DNA of 64,000 bases from NCBI RefSeq assembly GCF_017115025.1, contig NZ_JABXKM010000081.1, positions 1-64,000 on the forward strand. The letters run 5' to 3'. The position numbers were made by a program, and so were the translations under genes. Each line of letters opens with the position of its first letter. Position 1 is the stretch's first letter. Origin of the DNA: Nostoc sp. NOS(2021). GTDB lineage: Bacteria; Cyanobacteriota; Cyanobacteriia; Cyanobacteriales; Nostocaceae. This document shows positions 1-64,000 of the stretch, piece after piece. Under the pieces are notes generated by a model. The model worked only from the letters and a program-made list of their open reading frames with translations, did no database searches and was not told where the DNA came from.

Positions 1-30
1 CCACTCCCCACTCCCCACTCCCCACTCCCT
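1..30 (+). repeat. In-frame heptanucleotide tandem repeat (STRR-like)
   Basis: Four tandem copies of the heptamer CCACTCC lie at the window edge within the radical SAM reading frame. Related heptamer arrays occur between genes elsewhere in this window (for example 58789-58812). Confidence 0.75.
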
Positions 31-934
31 CAATATTCCCCTCCCTTGGGATCATATTGATACCGGAATTGACAAAAAGTGGCTCCAAGAAGACTTACAA
101 CGCGCCTTAGAAGCTGCAATTGTACCCGACTGCTCTTTTGAAGGTTGTTCTCACTGTGGCGTCTGTGGCACAGACTTTGGTCATAACGTTGTGATTGAAT
201 CACCCGCTATCCCAAAATTCGCTGGGGAGTTTGTCCCCAACAAAACTAAGGCACAACGACTGCGAGTTTGGTTTGGGAAACAGGGTAATATGGCTTTGAT
301 CAGCCACCTAGATTTAATCCGTCTGTTTGACCGAGTTGTGCGACGAGCAAGCTTGCCAATCGCTTTCACCGGTGGGTTTCATCCCATGCCGCGAATTTCT
401 GTAGCAACTGCTTTGGCTCTAGGGGCTACTAGTAGTGGTGAAATAGTAGATTTTGAGTTAACTGTGCCAGTAGAAGTTGATACTTTTCGAGAACAGTTGG
501 CTCGTGAAATGCCCACAGACATACCTATATATAATGTGGAGCAGATAGATTTAAAAGCTAGTGCCGCGACCCAACTGCTGGAGGCCGCAGAGTATTTGAT
601 TACTGTAGCAACACTTGCAGAAGCAACACCTATACAATGGCAAAACTGGATTGATACAATCAAAGCAAAAGAGGAACTTTGGTACGAGCAAATAACAAAG
701 TCAGGCAAGAGCCAGTTAATAAATCTGCGCGATCGCTTATTTGAACTGGAATTAGTAGAAACCCACAATAGCAAAGCAGAATCTATATCATCTGTGATCC
801 GTTATCGAGGTAGCTATCGCCAGGACGGTTTGCTGTTGCGTCCCGAACAAATCCTGTTTATGCTAGAGGCAGTGGCTAGTGTAGAATTTCAACTCCTGCA
901 CATCCACCGCAATCGGCTAATTTTAGGGGTATAA
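2..934 (+). CDS. Radical SAM protein with C-terminal DUF2344 domain (5' end outside window)
   Basis: The reading frame is open from the left edge, so this is the C-terminal part of a larger protein. The first residues resemble the end of the TIGR03960-type B12-binding radical SAM family: a LPWDHIDTGI stretch and a Cys-rich CSFEGCSHCGVCG segment at about residues 45-60 of the visible part. A DUF2344 (TIGR03936) domain follows from about residue 75 (KAQRLRVWFGKQGNMALISH). A GTG at 191 could be taken as a start, but the homology-like sequence runs through it, so I treat this as one gene. In cyanobacteria this protein typically lies just upstream of rne, as here. Its substrate is not known to me. 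Oddity: the first 30 bases are four copies of a CACTCCC-type heptamer repeat read in frame as Pro/Ser/His residues. Confidence 0.8.
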   Translation, partial: HSPLPTPHSLNIPLPWDHIDTGIDKKWLQEDLQRALEAAIVPDCSFEGCSHCGVCGTDFGHNVVIESPAIPKFAGEFVPNKTKAQRLRVWFGKQGNMALISHLDLIRLFDRVVRRASLPIAFTGGFHPMPRISVATALALGATSSGEIVDFELTVPVEVDTFREQLAREMPTDIPIYNVEQIDLKASAATQLLEAAEYLITVATLAEATPIQWQNWIDTIKAKEELWYEQITKSGKSQLINLRDRLFELELVETHNSKAESISSVIRYRGSYRQDGLLLRPEQILFMLEAVASVEFQLLHIHRNRLILGV

Positions 935-1760
935 TCCCTGTAGGGCAGCTTGCTAGTAGTTGTCCTAACATGGCACATCGTAAGAATTGATTTTTAGCAA
1001 GGTTGCGTTAGAATGGTGTGAAGAGAAATTTTCTGGCGCTGCATTGAATTAGCTGGTTCACTACCCTGGTATTCAGGGGGCGAAAGCATACATATTAGAG
1101 TGCAACTTCTAGGATTTTATCCCAGAAAAACAAAAGGCAGATTAAAGAACACTCTCTCTATAGCTACCTTGTGAATCAGTAACTAACAGCAGGCTCGGTT
1201 AGCTTCTCTAAGTTCATGCTTTTTAAACAACTGCTGAATGTCTAATCTACAGTAGTACCCAAGAGCTAGTGCATTACTTTTCTAGAGTTGAAGCAACTGC
1301 CGTCGGTTATGCCGACTTGTAGACGTTCACAGACGCGCAAAGGGCTGCTTGCCATAGGCTAGGGCAGCTGAAGGCAGGGTAGCAGCTGGCGTTGCTGAGT
1401 ATAACCCTAAGGATAAATCCGGGGAATGGAAAATAGAAATAGTTTCTTTTTCTTAACGACTTCAGTAGGTTACTCTCAAATCAAGCGTCCTGAGTTAAAA
1501 GCTCACTCAGGATTTAGAACTTTCAACTCAGAACTCTCTTGATTGAGGGTATTGCATCACGAATCAACCACGGATGGTTGATTTAATTGCTGAAACAATA
1601 CGCAGCCGTGTAAACGCTCTTAAGAGCGCCAATAGCTATTTAACTTAGAAGCTCAGATTTGCGATTTTTATTACCAGTAGCACCTTTTAAGGGTTGTAGG
1701 ACAACAAAGGTATAACAAACCTTCAAACCTATTGGTGCTGCCAGTTTTTGAGGAAATTGA
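935..1760 (+). promoter_or_regulatory. Long structured leader/upstream region of rne
   Basis: 826 bases without a supported gene precede rne. Visible structure: an outer inverted repeat AATCAAG (1479-1485) / CTTGATT (1538-1544) enclosing a hairpin TCCTGAGT (1488-1495) / ACTCAGGA (1505-1512); a 9-bp stem with a 4-nt loop, AATCAACCA-CGGA-TGGTTGATT (1562-1583); and a perfect palindrome CGCTCTTAAGAGCG (1615-1628). The segment around 1287-1405 carries a dispersed repeat related to one at the end of rnhB. RNase E mRNAs are autoregulated through their 5' UTR in E. coli, and long rne leaders are known in cyanobacteria. That this one acts so is inference. I cannot place the promoter. Confidence 0.5.
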
Positions 1761-3914
1761 ATGCCAAAACAAATTATCATCGCGGAGCAGCACCAAATTG
1801 CTGCGGTTTTTTCTGAAGATCAAATACAGGAACTCGTTGTTGCTACAGGTCATCATCAAATAGGTGATATCTACTTAGGAGTAGTAGAAAACGTATTGCC
1901 TGGGATAGATGCGGCTTTTGTGAATATTGGCGACCCAGAGCGCAACGGTTTTATTCACGTCACCGACTTAGGGCCATTGAAGCTAAAGCGTACCGCTGCG
2001 GCAATTACAGAACTACTAGCACCACAGCAGAAAGTTTTGGTGCAAGTAATGAAAGAGCCAACGGGGACAAAAGGGCCCAGGCTCACGGGTAATATTACCT
2101 TACCCGGACGCTACGTAGTACTGATGCCCTATGGCAGGGGCGTAAATTTATCCCGACGGATTAAAAGTGAAAGTGAGCGCAACCGCTTGCGGGCGCTGGC
2201 GATTTTGGTCAAACCGGCGGGAATGGGTTTGCTTGTGCGTACAGAAGCCGAAGGCAAACCAGAAGAAGCGATCATGGAAGATTTGGAGGTGCTGCAAAAG
2301 CAATGGGAGGCGATCCAGCTGGAAGCGCAGTCCACCCGTGCTCCAGCACTGCTCAACCGGGACGATGACTTCATTCAGCGCGTATTGCGGGATATGTACG
2401 GCGCGGATGTAAATCGGATTGTCGTGGATTCCAGTACTGGTTTGAAGCGCGTAAAGCAGTACTTGCAGAATTGGAGTGGAGGTCAAACACCGCAGGGATT
2501 GTTGATTGACCATCACCGCGATCGCTCCCCAATTTTAGAGTACTTCCGCATTACTGCCGCGATTCGAGAAGCCCTCAAACCGAGAGTAGACCTACCTTCT
2601 GGAGGCTATGTCATCATTGAGCCGACTGAGGCATTAACCGTAATCGATGTTAACTCAGGTTCCTTTACGCGATCGGCAACAGCTAGAGAAACAGTTTTGT
2701 GGACAAACTGCGAAGCTGCAACAGAAATTGCTCGCCAGTTGCGTCTGCGGAATATCGCCGGGGTGATCGTCGTTGATTTTATTGATATGGAATCGCGACG
2801 TGACCAACTGCAAGTTCTCGAACACTTTAATAAAGCACTCAAAGCAGACAAAGCTCGTCCCCAGATTGCCCAACTTACCGAACTGGGTTTAGTAGAACTC
2901 ACCCGCAAGCGTCAGGGTCAAAACATTTACGAATTGTTTGGTGAAACTTGTCCCACCTGTGGCGGTTTAGGACATATCGTGCGTCTGCCTGGAGAAATCG
3001 AAAACCGATTGCCAATACCGGCAGAGACACCAGAGCGTGAGCGTTTTGTATCCCTGCCTCACCGAGGAGAACCACGTCAGCCATCTGCCCGCATCCCAGA
3101 ACCACGAGAAACCTATGATGGATTTGGAGAAGCCTTTGACGGCGACTCGGAATTGAGTAACCTTAATCTGATCAATCATCCTAGTTATCAAGAACTTAAT
3201 GATAATAAGCGTCGTACCCGCACTCGCCGCAGTCGAATTGGCATCAATGGGTTAAACGGGAAAGATGAAGCTCGTGTTGTTCCCAATCCCCTGGCTTTTG
3301 TCAACGAGCCAGACTTAGACCTTGATGTGGAACCAGAACTAGGAGTTGCACCAGAGATCCCCTCACCCACCCTTGGTAAACCAGGTTGGAGTGAAAGAGT
3401 AGAGCGCATTAAAGTTACCAAGGCAGAGCCAATCAAACCAGTGGTAGAACCGCCGGAGATTAGAACTGTAGAAATGAGCCTCCAAGAACAGGATATGTTT
3501 GCCTTGATGGGAATATCTCCCTTGGTGAAGTTAGAGCAAGAGGTTAAAAATACCAAGTCTGTGATTATTAATGTGATTCAGCCCGGTCAACTGCCAACGA
3601 CCCCAACTGAATCAACCTCAGAATCAACTATTGCCCAAAAAGCAACATCTGAAATAACCGCGATTGCCCAAAAAGCAACATCTGAAATAACTGCAAGCAA
3701 AATACCGACACCAAAAGTTATTGAACCAGAACAAAAATCTTTGATAGAAGAGACAACCCAACCATCGGAGTTGACTGCGAATCCTTCGGGACGCTTGTCG
3801 GCGATTGCCTCCGCCGCGAACGCGATCGCAGATGAAACTGAAGCTGAAGGCAATAGTAGCGCCACTGCCAGCCGTCGTCGCCGCCGTCGTTCCTCCGCGA
3901 TCGAGGATAATTAA
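1761..3914 (+). CDS. rne: Ribonuclease E
   Basis: Endoribonuclease that starts mRNA decay and processes rRNA/tRNA precursors. The 717-aa protein has an N-terminal S1 RNA-binding domain (about residues 35-120) and the catalytic DNase I-like region with the two metal-binding aspartates, D296 in TVIDVNSG and D339 in VVDFIDM. The zinc-link cysteines are C397 and C400 in CPTCGG. As in cyanobacterial enzymes the C-terminal half is short and non-catalytic, with a Glu/Pro/Thr-rich linker (about 430-690). It ends in an Arg-rich tail, SRRRRRRSSAIEDN, close to the short Arg-rich C-terminal peptide reported to bind PNPase in Anabaena. A 33-bp tandem duplication (3630-3695) repeats IAQKATSEITA in the linker. 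The ATG is preceded by AGGA. The stop lies 8 bases before rnhB, so the two are probably co-transcribed. Confidence 0.96.
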   Translation: MPKQIIIAEQHQIAAVFSEDQIQELVVATGHHQIGDIYLGVVENVLPGIDAAFVNIGDPERNGFIHVTDLGPLKLKRTAAAITELLAPQQKVLVQVMKEPTGTKGPRLTGNITLPGRYVVLMPYGRGVNLSRRIKSESERNRLRALAILVKPAGMGLLVRTEAEGKPEEAIMEDLEVLQKQWEAIQLEAQSTRAPALLNRDDDFIQRVLRDMYGADVNRIVVDSSTGLKRVKQYLQNWSGGQTPQGLLIDHHRDRSPILEYFRITAAIREALKPRVDLPSGGYVIIEPTEALTVIDVNSGSFTRSATARETVLWTNCEAATEIARQLRLRNIAGVIVVDFIDMESRRDQLQVLEHFNKALKADKARPQIAQLTELGLVELTRKRQGQNIYELFGETCPTCGGLGHIVRLPGEIENRLPIPAETPERERFVSLPHRGEPRQPSARIPEPRETYDGFGEAFDGDSELSNLNLINHPSYQELNDNKRRTRTRRSRIGINGLNGKDEARVVPNPLAFVNEPDLDLDVEPELGVAPEIPSPTLGKPGWSERVERIKVTKAEPIKPVVEPPEIRTVEMSLQEQDMFALMGISPLVKLEQEVKNTKSVIINVIQPGQLPTTPTESTSESTIAQKATSEITAIAQKATSEITASKIPTPKVIEPEQKSLIEETTQPSELTANPSGRLSAIASAANAIADETEAEGNSSATASRRRRRRSSAIEDN
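3630..3695 (+). repeat. 33-bp tandem duplication inside rne
   Basis: Two adjacent 33-bp units (3630-3662 and 3663-3695) differ at two bases in the last two codons and encode the same 11 residues, IAQKATSEITA. They lie in the non-catalytic linker. Confidence 0.9.
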
Positions 3915-3922
3915 TTTGCTTT

Positions 3923-4624
3923 ATGGTAGAAACATCGCCAGCACCCTTGGAAAAATCCAGTTGGCTGGAATTTTCTACCTTGTCAGGGATTCCAGGATTG
4001 GTTGCAGGTGTGGATGAAGTAGGGCGAGGTGCCCTATTTGGCCCTGTGGTGGCGGCAGCAGTGATCCTACCAGATCATGCTTTGCCAATACTGATGGCAG
4101 CTAAAATTAAAGACAGTAAAAAGTTGTCTAGTTCTCGTAGAACTCAGCTAGCGCAACAAATTAGTGGGCTGGCTATAGACTGGAAAATTGGGTTTGCTTC
4201 TACTGCCGAAATTGACAAAATAAATATTTTGCAAGCAACGCTGTTAGCAATGAAGCGGGCTGTACTGAAGTTAAAGGTACAGCCTACAATCTGCTTGGTT
4301 GATGGCAATCAGTCAATCAAAGACTTGCTAGTGCCGCAACAAACAATAGTTAAGGGGGACGAGCGATCGCTCGCTATTGCCTCTGCTAGTATTGTTGCTA
4401 AGGTTTGGCGTGACGAACTGGTAATGCGTCTAGCATTAAAATACCCTATGTACAACCTGGAGTGTAATAAGGGTTATGGTAGCCAGCGGCATTTGCTGGC
4501 TTTGCAACAATACGGGCCCTCGCCCCTACATCGTCAGTCTTTTCGTCCTTGCCAAATCAAATTACTGAGGAGCCAGTGCGTTGGGCGGCTCTGCCGACTT
4601 GAAGCAACTGGCGTTGTTGAGTGA
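3923..4624 (+). CDS. rnhB: Ribonuclease HII
   Basis: Cleaves RNA in RNA-DNA hybrids, including single misincorporated ribonucleotides. The GVDEVGRG motif holding the first catalytic acidic residues is at about residues 29-36. Later acidic positions are in TICLVDGN and in KVWRDEL. The ATG follows rne by 8 bases, which suggests one transcript. The last ~18 residues (from about RSQCVGRL to GVVE) do not look like RNase HII. Their DNA (about 4577-4620) matches a dispersed repeat also present upstream of rne, so a mobile repeat has probably replaced the original C-terminus. The core family fold ends before this, so activity is likely kept. Confidence 0.95.
   Translation: MVETSPAPLEKSSWLEFSTLSGIPGLVAGVDEVGRGALFGPVVAAAVILPDHALPILMAAKIKDSKKLSSSRRTQLAQQISGLAIDWKIGFASTAEIDKINILQATLLAMKRAVLKLKVQPTICLVDGNQSIKDLLVPQQTIVKGDERSLAIASASIVAKVWRDELVMRLALKYPMYNLECNKGYGSQRHLLALQQYGPSPLHRQSFRPCQIKLLRSQCVGRLCRLEATGVVE
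4577..4620 (+). repeat. Dispersed repeat forming the 3' end of rnhB
   Basis: The words CTGCCGACTTG and TTGAAGCAACTGGCGT recur with small changes at about 1287-1317 upstream of rne (ATGCCGACTTG, TTGAAGCAACTGCCGT), and an AGCAGCTGGCGTTG copy lies near 1383. Confidence 0.55.
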
Positions 4625-4632
4625 TTAAATAA

Positions 4633-5220
4633 TTACTCGACATTCAGGATTGGTAATTCAGTACTGTCACCGTCAAGTCCTCTATCTTTAGTTTGTGATA
4701 TCACCCAGTAGCGATAATCCGCCAAAAGTTGATTTAATAATCGTTGCTTGACTGACAACAGCACGCTTTTGAGCAAACCATTGCCAGTAGCTTCTAAAAT
4801 TGGCTTAGGAGTGAAGGAAAATGGCGGTGGAAAATCCACCAGCACTTCTAAATCAGCTATTCCTTGCAGGTGAGTGCCAGTGCTAAACTCTTTGGGAGAC
4901 AAATACCCTTTTAAATTGAGAGCAAAGCGCTGGTTAATATACTCGAAACCCAGAATTTCACAGCCTAGCGATCGCAAATAAATAACTCCATTTGATTCTG
5001 CCCACACTCTCATGTCTACAGTAGGTTGAATACTTAGTGACATAAAAGTAAGCGGACGCATTTTCAAGCGAAATACCTCCTCAGAAAGCTGCTGAATCCG
5101 GCTATTGTCAACTAAAGCCCTAACCAGACGTTGAGGCTGACGCAAATAATGCTGAATGGGAATAGGCTGCTCTGGAACAGCGATTTCAACCGATTGGGAG
5201 GCAGTAAACCGGGTAGCCAT
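4633..5220 (-). CDS. DUF1997 family protein
   Basis: A 195-aa protein of the DUF1997 family, found in cyanobacteria and plants, with no assigned biochemical function that I know of. Recognisable stretches are the N-terminal QPIPIQHYLRQPQRLVRAL, the central RMRPLTFMSLSIQP-like segment and a conserved LEVLVDFPPPFSF. There is no signal peptide or clear membrane segment. The gene faces rnhB tail to tail with only 8 bases between stops. The next 467 bases upstream carry no gene. The family call is by recognition of sequence pattern. Confidence 0.8.
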   Translation of the reverse strand: MATRFTASQSVEIAVPEQPIPIQHYLRQPQRLVRALVDNSRIQQLSEEVFRLKMRPLTFMSLSIQPTVDMRVWAESNGVIYLRSLGCEILGFEYINQRFALNLKGYLSPKEFSTGTHLQGIADLEVLVDFPPPFSFTPKPILEATGNGLLKSVLLSVKQRLLNQLLADYRYWVISQTKDRGLDGDSTELPILNVE

Positions 5221-5687
5221 GAGCGGATAAAAATATCTGTTTCTTAATTTTAATATTTTTTAACAACTTAGTTCTGATTATTAGAAAAGTACAAAATTTA
5301 TTGACAATAAAAATGATTGTTGCTTATCAGCTATACATCATTAGTAAAAAGTTGGTACGCTCATTACTATCTTTAGTTCAAGAAATTAGAGATTAGTATT
5401 TAAGTCTTGACAGAAAATCATGAATATGCATCGTTCTTGGGTCAGCAACCAATATAATTGCTCTTAAATCTTCAGAGGAATTTAGCAAAAAAACTACCAG
5501 AAAATCTATCTGGTAGAAGACTGATTTCCATAACTTGTTTTCCTGGATACATATTTCGGTCTATTGGTTTAGTGCGTAAATTTTAGAGATAACAGTGTCT
5601 ATTAAGAGTAGATATTGAATATATTTGCCAAGACCAAAATATCATACCTCTGTTTACCGATTAAACTCACAACTTAAGGCTAAAGGC
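5221..5687. other. Intergenic region between DUF1997 gene and pheA
   Basis: 467 AT-rich bases between divergent genes must hold both promoters. I cannot place them. The one clear structure is a minus-strand terminator-like hairpin at 5487-5516. Confidence 0.6.
5487..5516 (-). terminator. Orphan intrinsic terminator (minus strand)
   Basis: CTACCAGA (5494-5501) and TCTGGTAG (5509-5516) form a perfect 8-bp stem with a 7-nt loop. On the minus strand the stem is followed at once by seven T residues (A-run 5487-5493 on plus). No minus-strand gene lies directly to its right, so it may end an unannotated or antisense transcript. Confidence 0.65.
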
Positions 5688-6563
5688 ATGACTTTATCGA
5701 TCGCACATTTAGGGCCTCCTGGCACTTACACAGAACAAGCAGCTGTTTTTTATGTCAACTGGTTGAGCAAAAGTACGGGAGTTGAAGCTATATTAAGCCC
5801 TTATCTCACCATTTCTCAATCACTGCACGCCGTTGCTGATGGTCAAGCCCACTTGGCTGTTGTGCCAGTGGAAAATTCTATTGAAGGGAGTGTGACTACA
5901 ACACTGGATACACTCTGGCAGTTGGACAGTTTGCGAATTCAGTTGGCTTTAGTATTACCTATTGCCCATATGTTAATTTCCTGTGCGTCTAATTTAGATA
6001 GGATTAAAACTGTTTACTCTCACCCGCAAGCTTTGGCACAATGTCAGGGATGGTTAGAGCGGTTTCTCCCGACTGTAGAGATTATTCCCAGCAATTCCAC
6101 AACCGAAGCACTACAGCGATTAGAGGAAGACACAACAACAGCAGCGATCGCCTCTAGTAGAGCAGCTCAACTCTACAACCTGCCCATACTTGCCAGTAAC
6201 ATCAACGACTATCCAGAAAACTTCACTCGTTTTTGGGTAGTAAGTCAGGGTGAAGCGGAGGCTGGATACCAGGCATCAATAACATGTGCCAGCCATACAT
6301 CGCTAGCTTTTAGTATGCCTGCCAACACACCCGGAGCATTGGTCAAACCTTTGCAAATATTTGCTCAGTTAGGGATTAACCTTAGCCGGATTGAATCTCG
6401 TCCGACGAAGCGATCGCTAGGCGAATACTTGTTTTTCATGGATTTAGAAGCGGATGCTAAGGAAGCACAAATGCAATCTGCTTTAGCAGAATTAACTAAC
6501 CACACAGAAATTTTAAAAATTCTTGGCGTTTACAATGTTTTGCCGATCAGGGCTGTTACTTGA
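5688..6563 (+). CDS. pheA: Prephenate dehydratase
   Basis: Converts prephenate to phenylpyruvate in phenylalanine synthesis; cytosolic. I start at the ATG at 5688 (MTLSIAHLGPPGTYTEQ), giving 291 aa, because this matches the family N-terminus and has AAGG upstream; a longer TTG start at 5625 is less likely. The catalytic domain spans about residues 1-190, with the VPVENSIEGSV segment and the TRFW motif in ENFTRFWVVS. A C-terminal ACT domain (about 205-285, PGALVKPLQIF ... ESRP) is the usual phenylalanine-binding regulatory domain, so feedback inhibition is expected. There is no fused chorismate mutase. It is followed by heptamer repeats and then the convergent LON gene. Confidence 0.93.
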   Translation: MTLSIAHLGPPGTYTEQAAVFYVNWLSKSTGVEAILSPYLTISQSLHAVADGQAHLAVVPVENSIEGSVTTTLDTLWQLDSLRIQLALVLPIAHMLISCASNLDRIKTVYSHPQALAQCQGWLERFLPTVEIIPSNSTTEALQRLEEDTTTAAIASSRAAQLYNLPILASNINDYPENFTRFWVVSQGEAEAGYQASITCASHTSLAFSMPANTPGALVKPLQIFAQLGINLSRIESRPTKRSLGEYLFFMDLEADAKEAQMQSALAELTNHTEILKILGVYNVLPIRAVT

Positions 6564-6565
6564 TA

Positions 6566-6692
6566 AATTAGGAGTTATCAGTTAGGAATTAAGAGTTATC
6601 AGTTATTAGTTAGGGACTATAAATTATAAGTTGTCAATTTGTTATTTTTTGTTATTTTTTCCTAACTCCTAACTCCTAACTCCTCACTCCTC
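6566..6692. repeat. Short tandem repeats between pheA and the LON-domain gene
   Basis: Imperfect heptamer arrays of the AGTTATC/AGTTAGG type (6569-6620) and CCTAACT type (6660-6690) fill the gap between the two convergent genes. They match the STRR repeats common in heterocystous cyanobacteria. Confidence 0.75.
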
Positions 6693-7338
6693 ACTTTTGA
6701 TTAAATGTATCTTTGAGAACAGCGCGAGCTGCCAAGTGATTCCGAGTAGAAGTTAAAATTTCTGCTTCCCGCTCTAGACGAGTTACAGTATCTTGCATTT
6801 CTAGCAATAATTGCTGCTCTGCGGCGACACCGTAAAGATTACTGGCTACCCAATAAGATAACTCTGTTGGTAGATCAGGCAAATCTTCTGGCAGTTCGAT
6901 ATTTTGTTCGGTTAATTTGGCTGACAGACGCACAACATCTCGCAGTAGTTGTTCTACCTGAGAAGATAAAGGTCGCAAATCTTTAGTCGGTGGTTGGTCT
7001 TCAATCCACTCCACTAAGCCAACGCGGTATGGCTTTTCACGAACATACTCTAATACACGAAATCTTTGCTGCCCTAAAGTCATCATCTTGATCCGATCAT
7101 CTGGCAGCCGCTGGTGATGAACGATTTCCGCACAGCAACCAGTGTTTGCAATTGTACCTTTAACAGGATCGACCATCAAAACACCGAACCTGCGATCGCT
7201 CTCCAAAATCGTGTTCATCATGATTCGGTAGCGAAATTCAAATATGTGCAGGGGTAATGGCCTGGTAGGAAACAGAACTACTTCGGGTAACGGGAACAGA
7301 GGTAGTTCGCGAACTGCAATTTTAGAAGATGATGTCAT
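6691..7338 (-). CDS. LON substrate-binding domain protein
   Basis: A stand-alone LON N-terminal (substrate-binding, PF02190) domain of 215 aa without the AAA+ or protease domains of Lon itself. The opening VRELPLFPLPEVVLFPTRPL and the following HIFEFRYRIMMN are typical. A later GQQRFRVLEYV segment also fits. The C-terminal ~70 residues are helical with charged repeats. Such proteins are common in cyanobacteria and plants; their role is unclear, and a role in selecting proteins for degradation is only inferred. It lies downstream of rpsJ on the same strand, but the rpsJ terminator separates them, so it probably has its own promoter. Confidence 0.88.
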   Translation of the reverse strand: MTSSSKIAVRELPLFPLPEVVLFPTRPLPLHIFEFRYRIMMNTILESDRRFGVLMVDPVKGTIANTGCCAEIVHHQRLPDDRIKMMTLGQQRFRVLEYVREKPYRVGLVEWIEDQPPTKDLRPLSSQVEQLLRDVVRLSAKLTEQNIELPEDLPDLPTELSYWVASNLYGVAAEQQLLLEMQDTVTRLEREAEILTSTRNHLAARAVLKDTFNQK

Positions 7339-7427
7339 TGTTACCTTGGTATAAACTTAATCTTTAAAATTTATTTTTCTCTGCTTTTCCCGTACTTTGT
7401 CTACATTCTATCATTTGTTTCCTAGCT

Positions 7428-7461
7428 AAATAAAAGCCCTGAGATATATTTCTTCAGGGCT
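7428..7461 (-). terminator. Intrinsic terminator downstream of rpsJ
   Basis: AGCCCTGA (7435-7442) pairs with TCAGGGCT (7454-7461). On the minus strand the stem is followed by TTTTATTT. It is placed to end the str operon transcript about 75 bases after the rpsJ stop. Confidence 0.8.
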
Positions 7462-7533
7462 ATGTAAAAATTCATTCATACTAATGTCATTTGTCCTTTG
7501 TCTGAGTACTAATGACGAATAGCTAATGACTAA

Positions 7534-7851
7534 TTAAAGTTTGACTTCGATATCTACACCCGATGGTAGATCCAATTTCATCAGGGCATCAATAGTCTTA
7601 GAAGAGGGCTGATAAATGTCAATAATCCGGCGATGAGTACGGGTTTCAAAGTGTTCCCGTGAATCTTTATCTACGTGAGGCGATCGCAGCACACAATAGA
7701 TCCGGCGTTTTGTTGGTAAAGGAATTGGGCCTATAGCTGTAGCGTTGGTGCGGTTAGCTGTGTCTACAATCTTCTCGCAAGATGTATCTAATAAGCGCCT
7801 GTCAAAAGCTTGTAAACGAATTCTAATCTTCTGCTGCTGTAGAGTTGCCAT
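7534..7851 (-). CDS. rpsJ: 30S ribosomal protein S10
   Basis: Small-subunit protein of 105 aa, the usual length. The start [19 protein letters not shown] and the segment [20 protein letters not shown] are characteristic. It binds in the 30S head and, in complex with NusB, takes part in antitermination. It is the last gene of the str operon here, after tuf, which is a common cyanobacterial arrangement. A hairpin and heptamer repeats lie between tuf and rpsJ, and a strong terminator follows. Confidence 0.97.
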
Positions 7852-7861
7852 CTTTAATTTT

Positions 7862-7962
7862 CCAGGTTCTGCGTAATTAGGAGAGTAGTTACAGGTTAAA
7901 GGTTACAAGTTATAGGTTACAGAAAACTATCACCTGTCCCCTGTAACCTATTACCTTATTTA
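7862..7962. repeat. Short tandem repeats between tuf and rpsJ
   Basis: Imperfect heptamer-type copies of AGGTTACA/AGTTATA and their complement (CTGTAACC) fill most of the gap, forming an inverted arrangement (7876-7922 against 7930-7950). Confidence 0.6.
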
Positions 7963-7975
7963 TAGAGGGAAGAGA

Positions 7976-8015
7976 AAGGAGCAGAGAGGCACAATAAATA
8001 CCATCTCTGCTCCTT
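7976..8015 (-). terminator. Hairpin downstream of tuf
   Basis: A perfect 12-bp stem, AAGGAGCAGAGA (7976-7987) with TCTCTGCTCCTT (8004-8015), lies 20 bases after the tuf stop. On the minus strand it is followed by a pyrimidine-rich TTCTCTTCCCTC stretch rather than a pure T-run. It may be a partial terminator or an RNA-stabilising 3' end that uncouples tuf from rpsJ levels. Confidence 0.6.
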
Positions 8016-8034
8016 CGTTATGAGCAAAAAGGTG

Positions 8035-9264
<1,230 letters not shown>

Positions 9265-9287
9265 GAATGCTCATTTCCTTATTTTAA

Positions 9288-11366
9288 CTAAGCGTTCCCT
9301 TTGCCTTTAGCAATGATTGCCTCAGCCACGTTGCGAGGTACTTCTTCGTAGCGGCTAAACTCCATCGAGAAGATGCCCCGACCTTGGGTCTTCGACCGGA
9401 TATCAGTAGCGTAGCCAAACATGGTCGCCAGTGGGACTTTGGATGTCACCTTAGCGAGTCCTTGTTCAGTGCTTTGGCTTTCAATCTGCCCCCGTCGGGC
9501 AATTAGGTCGCCAATGACATTCCCGATATAGTCTTCAGGAACTTCAACCTCAACTTTCATCATAGGCTCTAAGAGGACGGGTGAAGCTTTCAGCACAGCC
9601 TCTTTCATCGCCATTGAGCCAGCGATTTTGAAAGCCATTTCCGAAGAGTCTACATCGTGATATGACCCATCAATTAGCGTCGCTTTGACGTCAATCAAGG
9701 GATATCCAGCCAGAACACCGGATTCGCAGCTTTCTTTCATTCCTTGTTCTGCTGGACTGATGTACTCTTTCGGTACTGTACCCCCGACAATTTTGGAGAC
9801 GAATTCAAAACCAGTACCGGGTTCTCCAGGCTCCAAATTGATCACAACGTGACCGTATTGACCTTTACCACCACTTTGGCGGATGAATTTGCCCTCAACT
9901 TTGTTCACAGCTTTCCGAATTGTTTCCCGGTAAGCTACTTGCGGCGCACCTACATTCGCTTCCACCTTGAATTCTCGTAACATCCGGTCTACTAGAATTT
10001 CTAGGTGTAGCTCTCCCATCCCTGCGATCACGGTTTGGTTGGTTTCCGGATCGACGTGGACACGGAAGGTGGGGTCTTCTTCTGAGAGAGATTGCAGAGC
10101 CTTGGATAATTTATCCATGTCGTTCTTGGTTTTGGGTTCAACCGCCACCGAGATTACTGGCTCAGGAATGAATAGGGATTCTAGAATTACTGGCGATCCT
10201 TCATCACAGATGGTGTCACCTGTCAAGGTGTCTTTCAGTCCCAGCGCTGCTCCCAAATCACCCGCTCGCAGTTCATCGACATCTTGTCGGTCATCTGCCT
10301 TCATCAGAACTAAGCGGGAAATCCGTTCTTTTTTATTCTTACTAGCGTTGAGGACATAGCTACCCTTTTTCAACACACCAGAATAAACGCGAACAAATGT
10401 CAGGCGACCATAAGGGTCAGCCATAATCTTGAATGCCAAAGCCGCTAGGGGTTCGTTGTCATCAGCCCGCCGCTCAACAGTATCGCCATTTGGCAGTAAG
10501 CCTTGAATTGGCGGTACTTCACTTGGCGATGGTAGGTAATCGACAACGGCATCCAGCATCAATTGCACGCCTTTGTTTTTGAATGCCGAGCCACAAAGTA
10601 CTGGTACGATTGTGCCAGCAACTGTGCCTTTACGCAGGGCAAGAGCGATTTCGTCTGCTGTTAGTTCTTCGCCCTCGAAGTACTTAGCCATCAGAGTGTC
10701 ATCAGTTTCTGCTACTGCTTCGACTAGCTTGACGCGGTATTCATCTACCTGCGCTTGCAATTCGGCGGGGATATCAGTTTCCTGGATATCGGTTCCTTGG
10801 TCGTTTGCGTAAATATACGCACGCAGTCGTACCAGGTCGATGATCCCTTGGAATTCGGTTTCACTACCAATTGGTAGTTGAATAGCGATCGCATTCGCCC
10901 GCAGGCGATCGCGCATTTGCTCGTGAACTTTATAGAAGTTCGCTCCAGTGCGATCCATCTTGTTGATGAAGGCGATCCGAGGAACTTTGTAGCGGTCTGC
11001 TTGTCGCCACACTGTCTCGGACTGCGGTTGCACGCCGCCTACAGAACAAAATACTGCGATTACACCATCCAACACGCGCATGGAACGCTCAACTTCAATT
11101 GTGAAGTCTACGTGACCCGGAGTATCGATAATGTTAATTTGATGATCTTTCCAACTGGTACTGATAGCAGCAGCAGTAATGGTAATTCCCCGCTCCCGCT
11201 CCTGCTCCATCCAGTCTGTGACGGCAGTTCCTTCATGAACTTCGCCAATTTTATGAATTATCCCAGAGTAAAATAATATTCTCTCTGTTGTTGTTGTTTT
11301 GCCCGCATCTATATGCGCCGCAATACCAATGTTGCGTACTTTCGCTAGCGGGATCGTGCGTGCCAC
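9288..11366 (-). CDS. fusA: Translation elongation factor G
   Basis: GTPase driving ribosomal translocation. It is 692 aa with the G-motifs AHIDAGKTT (residues 17-25), DTPGH and NKMDR, the EF-G-specific switch region [11 protein letters not shown], and the domain IV/V region with [11 protein letters not shown] and a C-terminus ending in a short basic tail. It sits between rpsG (137-base gap) and tuf (23-base gap), as expected for the str operon. Confidence 0.98.
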
Positions 11367-11503
11367 AGCTACCTCCTATAGTTTTTGCCCCATGATATCT
11401 TGTATATTACTCTTTGTTAAGATTCTATACTTTTACGGAAAACCGTCTTTTTTTGTAAATCTACGATATACCGCTTTGGGAGGGCGATATATCGTTTTTT
11501 TAC

Positions 11504-11974
11504 TTAGTAACGATAGTGTGCAAATGCTTTGTTAGCTTCCGCCATCCGGTGCGTTTCTTCCCGTTTGCGAATGGCATTTCCAGTTTCGTTAGCAGCATCC
11601 ATTAACTCATTTGCCAGTTTGCTTGCCATTGTCCGGCCTGGTCTAGACCGAGAATATTGCACTAACCAACGCAGTGCTAGGGTAGTGCCCCGTTCTGAAC
11701 GCACTTCCATTGGTACTTGGTAGGTTGCTCCACCAACTCGCCGAGCTTTTACTTCTACTAAAGGCGTGGCATTTCGCACTGCTCTTTCAAAGGTTTCTAA
11801 GGCAGCGCTACCAGTGCGTTCCTCAATAGTTTTCAATGCATCATAAACAATCCGGGCGGCAAGCGATTTCTTGCCATGACGCATGATCCGCCTGATAATC
11901 ATGCTCACAAGGCGACTGTTATATACGGAGTCAGACGGAACTGGGCGCCTTTGAATAACACCACGACGAGACAT
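11504..11974 (-). CDS. rpsG: 30S ribosomal protein S7
   Basis: Primary 16S rRNA-binding protein of the 30S head, 156 aa. The opening [23 protein letters not shown] and the conserved [11 protein letters not shown] and [14 protein letters not shown] segments are typical. It is separated from rpsL by 604 bases of repeat-rich DNA, more than usual for these two genes. Confidence 0.97.
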
Positions 11975-12578
11975 ACTTCACCTTTAATTCGGAATTGGCA
12001 ACGAAATTATATGCTATCAGACACCGGAAACTAAAAGCGGTGTAACCTAACCCTCAGACTTCCTCAATTTTTTTCGACCGTTGCAGCGAGGCTGACTTAT
12101 TGACTGCCAATTTTAGATTTTAGATTTTGGATTTTGGATTAAAAGTTTTCTGTATATGTTCCCGCCACAAGGGGCGGAAAAAATCAAAAATCTGTAAGCC
12201 TTATCCCCTTGTGGGTTCGACCAATCCAAAAGACGCTCGTTCGCGCTTGGCGTCTCCCCTTGGGAGAAAACTCGCTAACGCTACGCTATCGTAAATCGCA
12301 AATCTAAAATTGTTTGACTTGCTACCTGCAACTAAATACTCAAGGCGACAAGATTATAAACCTTAATGTCCAGATGAAAACTATGCTGTGGGTTACAGCG
12401 TTCTCCTCAGAACTTCTACACTTGCTCGCTTAGTGTAGGTATAGCTTGCTTGATTTTTTGAAACAGACTTTAGCAGCCTTCATAACTTCTGTTAGAACAC
12501 AGGCGGTGATCGTTTTTTGTCTTTGGGCGCTTCTAAGGTAGACGATTAATCGTGTTGGATGCGATTAATCGCCTAATC
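11975..12578. repeat. Repeat-rich spacer between rpsL and rpsG
   Basis: No gene is supported here. The spacer holds an A/T-rich repeat of the ATTTTAGATTTTGGATT type with its partial complement (about 12110-12202 and 12290-12312), enclosing a small GC-rich palindrome (TTCCCGCCACAAGGGGCGG, 12160-12178). A small dispersed repeat (about 12231-12298) has the words CGCGCTTGGCGTCTCCCC and CTCGCTAACGCTACGC. The same A/T repeat with a similar GC-rich centre occurs between psaJ and psaL (36475-36575). Confidence 0.7.
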
Positions 12579-12962
12579 CTATTTTTTCGCTTCTTTGGGC
12601 CGCTTGGTTCCATACTTGGAGCGGCCTTGCTTGCGGTCTTTGACTCCGGCTGTATCTAAGGTGCCACGGATAATGTGGTATCTCACGCCTGGTAGATCCT
12701 TAACCCGACCGCCACGAATCATCACAACTGAGTGTTCTTGTAAGTTGTGACCAATGCCTGGAATGTAAGCTGTGACTTCAAATCCAGAGGTAAGTCTTAC
12801 TCTTGCTACTTTGCGTAGAGCTGAGTTAGGCTTTTTTGGTGTGGTCGTGTATACTCTGGTACAAACTCCCCGACGTTGGGGACATTGCTTCAGAGCCGGG
12901 GACTTGGTTTTCTGACGCGCTTGTTCGCGCTCATTACGTATTAGCTGCTGTATTGTTGGCAT
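12579..12962 (-). CDS. rpsL: 30S ribosomal protein S12
   Basis: Decoding-centre protein of 127 aa, first gene of the str operon. It carries [10 protein letters not shown] (K43, K44) and [12 protein letters not shown], both with the unmutated residues found in streptomycin-sensitive proteins. The N-terminus [14 protein letters not shown] is standard. Confidence 0.97.
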
Positions 12963-13070
12963 GAGTTACAGCGCGTAAAGCTGCTTATGGTCTAAGTTTT
13001 AACAAATCCTGATTATATCGTTTTTTACTGTTTTATGTCAATTGTTATTTATCATTTGTTTGACCAATGA

Positions 13071-13397
13071 CTAATGACTCAAGGAGAAGGAATTGCCACA
13101 GCCACAGGTAGTGATCGCCTGGGGGTTGTGGAAGCGAAAACCACCACCCATTAAGTCTTCTGAATAATCAACCCTCAAACCGTTGAGGTAATTTAAGCTT
13201 GCGGCATCTATGACTACTTGAATCTCATCCAAGTCGAAAACCTGGTCGCCAACTTTTATTGCTTTATCGAAGGACATATCATAAAAAAACCCGGAACAAC
13301 CACCTGGTTTTACTGCCAATCTAAACAAGACATTTCGTTGCTGCTTGGACTTTATTCGCCTAATCTCACTCGCGGCTGCTTGACTCAGATGAATCAT
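13071..13397 (-). CDS. IscA/HesB-family iron-sulfur assembly protein
   Basis: A-type Fe-S carrier or scaffold protein. From the ATG at 13397 it is 108 aa, with the three conserved cysteines C34 (PGGCSG), C98 and C100 (TCGCGNSF) and the N-terminal IHLSQAAASEI. A TTG 18 bases further upstream would add six residues without homology, so I use the ATG. It lies upstream of rpsL on the same strand with a 108-base gap. Which client proteins it serves cannot be told from sequence. Confidence 0.92.
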   Translation of the reverse strand: MIHLSQAAASEIRRIKSKQQRNVLFRLAVKPGGCSGFFYDMSFDKAIKVGDQVFDLDEIQVVIDAASLNYLNGLRVDYSEDLMGGGFRFHNPQAITTCGCGNSFSLSH

Positions 13398-13656
13398 GGA
13401 ACTCGTTTTTTGCAATTGAATACCCCATCTTCATTTTACAGATGGCTTGACCCTTGCTATCTCCCTGTACCAAATCACCGAATCCATGAGCGCGATCGCT
13501 ATTACTACATTTATAGCACTAATATGCTTCAGTCCCCACCTTAACTAGGTAGGGACTTCTGGGGTGCAGTGTTTAGCAAAGACGGTTTGCACAAAACAAA
13601 AATGTATTCAGTTTTGGGATTAAAGCCTTTAGAGCTTTAATAGCGTTCTTTTAGTT

Positions 13657-14076
13657 TTAATCCTTGGTACGCGCATAGTCATCTTGGTAGCGAATAATAT
13701 CATCTTCTCCCAAGTATTCGCCATTTTGCACTTCAATCAACACCAAGGGGATCACGCCAGGATTCTCTAAACGATGAGATGTACATTGGGGTACATAGGT
13801 TGATTCATTATTGCTCAGTAGTACTTCTTGCTCACCACAAGTTACCCTAGCTGTACCAGAGACGACGATCCAATGTTCACTGCGGTGATGGTGCATTTGT
13901 AGACTGAGGCGGTGTCCAGGCTTAACTTCGATGCGCTTGATTTTGTATCCGCGCCCTTCTTCCAAAACTGTAAAAGCACCCCAAGGACGTAACTCAGTTG
14001 CAGCAACGCCTCTGGAAGTGATGGCTGGAGGTAGGTGTAGAGTCTCAGTCTGTGTAGTTTCTTGATATCGAGCCAT
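13657..14076 (-). CDS. Cupin protein, mannose-6-phosphate isomerase type II-like
   Basis: A single-domain cupin of 139 aa resembling the C-terminal domain of bifunctional mannose-1-phosphate guanylyltransferase/mannose-6-phosphate isomerase. The opening RPWGAFTVLEEGRGYKIKR and the metal-binding HHHRSEHW and SHRLENPG motifs support this. I choose the ATG at 14076 because GAGG lies 5 bases upstream; an in-frame ATG at 14097 has no such site. It may interconvert mannose-6-P and fructose-6-P, or be a related sugar isomerase. It is monocistronic, with repeats upstream. Confidence 0.85.
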   Translation of the reverse strand: MARYQETTQTETLHLPPAITSRGVAATELRPWGAFTVLEEGRGYKIKRIEVKPGHRLSLQMHHHRSEHWIVVSGTARVTCGEQEVLLSNNESTYVPQCTSHRLENPGVIPLVLIEVQNGEYLGEDDIIRYQDDYARTKD

Positions 14077-14510
14077 AGTTACCTCATTTGGAGACATAAC
14101 AAACCGTTGGTACTCTTAACTATTGATCAAAAATCTGGCGCTATCTTGCAACGTTAAAAATCAGCAATTTTGTCGCACCTTGATAAACATAGCAAAATCA
14201 GACGTTACGGTGTAAATCATCACTACTAAAACTATGATGTCTACATCAAGTCTTCATCCAGCAAAATGGCAGCTTGTTCTAAACTTTAAGAAAAGATGGG
14301 GCATTGGGCATTGGGCATTGGGCATGGGGCATTGGGCACTTGTACTGAGCCTTGTCGTTGGCGCAGCCTCTCGTAGAGAAGTATTGGCATTGGCAATTAA
14401 GAGACTTCCCTATTCGCTAATTATTTTTGAATTTTGTTAGCGCAGCGTAAAGCCTTCGGCATAGCTTCGCTTAGAGCGAGTCTGCGAGCGTCATTTTGAA
14501 TTTTGAATTG
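14077..14510. repeat. Repeat-filled spacer (heptamer array and dispersed repeat)
   Basis: An array of GGGCATT heptamers runs from 14299 to 14340. Two small dispersed repeats follow: 14344-14382 (GTTGGCGCAGCCTCTCG) and 14437-14493 (TAGCGCAGCGTAAAGCC and AGAGCGAGTCTGCGAGCGTC). I see no convincing gene. A plus-strand frame at 14234-14440 is made of the repeats. Confidence 0.75.
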
Positions 14511-16568
14511 TTATCGTGGTTGCAGGAAAATACCAATTCCGTTATGAACACGAGCCGCAGTACTGGGCGATCGATTGAGTAATTGCCCTCCTAAATAAAG
14601 GCTGGTAGAACTACCACCGTCCAAATTTAGGGCATCCACGCAGCCCATCAGTTGCATCAATTGGGCATGTTCTGCCAAAGTAGGGCCATAACCGCCAGCA
14701 CGATTATGTATGGCAGTAATCATCAGTGTGCCTGTTGCCGTTGTGCAAATACCGCTACGAATAGCCTTTTCTGCAATAAAGGCATTGCTGAATTTTTCGC
14801 CTTTGGCATCAAGGACAATTTGACGGTTTTGGACTAATAGCGGCCCGGCGCCGATAATGTAGGGATAACGACTAAAATCAGCCGGAGCAGTGGCGCTAGA
14901 AATGCTTACTGCGCTTCCAATAGGTAGCTGTGAGGCAGCACTAGCAGCGTTGGCGCGTAAGGTTAGCAGGTAGCCATCCTGGGGAATGGGAACCGCCCCT
15001 CCACCAACTTTGCCCCCTGGTAACTGTTCAGTAATTTGGTCTTTCTGTACCACGAGGATGATTTCGTTGTCTGACAGGGGCGTGTAAGTTGATCCCCAAG
15101 CTGGGGTGTAACGAGCAATGCCGCTTTGGACGTAACCACTGTTGAGGAACAGAATTGGTAGGCGCTGGTTATTTGCTGTGGTTAAAGTTTCTTCTAAGGT
15201 GAGACGACCGAAGTAAAATTGGCCAGAATCATTCCAAGCGATCGCACCCCGGTTGAGAATGGGGCCTGATAACCACTGACTATCCCGACGAATCGCACCC
15301 AATGGCAATCTGTTATTGCGGTTAAAATAACCACCGTTAATTCCAGCTACTGCTAAGTAACGTTGTGCTGTTTGAATTAAGGGAGCAGTACCCGCAAGCC
15401 CATCAAGACTAGCCCACATGGGTTTCAACGTTAGCCCAAATTTGCGGGGATTAACTTCTAACCAAACCACCGGAAAGCGGTCTGTGCCTAAGTTGACATA
15501 ATGCTGTCGCCAGCGCAATCCTGGGGCCCAAGTAATATCCCGTTCTTCTAAAGGATCAGGTCGAATATCGATAATCAGGCGATTGGGGTTAGCGACAGTA
15601 CTAACTTGAGGCGATAGACCAAAGGGAACGCTCAGACTAATAATCGTTTGGTTTTTCACCACCTCCACTTGTTGAATCAGTGGTTCCGGGGCTGGGGGTG
15701 CTGATATTGGTTGTGTTGGTGTAGCTGGTGATAATTGTTTGAGCAGGTTTTGCAGCAATGTTGGTGGTGTTGGTGGTGCTGCTGGTGGTTGGGGGGTATA
15801 GCGTTCTATCAAAACAGGATCGGCTATTCCATCCAGGGTAATTGTCCACTCTCGATTTGGCGGTACAGTGGATTTGGGAGTTAGCGTGTCTGGATCAAAG
15901 GATGGAGTTTGGGGTTTTGCGATCGCTAACCCTTCTATAACTTGCCAGGGAGTTGGACGATCTAAATTGACAAGAATCCGCGCCTGTTGTAAAGGAGTAA
16001 CACTCGCATCTGAAGATTGCTGGCTCTGAATAATATTTGTGACTTGCGCTTTTGGGGTAGCAATCACCAAGGTGTTACCATTGGTTTGGATTTGCCATCC
16101 AGCTGTTTGAGCAAAATTAGTAATGTCCAAATAGCGATATGCTCCTAGTAGCCTGGTAGCTAAAACCAGTGGCGTTGTCACCGATGAAAACCACTGTATT
16201 GGTTGCCTCGCCCAGTTGCTACTGTTTAAGAAATTTACTCCAATTAATTGCCTGAATACCCCGTCACTGAGATGAGTTGTTACCTGACCAGCTTTTCCAG
16301 GTCGCTGCAACCAAGTTCCTGGTAAGGTACGTCCATTCAGGGAAATTTGATTACCAGAAGATGCCACACTTGTTAAAGGAGATGTAGCTGACTGTGAGGT
16401 TAACCTGGATATTAATTTGATGGTTTTCGGGGACTCCTGGGCGTTGGTAGCACAGATAGTAGTTAAGCACAGTGCTGTTAAAAGTATTGGTGACACAGTA
16501 GCCCGAAAAAACCTGCGATCGCCCTTGGCGGAGCGATCGCCAATCAGGAATTGGCAACAATTCGGCAT
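14511..16568 (-). CDS. Secreted phosphodiester glycosidase (NAGPA/DUF2233) family protein
   Basis: The protein has an N-terminal hydrophobic segment (TVSPILLTALCLTTICATNA) that looks like a signal peptide. Next come a beta-rich region (about 40-230) and a Pro-rich linker (about 255-300). A beta-rich domain with LIIDIRPDP, resembling AMIN-type domains, follows. The C-terminal domain from about residue 400 has GGYFNRNNRLPLGA and NLDGGSSTSLYLGG, hallmarks of the NAGPA/DUF2233 fold. NAGPA enzymes uncover mannose-6-phosphate in animals; bacterial members are thought to act on cell-wall or exopolysaccharide phosphodiesters. I start at the second Met (16568); the track-like upstream Met at 16577 is also possible. 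It is divergent from glutamate synthase. Confidence 0.85.
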   Translation of the reverse strand: MPNCCQFLIGDRSAKGDRRFFRATVSPILLTALCLTTICATNAQESPKTIKLISRLTSQSATSPLTSVASSGNQISLNGRTLPGTWLQRPGKAGQVTTHLSDGVFRQLIGVNFLNSSNWARQPIQWFSSVTTPLVLATRLLGAYRYLDITNFAQTAGWQIQTNGNTLVIATPKAQVTNIIQSQQSSDASVTPLQQARILVNLDRPTPWQVIEGLAIAKPQTPSFDPDTLTPKSTVPPNREWTITLDGIADPVLIERYTPQPPAAPPTPPTLLQNLLKQLSPATPTQPISAPPAPEPLIQQVEVVKNQTIISLSVPFGLSPQVSTVANPNRLIIDIRPDPLEERDITWAPGLRWRQHYVNLGTDRFPVVWLEVNPRKFGLTLKPMWASLDGLAGTAPLIQTAQRYLAVAGINGGYFNRNNRLPLGAIRRDSQWLSGPILNRGAIAWNDSGQFYFGRLTLEETLTTANNQRLPILFLNSGYVQSGIARYTPAWGSTYTPLSDNEIILVVQKDQITEQLPGGKVGGGAVPIPQDGYLLTLRANAASAASQLPIGSAVSISSATAPADFSRYPYIIGAGPLLVQNRQIVLDAKGEKFSNAFIAEKAIRSGICTTATGTLMITAIHNRAGGYGPTLAEHAQLMQLMGCVDALNLDGGSSTSLYLGGQLLNRSPSTAARVHNGIGIFLQPR

Positions 16569-16577
16569 TTTTACCAT

Positions 16578-17354
16578 AATTTACTAGGTACTTTTGAAAA
16601 GTATCACCCAAGGTATAAACTAACTAATTATTTGGAAATATAAAAAAAACATGACTTTCTCTTTGAAAAAATATGGTAATATATATATTGGCTTGTTATC
16701 TCTTTTAAACATAAATAACCATTTAGGCGCTAAGTCCACTCCAACCAAGTGTTTGAACTGGCACTAATTCCAACCACACTATACACGGTAGTCTTGGTTA
16801 TCAAAATTGGATTAAGATATTCAATCCTGACTGAAGGTTGCTATTGTTGCTACTTCAGTCAGGTGTAGTTATATAGTCAAATGTGTGGCAACTGGTAAGC
16901 AGCAAAATTTTAGACAACAACAAAAATATTTGGGAATTGTCAAATGGGTATATATTGTAATACGCTGATTTTATTGCTGGATCAGGATGACTTTGGCTTT
17001 AAAACATAGTAAAGACTTCAGGTTTAATTTTGTTTCCGGTGAGCCGAAATAGGCTCTAGGAGTAGCTAGCGTGCATCTGGAAAAAGGGGATTGAGAAAAT
17101 ACTTAGCTTCACAATATAAAAAAGAAACTGTCAGGGCAAAAATGATGTCTTGGCGGAGGTAACTTGTCTAACACCGCATAAATACATAAAAATTACGCAA
17201 CTATTTTAATACGGGTGAAGTAATAAAGTAGAACCGAAGTTAAAATTTTTTTCCCTAAATTTTCGGTGCTTATATATTTCTCCATCGCTAAATGTAGAAA
17301 ATTTTTCCGATAAGTAGTGGCAAAATTGGTAACTCAATACTTCAGGAACAGGGT
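16578..17354. other. Divergent intergenic region upstream of glutamate synthase
   Basis: 777 AT-rich bases between divergent genes hold both promoters. GTATATATTGTAATAC (about 16949-16964) is palindrome-like. I see no NtcA site (GTA-N8-TAC); the nearest is GTAACTTGTCTAAC at about 17159, which lacks the second half-site. The glutamate synthase ATG has AGGAACAGGGT just upstream. Confidence 0.5.
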
Positions 17355-20300
17355 ATGAATAATAAACCGATGAATCAAGACCAGAATATCACAGCCAAGA
17401 TCAACTCAAGAGATACCTATCAGGGGCAAAAGTGGTTAGTAGAGGAACGAGATGCCTGTGGTGTCGGTTTTATTGCTCATCGCCAGAATCATACCAGCCA
17501 CGAAATTGTCGAAAAAGCCTTAGCTGCTTTAACCTGCTTAGAACACCGGGGAGGTTGTAGCGCTGATCAAGACTCTGGTGATGGTGCTGGAGTATTGACA
17601 GCTATCCCTTGGGAATTGTTCCAACAAAACTTTGCCGAAAGGGGGAAAGAATTTCCATCCACCAATAAGATAGCTGTGGGGATGATCTTTCTACCACAAG
17701 ACCAGGAAGCAGCACAAAAAGCTAGGACGATAGTTGAGCAAATAGCTGCCGAAGAAAAATTGATTGTACTGGGTTGGCGAGTAGTACCAGTGCAACCTGA
17801 TTTACTGGGGGTACAAGCAAGAGAAAATCAACCCCAGATTGAACAAGTTTTGTTAGCTTCTGTTGACAAAAGTGGCGATGAATTGGAACGACAGTTGTAT
17901 ATTACCCGCCGCCGAATTAGTAAAGTTGCAACCAACATCTCAGAAGAATTTTATATCTGCTCCTTGTCAAATCGCACAATTGTCTACAAAGGCATGGTGC
18001 GTTCCGCCGTCTTGGGCAACTTTTATCACGATTTAAAAAATCCAGCTTACAAAAGCGCCTTTGCTGTGTATCACCGCCGCTTTAGTACCAACACGATGCC
18101 CAAGTGGCCCCTAGCCCAACCGATGCGGCTTTTAGGTCACAACGGCGAAATCAATACTTTATTGGGTAACATAAACTGGATGATGGCACGAGAAGCTAGC
18201 CTGAATCATCCTGTATGGGGCGATCGCATCCAAGAACTCAAGCCATTAGTTCATATTGATAACAGCGACTCAGCTACCCTAGACAACGTACTAGAATTGT
18301 TGGTGTCTTCTGGACGCAGCCCCTTGGAAGCTTTAATGATTATGGTTCCAGAGGCTTACCAAAATCAGCCTTCTTTACGTGACTCTCCAGAAATTGTTGA
18401 TTTCTACGAATATTACAGTGGTGTGCAAGAAGCATGGGACGGGCCAGCACTTTTAGTATTCAGCGATGGTAAAAAAGTTGGTGCAACTCTAGATCGTAAT
18501 GGTTTAAGACCAGCTCGCTATGTGATCACCAAGGATGACTACATTGTTGTAGCTTCGGAAGCTGGTGTAGTGGACTTCCCAGAAGCCAATATTGTCGAGA
18601 AAGGTAGACTCGGCCCAGGGCAAATGATTGCCGTGGATTTAGTCAACCATGAAGTGCTGAAGAATTGGGAGATTAAGCAGCGCATTGCCAAACAGCACCC
18701 TTATGGAGAATGGCTGCAACAGTACCGTCAAGAACTCAAACAAATTGTCAGTAGTCAGTCGTCAAATGTTAATGGAAATGGACATCTGGCTGCTGAAAAT
18801 GGTAACGGGCATAGTACAACTGACAAAGTTGACAAGCAAACCTTGCTTCAGCGTCAAACCGCCTTTGGCTACACCACAGAAGATGTAGAAATGGTGATTC
18901 ATCCAATGGCGATCACCGGTTCAGAGCCGACTTTCTGCATGGGGGATGATATTCCTTTAGCAGTGCTGTCACAAAAGCCCCACCTGCTTTATGACTATTT
19001 CAAACAGCGCTTTGCTCAAGTGACAAACCCAGCGATCGATCCCCTGCGGGAAAAGCTAGTGATGTCTCTGAAAGTTGAACTGGGTGAGCGAGGTAACTTA
19101 TTAGAACCCAAGCCAGAATATGCGCGGAGATTAAAACTTGAGTCGCCACTGTTAACAGAGGTAGAGTTGGAGGCAATTAAGCTGTCAGGATTTGCCACAG
19201 CCGAGTTGTCAACCCTATTTGCGATCGCCACTGGCCCAGAAGGATTAAAAGCCGCAGTGCAATCTTTACAAGCACAAGCAGCTGAGTCAGTCCGAGCAGG
19301 TGCAAAGATTTTAATATTAAGTGACCAGATCCCCCCAAGCTCTCTTAATAATGGGGGAATCAGCACAGAATACACCTACATTCCTCCCCTGTTAGCAGTG
19401 GGTGCCGTACATCATCACCTCATTCGTGAAGGGTTGCGAATGAAAACATCCCTGATTGTCAATACTGCTCAATGCTGGAGTACCCATCACTTTGCTTGTC
19501 TCATTGGCTACGGTGCTGGCGCAGTTTGCCCGTATATGGCTTTAGATACGGTGCGTGATTGGTGCATTGATCCCAAAACCCAAAAGTTAATGGCTGTGGA
19601 GAAAATTCCAGCCCTGACTGTAGAACAAGCTTTAGAAAACTATCGCAAAGCAGTAGAGTCAGGTTTGCTAAAAATTCTCTCCAAGATGGGAATCTCTCTG
19701 CTCTCCAGCTATCAAGCAGCCCAAATCTTTGAAGCTATTGGCATCGGTGGGGATTTAATAGAACTGGGATTTCGTGGTACGACTTCCCGTATCGGTGGTT
19801 TGAGTGTTAGCGAACTCGCTGATGAAGTGCTTTCCTTCCATAGCAAGGCTTTCCCAGAACTGACGACCAATAAGTTACAAAACCTGGGCTTTGTCCAATA
19901 CCGTCCTGGCGGCGAGTACCACATGAATAGCCCCGAACTGGTCAAGGCGCTCCATAAGGCTCTAGATGGCAAAAACTACGACCACTACGAAGTTTATAAA
20001 AAGCACCTCCAAGGTAGACCAGTAACAGCCTTGCGTGACTTGCTGGACTTCCAAGGCGATCGCTCCCCAATTGCTCTAGAAGAAGTAGAGTCGGTAACTG
20101 AAATTGTTAAGCGCTTTTGCACCGGCGGCATGTCTTTAGGCGCTTTGTCAAGAGAAGCCCATGAAACTTTAGCGATCGCTATGAACCGCATTGGCGGTAA
20201 GTCAAATTCTGGAGAAGGCGGCGAAGACCCAGTGCGCTATGTAGTCCTAGATGATGTAGACGAGTTTGGTCACTCGCCAACCCTACCTCATTTAAAAGGA

Positions 20301-22067
20301 TTGCGGAATGGTGATAAAGCTTATAGTGCGATTAAGCAAGTTGCGTCGGGGCGCTTTGGTGTCACGCCAGAGTACCTAGTCAACGCCAAACAAATTGAAA
20401 TCAAAATTGCCCAAGGTGCCAAGCCTGGGGAAGGTGGACAACTGCCAGGGCCCAAGGTGAGCCAATACATTGCGATGTTAAGGCGCTCGAAGCCAGGTGT
20501 GACGCTGATTTCGCCGCCACCGCACCACGATATCTATTCCATTGAAGACTTAGCCCAACTGATTTTTGATCTGCACCAAATTAATCCCAAAGCAAAGGTA
20601 TCGGTGAAGCTAGTTGCCGAAGTTGGCATTGGCACGATCGCGGCTGGTGTAGCTAAGGCAAACGCTGATATCATCCAGATTTCTGGCCATGATGGTGGTA
20701 CAGGTGCATCGCCACTAAGTTCGATTAAACACGCTGGTTCACCGTGGGAACTGGGTTTAAGTGAAGTGCATCGCGTCTTGATGGAAAATAGCCTGCGCGA
20801 TCGCGTGATTTTACGTGTAGATGGCGGTCTGAAGAGTGGCTGGGATGTGGTAATAGGTGCATTGATGGGCGGTGAAGAATTCGGTTTCGGCTCCATCGCC
20901 ATGATTGCTGAAGGCTGTATCATGGCGCGAGTTTGCCACATGAACACCTGCCCTGTAGGTGTTGCTACTCAGAAAGAAGAACTCCGCAAGCGGTTTACGG
21001 GAATACCGGAACAGGTTGTCAACTTCTTCTACTTCATCGCCGAAGAAGTGCGTAGTCTGCTAGCCCGACTTGGCTACCGTTCTTTGTCAGAAATCATTGG
21101 ACGTGCAGATTTGTTGAAACTGCGCCCAGAGGTAAAACTCACCAAAACGCGATCGCTGAATCTCGACTGTTTACTTCAACTACCAGATAGCAGAGACAAT
21201 CGCAGTTGGTTGCTGCATGAAGAAGTCCACAGCAACGGCGTGGTTTTGGATGACAAATTCCTTGCTGATCCCGATATTCAAGCTGCCATTCGCAACCAAT
21301 CTACTGTCACCAAGACTTACCCGATTGTCAATACTGACAGAACAGTGGGTACAAGATTAGCAGGTGCGATCGCTTCCCAATACGGTGACAGTGGCTTTGA
21401 AGGACAAATTAATCTCAACTTTACAGGCAGTGTTGGGCAAAGCTTTGGTGCGTTCAACCTCCCTGGTATAATTCTGACCTTGGAAGGAGAGGCAAACGAC
21501 TACGTAGGTAAAGGGATGCATGGTGGTGAAATCATCATCAAACCTCCAACTGATGCTACCTATAACGCATCACAAAACGTGATAGTTGGCAATACGTGCT
21601 TGTATGGTGCTACTGGTGGCGTGTTATTTGCCAATGGCCTAGCAGGAGAACGCTTTGCTGTGAGAAATTCCAAAGGCATAGCAGTGATTGAAGGCGCTGG
21701 GGATCACTGCTGCGAATATATGACTGGTGGTGTAATTGTCGTCCTCGGCAAGGTAGGACGTAACGTAGCAGCTGGAATGACTGGTGGCCTGGCATACTTC
21801 TTGGATGAAGACGACTCATTTCGTGAGTTAGTCAACCCGGAAATTGTCAAAATCCAGAGGGTGATTACAGAAGTAGGTGCAAAGCAACTGCAAGAGTTAA
21901 TTCAAACTCATGCGGAACGCACTGGTTCACCAAAGGCGAAGAAAATTCTACAAAACTGGCAAGAATTTTTGCCGAAATTCTGGCAGTTAGTTCCGCCTTC
22001 TGAAGCTGATAGTCCAGAAGCTAATCCCGAAAAAACAACTGAGTTCAGTTTAGTGACTAGTCATTAG
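17355..22067 (+). CDS. glsF: Ferredoxin-dependent glutamate synthase
   Basis: Forms two glutamates from glutamine and 2-oxoglutarate in the GS-GOGAT pathway. The 1570-aa protein has a class II glutamine amidotransferase domain whose nucleophile is C35 (DACGVGFIA), so a 34-residue propeptide should be removed. Then come a central domain (about 480-780), the FMN/synthase barrel (about 830-1215) with [14 protein letters not shown], and the C-terminal beta-helix with repeated GG motifs (about 1290-1500). The 3Fe-4S cysteines lie in [14 protein letters not shown]. Length and cyanobacterial context favour the ferredoxin over the NADPH type; no small subunit gene is adjacent. A Ser/Asn/Gly-rich insertion (about 470-500, [15 protein letters not shown]) looks like a flexible linker. 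Confidence 0.95.
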
Positions 22068-22086
22068 ACATCGGAATCAAAATCAC

Positions 22087-22114
22087 GTAGGCACAATTCA
22101 CAAATTGTGTCTAC
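22087..22114. terminator. Hairpin after glutamate synthase
   Basis: GTAGGCACAATT (22087-22098) and AATTGTGTCTAC (22103-22114) form a 12-bp stem with one G-T pair and a CACA loop. No long T-run follows, so it is a weak terminator or a palindromic repeat. Confidence 0.5.
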
Positions 22115-22206
22115 CAATAATTTTCGGCAAGAAAAATTCAATGTATAGATTGAAATATTAGCGCCGACTTACTTAAGTCTTTTCTTGCTAACTGAACTGG
22201 ATTGAT

Positions 22207-22647
22207 TTATAAACGCCAACCAAATACCTTTCTCATCATAAATATAGCTATACTTGCACCTATTGCCCCTACTACACCCGGAATGAAAAATGTCCAATTA
22301 ACTTGATAAAAATTAATAAGTGTTTGAAGTATTCCATGATGAAAACCAATAATTAGTTCAAATATTTCATTTGGATTTTTAAATGAAGAATTAAGCAAAA
22401 TATAGATTAATACACATTCATACCCTCCCATAGCCCCAATTAATAGTCTAAATATTTCAATAAAAAAATTACTTTTCTTTGTGATAATTAGAGTAGCTAT
22501 CCCAGCAAATGCTCCTCCAAAAAAAATTAGTCCAAAGAGTGTTGTCACAAATATTAAAAACTCTAGATCGCTTGGTAGTTTAGGAGAACGCAATCCAAAA
22601 AATATTGTGAGAAGCATTGATAATGTTAGACTGTCTGGTTGCCACAT
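22207..22647 (-). CDS. Small hydrophobic membrane protein, unknown function
   Basis: I do not recognise this 146-aa protein. It has about four predicted membrane segments, near residues 8-22, 28-55 (LIFVTTLFGLIFFGGAFAGI), 65-85 and 117-137 (FFIPGVVGAIGASIAIFMM). It starts 9 bases after the stop of the polysaccharide deacetylase gene and is probably co-transcribed with it. No ribosome-binding site is evident. Its base composition is more AT-rich than that of most neighbours. Confidence 0.6.
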   Translation of the reverse strand: MWQPDSLTLSMLLTIFFGLRSPKLPSDLEFLIFVTTLFGLIFFGGAFAGIATLIITKKSNFFIEIFRLLIGAMGGYECVLIYILLNSSFKNPNEIFELIIGFHHGILQTLINFYQVNWTFFIPGVVGAIGASIAIFMMRKVFGWRL

Positions 22648-22656
22648 AATAAATAA

Positions 22657-23568
22657 TTATTGCTTTTTATTGGCAAGCAACTTTTTATCTGCATCTTCTA
22701 TTTCTAAAAGTTCAGGAATAGTAACAAAGCGATAGCCTTGCTTTCTAAAATTGCTAATAATTTCTGGTAAAGCTTGTATAGTTTTAGAACGGTTCCCACC
22801 ACCATCATGCATTAGCACAATCCCACCAGTTTTTGAATCTTTAATCACGTTATCGATCAACTTTGGTACAGGTGGCTGCTTGTAGTCTGTGGAGTCAGCT
22901 GACCACATCACCACAGCATATTTTTGGCCTTTAGCATAAGCAGCTAATCCATTGTGCAAGAAGCCACCAGGCGGTCGAAAGAGATTTGTTTTAGCACCTG
23001 TAACTTGATAAATTAGGTCTTCTGTGCGATCAATTTCAAAAGCAGCTGCTTGTGGATTAAAGAAGTGGTACCAGTGATGCCAAGTATGGTTGCCAATGAC
23101 GTGACCTTGAACGACAATCTGCTTTCCTATCTCTGGATAATTTTTCAGGTTCTGCCCGACGACAAAAAACGTCCCTTTGATATTATTTGATTTCAGGATA
23201 TCTAGCACTTGCTCTGTGGTTTGAGGCCAAGGCCCATCATCAAAGGTGAGAGCAATCACTTTCTCACCTTGAGTGAGTTTTGCACTCTCAATTATTGCCC
23301 CTTGAAAACGTGATGGTACAGCGTAGGATAGTCCTTTTGTTTGTGCTTCTTGCTGCCAACTTGTAAGCATCGCCGCCTTTAATTTCTCAATGCGCTGCTG
23401 AGTTCCTACATTTGCAGCTACATCCTTGACATTTATGCTTTGTCTATTCTGAGCCTCCGAAGCATTTGGCCTTAGAAGCATCATAAAAGCAAGGCTAAAA
23501 ACACCACCTAAAGCAAGCAGCGCAATTAATATTCCTTCTGGCCACAGAAACGACTTATTGTTTTCCAC
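22657..23568 (-). CDS. Polysaccharide deacetylase (NodB domain), membrane-anchored
   Basis: A 303-aa carbohydrate esterase family 4 protein that removes N- or O-acetyl groups from polysaccharide or peptidoglycan. The N-terminal segment GILIALLALGGVFSLAFMML is a signal anchor. The NodB domain (about 100-290) shows motif 1 TFDDGP, motif 2 HVIGNHTWHH (metal histidines), motif 3 FRPPGG and a late VLMHDGGG. It is thus likely a cell-envelope enzyme. A small membrane protein gene follows closely. The upstream 1.6 kb is gene-free. Confidence 0.92.
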   Translation of the reverse strand: MENNKSFLWPEGILIALLALGGVFSLAFMMLLRPNASEAQNRQSINVKDVAANVGTQQRIEKLKAAMLTSWQQEAQTKGLSYAVPSRFQGAIIESAKLTQGEKVIALTFDDGPWPQTTEQVLDILKSNNIKGTFFVVGQNLKNYPEIGKQIVVQGHVIGNHTWHHWYHFFNPQAAAFEIDRTEDLIYQVTGAKTNLFRPPGGFLHNGLAAYAKGQKYAVVMWSADSTDYKQPPVPKLIDNVIKDSKTGGIVLMHDGGGNRSKTIQALPEIISNFRKQGYRFVTIPELLEIEDADKKLLANKKQ

Positions 23569-25166
23569 CTGATAGCTCCTTCAAAGATCGAACCATCAAC
23601 CACGGTGATGACGGTACGTTATAGCACATTTTTTTAGATATTTAGATACAGTTGCTTTCTCGTAATCCCGAAAATTGGAATTGAGACTAACGGAAATTCA
23701 CAATCGAGAAGACAGACTATACGGTTTTAACTGAAATCTAGAGCATCTAGATTTGGACGAAGGCTGAATAGACAATACTTGCTACTGTTTAATCTCAACC
23801 CACTCATAAAAGGCAAGGTCTGCACCTCTACACTCTTACCGCTAGCTCTAAGAAGGAACACAATCAGATAATTAACCACACCCCAAAATCCTCTTAATAG
23901 GAGTTTTGAATTAGTTACTGTTTTTCACTTCACCGCTAAGGCAGCATTATCCTTTAAAGTTTTATCGCTTTGCAAATAAGATTAGCTAAACTGTCGCGCC
24001 TACAATTTGCACTTTTCGTAGGCAGAAGTTTTTATAGCAGGACTTTCTGACAAGAAAGTTGTATAATTTACAGCTTAGTGAATTATTTGATTAACATACA
24101 AAACTACTTACAAGGGGCAGAGATATCTTTAAAAAAAGAGTCTAATAAACTATTAGTTCTATTTTTGATAAGATATATTTTACTGCCTACTGCCATTGCT
24201 TCCTTTTTAAGAAAAAGTTAAATTTTCAACTGGCAGAATGTTGCCTTGTACTTTCTATGAAATAGATAGACGAAAATTGATTCAATATAGTTTCTCATTG
24301 CCAAGGGGCACTTATTCGTTAATCTAGATACTTTTGACTCATTTAGCAAAAATAATCTTATCGGCAGTTTAGTTTTATTTTTGATGCTGATACTTTAGCC
24401 TAAATTGCTAGTAGCTTTCTGTCTGTTAATGTTTTTCTCGATAATTAAAGAGATTTATATATTATTAATAGTACAATTTAATATGTACTGTCACCGTGTA
24501 ATTACGGAATTCAATCGCATATATAATGTAGGCAAGTTGTTAAAATTGCAATAGCATGACATCTATCTATTGAACCATTAAATTCTCCATTTAAATGTAA
24601 TATTTTTTAATAATGATACTGGAAGAAGCTAGATTTATGTATTTAAAAGTACCTTGAAATGGAGATTAATTTTCTGTAATATCACTTAATAATATATACC
24701 AAAATATATTTTCTTCCAACTGAGCCTCCAGCAAGACTGGCCTCTGCCTTTTTTCGGTAAAGTGAAATGAAGCAGATATTGTCAGATGGTAAACTGTTTT
24801 GCCACTCAACGACCAATTTTCTGCTCAAAGAAAAAACTGACTGGCTGTATCGCTCTACCAGTCAGTAACTGCTTTTTTAGCAGGAAGAAGCAAAATTGGA
24901 AGTTATCTCATAACTTGCCTTATAATTGCAGCAATTAGAATTAAGATTTTTAATTATCTATCTAGGAATCCTAATCATCAGCTTATATTGCCTTAGACAG
25001 GTCATAGTTTATTTACAGTATTTTTGCTTATCTTTGGTCGATGCAATAACTGGATTATTTAATATCTGTATGGATTCGTGCAGAACCCAGCTTGCCTATC
25101 AGTATACCTTTTGAGTCAAAATAATCAAGGTATTTGTCCCACTTCTGAAACTGGCTAGAAACTTTT
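23569..25166. other. 1.6-kb gene-free region with terminator hairpins
   Basis: I find no convincing open reading frame; a TTG-started 62-codon frame at 24926 lacks support. The left 1.1 kb is strongly AT-rich. Two hairpins near the right end suggest a non-coding transcript: an imperfect one with CCAG/CTGG followed by CCTTTTTTC (about 24721-24757) and a perfect one at 24837-24865. I do not recognise a known RNA (tmRNA, RNase P, 6S, Yfr1) in it. Confidence 0.55.
24831..24878. terminator. Bidirectional intrinsic terminator
   Basis: CTGACTGG (24837-24844) and CCAGTCAG (24858-24865) form a perfect 8-bp stem. On plus it is followed by TAACTGCTTTTTT; on minus the stem is directly followed by TTTTTT (A-run 24831-24836). 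Either strand could terminate here. Confidence 0.7.
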
Positions 25167-25739
25167 ATGATTCCTCACGAAAGTGATGCAAAAGAAGAGC
25201 GTGCGTCGTTAAAAGTATGGCGTAGTTGGCAAGAAAATCTAATTTTAATTGCGATCGCACTGTGTTTGGCATTCCTAATCAGGACTTTTATCGCCGAACC
25301 CCGCTATATACCTTCTGATTCGATGTTACCCACTTTACATACTGGCGATCGCTTGGTAGTTGAAAAAATCTCTTACCATTTTCACCCTCCCATAACTGGG
25401 GATATTATTGTTTTTCAGCCATCCCCAGAACTACAACGTCGAGGATATCCCAAAGACCAAGCCTTCATCAAGCGAGTTATTGGCAAGTCGGGTGAGGTAA
25501 TTAGTGTTGCTTCTGGCAAAGTCTACCTCAACGGTCAACCCTTGGTAGAAGACTACATCGCTGAACCCCCAAATCAGCCATATCCACCAGTGAAAGTTCC
25601 AGAAGACGAATTTTTTGTCATGGGCGATAACCGCAACGATAGTAATGACTCTCGCTACTGGGGCTTTTTACCCAGAAAAAATATCATCGGTCGCGCAACA
25701 TTTCGCTTTTGGCCTCTGAACCGCATTGGATTTATTTAA
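25167..25739 (+). CDS. lepB: Signal peptidase I
   Basis: Membrane-bound serine protease that removes signal peptides from Sec- and Tat-exported proteins. It is 190 aa with one N-terminal membrane segment (about 24-42), the catalytic Ser S52 in PSDSMLPTL and Lys K102 in FIKRVIGKSGE, and the conserved GDNRNDSNDSR box. Cyanobacteria usually have more than one LepB, so this may be one paralogue. It is monocistronic, with heptamer repeats right after the stop. Confidence 0.95.
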   Translation: MIPHESDAKEERASLKVWRSWQENLILIAIALCLAFLIRTFIAEPRYIPSDSMLPTLHTGDRLVVEKISYHFHPPITGDIIVFQPSPELQRRGYPKDQAFIKRVIGKSGEVISVASGKVYLNGQPLVEDYIAEPPNQPYPPVKVPEDEFFVMGDNRNDSNDSRYWGFLPRKNIIGRATFRFWPLNRIGFI

Positions 25740-25740
25740 A

Positions 25741-25770
25741 TAGTTAGGAGTTAGGAGTTAGGAGTTATAG
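25741..25770. repeat. Heptamer repeats downstream of lepB
   Basis: Tandem AGTTAGG units follow the lepB stop directly. Confidence 0.8.
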
Positions 25771-25893
25771 AGACCTAACCCCCAACCCCAACCCTTGTAG
25801 CGTTGGGGAGTAAGATTCAAAGCCTCTCTCCTAAAAGGAGAGAGGTTTGGAGAGAGGTCAAAATGTATTGCATACAAACGAGAAGCCCTATAT
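25771..25893. repeat. Palindromic dispersed repeat, copy 1
   Basis: The element contains a perfect 10-bp stem CCTCTCTCCT-AAA-AGGAGAGAGG (25823-25845). It matches the element at 45066-45185 over most of about 110 bases, including TAGCGTTGGGGAG and GGTTTGGAGAGAGGTCAAA. The two copies differ by AAA against TTT in the loop. Confidence 0.8.
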
Positions 25894-25915
25894 TTTAAAA
25901 CTTCTAACTTTTAAT

Positions 25916-26449
25916 TTAAAACGTTAAATAATACATCATCTGAGCGATCGCATCACCAGATAACTCTAACCGCCGTTGGAAATCAGTCAAGTTACGGTAA
26001 GGCCCAGCTGATTGCCGATTTTGCACCACTGTTTGCGCCAGAGACAAATCTATAAAGGGAATTTGTGCTAATTTTTCAACGGTTGCTGTATTCGGGTTGA
26101 CTAAATGGGTCGGATTTTCTAAAGATTCGTGGTCATAGTAAATAAAATTCAGCAGAGGCTTTAATGGCTCTAGGCGCGGGGCTGGCATACCCAAAGCCGC
26201 AGCAATATCTTCAATACAGTAAAATTTAACACCCGATCGCGAAAGTTCCACAAGCGATCGCGCTTGGTGAATTGACAAACCTGGTAAGCGTAACCAATCA
26301 TCTACAGTCGCTTGATTAGCATCAATCCGAATACCTAATTTGGCCGCTATCTGAATTTCTTCCCCAGATTGTAGGCGATAGTAGGGATCGTTGAGGAGCT
26401 TGGCACGGAGTTTTTGCAACCTGGGGTTCAAAGGTAGCCAGTTATTCAT
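25916..26449 (-). CDS. Helix-hairpin-helix (ComEA-like) protein
   Basis: From the ATG at 26449 (MNNWLPLNPRLQ) it is 177 aa. Two helix-hairpin-helix units are visible: about 50-80 (IDANQATVDDWLRLPGL) and 120-150 (VNPNTATVEKLAQIPFI), which are non-specific DNA-binding motifs related to ComEA. There is no signal peptide, so it is unlike the periplasmic ComEA of competence systems and probably cytosolic. The ATG has GAGG about 12 bases upstream. A TTG at 26467 overlapping the previous gene is the alternative. It follows the TM2 gene closely and is likely co-transcribed. Confidence 0.8.
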   Translation of the reverse strand: MNNWLPLNPRLQKLRAKLLNDPYYRLQSGEEIQIAAKLGIRIDANQATVDDWLRLPGLSIHQARSLVELSRSGVKFYCIEDIAAALGMPAPRLEPLKPLLNFIYYDHESLENPTHLVNPNTATVEKLAQIPFIDLSLAQTVVQNRQSAGPYRNLTDFQRRLELSGDAIAQMMYYLTF

Positions 26450-26463
26450 GATTGTCGCTTCCC

Positions 26464-26838
26464 TCAAGAAATCTGGTCTAGCAATTGGCGGCGCTTTTGC
26501 TCAAATTCATACTCTGAGATTAGTCCATCTTGGCGCAGGGCATCTAATTCACGCAAGGCGTCAGCGATCGCTCCTACCTGATTACTCACCCTTTGTGAGT
26601 TCCTTGCCCCTGACTTCCCTAGATTAAAATTGCGATCGAAAGCTTCTTCGTCTTGCGCTAAATACCAAACTCCCTCAATCGCACTAGCTACCTTGGGGAT
26701 AGGCGTCCAGGAAAGCAACACATACAAAACACCCCACAGAGGCTGTCCCAGATAAAATTTATGTAATCCTGAAATTGTCAGTGTGCCAGAAAAAGCTAAA
26801 ACAGCGGCAACACTTCGGCTTTTGCGCTTAGTCAACAT
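26464..26838 (-). CDS. TM2-domain membrane protein with C-terminal SHOCT-like helix
   Basis: I start at the ATG at 26838 (MLTKRKSRSVAAVLAFSGT), giving 124 aa; an upstream TTG at 26907 would add 23 unrelated residues. Two membrane segments (about 8-30 and 33-50) with GLHKFYLGQPLWG between them fit the TM2 family. The C-terminus (LDALRQDGLISEYEFEQKRRQLL) is a SHOCT-type short helical motif. Function is unknown; TM2-SHOCT proteins are common small membrane proteins. The stop is 15 bases before the HhH gene's ATG. Confidence 0.75.
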   Translation of the reverse strand: MLTKRKSRSVAAVLAFSGTLTISGLHKFYLGQPLWGVLYVLLSWTPIPKVASAIEGVWYLAQDEEAFDRNFNLGKSGARNSQRVSNQVGAIADALRELDALRQDGLISEYEFEQKRRQLLDQIS

Positions 26839-27180
26839 ATTTTTAATAAATATACCAATACCATAGTTTCTACAATCAGACAGCCAAAAGGCATAGAAAT
26901 AATTCAAAACTCACTCATCATCGTTCGCGCAGCGTCTTTGACAGTAGAAGTTCAGTAGACAAGAAAAGTAATTGTAGTAAACATCCTGGCTATATTGCCA
27001 AATTTATAATGACTAGTGGCCATATAAATTCATTTTAGTCAACTACCCTGTTTTGCCCCTCGGATTTTTAGGTGGTAAGTCCCACGATTTAGTATTTGAA
27101 AAAACTTGAGTAAGTTTCACATGACTGTACATTGAGCTTTGATGCTAATTTTAAGTTTTTAACGGATCTAGATTACTACG
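26839..27180. other. Divergent intergenic region
   Basis: About 340 bases between the TM2 and J-domain genes. No repeat, hairpin or gene stands out; promoters for both directions must lie here. Confidence 0.4.
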
Positions 27181-28101
27181 ATGTCACAGACCTTTCTACC
27201 GCCAGAATGGTTTAAACAGCTTTGTGATCCTTACGCTGTGCTAGGAATTTCTGTGAGTGCTGACGATCGCCAGGTTTTTAAACGCTATCACACTTTAGCG
27301 AAGCTGCTACATCCCGATCGCTATACCAAAAGCTGCAATCCAGACCAAGGATTAGCAACGGCAATATTTAGCCATTTAATCAATCCAGCTTATGAACAAC
27401 TGAAACATCGACACAAGCGCTTTATTGCCATAGCTATGCTGCGATCAAACGCAAGAGTGTTACAGCAGCAAGCTTTGTGTGTTAAAAGTGCCATAGCTCA
27501 GGAAATTATGGAAATGTCTGCACCCCAAGCAGAATTGTTTTACGAAGAAGCGATCGCCTGCTATGCAGAAGCTCAGTACAAATCACTAGATCAGTTTTAT
27601 CAAGTTACACAACAAATTAGTATACTGAATTTAGTTTACTTACAGTTGCATAAACCTGACCTGTTTCTACCGCAAAAAGCTGTTCGCATCATCCCTGAGC
27701 TAGAAGTCAAGCCAGTTGAATTGACATTAGATGAAAAAACTAATGTTAAGCCAGTTTTGACAAACTACGCTCAACGTCACTACCAGCGAGCTATTGAGTA
27801 CGTCAGGCTAGCCAACTGGACGCTAGCTGTGCAAGAACTGCGCGATGCCATCAAGTTAGAGCCAAATAACAGCGACTATTATGCTTTGTTAGGTTTGGTA
27901 CATCTCCAACAGAAATTTATCGGGATGGCCAGGGTTTACATCCGTCAAGCATTAAAACTTAACCCGCAAGATTCACTAGCTTTGAAATACGCTCCTGGAC
28001 TGAAAATTCAACCGGGTGAAAACACTGATCCTAAATCAATGGCTAAAGCTGTGAGTATTGCGGCTTTATTAAGTCGGTTTACAAAGGGGAAACCTTCTTA
28101 A
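27181..28101 (+). CDS. J-domain protein with C-terminal TPR
   Basis: A 306-aa protein. Its N-terminus is a DnaJ domain (about 15-80: DPYAVLGISVSADD ... LLHPDRY) with the essential HPD tripeptide, so it should stimulate an Hsp70 (DnaK) partner. The middle is helical without a zinc-finger, making it a type III J-protein. The C-terminal third has about two TPR units (NWTLAVQELRDAIKLEPN and KFIGMARVYIRQALKLNP). The client is unknown. The DUF1825 gene follows on the same strand after 137 bases. Confidence 0.85.
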   Translation: MSQTFLPPEWFKQLCDPYAVLGISVSADDRQVFKRYHTLAKLLHPDRYTKSCNPDQGLATAIFSHLINPAYEQLKHRHKRFIAIAMLRSNARVLQQQALCVKSAIAQEIMEMSAPQAELFYEEAIACYAEAQYKSLDQFYQVTQQISILNLVYLQLHKPDLFLPQKAVRIIPELEVKPVELTLDEKTNVKPVLTNYAQRHYQRAIEYVRLANWTLAVQELRDAIKLEPNNSDYYALLGLVHLQQKFIGMARVYIRQALKLNPQDSLALKYAPGLKIQPGENTDPKSMAKAVSIAALLSRFTKGKPS

Positions 28102-28238
28102 GTCAAGTGTTGAAATTTCGGTAACAAACCGTACTAAAACCGAAGCTTCGTGACTAGATTACTCCCCTAGACTAAAATAAAAATAGAAGTAAAACTATTA
28201 AGCTACTGAGTCTGGGCACTCAGTTTAATATAAGCAAT

Positions 28239-28562
28239 ATGGGATTCTTCGATTCTGAAATAGTTCAGCAAGAAGCAAAACAGCTGTTTGAGGATTATCA
28301 AGCGCTGATCAAGCTTGGCAACGGCTACGGCAAATTTGACCGCGATGGCAAAAAGCTATTTATTGAGCAAATGGAAACCATGATGGATCGGTATCGCATC
28401 TTTATGAAGCGCTTCGAGCTATCAGAAGATTTCATGGCGCAAATGACAGTAGAACAACTGAAAACGCAATTAGGTCAGTTCGGTGTCACCCCGCAACAAA
28501 TGTTTGATCAAATGCACCTAACTTTAGAACGGATGAAAGCCGAGCTAGAAAAACAGCCCTAG
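28239..28562 (+). CDS. DUF1825 family protein
   Basis: A 107-aa helical protein of the cyanobacterial DUF1825 family, beginning MGFFDSEIVQQEAKQLFEDY. It is widely conserved in cyanobacteria; I know no established function. There is no membrane segment. Confidence 0.85.
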   Translation: MGFFDSEIVQQEAKQLFEDYQALIKLGNGYGKFDRDGKKLFIEQMETMMDRYRIFMKRFELSEDFMAQMTVEQLKTQLGQFGVTPQQMFDQMHLTLERMKAELEKQP

Positions 28563-28565
28563 TCA

Positions 28566-28627
28566 ATTTTAGATTTTGAATTTTGGATTTTGGATTGGCA
28601 ATTAATCCAAAATCTAAAATCTAAAAT
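28566..28627. repeat. AT-rich palindromic repeat between convergent genes
   Basis: Copies of ATTTTAGATTTT/TTTTGGATT on the left arm are matched by their complement (AATCCAAAATCTAAAAT) on the right. It can form a long hairpin and may end both converging transcripts. The same words recur at 12110-12312 and 36475-36575. Confidence 0.7.
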
Positions 28628-30552
28628 TATTGTGACTTTGGACGAGAAAACTGGGAAGGTGGCTTGAAGTTTTCTACTGGTACGTTCTTAAGTGCCTTCT
28701 CCATAAAATCTTTCCAGATGGGAGCGACCATAACACCACCTGTGGCATGATCAGCTAATTGTCTGTTGTCGTCTCTCCCTACCCAGACAGCAGTTGTTAA
28801 CTGTGGCACAGTACCAACAAACCAAATATCTTTTTCTGATGATGTTGTTCCCGTCTTCCCTGCGGCTGGGCGACCGATCGCAGCACCTTTACCTGTACCT
28901 TCAGAGATTACCGATCGCATCACATCGATAATGGCTGCTGAAGCCCAAGGATCGAGAACTAGCTGGGGTTTCGGGGTATTATCTAGCAACACGTTACCAC
29001 TACTATCGGTGACACGGGCAATTACAGTTGGTGGAGATTGCCAGCCATAATTAGCAAAGGTAGCATAGGCACTAGCCATTTCCAGAGGGGTCACACCAAT
29101 TGCACCAAGTGGCAAAGAAGACACAGGTTCCATCGGACTCATAATCCCCAAGGTACGGCAGGTTTCTATGACTCTATTCATCCCCACAGCCTTACCAATT
29201 TTGATCACGGGAATGTTGCGCGATTGGGATATAGCTGTGCGGATTGACATCTCTCCCCTAAAAGTCGCATCATAATTTCTGGGAGAGTACCAACCGTTAC
29301 CATCTCGATAGCTAACTGGGGCATCTACTACCGTTGAGTCTGCCGTATATTTACCAGTAGCAAAAGCAGTATAATATACAAATGGTTTAAAAGAAGATCC
29401 GGGCTGGCGTTGAGATTGAGTTGCACGATTGAATTCACTGGTCTTAGGATCTATACCACCCACCAATGCTTTAATAAAATGTGTGCGCGGATCAATTGCC
29501 ACCAGCGCCATTTGATTCTTAGATAATCCCTGATCTAGTAGTGATTTATGCCACTTACTAACAGTTTCTTCTGCCATCATTTGGAAGTCGGCATCAACTG
29601 TAGTTTGAACTCGCATCCCGCCTTTGAGTAGTGTCTCACGCCCAAACTTCTTAGCTAACTCCTGCGCCACAGTATTGGTTACATAGGGTAGGGCACTACC
29701 TTGGAAGGATTTGATTCTACCAAGTTTGATTTCTTGCTTGAGGGCATCGTCGTACTCTGACTGGCTGATCCAATTCAATTCCAGCATCCGTCCTAGCACT
29801 TCTTTTTCTTTCTGTTTTGCCAGCTTCATGCTCACAAACGGGCTGAATTCCTCTGGTGCTTGGATCAAACCCGCCATCATTGCTGACTCACCCAAGGTTA
29901 AATATTCTGCTGACTTATTAAAGTAACTGCGTGCCGCCGTTTGTACACCATAATTGTTATGACCCCAATAAACTTGATTGAGGTACATTTCAAAAATTTG
30001 GTCTTTATTGAGAATTTGCTCTAACCGGATTGCCAGCACCGCCTCTGCTAACTTGCGGGTAAAGGCACGCTTGTGAGATAAAAACAGGTTTTTTACCAAT
30101 TGCATGGTGACAGTAGAGCCACCCTCTTTGACTCCACCTGCTGCCGCGTTAACTACTATAGCCCGCCCAACGCCGACGGGGTTAATACCGTGGTGATCGT
30201 AGAAGTGGCTATCTTCACTTGCCAATACCGCCCGTTTCAGATTCGGCGAAATTCTATCTAGGGGTACAACTTCCCGGTTGGCTTCCCCGTGAATACTCGT
30301 TAAAAGTTTACCCTTAACGTCATAAATGTAAGTCGTTTCTGAGGGAAAGAAGTTACGTAGCTGTCTCACATCTGGCAAATTACGGAAGCTGATAGCTAAA
30401 CCAACCAGTCCTCCGGCTACAATGGAACTTGCCAGCATGGTGATTGAAAGCAGAGTACCGCCAGTTACCTGACCGACTCCTTTCATAAACTCAAAACCTG
30501 ATGAAGCCCGACGTTGTGGCTGCTTATCTTCAAAAGTCCTAGACGACGACAC
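28627..30552 (-). CDS. Class A penicillin-binding protein (PBP1A-type)
   Basis: A bifunctional peptidoglycan glycosyltransferase/transpeptidase of 641 aa. One N-terminal membrane helix (about 30-55) is followed by the GT51 domain (about 75-245) with the catalytic Glu in SEDSHFYDHHGINP and a second Glu in EGGSTVTMQLVKN. The transpeptidase domain (about 330-610) has SxxK as SSFK, SxN as SRN and KTGTT. The start is GTG at 30552. It acts on the periplasmic face in wall synthesis; cyanobacteria have several paralogues. It is divergent from tyrS. Confidence 0.94.
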   Translation of the reverse strand: MSSSRTFEDKQPQRRASSGFEFMKGVGQVTGGTLLSITMLASSIVAGGLVGLAISFRNLPDVRQLRNFFPSETTYIYDVKGKLLTSIHGEANREVVPLDRISPNLKRAVLASEDSHFYDHHGINPVGVGRAIVVNAAAGGVKEGGSTVTMQLVKNLFLSHKRAFTRKLAEAVLAIRLEQILNKDQIFEMYLNQVYWGHNNYGVQTAARSYFNKSAEYLTLGESAMMAGLIQAPEEFSPFVSMKLAKQKEKEVLGRMLELNWISQSEYDDALKQEIKLGRIKSFQGSALPYVTNTVAQELAKKFGRETLLKGGMRVQTTVDADFQMMAEETVSKWHKSLLDQGLSKNQMALVAIDPRTHFIKALVGGIDPKTSEFNRATQSQRQPGSSFKPFVYYTAFATGKYTADSTVVDAPVSYRDGNGWYSPRNYDATFRGEMSIRTAISQSRNIPVIKIGKAVGMNRVIETCRTLGIMSPMEPVSSLPLGAIGVTPLEMASAYATFANYGWQSPPTVIARVTDSSGNVLLDNTPKPQLVLDPWASAAIIDVMRSVISEGTGKGAAIGRPAAGKTGTTSSEKDIWFVGTVPQLTTAVWVGRDDNRQLADHATGGVMVAPIWKDFMEKALKNVPVENFKPPSQFSRPKSQ

Positions 30553-30725
30553 GGCTATTACACTTCCTCACTTGTAAATTTAACTGTAATTGATTGGGTG
30601 AAGCAAGGCGGTTAGTTTTTTGCAATTATAGTAGTTTGGCAGATGAGAAAGTGGATAAATTGCAAGTGTTTATAACCAACTTAACTTCTAGTGTGCAAAA
30701 CATAGCTAACAGTGGATTTTCTAGT

Positions 30726-31916
30726 ATGACGCCAGATTTTGCTTGGCTGCGTCGTGGTGTAGTAGAAGTTTTCCCACAACCAGTTGATGTTAACAGTGAA
30801 AGTCTAGAAAAGCGCTTGGTAACTACAAACCAACCTTTGAGGATCAAATTGGGGATTGACCCGACGGGTACTGATATTCATCTCGGTCATAGCATACCAG
30901 TACGGAAACTGCGAGCGTTTCAAGATGCAGGTCATATAGCAGTTCTAATTATTGGCGATTTTACCGCACGCATTGGCGATCCAACTGGTAAATCTGAGGT
31001 GCGTCGTCAGCTTACAGAAGCAGATGTAGCTCAAAATGCTCAGACTTATCTTGACCAAGTACGTCCTATCTTGGATTTTGACACACCAGGAAGGTTAGAG
31101 GTGCGCTATAACTCCGAATGGCTCTCTGGGCTAAACTTAGAGAAAATTTTGGAGTTACTCTCGACGATGACGGTGGGGCAGATGTTGGCGAAGGAAGGAT
31201 TTGCCGATCGCTATAGAAAAGAGAATCCGATTTTTATCCATGAGTTCCTCTACCCGTTAATGCAAGGTTTTGATTCGGTTGCCGTTGAGGCAGATGTGGA
31301 ATTGGGAGGGACTGATCAGAAATTTAACATTGCTGTGGGCAGAGATTTGCAGCGCCATTTTGGTCAAGAGCCACAGTTTGGGATGCTGCTGCCGATTTTG
31401 ATTGGCACGGATGGGGTGCAAAAAATGTCCAAGTCTTTAGATAATTATATTGGGTTGTCGGAACACCCAGGACAAAAGTACCAAAAGTTACAAGGAGTTC
31501 CCGATCATCTGCTGTCACAGTATTTTGAACTGTTGACGGATTTACCTTTGGATAAACTGCCAGAAAATCCCCGCGATCGCCAAACACTTCTAGCATCGGA
31601 AGTTGTCAAACAGTACGACGGCGAAACCGCAGCCCAAGAGGCCAAAGAAGCAGCGCAAAGCGGCGGCAAGGAGGGGGCTGTTCCAGAATTTTCTCTAGCT
31701 GGTGTGCAGCAGTTTCCGACTAAGTTAGCCTATATTCTCAATGCCACTGGCTTGTGCAAAAGTACGGGGGAAGGAAAGCGGAAAATTCAAGAGGGTGGAG
31801 TGCGCTTAGATGGCGATCGCATTACTGATGTTGATACGACTTTTACTGATCTCTGTGAGTTACAAGGTAAGGTTTTACAAGTTGGGAAAAATAAGTTTGT
31901 GCGTTTAGTGCCTTAA
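30726..31916 (+). CDS. tyrS: Tyrosyl-tRNA synthetase
   Basis: Charges tRNA-Tyr. From the ATG at 30726 ([18 protein letters not shown]) it is 396 aa; an upstream in-frame start at 30594 would add 44 residues unlike the family. The class I signatures are HLGHS (HIGH) and KMSKS ([11 protein letters not shown]), and a C-terminal S4 RNA-binding domain follows (about 335-395). The pattern is that of the bacterial TyrRS group with a KMSKS loop. pyrF follows after about 20 bases or directly, depending on its start. Confidence 0.95.
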
Positions 31917-31937
31917 ATGGGGAATGGGGAACTGCAA

Positions 31938-32657
31938 ATGAACGCAGAACAACGAATTATAGTGCCTTTGGATGTGTCGGATGAGCAAAGTGCGATCGCT
32001 CTTGTAGAGCAACTTCCGCAAGTGGTTTGGTGGAAAGTAGGCTTAGAGTTGTTTACCAGCACCGGCCCGAAAATTCTGGAAGTGTTAAAGTCCCGGCAAA
32101 AGCGCATTTTCCTAGATTTAAAGTTTCACGATATCCCTAACACAGTCGCTGGTGCTTGTCGTAGTGCAGCTAAATACGGGGTGGATTTGTTGACAATTCA
32201 TGCTGCATCTGGTAATGACGCTCTCAAAGCTGCAACAGAAGCGGCGCAAGAAGGGGCTACCCAAGCGGGGGTAAAACCGCCTAAATTAATTGCTATTACT
32301 TTGTTAACGAGCATTTCTACTAGACAGTTGGCGTTTGATTTAAAGATTCCCCTAGAATTACCAGAATACGCCGTAGAAATGGCATTGCTGGCTCAAGAGG
32401 CGGGATTAGATGGGGCAGTTTGTTCGCCCCAAGAAGTGGCACAACTACGGCAAACTTGTGGAGATGACTTTTTGCTTGTTTGTCCGGGAGTTAGACCAAC
32501 TTGGGCAGATAAAGGTGATCAAAAGCGATCGCTGACCCCAGCACAAGCCATTAAAGCCGGTGCAGATTATCTAGTGATTGGGCGTCCGATCACTACTGCT
32601 ACTGAGCCGGAGTTAGCCTGGAAGCGGATTTCTGAGGAGTTAACTGCGATCGCATGA
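31938..32657 (+). CDS. pyrF: Orotidine 5'-phosphate decarboxylase
   Basis: Last step of UMP synthesis, OMP to UMP. From the ATG at 31938 ([13 protein letters not shown]) it is 239 aa with the active-site D60-x-K62-xx-D65 in [13 protein letters not shown] and a phosphate-binding GRPI near the C-terminus. An ATG at 31917, directly after the tyrS stop, is possible but has no ribosome-binding site, whereas GGGGAAC precedes 31938. It overlaps the next gene by four bases (ATGA), so the two are translationally coupled. Confidence 0.94.
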
Positions 32658-33340
32658 ACGCAAAAGTCAGCGATAAGCAGGAGAGCAGGATGCAGGGTGT
32701 AGGCGAGAGCAATCCTGTCTCTTTGCTCAGAAAAAAAAATTATAGTTGGCTTTTAGCTTGTGGCTTCTGGGTTTTAGGATCAAATAGCTTTGTTTACCCA
32801 GCGTTCTCGACAAAGCTCACCCCTAAACCCTCTGCGATCGCAGAAAGGGAAAATATCAACGGTGAGGTGAGGTCTTTGTGTTCTGAGCAAAATTTAGAAA
32901 CATTAACTACACAACTACTGCAAGATTTACCTAGTTATACCAATCGTGCTAGTCAACGCGCCCGCCGCCTCAGTAGAAGCAGTGATGTTTACAGTTATAT
33001 GCTAGTGGCAGGAAGACCTGAGTTTACTCCTCTGCCCCTTAACCTTGAAGAATATAGTGCCGATGCGCCTAAAAGTGCTGCATCAGGAGTTGAGCAAGTT
33101 TTCTTTACTACCTTGGATCGGCAGTACATAGGAAAGAAAGCGGTAGAATTGCAGGAATTCCACTGGCTGTTGTTGACTAAAACTAAAAGTGGTTGGCGAC
33201 TAGTGATGATGTTTTCTCAAACGGGTTCCCATTCCGCACCGCAGCCACTATCCCCACCACGCGATAGTAGTAACGGTACCATTGCCCAAGGAGTTAAAGC
33301 TTGGTTACGCGATTGTCAAGCGGGAAGTGTGCGTCAATAA
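32654..33340 (+). CDS. Exported protein of unknown function
   Basis: I do not recognise this 228-aa protein. A hydrophobic stretch (about 29-50, [21 protein letters not shown]) after a basic segment looks like a signal peptide or anchor. The rest is soluble, with [21 protein letters not shown] and [31 protein letters not shown], the latter looking like a conserved beta-rich core. The ATGA overlap with pyrF ties their translation. A cyanobacterial conserved family is likely, but I cannot name it. Confidence 0.7.
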
Positions 33341-33382
33341 AACCTAATTCCAAATCTTCATAAATTAGGAGAATATTAAATA

Positions 33383-33832
33383 ATGTCTAAAATACTCACT
33401 CAAATTCTCTATGAACAGGATTATCACTTGTGGTTAGAAACTACGTTGAAACAATTGCAAGAACGAGATTTAGAGCATCTTGATTGGGATTATTTGATTG
33501 AGGAGATTGAAAGATTGGGTAATGAACAGAAACACAACCTCGAAAGTTATCTACTGCAACTTCTCAAACATCTGCTTCTGTATCAACATTGGAGTCTTCC
33601 TGAACGTAAAAATCATTGGGAAGTGGAAATTGATCATTTTCGGGTGGAACTCAGGAAATTAGCCAAATCTAAAAACCTCTACAACTATCTGCTCACAGTG
33701 CTTGAAGAAGTCTACATTGATGCGCTACGACAAGCAAAAAAGAAAAGTGGATTGAATTGTTTTCTGCAAACTTCTCCTTATAGCATTGAGCAAATTTTAG
33801 ATGTGGATTATTTACCACCATTTACTTATTGA
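33383..33832 (+). CDS. DUF29 family protein
   Basis: A 149-aa helical protein of the DUF29 family, common in many copies in cyanobacteria. Its opening ILYEQDYHLWLETTLKQLQERD and the central DWDYLIEEIERLGNEQKHNLESYL are diagnostic. Function is not established. AGGAG lies in front of the ATG. It is followed by a miniature inverted-repeat element. Confidence 0.9.
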   Translation: MSKILTQILYEQDYHLWLETTLKQLQERDLEHLDWDYLIEEIERLGNEQKHNLESYLLQLLKHLLLYQHWSLPERKNHWEVEIDHFRVELRKLAKSKNLYNYLLTVLEEVYIDALRQAKKKSGLNCFLQTSPYSIEQILDVDYLPPFTY

Positions 33833-33913
33833 TCAGGTAGAGTATTCATTTTAAATTGTGAATTTCGTCTCGCGGTACTAGTGCCTTTTATAAAGATACA
33901 TCACCCAACAAGC

Positions 33914-34076
33914 CTGTATCAGTCAATACGCTTGGGTTAAGGCTAAAAACAAAAACTGGTGTAGGTGTAGGTTGGGTTGAGAAACGAAACCCAACATTAT
34001 CAACCATTTGCTGGGTTTCGCTATTGCTCAACCCAACCTACTATTTTTCTTAACCCAAGCGTATTGCTGTATCAGT
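33914..34076. mobile_element. Miniature inverted-repeat element with 10-bp target duplication, copy 1
   Basis: A 143-bp element (33924-34066) has near-perfect terminal inverted repeats, CAATACGCTTGGGTTAAG and CTTAACCCAAGCGTATTG. Internal inverted arms (GTAGGTTGGGTTGAG / CTCAACCCAACCTAC) let the whole element fold on itself. It is flanked by the direct repeat CTGTATCAGT (33914-33923 and 34067-34076), a target-site duplication. There is no transposase inside. A relative lies at 38611-38747. Confidence 0.88.
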
Positions 34077-34262
34077 ATGATTTGGCGTATGTCTTTGGGA
34101 ATATTTTCAGGAAATATAGCTGATAAACAGCTAAAAAAAGCAGACATTATTTAAAAACGAATCCTGGCTTGAATTTAAGCGTTGTAACTGCCGTTTTTTG
34201 GCGATAACATGGGAATAAGTTTATTTTAAGCTTCTCAAACCGCGTTTAGCGTCAGTTTTTTT
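34077..34262 (+). promoter_or_regulatory. Upstream region of the RemA-like gene
   Basis: This remaining stretch between the mobile element and the RemA-like gene should hold the promoter. No box is clear enough to name. Confidence 0.3.
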
Positions 34263-34529
34263 ATGGACATTCAGTTAATCAACATCGGCTTTGGTAACAT
34301 CGTGTCTGCCAACCGAGTAGTTGCCATTGTCAGTCCAGAGTCTGCCCCGATTAAGCGGATTATTACCGATGCACGGGACAGAGGTCAACTGATTGATGCA
34401 ACTTACGGTCGTCGGACTAGGGCTGTAATTATCACCGATTCCAGCCACGTAATTCTGTCAGCAATTCAGCCAGAAACAGTAGCGAATCGCTTTGTGATTT
34501 CCCGCGATCATCAAACTGTAGATAATTGA
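34263..34529 (+). CDS. RemA-like (DUF370) regulator
   Basis: An 88-aa protein of the DUF370/RemA family: [29 protein letters not shown] followed by [21 protein letters not shown]. In Bacillus subtilis RemA is a DNA-binding activator of matrix genes, encoded next to gmk. The same adjacency to gmk (174 bases downstream) is kept here. Its targets in cyanobacteria are unknown to me; DNA binding is inferred from the family. Confidence 0.88.
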
Positions 34530-34702
34530 CTAGCAGTGGATTAACAATCCCACTTCTATTTGCACCCTATCGGCAGTACTATATGAACTAGACAAGTTTT
34601 CTGTCACCCTTGCTACAAATAAATTCTTTAGTCACTAGTGGACTAGGCCAGGAACACAAGACTAATGAATAATATCTATTGATTGATTCACAAATTGAAG
34701 GG

Positions 34703-35302
34703 ATGATGCCAGTTTTACCCATCCAGAGTAGTGCTACTACCGAAGAATGCTTACATTTAGGCAGATTAATTGTTTTAACTGGCCCCAGTGGGGTCGGTAA
34801 AGGCACTTTAATGCGATCGCTCCTACAACGTCATCTGGAACTATATTATTCCGTATCCGTGACGACTCGTTCTCCCCGTCCAGGGGAAATCGATGGTAAA
34901 AATTATTACTTTATCAGCCGTAATAAGTTTGAACAATTAGTTGCCGAAGGTGAATTTTTGGAATGGGCAGAATTTGCTGGTAATTATTACGGCACGCCCC
35001 GTGAAGCTGTGCTTAACCAAATTAATTTCGGTAAGTTGGTAGTGCTGGAAATTGAACTAGAAGGGGCAAGACAAATTCGTGCTTCCTTCCCCAGTGCCCT
35101 CAGCATTTTTATTTTACCGCCTTCTTTTGATGAATTGGAGAAACGGATACGCGATCGCGCCCAAGACTCTGAAGAAGCGATCGCCCGTCGTCTACTCCGC
35201 GCCCAAGAAGAAATTCAAGCCGCAGATGAATTTGATGTTCAAATCGTTAATGACGATTTTGAAACTGCTTTAAATGATATTGAAGCGGTTTTGTTTAATT
35301 GA
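34703..35302 (+). CDS. gmk: Guanylate kinase
   Basis: Phosphorylates GMP to GDP. I start at the ATG at 34703 ([10 protein letters not shown]), 199 aa, with GAAGGG just before it. The P-loop is GPSGVGKGT (about residues 27-35), and the GMP-binding region has [17 protein letters not shown]. Later come the lid region with RLLRAQEEI and a final NDDFETAL. It follows the RemA-like gene on the same strand. Confidence 0.95.
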
Positions 35303-35676
35303 AGAAGTATTCAGAAATCAGAATTCAAGAGCGGAGCAAGGAAAACTCCGCCTCCGGTCATAATCAATTAGTGAAGGATTCAGATCCACCACTGATAACG
35401 TAGCCTAAAGCCTTCTCTTCTCCCTTGGCGCTAGCCTCTCCCAATGTGAGAAGGGGAGACGCACTCGCGTCCCTTGAGGCAACGTATAAAGGCATAGCAA
35501 CTCTTAGAGATGCACTCGCCTTCGCTTAGAGCGAGTCGTACAGAATTCATGCTGAATTCTGATCCCTGACTCCTGAATTCTGTTTAAATAAGTTAGGAGC
35601 GGAGCAAGGAAAGCTCCGCCTCCGGTTAAGAGTTAGAAGTTATGAATTTAAACTCCTAACTCCTAACTCCTAGTAA
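35303..35676. repeat. Repeat-filled spacer between gmk and psaL
   Basis: Two direct copies of a 30-bp unit with one mismatch, beginning GAGCGGAGCAAGGAAA (35329-35358 and 35597-35626), each contain a small GGAG/CTCC palindrome. Between them lie small dispersed repeats (35426-35480, 35511-35535) and a CAGAATTC/GAATTCTG palindrome (35540-35562). AACTCCT heptamers (about 35645-35672) run up to the psaL stop. Confidence 0.75.
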
Positions 35677-36198
35677 TTAACCAAATAGACCTTGAATTAG
35701 TGCCAGATTACTAGTCAAAAAGTAAGCAACTACTGCACCACCAATACCACCAATCAAGAAATAAAGGGCGAAGTCGTTCCAGCTTTCTTTAGAGTTAAAA
35801 GCATCTGCCGGAGGTCTGGGTACGGTAACACTAGGAAGTGCTTTGGGCGGATTGCTATTGGCATACAGCGATAGGGCGCCGGTAAGAACAACAACCAAGC
35901 CAATGGCTCCCAGTAACCCAGCTAAGTTAGCGCTAGCTGTGTCCCGCAGTGGCCCCAATTTGGCAAAGGGGCCAAATAGCCAGTAACCATGAGCTGCTCC
36001 CACTTCTACCGCACGTCTACCAGCGCTAAGACCTGGACGATAGGCAGGTAAGTTATTAATGAACCACTTGCTCAAGGGAGAAGCATTAACCGGGGTTTCT
36101 AGGTTGCCAATCTGCGGATCGCCGAATGCGGGAAAAACAACTTCCCGATTTCTGGGATCGCTGGGAAGATTCTTTGATGCATCTACTGCTTGTGCCAT
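35677..36198 (-). CDS. psaL: Photosystem I subunit XI
   Basis: Membrane subunit needed for trimer (or tetramer) formation of cyanobacterial photosystem I. It is 173 aa. The typical N-terminus has DPQIGNLETPVNASPLSKWFINNLPAYRPGL, and there are three hydrophobic segments (about 70-85, 97-118 and 147-168). No psaI gene is found next to it here. A 384-base spacer separates it from psaJ on the same strand. Confidence 0.96.
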   Translation of the reverse strand: MAQAVDASKNLPSDPRNREVVFPAFGDPQIGNLETPVNASPLSKWFINNLPAYRPGLSAGRRAVEVGAAHGYWLFGPFAKLGPLRDTASANLAGLLGAIGLVVVLTGALSLYANSNPPKALPSVTVPRPPADAFNSKESWNDFALYFLIGGIGGAVVAYFLTSNLALIQGLFG

Positions 36199-36582
36199 AT
36201 TTTATGTTCGCCTCTAAATTAAAATGGTGGCATTTTTATATTAATAATAATTGTAGCTAAAGATGTCTTTTGGCTAGGAAGTTTAGAAAAATTAATTTAG
36301 CTAGTTTTAAAACTGTGAAACTCGCGATCTGTAAACAGAATCACGAGTTTCAAAAAACTATTTTTGCTGCCTATTTTAGTGATAATTCTGCCTAACTAAG
36401 CTCAATACATCAACTACACAATATTAGGCAAAAAGCAAGACATTCAACTGTCCTAAATCCCATTTGACCAGCAATTTTAGATTTTGGATTTTGGATTAAA
36501 AGAATTTTTTGGTTCATACCCCGTCCCTTGTGGGCGGAACCAATCTAAAATCTCAAATTTAAAATCCAAAATCGTTTGACAC
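36199..36582. other. Spacer between psaJ and psaL
   Basis: It contains an imperfect 12-bp hairpin, GAAACTCGCGAT / ATCACGAGTTTC (36317-36351). This could end the psaF-psaJ transcript, though only weak T-runs flank it. The A/T repeat at 36475-36575 (ATTTTAGATTTTGGATT with its complement, around a CCCGTCCCTTGTGGGCGG centre) matches the rpsL-rpsG spacer. I searched for psaI on the minus strand and found none. Confidence 0.6.
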
Positions 36583-36732
36583 TTATGGCAGTGGGTGGAA
36601 AAGCAGGTCGGGGAAAAAGCGGTTGAATTCAATCAAGATACCTGCTGTGATGGTCAGCCAGATGGTAGCTGCCACGGGTGCTGTGGAAATGAATTTAATC
36701 AAATAAGCTGATTGATCGCCTTTGTCTGCCAT
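36583..36732 (-). CDS. psaJ: Photosystem I subunit IX
   Basis: A 49-aa protein read directly from the sequence. It starts [19 protein letters not shown], has one membrane helix ([17 protein letters not shown]) and ends in [13 protein letters not shown], the PsaJ pattern. It binds chlorophyll at the PSI edge and stabilises PsaF. It lies 39 bases after psaF, so the two form the usual psaFJ operon. Confidence 0.95.
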
Positions 36733-36771
36733 GAATTTAGCCTCCAAAACAAATGAATTAGTTAAGCTGAT

Positions 36772-37266
36772 TTAGCGTGGGGAAATGGGGATTTCTGAAT
36801 CCTTGGCTGCTAATTTGCCAGAGAGAAGTTCTTGGACTGCTGCTGCTGGCCAAGCAAAGCCTGTGGCGATGATGGGTAGTGCCAAACCAAGATCGATTTG
36901 GACTTCTTTTAGTTCAGTGTCAGATTCCTTTTTGATCGCTTGCAGATAGGTACGACCTACCCAACCAATCCAACCAGCAATATATAAAAACAGAATGCTA
37001 GGGATCAGGAAGTCACCAGCATGATCTAGACGACTATCAACAATCAAGTGAGGGTATCCCTCAGGGCCGCACAGCGCCTGAGAATAACGCTCAAACCGCT
37101 TTTTCCCTGATTCGGGGTCAGCAGTGGTATTACGGGCATTAGCTGCTAGCTCTTGGAAAGCGGGATTGTCCTTGCACGGTGTCAAATTAGCCCCTAAAGC
37201 TTGTGCTGGGGGGGCAAAATTGAACCAAAGACAAATCGCTAACATCAAAGCAAACAATCGTCGCAT
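36772..37266 (-). CDS. psaF: Photosystem I subunit III
   Basis: A 164-aa subunit with an N-terminal signal peptide ([23 protein letters not shown]), so the N-terminal domain is lumenal. [21 protein letters not shown] and [13 protein letters not shown]-like (here VDSR) segments are typical, followed by the membrane helix [18 protein letters not shown]. It helps dock cytochrome c6/plastocyanin in some lineages. It is divergent from tsaD. Confidence 0.96.
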
Positions 37267-37527
37267 AGAGTTGTTTCCTTTTATTACAAAACAAAAAGTT
37301 CTTTGTACAAAACGAAGCGGCTTGTACAGTTGTTTATTTGCATAACTAGGAAGTCATCATACTCTTGGGTGGGAACCGAGTAAAGTTTAAGTAAATAAAA
37401 GTTAAAGCTTCTCAACCAAAATTAGTGCTGAGTAACGAGTGCTGAGTATAAGAATTGTTGTTGTAGGGTAGTAAAGAAGCAAGATTTTCTCTCTACTGTT
37501 CAGGATTCAGGACTCAGCACTCAAGAA

Positions 37528-38577
37528 ATGGCAACCGTTTTAGCAATAGAAACAAGCTGTGATGAAACTGCCGTCGCAATTGTTAAGAATCGTAAAGTTT
37601 ACAGCAGTATCGTAGCCTCACAAATTCCAGTCCATCAGCAGTATGGCGGGGTAGTGCCAGAAGTAGCGTCTCGCCAGCACTTGGAAACAATCAATGAAGC
37701 GATCGCTCAAGCCCTAGAGCAAGCCCAACTAGACTGGGGAAAAATTGACGCAATTGCCGCCACTTGTGCCCCTGGACTCGTAGGAGCGCTGTTGGTGGGT
37801 TTAACTGCTGCCAAAACTCTGGCGATGGTACACAACAAGCCATTTTTGGGAGTTCATCACCTCGAAGGTCACATTTACGCCACTTACTTGAGCGAATCAA
37901 CTTTAAATCCCCCTTTCTTGAGTTTATTAGTTTCTGGCGGACATACAAGCTTGATTTATGTCAAAGATTGTGGTAATTACGAAACACTGGGACAAACCCG
38001 TGATGATGCTGCGGGTGAAGCTTTTGATAAGGTGGCGCGATTGTTAAAGCTGGGTTATCCGGGTGGGCCAATGATTGACAAGTTGGCACAAGAGGGCAAT
38101 CCCCAAGCCTTTGCCCTACCAGAAGGAAAAGTTTCTTTACCTGGTGGGGGGTTTCATCGTTATGATACGAGTTTTAGCGGGTTAAAAACAGCTGTATTAC
38201 GTTTAGTACAGCAGTTAGAGAAAGATGGTGGACAAGTGCCAGTGGCAGATGTAGCAGCTAGCTTTCAGGAAACCGTAGCGCGATCGCTAACTAAAAGAGC
38301 GATCGCCTGTGCCCTAGACTATGGTTTAGACACAATTGCTGTTGGTGGCGGTGTAGCAGCTAATAGCGGGTTGAGGAAAAACCTCCAAGTCGCCGCCGTT
38401 GAACATAACCTACGCGTCCTATTCCCCCCTCTGAAATTCTGTACTGATAACGCCGCCATGATCGGCTGTGCCGCATCTGACCATCTATCCTGTGGTCATA
38501 CATCCCCCATCACACTGGGCGTTGAGTCTAGGTTAGCGCTTACCCAGGTGATGAAGTTGTATCACCCTGTTGAGTAG
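37528..38577 (+). CDS. tsaD: tRNA N6-threonylcarbamoyladenosine synthase subunit
   Basis: Transfers the threonylcarbamoyl group to A37 of ANN-decoding tRNAs together with TsaB/TsaE; the carbamoyl donor comes from a Sua5/YrdC protein, and one is encoded at 53386. It is 349 aa: the ASKHA fold opens with [15 protein letters not shown], metal-binding histidines are in HHLEGH, and [11 protein letters not shown] and [13 protein letters not shown] are conserved. It lies next to psaF on the opposite strand. Confidence 0.96.
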
Positions 38578-38600
38578 TCATTTGTTCTTTGTCATTTGTC

Positions 38601-38757
38601 ATTTGTAACCCAATACGCTTGGGCTTAACTCTTTGTGAAAGTCAATTTTTTTTAACGAACCGCGTTCGCGTTAGCGTCTCCCCTTGGGAGAAGGACGCAA
38701 AGGACGCAAAGGAAGAGAAGGAAAAAATGCTTAACTGAACTGTATTGAGTTGTAAGC
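38601..38757. mobile_element. Miniature inverted-repeat element, copy 2
   Basis: The element (38611-38747) begins CAATACGCTTGGGCTTAA and ends TTAACTGAACTGTATTG, imperfect inverted repeats of the same family as 33924-34066. The flanks ATTTGTAACC and AGTTGTAAGC match at 8 of 10 positions, as an ageing 10-bp target duplication would. The interior holds a dispersed-repeat segment (GTTCGCGTTAGCGTCTCCCC) and an AGGACGCAAAGGA stretch. Confidence 0.7.
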
Positions 38758-38759
38758 AC

Positions 38760-38802
38760 CAATGCCCAATGCCCAATGCCCAATGCCCAATGCCCAATAA
38801 CT
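38760..38802. repeat. CAATGCC heptamer array
   Basis: Five to six tandem CAATGCC units run up to the stop codon of the alpha/beta hydrolase gene. Confidence 0.85.
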
Positions 38803-39712
38803 ATAGACTTTTGACTATCGACCGGATGTGATCAGCCACTGCATCCGGCTGTTCCAACATCGCCAGGTGTCCGCAATCAGGAATTTCTAAAACATTGTCA
38901 CCACAATATTGGAACAGTCTGTGAAAGCTAGCTAAATGGCGCACATACTTGGGTTCCATAACCTTATCTTCAGCACCAGCCAAAAAATAAACTGGCTGCT
39001 TCAATTGGGATACTAGCTCAGGTAAACGATTGATTTCTTCCTCAGTTGTGGAGTCTAACAGAGTTCCCAGAGCCGCCTCCGGGTCAGCCACGACGAAATC
39101 AATCAGCCGCTGACGTGCCCAATAGCGCTCCAAAGGATGTGCCACACTGGCTCTAGTAAACAGCAAATCAATCAAAGGCACTTGGGACAGCCAGCGCGGG
39201 CGGACTTGCAAAAATTTCTGACCCGCCGAGCGAAACTGCTCAAAGGCTTCTTTGAGGTAAATACCACCACCAGCGTTGATACAAATAACTCCCTTAACAC
39301 ATTCAGGTATTTGATCTGCTCCCCAAAGAGCGATCGTGCCTCCCAAGGAGTGACCAATTAGCCAAGCACTGGTAATATTTAGCTGTTTCAGGAGAATTGC
39401 TAAATCCTGAGCATAGGCAGCAGGAGTATAAAGAGAATCGAAAGGTGAGCCAACCGCACTACTGGAGATGGGCGTAAGACTCAGAGACGTTTGTGCCCGA
39501 CTAAAATCGGTTTTTACCTGGGACTGGGATTCACCAAAACCCCGCAAATCATAGGAAAGGCACTGCAAATCATCTGATAGGCGGGAAATCACAGGTTGCC
39601 AATATCCACGGCTATTGAGCCAACCGTGGATAAATACTAAAGCATGGGGGCAGGAAGTGGGAGCCGTTAGCTCGTACGCGTGTGGAACGCCCAAGATTTC
39701 GATAGTTGCCAT
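38801..39712 (-). CDS. Alpha/beta-hydrolase fold protein
   Basis: A 303-aa hydrolase of unknown substrate. The oxyanion region is FIHGWLNSRGYW, the nucleophile elbow is GHSLGG (about residue 120), and the late acid and histidine are in AGAEDKVMEPK and DCGHLAMLEQP. There is no signal peptide. It is like the family that includes esterases, epoxide hydrolases and dienelactone-type hydrolases, and I cannot choose between them. Confidence 0.85.
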   Translation of the reverse strand: MATIEILGVPHAYELTAPTSCPHALVFIHGWLNSRGYWQPVISRLSDDLQCLSYDLRGFGESQSQVKTDFSRAQTSLSLTPISSSAVGSPFDSLYTPAAYAQDLAILLKQLNITSAWLIGHSLGGTIALWGADQIPECVKGVICINAGGGIYLKEAFEQFRSAGQKFLQVRPRWLSQVPLIDLLFTRASVAHPLERYWARQRLIDFVVADPEAALGTLLDSTTEEEINRLPELVSQLKQPVYFLAGAEDKVMEPKYVRHLASFHRLFQYCGDNVLEIPDCGHLAMLEQPDAVADHIRSIVKSL

Positions 39713-39756
39713 ATTTATATCGTACCCCTAAGGGCGGGTGCGACTAAATACGGAGT

Positions 39757-39893
39757 GCGAAGAGTTAGAAGTTAGGAGTTAGAAGTTAGAAGTTAGGAGT
39801 TAGAAGTTAGGAGTTAGAAGTTAGGAGTGAGGAATTGTTAATTTTTAACTCATAACTCATAACTCATAACTGATAACTCCTCACTTTTATCAT
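39757..39893. repeat. AGTTAGA/AGTTAGG heptamer array
   Basis: About nine imperfect tandem units of AGTTAGA/AGTTAGG (39763-39828) are followed by an AACTCAT array (39847-39883), filling the gap between two minus-strand genes. Confidence 0.85.
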
Positions 39894-40609
39894 TTACCCA
39901 GCAACCTCTGTCGCACTCCTTCAGCAATTTTGTGACCCAGATATTCAGGAATGAGGCTTTCATTCGGCCCCAACAAGTAGAGAATTAGCCGTGTACGTCC
40001 GCGCCAAACTAGTAAATTGGCATTGACTACCAGAAGGTCTTCCTGCCAGATGGCGTACATCACTTTGTAGAATAATCCTGGTTGATTATCGGCTTCAATC
40101 ACTAGTGCAGGGAGATGAAAGACCGGATCGACATAGAACTCAGTTTGTACCTGCTCTAAGCCAGTGTCAAGATTGAATTCTACTGCCAGCATCTCTTCTA
40201 CCTCAAACCGACCTCCTAAAGCCTCGCGAATGGCGCGACAGACATTTTCTGCGGTTTTCTCGGTCAAGGCTTTACTACCACGAGACACCAACAGTTTGAT
40301 AAAAACTAACATCGGTGGACGGATCTGACCGTATAGACTCAGACCGTGGATAGTCAACCCATAAGCTGCTAGTACACCAAAAATATCGCTGAGGAGAAAA
40401 GACTGGTTGCGGTAAGCAAAATGCAAGGCACTTTTACTACCTTCCGGTTTTAGCTCAATAACAGCGCGTCTAGTTTTATAAAGACGGTAGGCTAGCCGTA
40501 AATTTTGCAGTTGAATCTCACTGCTGACGAATTGCTCATAAAACTGGGGAAACGCTCGGTTAAAGCGCTTTAAAAGTTCCAGTGTTGAAGATTTTAAACC
40601 AGAAGCCAT
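39890..40609 (-). CDS. ACT-domain-like protein (possible sensor)
   Basis: From the ATG at 40609 (MASGLKSSTLELLKRF) it is 239 aa. An upstream start at 40756 would read through heptamer repeats (SSPQSPVLSPQHPVPNTQ), so I reject it. Two ACT-like units seem present: about 75-105 (ALHFAYRNQSFLLSDIFGVLA) and 170-205 (LPALVIEADNQPGLFYKVMYAI). This resembles the C-terminal ACT pair of the GlnD/uridylyltransferase family without the enzymatic domains. A ligand (amino acid) sensing role is inferred only. Confidence 0.65.
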   Translation of the reverse strand: MASGLKSSTLELLKRFNRAFPQFYEQFVSSEIQLQNLRLAYRLYKTRRAVIELKPEGSKSALHFAYRNQSFLLSDIFGVLAAYGLTIHGLSLYGQIRPPMLVFIKLLVSRGSKALTEKTAENVCRAIREALGGRFEVEEMLAVEFNLDTGLEQVQTEFYVDPVFHLPALVIEADNQPGLFYKVMYAIWQEDLLVVNANLLVWRGRTRLILYLLGPNESLIPEYLGHKIAEGVRQRLLGK

Positions 40610-41689
<1,080 letters not shown>

Positions 41690-41991
41690 CGCTCAGTCCA
41701 AATAAAACCCGATTCGCACAATAAAATCAGGTATAGTAGTATAAATCTATTATTTTGATTTGGTTTGGCAAGGTTTAGCCGACGAAGGCACAAGTATATA
41801 TCTTGTAAAACTAAGTCGGCAAAAAACCTTGATAAGTGTAACAATGTAATCTATTATCTTGTCTTTGCAAAAGATGAAAAAGATTAGGCATAAGCCGTGT
41901 AATATGATATGATGGCATTAATACTTTTGGTAAAGCGCGATCGCTTTGATGGGAAGTTAAAACCAAACCGCAAAAAGTAGATAAGTCTAAC
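41690..41991. other. Intergenic region before tRNA-Pro
   Basis: About 300 AT-rich bases with one HIP1 site. Nothing else stands out; it must carry the tRNA promoter. Confidence 0.4.
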
Positions 41992-42065
41992 CGGGATGTA
42001 GCGCAGCTTGGTAGCGCGCCTGCTTTGGGAGCAGGATGCCGCAGGTTCAAATCCTGTCATCCCGA
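41992..42065 (+). tRNA. tRNA-Pro (anticodon TGG)
   Basis: A 74-nt cloverleaf: acceptor CGGGATG pairs with CATCCCG, discriminator A, D-arm GCGC-AGCTTGGTA-GCGC, anticodon arm CCTGC-TTTGGGA-GCAGG with anticodon TGG, and T-arm CAGG-TTCAAAT-CCTG. CCA is not encoded. Confidence 0.97.
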
Positions 42066-42673
42066 TTTAATTAATATAGTTAACAGTTAGAGCGGATTGA
42101 CTAGAGTTTTTTTGCTAAAATGTGCAATTAAATTGTAATGTACATTTTTATGCAGAAAATGAATTAGCCTGTTATCATGTTGGGTTGACTGTTGAAGCCT
42201 AACAGGCAAATTTCGTCCTTAAGCAGTAAGATATTGCTGACACTGAGCTTTGTATAGATTTGAGAAGAAATTAAACCAATCGCAGATGGAACGATTGATT
42301 AAGTAATAGCGTCACCCGATATTAGAAAAAGCCGATAAAATGGCATTTATCATCTCCAAGTCTCAGAGATGGAGAGACTTTTCACTGCTTAAGAAGACAT
42401 ATAATAGGCATCTACGGCATTTCGCGGTGAATAGCGAAGCGAAACCGAGAAAAACACAACGTTAGCACAGTCAATTTGTGAAAACGATACTATAGCAACC
42501 CTAAATAGTTGGGGAATATTAGATTTTGGCCGTTGACGCTTAACACTCAACCTCAACGCGCACAATGAATTTTTCACAACTGAAATAGATTGCTATATAA
42601 CTAAAGCTAGTTGGTGCTGTGCAAATCCAACCATTTGTTTAATTTAATTGGATTATTGATGCGAGGAGCAGTC
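42066..42673. other. Intergenic region between tRNA-Pro and Tic22-like gene
   Basis: About 600 bases. A dispersed-repeat fragment (GGCATTTCGCGGTGAATAGC, around 42417-42436) is visible and no gene is supported. The Tic22-like gene has a strong GAGGAG site at the right end. Confidence 0.5.
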
Positions 42674-43480
42674 ATGAAATCATTTATTCGCTTAGGCGCA
42701 ACATTAGGTATAGCTGGCAGTGTATTTTTAGCGGGACTTTCAGGAATAGGCAATCTACCAGGAATGGGCAATCTAGAGGCGATCGCGTTGCCACAAGATC
42801 AGGTAGTGAAAAAACTCCAAGAAGTACCTGTATTCACACTCACCAATCCTAAAGGCGAATTCGTAGTTCTTTCCAGGAACAACGCATCCAAGCCGATCTC
42901 GCAAGTAGGATTTTTTATTAGCAAGCAAGATGCTCAAAAATTCCTTGACAATCGGCTCAAAAAAGAAAACCCCCAGTTGGCAAGCACGCTACAGGTAAGA
43001 CCTTTGTCCTTGGCAGACTACTATAAAATAGTCCAAGAAAGCAAAAAGAAATCAGACTCTGTAATTTATACTTTAGTGCCGACGCAAGAACAGGTAGCAT
43101 CGGCAACTAGTATGCTGAATCAGAATGGTCAAAAAGGACAGCAATTCAATGGTATTCCCTTATTTGTACCCAAATTTAAGAAAGATAATAGCTATTTGAC
43201 CATTCCCGTCCCCAAAGGCAAGGAGCGGTACATCCCTTTCTTTTTTGAGAAAGAGCAAGCAGTGGCTCTATTAGACGAATTCAAAAAAGCCGTGCCCAAG
43301 GAAGCAGACAACACTGAGATTCAGGTGGTGGATTTGTACGGTGTTATGGAGGCTCTCAATAGCAGCAACGATCCTGGTATAAATAAAATTGTTCTGTATC
43401 CATCGCGGGAGTCCATCAATTTTATTCGTTCGCTTGCCCCGAATCAATCACCAGCTGCTGCGCCCGCTCCGAAAAAATAA
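42674..43480 (+). CDS. Tic22-like periplasmic protein
   Basis: From the ATG at 42674 (MKSFIRLGATLGIAGSVFL), with GAGGAG directly upstream, the protein is 268 aa with an N-terminal signal peptide ending near AIA. The mature part has the Tic22 pattern: VPVFTLTNPKGEFVVLS, VGFFISKQDAQKFLDNRLK and a second VPVPKGKERYIPFFFEKEQAVALLDEF-like half. In cyanobacteria Tic22 is a periplasmic/lumenal chaperone-like factor for outer-membrane biogenesis. The C-terminus is Ala/Pro-rich. prmC follows after 25 bases. Confidence 0.88.
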   Translation: MKSFIRLGATLGIAGSVFLAGLSGIGNLPGMGNLEAIALPQDQVVKKLQEVPVFTLTNPKGEFVVLSRNNASKPISQVGFFISKQDAQKFLDNRLKKENPQLASTLQVRPLSLADYYKIVQESKKKSDSVIYTLVPTQEQVASATSMLNQNGQKGQQFNGIPLFVPKFKKDNSYLTIPVPKGKERYIPFFFEKEQAVALLDEFKKAVPKEADNTEIQVVDLYGVMEALNSSNDPGINKIVLYPSRESINFIRSLAPNQSPAAAPAPKK

Positions 43481-43505
43481 CGGATATGCACTCCAAGGTT
43501 GAGGC

Positions 43506-44396
43506 ATGGGGGAGAAACATCTGATAGTTTCTGGTTTACAACTTTGGCAGTGGCGGAATGCAGCTATTAAAGCAGCGATCGCCACTGATGTCCCACCAAG
43601 GGAGGTAGATTGGCTGCTTCTAGAGGTAGCTGGGTTAGACCGCTTGGCACTACGTTTGGAGTCTTTCAAAAACTGGCCGCAAATTCAGCTACAATTGCCG
43701 CTACAAGAGTTAGATCAACTGTGGCAGAGGCGATTAAATGACCGCTTACCAGTGCAGTACATTGCGGGAGTTACACCTTGGCGTCAGTTTAAAATCGCGG
43801 TGTCGAATGCGGTTTTGATTCCCAGACCGGAGACAGAGAGCTTAATTGATTTAGCTGAAGCATCTGCTAGCAAGACTTCAGGACACTGGGCGGATTTGGG
43901 CACTGGGAGTGGAGCGATCGCTTTGGGACTAGCAGATGTCTTGCCAAAAGCAACAATTCATGCAGTTGATTACAGTTTAGCAGCACTGGCGATCGCCCAA
44001 GCCAACGCCGAGAATTTGGGTTTTGCTGACCGGATTAAATTTTATCAAGGTTCCTGGTGGGAGCCACTGGCATTGTTAAAAGGTCAGTTCAGTGGTATGG
44101 TGTCTAACCCTCCTTACATCCCCACCAGCACCTTACCTACTTTGCAACCAGAAGTAGTTAACCATGAACCGCATCTAGCTTTGGATGGTGGCGCTGATGG
44201 CTTAGATTGCATTCGCCATTTGATAGAAATCTCCCCTCGTTATTTGCGATCGGGTGGCGTGTGGCTAATTGAGATGATGGCTGGACAGGCCGATGAAGTG
44301 CGAGAACTTCTGCAAAATCAAGGTAATTATTCCAATATTCAAATTCACGCTGATTTAGCTGGAATTGACCGCTTTGCCCTTGCTTATAGAAGTTAG
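43506..44396 (+). CDS. prmC: Peptide chain release factor N5-glutamine methyltransferase
   Basis: Methylates the GGQ glutamine of RF1/RF2. It is 296 aa: an N-terminal helical domain with QYIAGVTPW, the SAM-binding ADLGTGSGAIALGLA, VLIPRPETE and the catalytic NPPY in VSNPPYIPTS. The close spacing to the Tic22-like gene suggests co-transcription. The stop is followed by about 1 kb without a main gene. Confidence 0.94.
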   Translation: MGEKHLIVSGLQLWQWRNAAIKAAIATDVPPREVDWLLLEVAGLDRLALRLESFKNWPQIQLQLPLQELDQLWQRRLNDRLPVQYIAGVTPWRQFKIAVSNAVLIPRPETESLIDLAEASASKTSGHWADLGTGSGAIALGLADVLPKATIHAVDYSLAALAIAQANAENLGFADRIKFYQGSWWEPLALLKGQFSGMVSNPPYIPTSTLPTLQPEVVNHEPHLALDGGADGLDCIRHLIEISPRYLRSGGVWLIEMMAGQADEVRELLQNQGNYSNIQIHADLAGIDRFALAYRS

Positions 44397-44436
44397 GGTT
44401 TTTTTTACTCCATTTGGCTATCTCCATCTGTTTGAG

Positions 44437-44529
44437 TCATTCCAATATTACTGGAATATCATCAATTGCATCGGCAATTCGTCGCAACCAATTATGTGCT
44501 TGTGATATATATCTAGCGAGATTCTGCAT
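44437..44529 (-). CDS. Possible 30-aa small protein
   Basis: An ATG at 44529 preceded by a good ribosome-binding sequence (AGGGAGATATAG) opens a 30-codon frame that starts MQNLARYISQAHNWLRRI and ends DDIPVILE. It could form an amphipathic helix. Without homologues this is only a candidate. Confidence 0.25.
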   Translation of the reverse strand: MQNLARYISQAHNWLRRIADAIDDIPVILE

Positions 44530-45065
44530 CTATATCTCCCTATATATTTTTATCTAAACGTTTTGTTTAACTGATTTTATTTAGCTTTTATTGATTGACA
44601 ACAAAAGCTAAATAATGGTAGCTTGAATCTCGGATTAAAAATTCACCCTAATCCAAATTTCCAACACATCTAAAAAGATTTAGATATTGGTACGTTTAGA
44701 GCAGAGGAAGCACTTTTTGTGGTTAATCTTTCATTAGAGAAGGGCATTTATATTTATATGCCCTATCTTCCAGTTAGAATAATGTTTAAAGTTGAAAATT
44801 GGGTACAATATTGGCCAACTGGCAGTCCTCGGTAAATTAATATTACACAGCAATCTTAAATGCTTTATAAAAACCGAGAAGAGGTTGAGTTTCTCTGGTT
44901 TTATGATGCTCAAACTTCAAATAAGATTGCTCTATATAGAAAGTAATTGACGATGTTTGTTTGCTAATCTTCAGTCTTTAGTGAAATTAGTTTTAGCAGT
45001 TTTCTTGGTGTGCGAGTACCTTGTAAACGACTGCATATATAGCGCTTCTCTGTTGAGTGCAATAC

Positions 45066-45185
45066 AGACCTAACAAGAACAGCCCCTTCCCTACTAGCGT
45101 TGGGGAGCAAGATTCAAAGCCTCTCTCCTTTTAGGAGAGAGGTTTGGAGAGAGGTCAAAGTGTATTCCATCCATTCGAGAACCGC
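45066..45185. repeat. Palindromic dispersed repeat, copy 2
   Basis: It matches 25771-25893, with CCTCTCTCCT-TTT-AGGAGAGAGG as its perfect central hairpin. The flanking words TAGCGTTGGGGAGCAAG and GGTTTGGAGAGAGGTCAAAG are shared. Confidence 0.8.
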
Positions 45186-45469
45186 TATAAAAAATAATAA
45201 AAAGTGCTAGCAAGATAGCTTTTGCAGCAATCAAAATTGCTTGCTATTCTCAATACCTTCACCAAGAAGGTAGATATAGCCTTTGTGAAAATAACGCAAT
45301 GAAACTGCGTGATTGACTATTAGACAAAACGCCTAATCAGAAAGTAGCGAGAAACTTATCTGTTGAGCAGTTCATATCTGATTCACGCCATAAATCTATT
45401 GCTTAAAAGACTTAAGCGGTTAATTTGCTTTGCTAAAAACAGAGAAATAAATGTAGGTTAGAGTTCACA

Positions 45470-46834
45470 ATGTTAAGTAAACAGACTAATAAATTTCCAG
45501 AAGATGTTAAGAATATATGGGCTGCACCGGATACCAGCAGCCATGCCGAGAATTTTTCCTTCAAAGATTTTTTCCCAACGATTGGTTCATCTTTAGCGGA
45601 GCGTGTGAAACCTTGCTCTAATTGGCTGCATACACCAAATCCCTCCATCGGCCCCAATGCCTGTATGCTGACCTATTTCCCTCGTGAGGTCGTTGGGCCA
45701 ATTGAAAATCGAACTCTGATCAAAGATCCGCTCACTGGTGAGATCAGGTCAATGCTGATGTTCGGATCAAATAATTACCTGGGATTGACCACCCATCCCT
45801 ATGTTCGAGAAGCAGCAAAGCGAGCTATTGAAGAATTTGGTGTTGGTATGGGTGGGCCACCTCTACTCAATGGGATGAGCAGCCTCCATCGCCAACTTGA
45901 AGCCCGTATTGCCCAGTTCAAAGGCGCTGAAGACGCTCTCCTTTTTGCTAGTGGATTTCAGGCACAGTTAGGGTGGGTGAATGGTCTGTTACGCGATGAT
46001 GATGTTTTAATCTGCGACGAGTTTGGCCATGCCAGTCTGTATGATGCCATTAAGCTTGTGTCTATGGGTTCCAGGGTTCGCGCTTTTACCTTCAAGCACA
46101 ACGATTGTGACGACCTCGAACAGCGTCTGATCAAATGCAAGCAAGTTGGAGGAGCATCAAATCGATTAATCTATGTGGCTGTCGAAGGCGTATATTCGAT
46201 GGATGGCGATTTAGCTCCACTCGTAGCAATTCGTGAACTTTGTGACCATTACGGGGCTATTCTGGTCGTGGATGATGCACATGGCACTGGTGTCATGGGT
46301 AAAAAGGGCGGCGGTACTGATGAACACTTTGGTCTGAAAGGTCGAATTGATGTAACGATGGGGACTTTCAGTAAGGCATTGGGTGTCACAGGCGGCTTTA
46401 TCGCTGCTAGTCGTGATGTAATCGAGTATCTGCGCTTTTTCGCTCGGTCTTATATGTTTTCAGCATCTTTGCCTGCTCCTGTTGTTGCAGCTGTCTTGGC
46501 AGGTTTGGATATTATCGAGCGGGAGCCAGAACGTATCAGTCAGCTTCGAGCCAATAGTGCTTACTTGTTGCAGCAACTCCAAGAGGCAGGATTCCAAGCC
46601 AGCAGCGATTCTGCGATCATACCAGTGAGAATCCCGGCGGAAGTCGAAATTCGCACTCTTGCCTGGAGATTTCACCAAGAAGGCATCTTTGTGAATTCGG
46701 TCGAGTACCCTGCTGTTCCCCTCAATGCCCAAAGACTCCGAATCAGTGTCATGGCAACCCATACACATGAAGATTTAGATACATTTATTCACATTTTCCA
46801 AAAGTTGGATCGGGAATTAGGCATCGTCCGATAA
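45470..46834 (+). CDS. PLP-dependent alpha-oxoamine synthase (SPT/KBL/AONS/CqsA-like)
   Basis: This 454-aa enzyme belongs to the family that condenses an acyl-thioester with an amino acid, losing CO2, to give an alpha-amino ketone. The PLP lysine is K302 in GTFSKALGVTGGF; other active-site residues are H187 (DEFGHASLYD), the VVDDAHGTG box (about 266-274) and VEGVYSMDGDLAPL. SxxSASLPAP (YMFSASLPAP) also fits serine palmitoyltransferase and CqsA. About 85 N-terminal residues precede the domain, more than in biotin-pathway BioF. The next genes load and desaturate a fatty acid on a carrier protein. A long-chain amino-ketone product is therefore more likely than biotin synthesis. The ATG lacks a clear ribosome-binding site. 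The acyl-AMP ligase follows after 132 bases. Confidence 0.88.
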   Translation: MLSKQTNKFPEDVKNIWAAPDTSSHAENFSFKDFFPTIGSSLAERVKPCSNWLHTPNPSIGPNACMLTYFPREVVGPIENRTLIKDPLTGEIRSMLMFGSNNYLGLTTHPYVREAAKRAIEEFGVGMGGPPLLNGMSSLHRQLEARIAQFKGAEDALLFASGFQAQLGWVNGLLRDDDVLICDEFGHASLYDAIKLVSMGSRVRAFTFKHNDCDDLEQRLIKCKQVGGASNRLIYVAVEGVYSMDGDLAPLVAIRELCDHYGAILVVDDAHGTGVMGKKGGGTDEHFGLKGRIDVTMGTFSKALGVTGGFIAASRDVIEYLRFFARSYMFSASLPAPVVAAVLAGLDIIEREPERISQLRANSAYLLQQLQEAGFQASSDSAIIPVRIPAEVEIRTLAWRFHQEGIFVNSVEYPAVPLNAQRLRISVMATHTHEDLDTFIHIFQKLDRELGIVR

Positions 46835-46848
46835 ATCGTTGACGGTTA

Positions 46849-46877
46849 GAGAGACGCGATAAATCGCCGTCTCTACA
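46849..46877. repeat. Small palindrome between synthase and ligase genes
   Basis: AGAGACGCGAT and ATCGCCGTCTCT form an imperfect hairpin. It resembles dispersed palindromes of Nostocales and has no T-run. Confidence 0.6.
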
Positions 46878-46966
46878 GGGTATCCATCAATTATTTATTG
46901 ACAGACTCGTAGCTGACAAACCCGTAAATTTGCATGACTTTACTGTGTAAACCGTGAAATTGGCTT

Positions 46967-48910
46967 ATGACTATTTGTTTGGCTGATCTCCAAAACCCTC
47001 TTGACAAATTTTCAACTTTAATAGAATTACTGAGCTACAGAGCTAAAAATCAGCCTGAGAAAACAGCTTATATATTTCTCCGAGATGGAGAAACTGAAGA
47101 AAATAGACTGACTTATGGAGAATTAGACCTGCAAGCGCGATCGCTCGCATCTCATCTTCAGTCTCTAGTATCTCCCGGCGAACGGGCTTTGCTGTTGTAT
47201 CCACCGGGTCTAGAGTTCATTAGCGCCTTCTTTGGTTGTTTATATGCAGGTGTTATAGCAGTTCCCGCTTATCCACCGCGAGCCAATATGAACTTGCTCA
47301 GGTTGCAGGCGATCGTTAAAGATGCCCAAGCAAAGGTAGTCTTGACCACAAAATCCTTATTAACCAACCTGGGAAGTCAGTTAGTCGAAAATCCAGAGTT
47401 GGCAACTATGCACTGGTTAAACACTGATTACATTGACAGCAATCTCAGTTCAGATTGGCAAAAACCAAGACTAGAGAGCGACACCCTGGCTTTTCTTCAA
47501 TACACTTCCGGCTCTACCGGAACACCGAAGGGGGTGATGATCACTCACGGAAATTTGCTGTGCAACCAGAGATCCATCAAGATGGGTTTCGGACATACAG
47601 AGAAAACAATTTTTGCCGGTTGGTTGCCTTTATTCCACGATATGGGACTGATTGGGAATGTGTTGCAGCCTCTATATTTGGGTATACCGTCTATTTTGAT
47701 GTCACCAGTAGCTTTCCTCCAGAAGCCTTTTTCCTGGTTGCAAGCTATTTCTCGTTACAAAGCCACGACTAGCGGCGGGCCAGATTTTGCTTATGATCTG
47801 TGCGTTCGGAAGATTACTCCCGAACAGCTTTCTAGTCTTGACTTAAGTAGTTGGGAAGTGGCTTTCAATGGAGCCGAACCAGTTCGTGCCGAAACACTAG
47901 AGCTATTTGCTAGCTATTTCGCGCCTTGTGGTTTCCGTCGGGAAGCGTTTTACCCCTGCTACGGGATGGCTGAAGCGACTTTATTTGTTTCTGGAGGTTT
48001 GAAAACAGCTTCCCCCGTTCTCTATCAAGTTGAAGGAGCAGCCCTTGAGGAAAATCGGGTGGTGGCTGCTGAATCTGGGGAAGGGACTAAAACAATTGTG
48101 GGCTGTGGTCGCACTTGGTTAGATGAGAAAATCGCCATTGTCGATCGCGAATCTTTAACTCAGTGTCCCCCTGGCAAGGTGGGAGAGATTTGGGTGTCAG
48201 GTTCTTCTGTGGCTGGTGGCTATTGGAATCGACCAGAGCAAACTGAGGAAACTTTTCAAGGTTATCTGAGAGATACAGGAGTTAGCGATAGCGAAGCGTT
48301 AGCGAGTCCTCGATCGTCAGCGTTAGCGACGTTAGGAGCGTCAGGCCCGTTTCTTTGCACGGGGGACTTGGGATTTTTGCAAGATGGCGAACTGTTTGTC
48401 ACCGGCAGACTAAAGGATGTGATTATCATCCGAGGACAAAATCATTATCCCCAGGATATTGAGCTAACAGTTCAAAAAAGTCATCCAGCACTGCGATCGC
48501 ATTGTGGAGCAGCTTTCACTGTAGAGCAGAAGGGACAACAGCGATTAGTCGTTATTCAAGAGGTAGAACGAACCTATTTGAGGCGGTTGGATATTCAAGA
48601 AGTCGTCGGCAATATCACTGAAGTAGTTGTAGATAATCACGGTTTACAAGTGTATGCCACAGTTTTGATTAAACCTGGGAGTATTCCCAAGACATCTAGC
48701 GGGAAGATTCAGCGTCATGCGTGTCGGCGTGGGTTTCTAGATGGCAGTTTGAATGTGGTAGCGCACTGTAGCGGAAATCTTCAGCATCAAGCCCAGTTGC
48801 AAAAGTTGGAAGTTGATGTCAACTCACTCTTAGTAAAAGTCCAGCAAGCTAATCCTGATTCTCATAGAGTAAATATTCAGGAGGGCGCAAAAGCTGATGC
48901 AGTTCAATAG
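46967..48910 (+). CDS. Fatty acyl-AMP ligase (FAAL)
   Basis: Activates a free fatty acid as acyl-AMP for transfer to a carrier protein. The 647-aa protein has the adenylate-forming core YTSGSTGTPKGVMITHGNL (about 181-199), FHDMGLIGN, the FAAL-type CYGMAEATLFVSGG and the C-terminal TGRLKDVIIIRGQNHYPQDIE. A final K in SSGKIQRH is the usual catalytic lysine. FAALs, unlike CoA ligases, typically work with a partner carrier protein, and one is encoded at 51523. A 63-bp in-frame insert (48281-48343) adds about 21 residues (VSDSEALASPRSSALATLGA) just before the conserved TGDLGFL. The 3' end overlaps the next gene by 14 bases. Confidence 0.92.
   Translation: MTICLADLQNPLDKFSTLIELLSYRAKNQPEKTAYIFLRDGETEENRLTYGELDLQARSLASHLQSLVSPGERALLLYPPGLEFISAFFGCLYAGVIAVPAYPPRANMNLLRLQAIVKDAQAKVVLTTKSLLTNLGSQLVENPELATMHWLNTDYIDSNLSSDWQKPRLESDTLAFLQYTSGSTGTPKGVMITHGNLLCNQRSIKMGFGHTEKTIFAGWLPLFHDMGLIGNVLQPLYLGIPSILMSPVAFLQKPFSWLQAISRYKATTSGGPDFAYDLCVRKITPEQLSSLDLSSWEVAFNGAEPVRAETLELFASYFAPCGFRREAFYPCYGMAEATLFVSGGLKTASPVLYQVEGAALEENRVVAAESGEGTKTIVGCGRTWLDEKIAIVDRESLTQCPPGKVGEIWVSGSSVAGGYWNRPEQTEETFQGYLRDTGVSDSEALASPRSSALATLGASGPFLCTGDLGFLQDGELFVTGRLKDVIIIRGQNHYPQDIELTVQKSHPALRSHCGAAFTVEQKGQQRLVVIQEVERTYLRRLDIQEVVGNITEVVVDNHGLQVYATVLIKPGSIPKTSSGKIQRHACRRGFLDGSLNVVAHCSGNLQHQAQLQKLEVDVNSLLVKVQQANPDSHRVNIQEGAKADAVQ
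48281..48343. mobile_element. 63-bp small dispersed repeat inserted in frame in the FAAL gene
   Basis: The words GCGTTAGCGAGTCCTCGATC and CAGCGTTAGCGACGTTAGGA are repeat-like. The first matches the intergenic repeat at 40849-40876 (GCGGTAGCGAGTCCGCGAAC). Length is a multiple of three and there is no stop. In FAALs the flanking DTG and PFLCTGD would normally be nearly contiguous. Confidence 0.75.
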
Positions 48911-50504
48911 TCAAAGTCAGTCCTTAGAGAGTTCAAGTCGTCAACGTGCAGAGCAAGTCATCCATTGGTTACGTGATTATGCCCAAAGACGAATCAATTC
49001 TAGACTTATGGACGAGCGACGGTGTATAACTCCCCATGTCGTTCTAGACTTTGGCAAAAAAGGCTTGTTGGGAATGATTGTGCCTCAATCATCTGGGGGT
49101 CTGGGCTTAAGTTATAGTGATACGTTGCAAGTTATGGAACAACTTGCAGCTATTGATCTCAACTTAGCTTCATTTGTTGGTGTAAACAACTTTCTCGGAA
49201 TCTATCCAATTCTGAAGTATGGTACACCTCAGATCAAAGAAACTTATCTCCAAAATTTAGCCGAAGGAAGAGATTTAGCAGCCTTTGCCATTACCGAACC
49301 ATCTGCGGGATCTAATCCTAGAGGAATCAAAGCTGAAGCTCATACAGATGAAAGTGGTGGCTGGTTACTTAGCGGCACTAAAATTTGGAGCGGTTCTGCA
49401 TCTTGGTCAAGCGCGATCAATACTTTTGCTCATGTTGTAGATGAACAAGGCGAATCTTTGGGAATCACAGCATTTACCATCCCAGAAAATGCTCAAGGAT
49501 TGAGGCAAGGTACTGAAGCTCTGACTATGGGAATGCGAGGTATGGTTCAGAATACTATTTACCTTGAGCAGGTAAAAGTTAATCATGAAAATGTTTTAGG
49601 CGAAATTGGTTCGGGTTTTGAAGTAGCTCAGGACGCAATGCAACTGGCGCGATTGGGAATTTCTGCAACGTGTATTGGAGGAATGAAACGTTGTGCCCAA
49701 CTCATGCTTCGTTATGCAACCCGTCGCTCAATTGGTATAGAACGGCTAATAAATCAACAAATTACTTTACAACGTCTGAGTGATTTAACAGCAGCAATTA
49801 GCGCAGTTGAGTGCTTGGTGAAAAACATTGCTACATCCTTAGATCAAGGAAAACCTGTACCTCCAGAAGCTTATCTTGTCGCTAAAATTATCGCACCCGA
49901 ATTAATGTGGCAAGCAGCAGATAATCTTGTTCAACTGCTAGGTGGACGGGGTTATATCGAATCTAATATTGCGCCCCAAATCTTACGCGATGCTCGTTTG
50001 TTTCGGATTTTTGAGGGGCCGACTGAAACTTTACAGATGCACTTGGGTTTATTAGCTTTATACCAAACACCTCAACTCTGTTCATCTCTTAATCAGTTTT
50101 TGGGAGCGACAAAAATCAGTGAACAACTACAACACACGGCTGAATATTGTGCTTCTTACCTCAAAAATAAAAACCTATCTCGGAGCAGTAATAAGAAATT
50201 CAGTAAAATATTATCCCAAAAATTGGGTGATGTAGCTGTATGGGCATTTGTGCTTGCTTGCATACAAAATTCATATCAAAGTGAGCCGACAGATGAATTA
50301 AAACGTGTCGAAAAGTGGGGTCAACAATATTTTCAGGCAAAGATAGCTCATGCTCTTGCCGAAAATCTCTATGAGCAGACTTTACTAAATACTAATCAGG
50401 TGGAAAATCTGATTAATCAGTATGCAGAAAAAATTGGTGATGTCGAGCAAAATTTAGCTGGAGAAAAAGATGAACTGGATGAATATCTCTGTAAAAAAGC
50501 CTAA
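48897..50504 (+). CDS. Acyl-CoA dehydrogenase-family protein
   Basis: A 535-aa FAD flavoprotein expected to oxidise an acyl thioester to its alpha,beta-enoyl form. N-terminal helical domain with GLLGMIVPQSSGGLGLSYSD; flavin-binding FAITEPSAGSNPRGI and LSGTKIWSGSASWS; and the C-terminal RDARLFRIFEGPTETLQ, where the Glu of FEG sits at the position of the catalytic base. A C-terminal extension of about 140 residues is unusual for the family. The start is overlapped by the FAAL 3' end (14 bases) and has AGGAGG 12 bases upstream. Its first residues (MQFNSQSQSL) and leader resemble those of the desaturase two genes on, a sign of local duplication. Acting on acyl-carrier protein rather than acyl-CoA is inference. 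Confidence 0.88.
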   Translation: MQFNSQSQSLESSSRQRAEQVIHWLRDYAQRRINSRLMDERRCITPHVVLDFGKKGLLGMIVPQSSGGLGLSYSDTLQVMEQLAAIDLNLASFVGVNNFLGIYPILKYGTPQIKETYLQNLAEGRDLAAFAITEPSAGSNPRGIKAEAHTDESGGWLLSGTKIWSGSASWSSAINTFAHVVDEQGESLGITAFTIPENAQGLRQGTEALTMGMRGMVQNTIYLEQVKVNHENVLGEIGSGFEVAQDAMQLARLGISATCIGGMKRCAQLMLRYATRRSIGIERLINQQITLQRLSDLTAAISAVECLVKNIATSLDQGKPVPPEAYLVAKIIAPELMWQAADNLVQLLGGRGYIESNIAPQILRDARLFRIFEGPTETLQMHLGLLALYQTPQLCSSLNQFLGATKISEQLQHTAEYCASYLKNKNLSRSSNKKFSKILSQKLGDVAVWAFVLACIQNSYQSEPTDELKRVEKWGQQYFQAKIAHALAENLYEQTLLNTNQVENLINQYAEKIGDVEQNLAGEKDELDEYLCKKA

Positions 50505-50536
50505 TTTTGAACAATTGAATGAGGATGTAAAAGCTA

Positions 50537-51496
50537 ATGCAGTTAAATAATCAAAGTCCTTCTTTGTTTACTTCAACAAAAGAAGCAAAAATTACAATCA
50601 AAAATGATTACTTACAAACAATCCAAAAGCGGTTTGCCGCAGCCACGATCATCATTCCTTTGATCGGTACACTGATAGCGCTCAAATTCGCTTGGGATTT
50701 TGGAATTAGTCTCATGGAATTAGAATTGCTTTTGGTCTTTTGGTTTCTAACTATGGTTGGAGGGGTTACTGTCGGTAATCATCGGCTTTTATCTCACTGT
50801 TCTTTTAAAACCCACCAATCTGTGCGAGTTGCTTTGGCTATCTTGGGTTCTATGGCGGCTCAAGGCCCTGTTATTAATTGGGTTAGCAATCATAGACGGC
50901 ATCATCAATACAGTGACCAGATAGGAGATACTCATTCACCCAACCTTTACCAAGGAGAATCTTGGGGAAAGTTAAAGGGAATGTGGCATAGCCATATTGG
51001 CTGGATGCTTAGTGGTGAACTCACAAATTCTACAGTCTTTGCGAAGGATTTGTTGCAAGACCCTGTGATGAAAAAAGTCAACCAACAATACCTAGCTTTC
51101 GTTTTTTTGGGTCTTTTGATTCCAGCTACTCTTGGAGGAATATTGTCAGGTACTTGGATAGGTGTAGGGCAAGGATTTTTGTGGGGCGGACTGGTGAGAA
51201 TTTTTGTAGTGCATCATTTAACTTGGAGTCTTAACTCCATTGTTCATCTGTATGGTAATCGCTCTTTCAATACTAGTGAAAAGAGTACTAATAATCTTTG
51301 GTTAGCGATTCCTACAGGAGGAGAAGCATGGCATAACAATCATCATGCTTTTCCTAACTCGGCAAAGTTTGGGTTGCAATGGTGGCAAGTTGATTTCGGG
51401 TACTGGTTAATCCGCACTCTTGAAGTATTAGGTTTAGCTTGGGATATTAAAGTTCCCACGCTAGGAATGATTGAAGCGAAAAAAACTGCTAACTAA
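50537..51496 (+). CDS. Membrane fatty acid desaturase (delta-9/JamB-like)
   Basis: A 319-aa di-iron desaturase. The three histidine boxes are HRLLSH (H82-H87), HRRHH (H119-H123) and HNNHH (H266-H270). Hydrophobic segments surround residues 35-75, 95-112 and 188-225. The fold is that of acyl-lipid/acyl-CoA delta-9 desaturases (DesC) and of the JamB enzymes that make terminal alkynes on carrier-protein-bound chains; I cannot tell the regiochemistry. Placement between a FAAL system and its ACP favours a carrier-bound substrate. TGAGGATG lies about 12 bases before the ATG. A broken copy of its first 30 codons lies downstream at 53220. Confidence 0.92.
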   Translation: MQLNNQSPSLFTSTKEAKITIKNDYLQTIQKRFAAATIIIPLIGTLIALKFAWDFGISLMELELLLVFWFLTMVGGVTVGNHRLLSHCSFKTHQSVRVALAILGSMAAQGPVINWVSNHRRHHQYSDQIGDTHSPNLYQGESWGKLKGMWHSHIGWMLSGELTNSTVFAKDLLQDPVMKKVNQQYLAFVFLGLLIPATLGGILSGTWIGVGQGFLWGGLVRIFVVHHLTWSLNSIVHLYGNRSFNTSEKSTNNLWLAIPTGGEAWHNNHHAFPNSAKFGLQWWQVDFGYWLIRTLEVLGLAWDIKVPTLGMIEAKKTAN

Positions 51497-51522
51497 TTTT
51501 TAGTCTAACTTTTGGAGGATCT

Positions 51523-51783
51523 ATGCTTTCTCAACAAACTGAATCTTTGAAAGTCTCTACTACAGAAATCAAAGAATGGTTGATTTCTTATCTAGCAAAT
51601 TTGCTAGATATCGAACCCGAACAAGTAGATGTAGAAACCACTTTTGCACGTTATGGTTTAGATTCATCGGTAGCGGTGGTTTTAACCGGAGATTTAGCAG
51701 ATTGGTTAGGAAAAGAGCTAGAGCTAAGGCTAGTTTGGGATTATCCGACGATCGCAGACCTTGCACAACATTTAAGCAAATAG
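51523..51783 (+). CDS. Acyl carrier protein
   Basis: An 86-aa stand-alone carrier protein. The phosphopantetheine-binding serine is S48 in FARYGLDSSVAVVL, a pattern typical of carrier domains paired with FAALs in cyanobacterial lipid/polyketide pathways. A separate phosphopantetheinyl transferase is needed; none is encoded here. TTGGAGG lies close upstream of the ATG, and it is tightly spaced between the desaturase (26 bases) and the next gene (27 bases). Confidence 0.93.
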   Translation: MLSQQTESLKVSTTEIKEWLISYLANLLDIEPEQVDVETTFARYGLDSSVAVVLTGDLADWLGKELELRLVWDYPTIADLAQHLSK

Positions 51784-51810
51784 TTAGCGAATAGTTTTAG
51801 TACGGATTTT

Positions 51811-53061
51811 ATGGAGATGCTGGAAATGGTTTTATCTACCTTACAAGAAACAAAAGACTACATTGCTCTAGCTGCCTCATTAGGAAAGGAGTTTTCTAAA
51901 ACAGCAGTCGAACGGGATGCCAAAGGTGGTAGTCCCACCGCCGAACTAAATCGTCTGCGGGAAAGTGGTCTGCTTAAACTCCTCATCCCAGAAGAATATG
52001 GTGGATTTGGTCAAACTTGGATTACAGCCCTCAAAGTTGTACGAGAAATTGCCAAAGCGGATGGCTCCCTTGGTCAACTTTTGGGGTATCACTATGTCAA
52101 TTCTGTCCTTCCTGAACTAAATGGTACTCCCGAACAAAAAGCCCGGTTCTACAGCGAAACTACTCGCAACAACTGGTTTTGGGGTGATGCTGTTAATCCG
52201 CGAGATCCTAAATTGGTGCTAACACCAGATGGAAAAAATTTCCGGCTCAATGGTACTAAAAACTTTGCCACAGGCAGTACTGGCTCCGACATCATTGTAG
52301 TGACAGCAGCGCGAGGATATATGGAGAATCTTCCCGTTGCCATTGTTCCCAAGCATCGGGAAGGGGTGGAGAATCTTCCCGTTGCCATTGTTCCCACCCA
52401 TCGGGAAGGAGTGGTTCTCAATGACGATTGGGATTACATTGGACAGCGACAAACCGATAGCGGTAGCGTCAATTTTAATAATGTCTTGATTCACCGAGAT
52501 GAGATTCTGGGCAATCCTAACTCTAAGGATGCACCTACCTCCTTTGCCTCATTGGTGACCCCTGCTTTCCAGTGCGTCTTTGTCAATTTCTATCTGGGAA
52601 TTGCACTGGGCGCCTTTGAGGAAGGCAAGCAATATACACTCTCTGGAACCCGTCCCTGGATTTTTTCACCTGCCCACACGGCAGCTAAAGATCCTTATAT
52701 TATTGAGCAATACGGTAATCTCTGGGTGAGTTTGATTTCGACCATCAGCCATGTTGATTATGTCAACTCGGTCTTCCAATCTGCCTGGGAAAAGGGAGAA
52801 CACCTGACAGCCACCGAACGCGGTGAAACTGCTGTTACTATTAGCACTGCCAAAGTCTTGACTACACGAGTGGCATTAGATGTGACAAGCAAGATTTTTG
52901 AAGTGATGGGAACTCGTGCTGCTGCGACAAAATATCGCTTTGATCGCTTCTGGCGCAACGTCCGTACTCATACTCTGCATGATCCAGTTGCCTACAAAGT
53001 CCATGAAGTTGGTGACTGGGTACTCAACGAACAAATCCCACCCTTCACCATTTACACCTAA
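51811..53061 (+). CDS. Acyl-CoA-dehydrogenase-fold flavin monooxygenase (DszC/SfnB-like)
   Basis: This 416-aa protein has the dehydrogenase fold but lacks the YEG glutamate at the usual base position. Its C-terminus, RFWRNVRTHTLHDPVAYKVHEVGDW, is the signature of the DszC/SfnB group, which uses reduced flavin and oxygen to hydroxylate or oxidise S or N. The N-terminal LLKLLIPEEYGGFGQ and the LNGTKNFATGS segments are shared by both. A 45-bp tandem duplication (52324-52413) repeats ENLPVAIVPKHREGV in a surface-like loop. No flavin reductase is encoded in the cluster. It is the last intact gene of the operon. The upstream ATGs at 51811, 51820 and 51826 all fit; I keep the first. Confidence 0.8.
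   Translation: MEMLEMVLSTLQETKDYIALAASLGKEFSKTAVERDAKGGSPTAELNRLRESGLLKLLIPEEYGGFGQTWITALKVVREIAKADGSLGQLLGYHYVNSVLPELNGTPEQKARFYSETTRNNWFWGDAVNPRDPKLVLTPDGKNFRLNGTKNFATGSTGSDIIVVTAARGYMENLPVAIVPKHREGVENLPVAIVPTHREGVVLNDDWDYIGQRQTDSGSVNFNNVLIHRDEILGNPNSKDAPTSFASLVTPAFQCVFVNFYLGIALGAFEEGKQYTLSGTRPWIFSPAHTAAKDPYIIEQYGNLWVSLISTISHVDYVNSVFQSAWEKGEHLTATERGETAVTISTAKVLTTRVALDVTSKIFEVMGTRAAATKYRFDRFWRNVRTHTLHDPVAYKVHEVGDWVLNEQIPPFTIYT
52324..52413 (+). repeat. 45-bp tandem duplication in the flavoprotein gene
   Basis: Units 52324-52368 and 52369-52413 differ at three bases and give ENLPVAIVPKHREGV and ENLPVAIVPTHREGV in tandem. Confidence 0.95.
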
Positions 53062-53098
53062 GCCGAATGGTACGAAGTTAATAAGCTGTTCCACATTT

Positions 53099-53169
53099 AA
53101 CTTGCATAATTAGGGCGGGCTTTCCGGCCCACCCCACAAGAGTTATGTTTAATTCGGTTATGCAAATTA
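53099..53169. repeat. Palindromic element downstream of the cluster
   Basis: Ends TTGCATAAT and TTATGCAAA are inverted, and the interior GGGCGGGCTTTCCGGCCCACCC is self-complementary in part. It resembles common cyanobacterial intergenic repeats. Confidence 0.5.
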
Positions 53170-53219
53170 GATGTTTTTCAGCTTAGTGAAGACAAGATTG
53201 AAGGAGGATGTAGAAGCTA

Positions 53220-53320
53220 ATGCAGTTAGACAATCAAAGTCATGATTTGGTGACTTGAACTAAAACAACAAAGATAATAATCCAAAATGATTACTTACTA
53301 AAGTCCTGTAAGTGCCATTA
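53220..53320 (+). pseudogene. Decayed copy of the desaturase start
   Basis: From an ATG at 53220 the frame reads MQLDNQSHDLVT, a stop, then TKTTKIIIQNDYL. This parallels the intact desaturase's MQLNNQSPSLFT, S, TKEAKITIKNDYL at 50537. The preceding GATTGAAGGAGGATGTAGAA also parallels the desaturase leader. The match fades after about 100 bases. It is a remnant, not a gene. Confidence 0.85.
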
Positions 53321-53385
53321 CACCCTACTTAAAAGTTATATTTCTTTATATATATTGAATTGTTCTCGCCGACTTACTTAGTAAG

Positions 53386-53994
53386 ATGACGCAAGTTTCC
53401 CTCGCAAACCTAATAGTTGGCGCACGCGCTGGGCTGTTGGTGAGCTTTCCCACCGATACTGTTCCTGCACTTGCAGCCCTACCAGAAAAAGCAGCATTAA
53501 TTTTTGCGGCGAAGCAACGCAGTCAGGATAAACCTTTGATTTTGATGGCGGCTACTGCTGAAGATTTGTGGCTGTATGTCAAAGGTAGTGAGAACGAGTA
53601 TAAAGTTTGGCAAGAACTAGCAGATAAATATTGGCCAGGAGGGCTGACGTTAGTTTTGCCAGCGAGTGAACGCCTGCCAAAAGTTATGAACCCCATCGAT
53701 CCGACGACAATTGGTATCCGAGTACCAAACAGTGCGATCGCTCAAACTATTTTGGCGCAAACAGGCCCTCTTGCTACTACTAGCGCCAATTTTTCTGGTC
53801 AACCGCCTTTGCAAACGATGGCAGAAATTGAGACTCAGTTTCCCAAGGTTCTGACTCTAGCAACGACAGAATACCAGGGTGAAATGCCGGGGATGGGTGT
53901 ACCTTCCACCGTTGCTAAATGGACAGGGATAAATTGGCAAATTTTGCGGACAGGTGCGATCAAGTTAGATATTTCGAGTAATAACCAGATATAG
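53386..53994 (+). CDS. Sua5/YciO/YrdC family threonylcarbamoyl-AMP synthase-like protein
   Basis: A 202-aa YrdC-domain protein that would make threonylcarbamoyl-AMP for the TsaD complex (tsaD is at 37528). GLLVSFPTDTVPALAALPEK, AAKQRSQDKPLILMAA and LATTSANFSGQP support the family. The KxR/SxN-type motif seems present as KQRSQ and TSANFSG. YciO-type paralogues without this activity exist, so the specific role is uncertain. It stands alone after the repeat debris. Confidence 0.88.
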   Translation: MTQVSLANLIVGARAGLLVSFPTDTVPALAALPEKAALIFAAKQRSQDKPLILMAATAEDLWLYVKGSENEYKVWQELADKYWPGGLTLVLPASERLPKVMNPIDPTTIGIRVPNSAIAQTILAQTGPLATTSANFSGQPPLQTMAEIETQFPKVLTLATTEYQGEMPGMGVPSTVAKWTGINWQILRTGAIKLDISSNNQI

Positions 53995-54090
53995 GTAGCT
54001 ATAATATTGTTTTCCTGATTTGACAACAGAGAAATCCGCAACTTTAGTTTGCGCTGTTGTGTCAATTAACAAGTTAATAATTGCTAGATT

Positions 54091-55032
54091 ATGAATTGGA
54101 GCAACTGGATATATCTAGGAGCAGGAATAGTAATAGGTATGGTTTTCCGTCGGTTATTTGGGCGATGGCTACGCCCAAAGCAGGCATCGCCAAATATTTC
54201 ATCTAGCTCATCCCCAGTAGCGCTATTAGATCAAGAGGATATGCCACCAATATTGCAACAGCTACAACAAATGCAGCTGGCATACCAAATGGCAAGGGAA
54301 ATGAGCCAGTTTAAAGCTGGTTTTTTGGCGCGGACTACCCATGAATTGCGATCGCCCCTTAATGGTCTGATTGGCTTGCATCAGTTAATTTTGTCGGATT
54401 TGTGTGAAGATCCAGCTGAAGAGCGAGAATTTATTGCCCAAGCTCACGAGCGAACGCTGAAACTGCTCAAGCTGATGGATGAAATTCTCAGCGTTGCTAG
54501 AACTGAACATGGTACCAATAAATTAGATATTCAGCCCAGACCGTTAGCCCAAATTTTGGAGGAGGTTCATAACTCAACTTATATGCTGGCGGCAAATCGC
54601 AATTTTCCCTTGCAATTGTTACCCACCGACCCAGAAATTTATGTTTTGGCAGATTACCTCTGGCTCCGCCAAATATTGATAAGTTTAATAGACACTGCCA
54701 TTACTCAAATGGAGGAAGGCAGCATCTGTATTTCTACCAGCACTGTCCCTACAAATAATTTTGTCAACATTTGGCTGGATGTACCAAGTGATGCTATTGT
54801 CTGGAGCGAACCGATTGATTTGATCAAATCTGAAGATCAGCCGACCCAAATTGACCAAAAGAACGCTGCCCTTTCCCCAGGAATGAGGCTATTAATCAAT
54901 CAGACTTTGGTGGAAGTTATGGGAGGAAAGTTAGAAATTCTGCCCTCGACCATTGTAAAAGAACCGCTTCAGCAGTTTACCAGACTACAAATTTCTATCC
55001 CCCTAGTGATTCCTGAAGCTGATCTTCTGTAG
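54091..55032 (+). CDS. Membrane-anchored histidine kinase with degenerate ATPase domain
   Basis: A 313-aa sensor-kinase-like protein: an N-terminal membrane segment (about 5-22), then a coiled linker and a dimerisation/phosphoacceptor domain with H84 in HELRSPLNGLIG. The region equivalent to the N-box reads LRQILISLIDTAIT (192-205). The normally essential Asn of DNA is Thr202, and no G1 DxGxG motif is visible. It may be a pseudokinase that is phosphorylated by, or scaffolds, another kinase. No response regulator gene is adjacent. Its last 38 bases overlap the convergent GNAT gene. Confidence 0.85.
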   Translation: MNWSNWIYLGAGIVIGMVFRRLFGRWLRPKQASPNISSSSSPVALLDQEDMPPILQQLQQMQLAYQMAREMSQFKAGFLARTTHELRSPLNGLIGLHQLILSDLCEDPAEEREFIAQAHERTLKLLKLMDEILSVARTEHGTNKLDIQPRPLAQILEEVHNSTYMLAANRNFPLQLLPTDPEIYVLADYLWLRQILISLIDTAITQMEEGSICISTSTVPTNNFVNIWLDVPSDAIVWSEPIDLIKSEDQPTQIDQKNAALSPGMRLLINQTLVEVMGGKLEILPSTIVKEPLQQFTRLQISIPLVIPEADLL

Positions 55033-55465
55033 CAGGAACCAAAGCAAGGTTAGCTTGGTTATATAGCACCATCGTAGTGGTAGTGTTGGCCTGGAAACCA
55101 ATCTTTTCGTAGAAACCCTGATGGTGAGTAGTCATCAGGTAAACACGCTCAACCCACCTCATGCGAGGATGACTCAAAACGGTTTCCACTAAATTGCTTC
55201 CCAGCCCACTACTTTGATACTCTGGATGAATCACAACATCCCAAATCGTGGCGCGATATATGCCATCAGATGTTGCCCTAGCAAAGCCAATGAGTCGATC
55301 GCGATCGTAGACGGAAATTACTGGCTCACTATTGGCAATGGCTATACCTAAATCTTCAATACTGCGGCCTTTTGCCCAGAAAGCTGAAACGTTTAACAGT
55401 TCTTGGAGTTGGTAAAGGTCAATTTCAGACTTGCGTTCATTAAATTGAATCTGAGACTCGTTCAT
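54995..55465 (-). CDS. GNAT N-acetyltransferase (NSI-like paralogue)
   Basis: A 156-aa GCN5-type acetyltransferase with [24 protein letters not shown] and the acetyl-CoA-binding QSSGLGSNLVE. It is clearly paralogous to the protein at 41138-41689, sharing the IGFARATSD and ATIWDVV blocks, but lacks its Ser/Thr-rich N-terminus. The substrate is unknown. Its 3' end overlaps the kinase gene. Confidence 0.85.
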   Translation of the reverse strand: MNESQIQFNERKSEIDLYQLQELLNVSAFWAKGRSIEDLGIAIANSEPVISVYDRDRLIGFARATSDGIYRATIWDVVIHPEYQSSGLGSNLVETVLSHPRMRWVERVYLMTTHHQGFYEKIGFQANTTTTMVLYNQANLALVPATEDQLQESLGG

Positions 55466-55619
55466 TTATGGCATCCACTTTTGGCAGTATCTTTGTATGC
55501 TTAAGTCCTATTTTGCTAGAAATTGCTGTACGTGTATATGTATAGCAGTTGCCAGGTAGCTTAGGACATAAGCTAATCATAAAACACTGACACCAAGAGA
55601 CTTTCAAGCCTGTTAAGAG

Positions 55620-55662
55620 TTCCCTGTTCCCTGTTCCCTGTTCCCTATTCCCTATTCCCTGC
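55620..55662. repeat. TTCCCTG/TTCCCTA heptamer array
   Basis: Six tandem units of TTCCCTG then TTCCCTA lie just beyond the stop of the next minus-strand gene. Confidence 0.85.
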
Positions 55663-55686
55663 TATATATGCAACGAGAAAGAAAAA

Positions 55687-56100
55687 TTAATGACAAACCC
55701 ACTTCCACAGAGGATGAGTCGGCCCCTGTTGACGTATCCGATAAACTTGTTTTTCTAAACGTTGTTTTTCCTGCTGTGGTAGTCCGAGTAGAATATTCCG
55801 ACTTTGCCAAACTAAAACAGCAGCGGTCATCCCAATACAAAAGGCTAAACCGAAGGTAGACAGTGGATGGTAGAAGAGTCCAAATCTCACTGCTACCCAG
55901 GTAAAATATTGTTGCCACAAAGAAATTTCTGCACGTAGACCCCACAAGCTAAGAGGCGCAATGGTGAGCCATAAACAGCCAACAAACAGCCATCTGCCAT
56001 ATACTGTCAGATCATGTAGCCTTTGTACTTGTTGAGTAAACGATGGGTCAGATTTCTCAAAATCTGGGACATTAGTTAATGATTCTTCCGGTTGATCCAT
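55687..56100 (-). CDS. Two-helix membrane protein of unknown function
   Basis: From the ATG at 56100 (MDQPEESLTNVPDFEKSD) it is 137 aa; a TTG 18 bases upstream is the alternative. Hydrophobic segments are at about 37-55 (WLFVGCLWLTIAPLSLWGL) and 85-103 (TFGLAFCIGMTAAVLVW). The C-terminus is charged, with QQEKQRLEKQVYRIRQQGPTH. Conserved look but no family recognised. Confidence 0.65.
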   Translation of the reverse strand: MDQPEESLTNVPDFEKSDPSFTQQVQRLHDLTVYGRWLFVGCLWLTIAPLSLWGLRAEISLWQQYFTWVAVRFGLFYHPLSTFGLAFCIGMTAAVLVWQSRNILLGLPQQEKQRLEKQVYRIRQQGPTHPLWKWVCH

Positions 56101-56142
56101 AGGGGAATAAAATTGCAAAGCATAGATGAGGAATTCAACCTA

Positions 56143-56302
56143 ATTCATAATTATCAATTCATAATTCATAATTAAAAAGGGTTTGTACGGTGCTTCTATA
56201 AGCAGTCGTGTTTTAGTTGGGGCTTCGGCGTGAGCGCTCAGTCGAACGGCTTAAATCCCTTTGTATAACATAATTATGAATCATCAATTATGAATTATGA
56301 AT
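56143..56302. repeat. Inverted-repeat element of ATTCATAATT units
   Basis: A left arm of ATTCATAATT-type units ending near AAAAAGGGTTT is mirrored by a right arm from AAATCCCTTT to AATTATGAATTATGAAT. About 70 bases of unlike DNA lie between. It looks like a non-autonomous element or a fold-back repeat array; no target duplication is clear. Confidence 0.6.
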
Positions 56303-56342
56303 TTTTAAAATGCTTTAACCCAATTGTGAAATACACACAAGT

Positions 56343-57320
56343 TTAACTATCCTGGGAACTAGCAGATGTATCAATCGGTTCAGCGCTGTTTACCACGCTT
56401 GTTTGACCCCTGCGCTCTCGCCACCAAGCTAAAAGAGAACCGGCAATGAAAATACTTGAATAAGCGCCCATCGTGAAGCCAATAATCAAAGCTAGAGAAA
56501 AGTTTCTCAGGGTTTCGCCGCCAAATAGGAATAGAGAAAATAATGTTAGTAAAACGGTAAAGGTGGTATTAATTGATCGCGTTAAAGTTTGATTGATTGC
56601 ATCATCAACAACTTTATCAATGGGATCGTTAGGATGTAGATGCAGTATTTCCCGAATGCGATCGTAGATGACCACGGTATCTGTCACCGAGAAACCGGTA
56701 ATAGTCAAAATAGCAACGACGAAAAGGCTATCAACTTCAATACCTGCGACTAATCCCAAGATTGAGAAAACACCCAGCGTAATCAAAACATCATGGAACA
56801 AGGCAATAATTGCGATTACGGCATAGTCCACCTGGAACCGCACACTCAAATAAACAACGATCGCCGCGAAGGAGACAACCAGGGCTAATAACCCTTGGGA
56901 AAATAATTGACGGCCAAGTGTCGGGCCAACGGTGTCAATTTGGGTGGCTTTCGGGTCAAAGGCTCCAATTTTTTCAGTCAAAGCTGTTTGCAACTGGGTG
57001 CGTTGCTCGACATCTAATGTCTTTGTGCGAATGGATATTCCCTGTTGCTTTTGACCAACGACTTGGATGCTACTATTATTTAGCTTCTGAGCATCAACTA
57101 CTTCCCTGACGTTAGAGATTTCAATCGGTTGAGTGCAGTTGTTTGGTTGTGTACAATCGCGTTCAAATTGTAGTCGCGTACCACCAACAAAATCTAAGCT
57201 GGGACGTAGTGGTGCGCCTAGTTGTTGCCAAGAAATCACCATCCCCACGATGCTAATAATCATTAGGGTGGCAGAAATTGCCCACCATAATCCTCGCTGT
57301 TTGATGACACTAAATTTCAT
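56343..57320 (-). CDS. secF: Protein translocase subunit SecF
   Basis: Partner of SecD in the proton-motive-force-driven late step of Sec export. It is 325 aa with the SecF start [19 protein letters not shown], a lumen/periplasm loop, and the five C-terminal membrane segments with [13 protein letters not shown] and [15 protein letters not shown]. Its ATG overlaps the secD stop by four bases (ATGA), so translation is coupled. Confidence 0.95.
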
Positions 57321-58735
57321 GACTGCACCTCCGCACCAGACTTAATTGACGTTGAGAGATTAGGACAAAACAACTCTGGCTTACGCAAGTTGGGAAATTG
57401 CAATGATAGGAACAGCAATGTGCGACTACAAGTAATGGCAGTAAACAAATTTACCCCCAAGCCTAGCGCCAATGTCAAAGCAAAGCCTTTAACTAAACCT
57501 GCTCCTAAGAAAAACAGTGCTGCACAAGAAATTAATGATGTGACATGACTATCTAAAATGCTAGACCAAGCTCGGTAGAATCCTGCCTCTACAGAACGAT
57601 ATAAAGTTTTACCAGCGCGTAGTTCTTCACGGGTGCGCTCAAAAATCAATACGTTAGCATCAACTGCCATGCCGATACTGAGGATAAACCCAGCAATACC
57701 GGGGAGAGTTAATGTCACGCCTAACAAAGCGAAGGTGGCATAGGTCAATAGCGCATAGATAATCAAAGCAAAGTCGGCAATTAACCCTGGTAATCGGTAG
57801 TAAACTAACATGAAAATCAATACTAACAGCAATCCGCCACTACCAGCGTAAAGACTGCGTTGAATACTATCTTTACCTAATGTTGCCCCAACAGTGCGGT
57901 TTTCGACGATTTGCACTGGTAAGGGTAAAGCACCTCCCCGTAGCTGCACACCTAAGTTGTTAGCTTCTTGGGCGGTAAACCTACCTGTAATTACAGCAGC
58001 ACCACCACTAATACCACTAGCAGCAAATTCTGGCCCGACACTCGGAGCGCTGATCAGTTCATTATCTAGAAAAATGCCAATGCTGCGTCCTGTACCGGCA
58101 AGTTTTTTGGTCAGTTCGGCAAACAGTTCACCACCCTTTTGGTCGAAGCGAATGGCAACATTCCAATTGTTGTTTTGAGTGGGTTCACCGGCCGCATCTT
58201 TGAGGAATTTCCCTGCGAGTGGGGGGTTTGTGCTTTCAAACAATTCAGCGATCGCTTGATTATTTTTCTGCAAATCTTGCTGATTTTTGACAATTGCTGC
58301 TTGATCGTTACTCTTGATCGAATCTTGCTGCTTTGCTTTCAATTCAGCTCGTGATGCTTGGAAAGCAAGCAGTTGGGTTTCCGTACTAGGCTTTTGCGTG
58401 CGAAATTCTAACTGCGCTGTACCCCCTAGAACTCGTTCAGCTTGCTGTGGATCGCTGACTCCGGGTAACTGCACTAGGATTTGATCTTTCCCTACAGTTT
58501 GTACAACTGGTTCAGAAACGCCAAGACCGTTAATGCGACCTTCAACTATTTTTTTCACGGCTTCCAATTCGCGGTCGGTGATTTGCTTAATCTCCGGTGT
58601 TGTTTTCACTTGAATTGTGAGCTGTGAGCCGCCGCGCAAGTCCAGTCCTAGCGGAATCGAAATTGTGTTAATCACCACAATGGCGGCGATTATCAGCACT
58701 ACAATCAAAATTAAAAGCGATCGCTGTCTTTGCAT
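57317..58735 (-). CDS. secD: Protein translocase subunit SecD
   Basis: From the ATG at 58735 ([21 protein letters not shown]) it is 472 aa. It has an N-terminal membrane segment, the conserved [14 protein letters not shown], a large periplasmic/lumenal domain (about 60-270), and membrane segments with [23 protein letters not shown], the SecD signature. Cyanobacterial SecD must act in both plasma and thylakoid membranes. An upstream TTG at 58756 is less likely. pdhB lies upstream on the same strand. Confidence 0.95.
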
Positions 58736-58786
58736 ACTATAACTCGCAACTGACAAAGGCTATAATAGCTCTCTTTTGTACAGTTA

Positions 58787-58851
58787 TGAATGGGGAGTGG
58801 GGAGTGGGGAGTAGTGGTTGAATTTCTTCCCTATTCCCTACTCCCTATTCC
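58787..58851. repeat. Heptamer repeats between pdhB and secD
   Basis: GGGGAGT units (58789-58812) and a CCTATTC/CCCTACT array (58828-58852) fill the gap. Confidence 0.8.
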
Positions 58852-59835
58852 CTAGACTCGCAACGCGACCATTTTTTCCACAGCTTCTACTATTTGCTCT
58901 GGTTGGACAATTGTCAGTCGCTCCAGATTGCCGTTGTAAGGCGTGGGGATATCTTGGGAAGAAAGCCGCAGTACTGGCGCATCTAATTCATCAAACAAGC
59001 GATCATTAATTGAAGCGATGACTTCTGCTCCGATACCCGCAGTTCGCATGGATTCTTCCACCACAATGACTTTATGGGTTTTACGTATTGATGCGCCAAT
59101 GGTATCAAAATCTAATGGCTTGAGCGATATTAAATCAATAACTTCTGGATCATAACCTTGTTTTTCCAAAGTTTTTACCGCTTGCAGCACATGATGGCGC
59201 ATCCGCGAATAAGTGATAATTGTGACATCTTTGCCTTGACGTACAACTTCTGCTTTATCTAGGGGTAGTAAATATTCTTCTTCTGGTAAATCTTCTTTCA
59301 AGTTGTAAAGCAGAACGTGTTCAAAGAACAACACGGGGTTATCATCGCGGATAGCGGATTTTAGTAGTCCTTTGGCGTTTCTTGGTGTGGAGCAGGCAAC
59401 AATCTTCAACCCTGGCACAGCTTGGAAGTAGGTTTCTAGTCGCTGGGAATGTTCTGCCCCTAGTTGTCGTCCGACACCTCCAGGGCCGCGAATTACCATC
59501 GGAATTTTAAAGTTACCGCCAGAAGTATAGCGCAGCATCCCAGCGTTGTTGGCTATTTGGTTGAAGGCCAGCAATAAAAAGCCCATATTCATGCCTTCGA
59601 TGATGGGGCGCAACCCAGTCATCGCCGCTCCCACTGCCATGCCGGTAAAGCTATTTTCGGCAATGGGGGTATCTAGAACGCGGAGTTCGCCATATTTTTG
59701 GTACAGGTCTTTGGTAACTTTATAGGAACCGCCGTAGTGTCCGACATCTTCACCAAGAACGAATACGCTGGAGTCACGCGCCATTTCTTCATCAATGGCT
59801 TCGCGTAAGGCGTTGAAGAATAGTGTTTCTGCCAT
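58852..59835 (-). CDS. pdhB: Pyruvate dehydrogenase E1 component, beta subunit
   Basis: Second subunit of the thiamine-diphosphate E1 that decarboxylates pyruvate and passes the acetyl group to lipoyl-E2. It is 327 aa: an N-terminal [20 protein letters not shown], the [20 protein letters not shown] block and [19 protein letters not shown]. The alpha subunit (pdhA) is not adjacent, as is usual in cyanobacteria. secD and secF follow on the same strand. Confidence 0.95.
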
Positions 59836-60392
59836 TTAGACCTTTTAGTACGATTATGGTTTTAGAATTTTATCGTGCTGCTGTCGCAAATACCGTGAGC
59901 GATCGCACTAGTTAGAGATTAGCTTGTTTGCATAAACCGCCCCTAGCACAGAGCGAGTAATTGCCATAACTATATCAAAGCTATTTAATTTAGATTTTAG
60001 AGGTTTTATCAGCGATCGCCTCCCACTCTGGCAAACCAGGCAACCCTATATTTCGGTACTATCTCGGACAAAATATGTTATTTTAACTGCAAACAAGCAA
60101 TTATACTGAATTTAGCACTGCCAAAATTAGCAGTTGAACCACCCACCAATTAAGATTTTATAACTTAGCGCTGATTACTAAAAGGAATGCGAGCGAGCGC
60201 ACTCCTTTTCTACTTCATAACCCTAATTTTTGCTCGATTGACAGATAACTAAGAAACGTGGATTAAATAAAATGCAAAACTTCATCCTGTCTCTAGCTTC
60301 CCTCTCCAATATATCGGAGAGGGATTGAGGGTGAGGTAAGCCAGGGACATAAATTAAATTGTATGTTATTTAATTCTTATTCCTAAGCCTAT
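59836..60392. other. Intergenic region between protease and pdhB
   Basis: 557 bases with two HIP1 sites and a small palindrome CCCTCTCC-AATATATC-GGAGAGGG (60300-60323) of a dispersed type. The pdhB promoter must lie near the left end. No gene is supported. Confidence 0.5.
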
Positions 60393-61322
60393 CTAATTTC
60401 CCCGCGAAGCCTCCTCAATGGTAGAAATTTTCACCGCATAATTGATGATATCTTGTCCAGTTTTGAGATTTTTTTCTTCACCATTATTCAGAGCCACAAT
60501 ATAAGGGTCGCCACCAATTACGCCAACAATGGGGCTACCCGAAGAACCAGCAGCAGTGGCGCAATCATGTAATAAAAAACCATCTTTTTCTCCGACAATA
60601 CTGCATCCTGCCTCATAACTTGCCGTCCATCCCGGCCCGGCACTGAAATATTCTTGATAATTGTCGTTAGGAAAATCACCAGAATAGCCCACAAAATAGA
60701 ATGCTTTTTGGTTACGAACCAGCGTAGCAGAAGCTATCGATTTCGTTCCTAGATAACCGTATTTGCGACCTAGAGGCTGGTTAATTTTCAAAATTGCCCA
60801 ATCATTAGGACTAAGATCCTTGCTTTCCTTGAAATCTGTTCCATAATAAACTTCTTTGGTTTCCGCTATGTCTTCGTAATGGCCATCGATGACGTTAGGC
60901 AGAAACTGGATTTTTGTGCTTAATTTGCCTGTTTCGTGGTCAATAACACAGTGAGCATTAGTCAAAACCAGATTAGCAGCAATTAACGTTCCGGTGCAGT
61001 AATAACCACCGCCATCTGTAGTTCCTTTGATTCGACCAATTGCCGACCAAGGATATTTATGGCTGAACATCGGGGTACGGTTATCTATTCCTGTAGGAAT
61101 GCCTCTAGAGTCGCTTTCGTCAGGTTTGGCACCCCGTTCCAAACCAGGAGGGATAAAAGGTTTGCCATCACCTTCTAGCTTGAGTTTTTGGGAACTAATG
61201 AATTTGGGTGTAATGCTTTGCTGTGGTTTTACCTGGGTTTCTGCTTGAACTGATGACCAATAGCTAAAAGTTGTGAAAATCAGAAATCCGGTCAACAACA
61301 GGGCAAAAAATTTTCTATTCAT
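60393..61322 (-). CDS. Secreted trypsin-like (S1/V8-type) serine protease
   Basis: From the ATG at 61322 (MNRKFFALLLTGFLIFTTF) it is 309 aa with a signal peptide ending near VQA; GGAG lies 11 bases upstream. A longer frame to 61478 would overlap the CHAT gene and is rejected. The catalytic triad is H124 (LTNAHCVID), D174 (PNDWAILKI) and S261 (AAGSSGSPIVG). The GTLIAANLVLTNAHC block resembles V8/glutamyl-endopeptidase-type proteases. Between the signal peptide and the domain lies about 60 residues that could be a propeptide. It starts 67 bases after the CHAT gene's stop, so the two are probably co-transcribed. Confidence 0.9.
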   Translation of the reverse strand: MNRKFFALLLTGFLIFTTFSYWSSVQAETQVKPQQSITPKFISSQKLKLEGDGKPFIPPGLERGAKPDESDSRGIPTGIDNRTPMFSHKYPWSAIGRIKGTTDGGGYYCTGTLIAANLVLTNAHCVIDHETGKLSTKIQFLPNVIDGHYEDIAETKEVYYGTDFKESKDLSPNDWAILKINQPLGRKYGYLGTKSIASATLVRNQKAFYFVGYSGDFPNDNYQEYFSAGPGWTASYEAGCSIVGEKDGFLLHDCATAAGSSGSPIVGVIGGDPYIVALNNGEEKNLKTGQDIINYAVKISTIEEASRGN

Positions 61323-61389
61323 TGCTACTAACACTCCGTAATTATTGAATATTTGAACTAACTGGGATTGGGGATTGCTACTCCCCGGC

Positions 61390-64000
61390 TCATCTCCACT
61401 CGCCTTGCAAGGTGAAAGCCGCCCAATAGTAGGGGTTTCGCCAGTTTTTTTGCTGCCACAGTTTGAGTTGTGCCTCACGCAGGGCAGTTATGGGAGATGC
61501 TTTTTGCTGCAACATTGCTGTGTAAAACTGGGGCATCAATTGTGATGTTGCGGTGTCATTGACTTGCCACAAAGACACCACAGCACTTTTTGCCCCTGCA
61601 TACATTAATCCTCTTGTCAACCCTACCAATCCTTCACCTTGGACATCCTTACCTAAACCCGTTTCGCAAGCACTCAGCACAACTAAATCTGCACCCAAAT
61701 CTAAGTTAAAAATGTCACGCAGCCGTAAGATACTTGGAAGATTAGGTTTACCTTCTTTGTTTATCTGAGAAAGTACGATTCCTGACGATTCTGGGTTGAT
61801 CGGGTCAGCAAAACCGTGAGTTGCAAAGAGGATGAATCGATATTGTTTGAGTTTTGGACTAGTTGCTAGATTGTAATTGGCATCAAAATCAAAAGCGTAT
61901 AAACTTTCCGAGGGTGGTACAAGTTTTAATATTTGTTCGGCTTCTGTGCGCGTACCCAGTAGCCGTCCCCATCCTGCACGGTTAAGATTTCTCGCGGATT
62001 GTTGGAGGCTAGACTGTTCGAGGTTGAGTTCGGGGCCTAGAGAAGAGGGTTTACCTGTGAATCGGTCGTCATCAACCGCAAATACAGGGTCGGCAAGAAC
62101 AGCTAGGGTTTTGGGTGCTGCTTGGCGTTTGTTCAAGTCTTGTCGGTGGGTAGCGATCGCAGTGACGGAGGGTAGATTTACAATTTGGTGGTTAACTAGA
62201 AGCGGTTGATAATTAGATTTCCCCGCCTGCGGCGACTTTTCAAGCTGAGAGATTTGATTTGGTTCTGATAATGCTGTAAAGGGAATTTCTTCTAATACAC
62301 CATCTGCGACAATTACCAAACGCTTTTTCCCCAACTTTCCTGAAACGGGCGCTAGGATAAGCTGGCTAAGTTCAGTTGCAGCTTGGGTAATTTCTTGAAA
62401 ATCTTTGGCTTTTTGCTCTGCGGGTAACTTCTGGCAGTCAATACCTGGTTTTTGACATTTTCTCAATAGTTCCTTGAACTTTCCTGCTGATGTTTCTATC
62501 GCTTCGCGTCCAGGGAGTTCGTAGCTATTGATGGAATTAGGAGTGACAGCCCAAAGATAGCTGCGTTCTTTACCCAAGGAATATTGCAATAGCAGGGTGT
62601 CTGAATCGAGTTGTTGCTGAATTTCAGCTAATTTCAGAGGTTCAGGATATTTCAGTGCAGCATATTTGGGGCTACTTGTACGGATTTTGGTTTGCAGTTC
62701 TTGGTATTGGCTACGGAGGTCAGCAATTTCTTTTTCGAGGTTTTGGATTGCGGTTGTGGGTGCTGTTTTATTCAGTAACTCTTGACGCAGTTTATCTTTA
62801 GCATCAAGTTGCTGCTCTAAGTTTTGTTCTTCTGCCAGTAGTTGCGGGTTAACGCCTGTACGGATTTTGGCATTGGCTTCTGTTAATAGTTCTAAAAGAC
62901 TCCTGGCGCGCGATCGCTCGCTGATGTGCAGTGCCAAAGCGTCGTATCCTTTAGATGGGTCTTTTTTGTGCAACTGCATCAGCAAGTCGATGTAGAACTG
63001 ATAGTAACCCTGTACGGTGGCAAAATAGGAAGTACGCAGTTCTTGACTGGCAATTTTGGTGCGTAAATCTTCAATGATTTTGATTGCTGCTTGAATATAT
63101 GTTTGGGCTTGTTGGAGGTTGCCGCGATCGCGTTCTAGCGAAGCCATGTTAGAGAGGGTGGTGGCTTCCCCTCCCCTGTCACCTACTGCACGGCTTAGGG
63201 GTAAAGCTTGGTTGAAGTATTTGAGCGCTTCTTGCTTTTCTCCTAATGAGTCGTAGACCTTGCCAAGATTATTGAGGGTGCCGGCTTCCCTTCCTCTGTC
63301 CCCCATTGCACGGAGTATGAGTAAAGCTTGGTTGAGGTATTTGAGTGCTTCTTGCTTTTCTCCTAATGAGTAGTAGACTTTGGCAATATTATTGAGGGTG
63401 GTGGCTTCCCCTCCTCTGTCACCTACTGCACGGCTTAGGGGTAGAGCTTGGTTGTAGTACTTGAGCGCTTCCTGCTTTTGTCCCAAATCGTCATAGACTA
63501 AGCCAAGATTATTGAGGGTGGTGGCTTCCCCTCTCCTGTCACCCACTGCACGGAATATGGGTAGAGCTTGGTTGTAGTAGTTGAGCGCTTCCTGCTTTTC
63601 TCCCAATGAGGAGTAGACATTGCCAAGATTATTGAGGGTGGTGGCTTCCCCTCCCCTGTCACCCACTACACGGAATATAGGTAAAGCTTGGTTGAAGTAT
63701 TTGAGCGCTTCCTGCTTTTCTCCCAAATTGTCATAGACTAAGCCAAGATTATTGAGGGTGGTGGCTTCCCCTCCCCTGTTCCCCACCGCATGGCTTAGGG
63801 GTAAAGCTTGGTTATAGTACTTGAGTGCCTCCTGCTTTTCTCCTAATGAGTAGTAGACATTGGCAATATTATTGAGGTTGAGGGCTTCCCCTTCCCTGTC
63901 ACCCACTGCACGGCTTAGGGGTAAAGCTTGGTTGTAGTATTTGAGCGCTTCCTGCTTTTCTCCCAAATCGTCGTAGACTTTGCCAAGATTATTTAGGGTG
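61390..64000 (-). CDS. TPR-CHAT protease-like protein (5' end outside window)
   Basis: The frame is open to the right edge, so the N-terminus is missing. The visible part is about 870 aa: seven or more 40-residue TPR units ([20 protein letters not shown] and relatives; about 63127-64000), a coiled region ([19 protein letters not shown]) and a C-terminal CHAT domain with catalytic His in FATHGFAD and Cys in [14 protein letters not shown] is a caspase-like peptidase fold. TPR-CHAT proteins in bacteria are often activated by other partners and act in cell death or defence. The repeats are nearly identical at DNA level (120-bp units). A secreted serine protease gene lies just downstream. Confidence 0.93.
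63127..64000 (-). repeat. 120-bp tandem repeats encoding TPRs
   Basis: Seven full 120-bp units plus a partial one at the edge share long identical blocks such as GAGCGCTTCCTGCTTTTCTC. The array continues beyond the window. Confidence 0.93.

Follow-up and report, generated by a model that had tools for sequence, protein, structure and literature searches.

The window, that is, the whole stretch of 64,000 nucleotides analysed from Nostoc sp. NOS(2021) (contig NZ_JABXKM010000081.1, here C64, of the genome here called G000), contains six open reading frames (ORFs), all on the forward strand, between positions 45470 and 53061. They encode, in order, an alpha-oxoamine synthase (AOS), a fatty acyl-AMP ligase (FAAL), an acyl-CoA-dehydrogenase-like flavoprotein (ACAD), a desaturase (DES), an acyl carrier protein (ACP) and a DszC-like flavoprotein (DszC), and these short forms also denote the genes. 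The features of the locus are:

45395..45469, + strand: 75 bases upstream of AOS, within one BLAST match to the congener G509 that includes the AOS gene (45395-46836, 90.5%)
45470..46834, + strand: AOS, PLP-dependent alpha-oxoamine synthase, 454 aa; predicted decarboxylative condensation of an amino acid with acyl-ACP
46967..48910, + strand: FAAL, fatty acyl-AMP ligase, 647 aa
48897..50504, + strand: ACAD, acyl-CoA-dehydrogenase-like flavoprotein, 535 aa; predicted 2,3-desaturation of acyl-ACP; overlaps FAAL by 14 bases
50537..51496, + strand: DES, membrane fatty acid desaturase, 319 aa, with three His boxes
51523..51783, + strand: ACP, acyl carrier protein, 86 aa, with a GLDS site (Ser48)
51811..53061, + strand: DszC/SfnB-like flavoprotein, 416 aa; probably accessory
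53197..53302, + strand: degenerate copy of the beginning of DES, at 83% to 50514-50618

Pfam and NCBIfam agree on the family of all six ORFs: AOS falls in the AOS group of Aminotran_1_2, FAAL is an AMP-binding protein of the FAAL type, ACAD has three acyl-CoA dehydrogenase domains, DES and ACP match FA_desaturase and PP-binding, and the sixth protein is another acyl-CoA-dehydrogenase fold, closest to DszC/SfnB. The gaps between ORFs from AOS to DszC measure 132, -14, 32, 26 and 27 bases, which confirms the families and spacings given in the initial annotation of this DNA. AOS keeps Lys302 and His187, ACAD keeps Glu373, DES its three His boxes and ACP the GLDS motif with Ser48, residues that we take, from general knowledge, to have catalytic roles. 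That no PKS or NRPS gene is present also stands, with no ketosynthase match on contig C64 and no NRPS visible by eye in the ORF list of the cluster. A Sfp-type phosphopantetheinyl transferase gave one match in the genome. A scan for promoters and terminators returned a number of sites not above that in shuffled sequences; the 132 bases that separate AOS from FAAL could house a promoter of their own, a point against one joint unit.

The first five genes recur in the congener G509, where AOS, FAAL, ACAD, DES and ACP occupy the same site in the same order, without DszC, with identical spacings of -14, 32 and 26 bases and with identities to G000 of 94, 88, 92, 91 and 84%, respectively (from tblastn pieces). 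The dN/dS values between the two genomes are 0.080, 0.156, 0.168, 0.128 and 0.278 in the same gene order, with 0.134 for the flanking prmC, and the five genes are under purifying selection. The set lies between prmC and a tsaC-like gene, where it is absent in all eight other congeners examined. Among 217 genomes of the family, none besides G000 and G509 has an AOS more than 44% identical to this one, and the five-gene set was found in these two genomes only. Since G509 preserves the order, position and spacings of the five genes, and they are under purifying selection, the arrangement is beyond chance, and we regard AOS-FAAL-ACAD-DES-ACP as the functional unit. The earlier proposal of one joint pathway of six genes is thereby retained for the first five, which G509 keeps together, but not for DszC, which is missing at the G509 locus.

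We consider it likely that the five genes form a pathway to an unsaturated long-chain alpha-amino ketone. FAAL would convert a fatty acid to acyl-AMP and load it onto the dedicated ACP, ACAD is predicted to desaturate the ACP-bound chain at the 2,3-position and DES to add another double bond to it, and AOS would condense an amino acid, held as its PLP external aldimine, with the acyl-ACP under release of CO2, giving an amino ketone of the type R-CH=CH-CO-CH(NH2)-R'. This order, from acid through acyl-AMP, acyl-ACP and desaturation to condensation, had been suggested before and is supported as a reading of the first five genes. What is observed is which genes there are and how they are arranged, their presence at one site in both genomes, purifying selection on them, the retained catalytic motifs and, in other cyanobacteria, proteins that fuse these functions; how the substrate flows, whether ACAD or DES acts first and what the product is are what we infer. 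Two of the steps have parallels in the available parts of the respective papers: in Caulobacter it is proven that an AOS receives its acyl chain from a dedicated ACP loaded by a ligase (PMC9386255), and for rotihibin the authors proposed that the desaturated tail is due to two ACADs encoded next to a FAAL and an ACP (PMC8552735).

That FAAL and AOS work together gains support from two other cyanobacteria in which one ORF joins them, namely as a FAAL-ACAD-ACP-AOS protein of 1683 aa in G382 and a FAAL-ACP-AOS protein of 1151 aa in G002 (both by Pfam). FAAL+AOS ORFs of 1081-1112 aa occur in G083, G058, G211, G413, G101, G078 and G600, and no BLAST match to an ACP was found in those of the first four. 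The AOSs linked to a FAAL fall into three separate lineages in our tree. In the cyanobacterial FAAL-AOS and PKS-AOS loci that we compared, FAAL and AOS share one ORF or locus in 11 of 18 stretches, as in our cluster, but these loci use other AOS lineages. An SDR like that of G083 is present in 9 of the 18 and another SDR in two more, whereas the cluster lacks one; inspection by eye of the surrounding ORFs showed no 3-keto reductase next to the synthase, and the G083 SDR used as sole query finds matches at 29-34% in G000 and G509. Of 120 AOS relatives found in the genome_contigs set, 80 were kept, several in stretches that are brief or cut off by the end of the contig. The joint reading had been said to fail if homologous clusters never keep the synthase with the other genes. 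On this point the evidence divides: G509 keeps five together, whereas the ACAD and DES set lies near none of the 80 relatives in the fetched flanks, several of them so short that the absence is weak, and FAALs with an ACP adjoin one of the 80 (the G053 record). Among these loci the complete set did not appear in any other phylum. Many of the relatives stand instead beside genes that by eye are UbiA-like, lipid-kinase-like, AIR-synthase-like or B12 radical-SAM-like.

These neighbourhoods count against the five-gene pathway and also bear on another explanation, in which FAAL, ACAD, DES and ACP form a starter cassette like JamABC that feeds a PKS/NRPS in trans, with AOS lying upstream of them but unrelated to them. 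In G328, G199 and G382, the nearest relatives of FAAL, ACAD and DES that we found do have PKS/NRPS-like genes as neighbours. In G328 and G199 a FAAL-ACAD-ACP block (FAAL 77-80%, ACAD 83%, ACP 56-61%) is followed by such genes without an AOS, and G382 has a FAAL at 76% and, in tandem between ACP and FAAL genes, DES relatives at 56% and 48%. A FAAL-ACAD-ACP block without an AOS, though more distant (46-53%, ACP 37%), also occurs in the congener G278. ACAD relatives occur in 15 genomes of the phylum, and an AOS is in the surrounding stretch only in G000, G382 and G002, leaving 12 of the 15 without one, which likewise counts against the five-gene pathway; the other contigs of G000 give 22 ketosynthase matches. 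However, AOS and cassette occur together in both genomes found with this AOS, and the eight other congeners have neither at the site. The contig of the cluster has no ketosynthase match, the PKS contig C324 has a FAAL of its own (57%), and FAAL, ACAD, ACP and AOS exist as one polypeptide. We judge such feeding in trans unlikely.

It is similarly unlikely that all six genes make up the pathway, with the DszC-like flavoprotein oxidising the amino ketone at N or C. DszC lies on the strand of ACP after a gap of only 27 bases, and its 67% relative in G382 is outside any sulfonate cluster visible by eye. On the other hand, the gene is absent from the G509 locus (that locus only) and contains a 45-bp tandem duplication, and the closest solved relatives of its product are DszC and methanesulfinate monooxygenase. 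It reaches neither the DszC cut-off (388.6 vs 850 bits) nor that of SfnB (280 vs 430.9 bits). Of four other DszC relatives inspected by eye, three (on contig C107 of G000, in G203 and in G308, but not in G167) are surrounded by sulfonate/taurine-type transport or TauD-like genes. Membership of this flavoprotein in the pathway, as first annotated, is unsupported, and the gene is probably accessory rather than a required step.

To return to the five-gene pathway, the donor and amino acid of AOS depend on its family. AOS belongs to an uncharacterised clade (support 100/100) separate from SPT. We call this subfamily GPP-type, and its members come from several phyla among the sampled rows. In our alignment, His138 and Lys244 of SmSPT match His187 and Lys302 of AOS, and Ser81 of SmSPT is replaced by Pro130, suggesting that the substrate-anchoring loop is altered in the subfamily. 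The model of AOS has pLDDT below 50 at residues 1-32 and in loops 128-134 and 327-331. Its top solved match is S. multivorum SPT (Z 47.4, 35% identity). AOS stays under the curated cut-offs of three SPT models (369 vs 640, 325.5 vs 500 and 251.1 vs 670 bits). A CqsA-like reading is weak, since AOS scores 192.5 vs 428 bits with the CqsA/LqsA-type autoinducer synthase model (NF005526) and CqsA enters only at rank 34 (Z 40.6). For a sulfonolipid (cysteate) synthase, of which SulA has the special residue Lys281 (PMC9304779, available in part), AOS (P0001) gives 195 bits to both 28eh and 7u7h vs 269.6 for SPT. AOS is also not BioF, much less the only BioF of the genome, a case that had been raised against the pathway: it scores 356.8 vs 426.45 bits, and the second AOS of the genome (G000:C35) passes the same cut-off with 465.7 bits. 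Although the SPT, KBL and BioF scores of AOS are close (369, 360 and 357 bits) and the structural Z values are almost equal (47.4 vs 46.5), the idea that AOS uses a short acyl donor like KBL or BioF, while an unsaturated acyl-ACP destined for lipids is a separate product of the cassette, is in serious doubt and very unlikely, because a true BioF exists elsewhere in the genome, no curated cut-off is reached and FAAL/AOS fusions exist in other cyanobacteria.

The cluster and the FAAL-AOS fusions of other cyanobacteria are concrete candidates for long-chain amino-ketone synthesis, and through the cluster an AOS subfamily comes into view whose substrate-anchoring loop is altered; the solved chains closest to its member in the cluster are about 35% identical. 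In eukaryotes the delta-4 double bond is put in only at the ceramide stage; desaturation before the AOS step, if true, would be an order unlike that route. We speculate, quite tentatively, that ACAD first makes a trans-2-enoyl-ACP, from which AOS would directly yield a 3-keto base with a delta-4 double bond, the second double bond coming from DES; that the products are sphingosine-type bases for which this subfamily, with Pro for Ser81, may condense some other amino acid in place of serine; and that FAAL-AOS loci are the missing genetic basis of cyanobacterial long-chain bases. The available part of PMC8895605 puts the number of known cyanobacterial ceramides at two, states that as of 2022 none of the sphingolipid enzymes of cyanobacteria had been characterised, and gives Nostoc punctiforme BioF only.

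Comparison with known systems shows how much of the cluster has precedent. Prodigiosin biosynthesis follows the logic of ligase, carrier, dehydrogenase and AOS, and pigA/G/H/I, which act in formation of the bipyrrole, resemble the cluster in combining a ligase, a carrier protein, an acyl-CoA-dehydrogenase-like oxidase and an AOS. By sequence, plasmid clusters of Methylocystis and Thioclava appear to be prodigiosin-type by our assignment, and the Methylocystis AOS is 37% identical to that of the cluster over residues 5 to 452. However, prodigiosin genes involve pyrrole chemistry, a ketosynthase and a longer AOS that by eye starts with carrier-like domains, all lacking in the cluster, and ACAD falls short of the PigA and RedW dehydrogenase cut-offs (136.9 vs 500 and 148.5 vs 650 bits). 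The nocuolin cluster, considered for its FAALs, was set aside since its gene content as described in the available part of PMC5333925 differs, and the accessible portion of PMC3870968, which in 2013 surveyed the PLP domains found in PKS/NRPS lines, was of no help here. The resemblance to the JamABC terminal-alkyne cassette (PMC11837247 and PMC8406139, both available in part), pointed out earlier, holds by gene content in that FAAL, a three-His-box desaturase and ACP are present; JamABC, however, feeds a PKS/NRPS, whereas the cluster has no such partner, adds AOS and ACAD and has no PKS nearby. In the PfSgaAB sphingolipid system, as far as the available text of PMC12134224 goes, an AOS outside the classic sphingolipid operon likewise makes long-chain bases, paired with an enzyme that builds the acyl chain, but that chain comes from a PKS, whereas the cluster would take a ready fatty acid via FAAL. 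The AasR-AcpR-SPT module of Rhodobacteria shares the first, second and last step: in the accessible part of PMC9386255 a ligase and an ACP are both dedicated to the module, the ligase loads the ACP, and the AOS uses acyl-AcpR; the cluster likewise has ligase and dedicated ACP beside its AOS. An AcpR/SPT is, according to that paper, also native to E. coli B. That module, as described there, has no ACAD or desaturase, and its AOS is an SPT, whereas ours lies in another clade under the SPT cut-offs. The initial claim that the combination with an alpha-oxoamine synthase is undescribed is accordingly narrowed, for ligase, dedicated ACP and AOS are known together from this module, and ligase, carrier, dehydrogenase and AOS from the prodigiosin genes, while the exact five-gene set was not found described in the literature searched. 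Precedents in AasR-AcpR-SPT, SgaAB, the prodigiosin genes and JamABC cover most parts; what is new is the five-gene set, as far as our searches reached, together with the uncharacterised AOS clade with Pro at the position of SPT Ser81.

The genes for an alpha-oxoamine synthase (AOS), a fatty acyl-AMP ligase (FAAL), an acyl-CoA-dehydrogenase-like flavoprotein (ACAD), a membrane desaturase (DES) and an acyl carrier protein (ACP) most likely form a real, selected and discrete pathway whose product is an unsaturated long-chain alpha-amino ketone. The ORF check confirms six forward-strand ORFs at the positions claimed in the initial annotation, and their Pfam and NCBIfam assignments match the families it named:

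45470-51783, +, five-gene set AOS-FAAL-ACAD-DES-ACP
51811-53061, +, DszC/SfnB-like flavoprotein gene (protein P0006)
52322-52414, +, in-frame 45-bp tandem duplication within the DszC-like gene (protein repeat ENLPVAIVPxHREGV)
53197-53302, +, 105-base decayed copy of the DES start, 3' of the DszC-like gene (83% to 50514-50618)

Successive intergenic gaps from AOS through to DszC are 132, -14, 32, 26 and 27 bases, and the neighbours look housekeeping-like (prmC, Tic22-like and tRNA-Pro upstream, tsaC-like downstream). The ACAD start also resembles the DES leader (78% over 41 bases), and this likeness and the decayed copy are signs that parts of the cluster have been duplicated and lost. The host genome (7.62 Mb, 346 contigs) has one Sfp-type transferase match and 22 ketosynthase matches, all of the latter on other contigs than that of the set, which agrees with the annotated absence of PKS genes.

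The AOS was searched in 386 phylum and 217 family genomes, and at E <= 1e-85 four of the family genomes have matches, namely the host, its congener G509 (94%), G413 (43%) and G430 (44%). In G509 prmC and the tsaC-like gene enclose the five genes in unchanged order, with inner spacings of -14, 32 and 26 as in the window and identities by tblastn piece of 94% (AOS), 88% (FAAL), 92% (ACAD), 91% (DES) and 84% (ACP), but no DszC-like gene is found at that locus; the proposed six-gene pathway is supported for five genes and not for DszC. The NG86 dN/dS values are 0.080 for AOS, 0.156 for FAAL, 0.168 for ACAD, 0.128 for DES and 0.278 for ACP, compared with 0.134 for prmC. None of eight more congeners, chosen by us, has any gene of the set at this site; prmC and the tsaC-like gene lie about 50 to 520 bases apart in six of them, and different DNA separates the two genes in G480 and G468. 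From its presence in G509 and its absence from these eight, the set is a discrete unit that was acquired or lost at a single site, and in both genomes having it the AOS goes together with the FAAL-ACAD-DES-ACP cassette. At the same site two congeners carry a pair of genes for proteins of about 1312-1315 and 167-170 aa (L187:3873-8419; L216:7306-11850), which makes it a site of repeated insertion; this pair adjoins the five-gene set in G509.

As to the sixth gene, the nearest solved proteins of P0006 are DszC, a methanesulfinate monooxygenase and a thermophilic DszC, and relatives occur in 20 of 386 phylum genomes (E <= 1e-60). Of four relatives whose surroundings were inspected by eye, those on contig C107 of the host itself, in G203 and in G308 lie amid transport or TauD-like genes, settings that look like sulfonate use; that of G167 has no clear setting of this kind, nor has a relative in G382 (67%). 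Given these settings and its absence at the G509 locus, we read the DszC-like gene as a later, optional neighbour of the five-gene set rather than as a pathway member.

Counting against a joint pathway, 12 of the 15 phylum genomes with ACAD relatives (386 searched, E <= 1e-80) show no AOS in the stretch around ACAD. G328 and G199 have FAAL-ACAD-ACP blocks (FAAL 77-80%, ACAD 83%, ACP 56-61%), with no AOS there, ahead of genes called PKS/NRPS-like by eye, as were all such calls near cassette blocks; G382 has an ACP-DES-DES-FAAL-ACP block ahead of an AurF-like gene (below cut-off) and a PKS-like gene, and a FAAL-ACAD-ACP block at another location in the congener G278, more divergent in sequence (46-53%, ACP 37%), is also without AOS. 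The blocks before PKS/NRPS-like genes make the cassette a movable acyl-starter unit, for which the AOS is the only near acceptor in the window. A BtaA-like DUF3419 gene adjoins a FAAL-ACAD-ACP cluster of PKS/NRPS type (L169:1137-2315), and an ORF similar to it by eye comes after the AOS in locus L083.

The three genomes with an AOS in the stretch around ACAD are the host, G382, where a single 1683-aa ORF holds FAAL-ACAD-ACP-AOS, and G002, where a 1151-aa FAAL-ACP-AOS ORF lies about 4 kb from ACAD (Pfam domains in both). In G044, the MAG Cyanobacteria bacterium RYN_339, one contig holds DES, ACP, FAAL and ACAD matches, and another has at its end an AOS (54%) that belongs to the subfamily of the window AOS. 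G083, G058, G211 and G413 have ORFs of some 1100 aa that join FAAL to an AOS from an SPT-side lineage, with no BLAST match to ACP; in the first three an SDR and a second FAAL follow, with a glycosyltransferase close by (SDR and glycosyltransferase of G083 identified by Pfam). Of 291 class genomes, 34 have an AOS like that of G382 (E <= 1e-90). Among 18 cyanobacterial AOS stretches of our choosing, some ending at contig ends, 11 have a FAAL match and nine an SDR at least 60% identical to that of G083, itself counted. We guess at a role for these SDRs in reducing a 3-keto base; the G382 SDR scores 170.3 against the curated 3-ketodihydrosphingosine reductase cut-off of 400, well below it, and the best 25 matches listed for the G083 SDR do not include this model. 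FAAL+AOS with an SDR at least 63% identical to that of G083 occurs at cyanobacterial loci L034, L035, L192, L238, L239, L240 and L243, six of the seven with a second FAAL; these are candidate sphingolipid-type loci of two AOS lineages.

The window AOS reaches no curated equivalog cut-off (SPT 369/640, KBL 360.2/460, BioF 356.8/426.45, CqsA-type 192.5/428 bits) and is thus placed as an AOS at family level only. In a tree of 51 rows selected by us it falls in a 20-row clade (support 100/100) separate from BioF, KBL, SPT-like, PigH-like and two other cyanobacterial FAAL-linked lineages, in agreement with an earlier 49-row tree (SH-aLRT 99). At the column of Ser81 of the S. multivorum SPT, Pro stands in 20 of 20 clade rows and in none of the 29 others (49-row motif table). 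According to PMC10196870, Ser81 makes a water-mediated contact to the substrate carboxylate, which His138 anchors; by alignment, His187 and Lys302 of the window AOS correspond to His138 and Lys244 of this SPT. The predicted structure (mean pLDDT 82.1) best matches SPT 3a2b (Z 47.4, rmsd 2.2 over 389), with KBL nearly tied (Z 46.5). A scan of genome_contigs seeded with three aligned rows gave 120 relatives; among the best 80 kept, only one (the G053 record) has FAALs and an ACP nearby, four others show AMP-binding matches at 22-27%, and one shows an ACAD-like match (24%). Ignavibacteria and similar genomes hold the AOS in another conserved gene setting. By eye, subfamily members at L046, L066, L072, L083 and others accompany UbiA-like, lipid-kinase-like and AIR-synthase-like genes, and many such loci carry B12 radical-SAM-like genes. 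Two deep-branching MAGs of the phylum (L032 and L033, one named Candidatus Sericytochromatia) have PEP-synthase-like, class III aminotransferase and reductase-like ORFs near AOS, with weak likeness (26-30%) to prodigiosin-type plasmid genes.

In the proposed mechanism, FAAL would form an acyl-AMP and load it onto ACP, ACAD, in which the catalytic Glu373 is kept, would turn this into a 2-enoyl-ACP, DES, SCD1-like in sequence and with three His boxes, would add a further double bond, and AOS would condense the chain and release CO2. With ACAD acting first and serine as the amino acid, the product would be 3-keto-sphingosine-like with a double bond at C4. The set has no ketoreductase, and in G000 (the host) and G509 one SDR query gave matches of only 29-34%, so in the host the pathway may end at an amino ketone; alternatively, an unlinked reductase may act on it.

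We found no description of the five-gene set in the literature searched, an absence that weighs little as subscription journals were thinly covered, and PMC8895605 states a characterisation gap for cyanobacterial sphingolipid enzymes. Sphingolipids made through a PKS-linked AOS are described for PfSgaAB in PMC12134224. A 2760-aa ORF (L191:1205-9484) with KS, AT, DH, ER-like, KR, ACP and AOS domains (Pfam), adjoined by an SDR, looks like SgaA and SgaB fused. The closest proven logic to the five-gene set is that of the Rhodobacterial AasR-AcpR-SPT system (PMC9386255).
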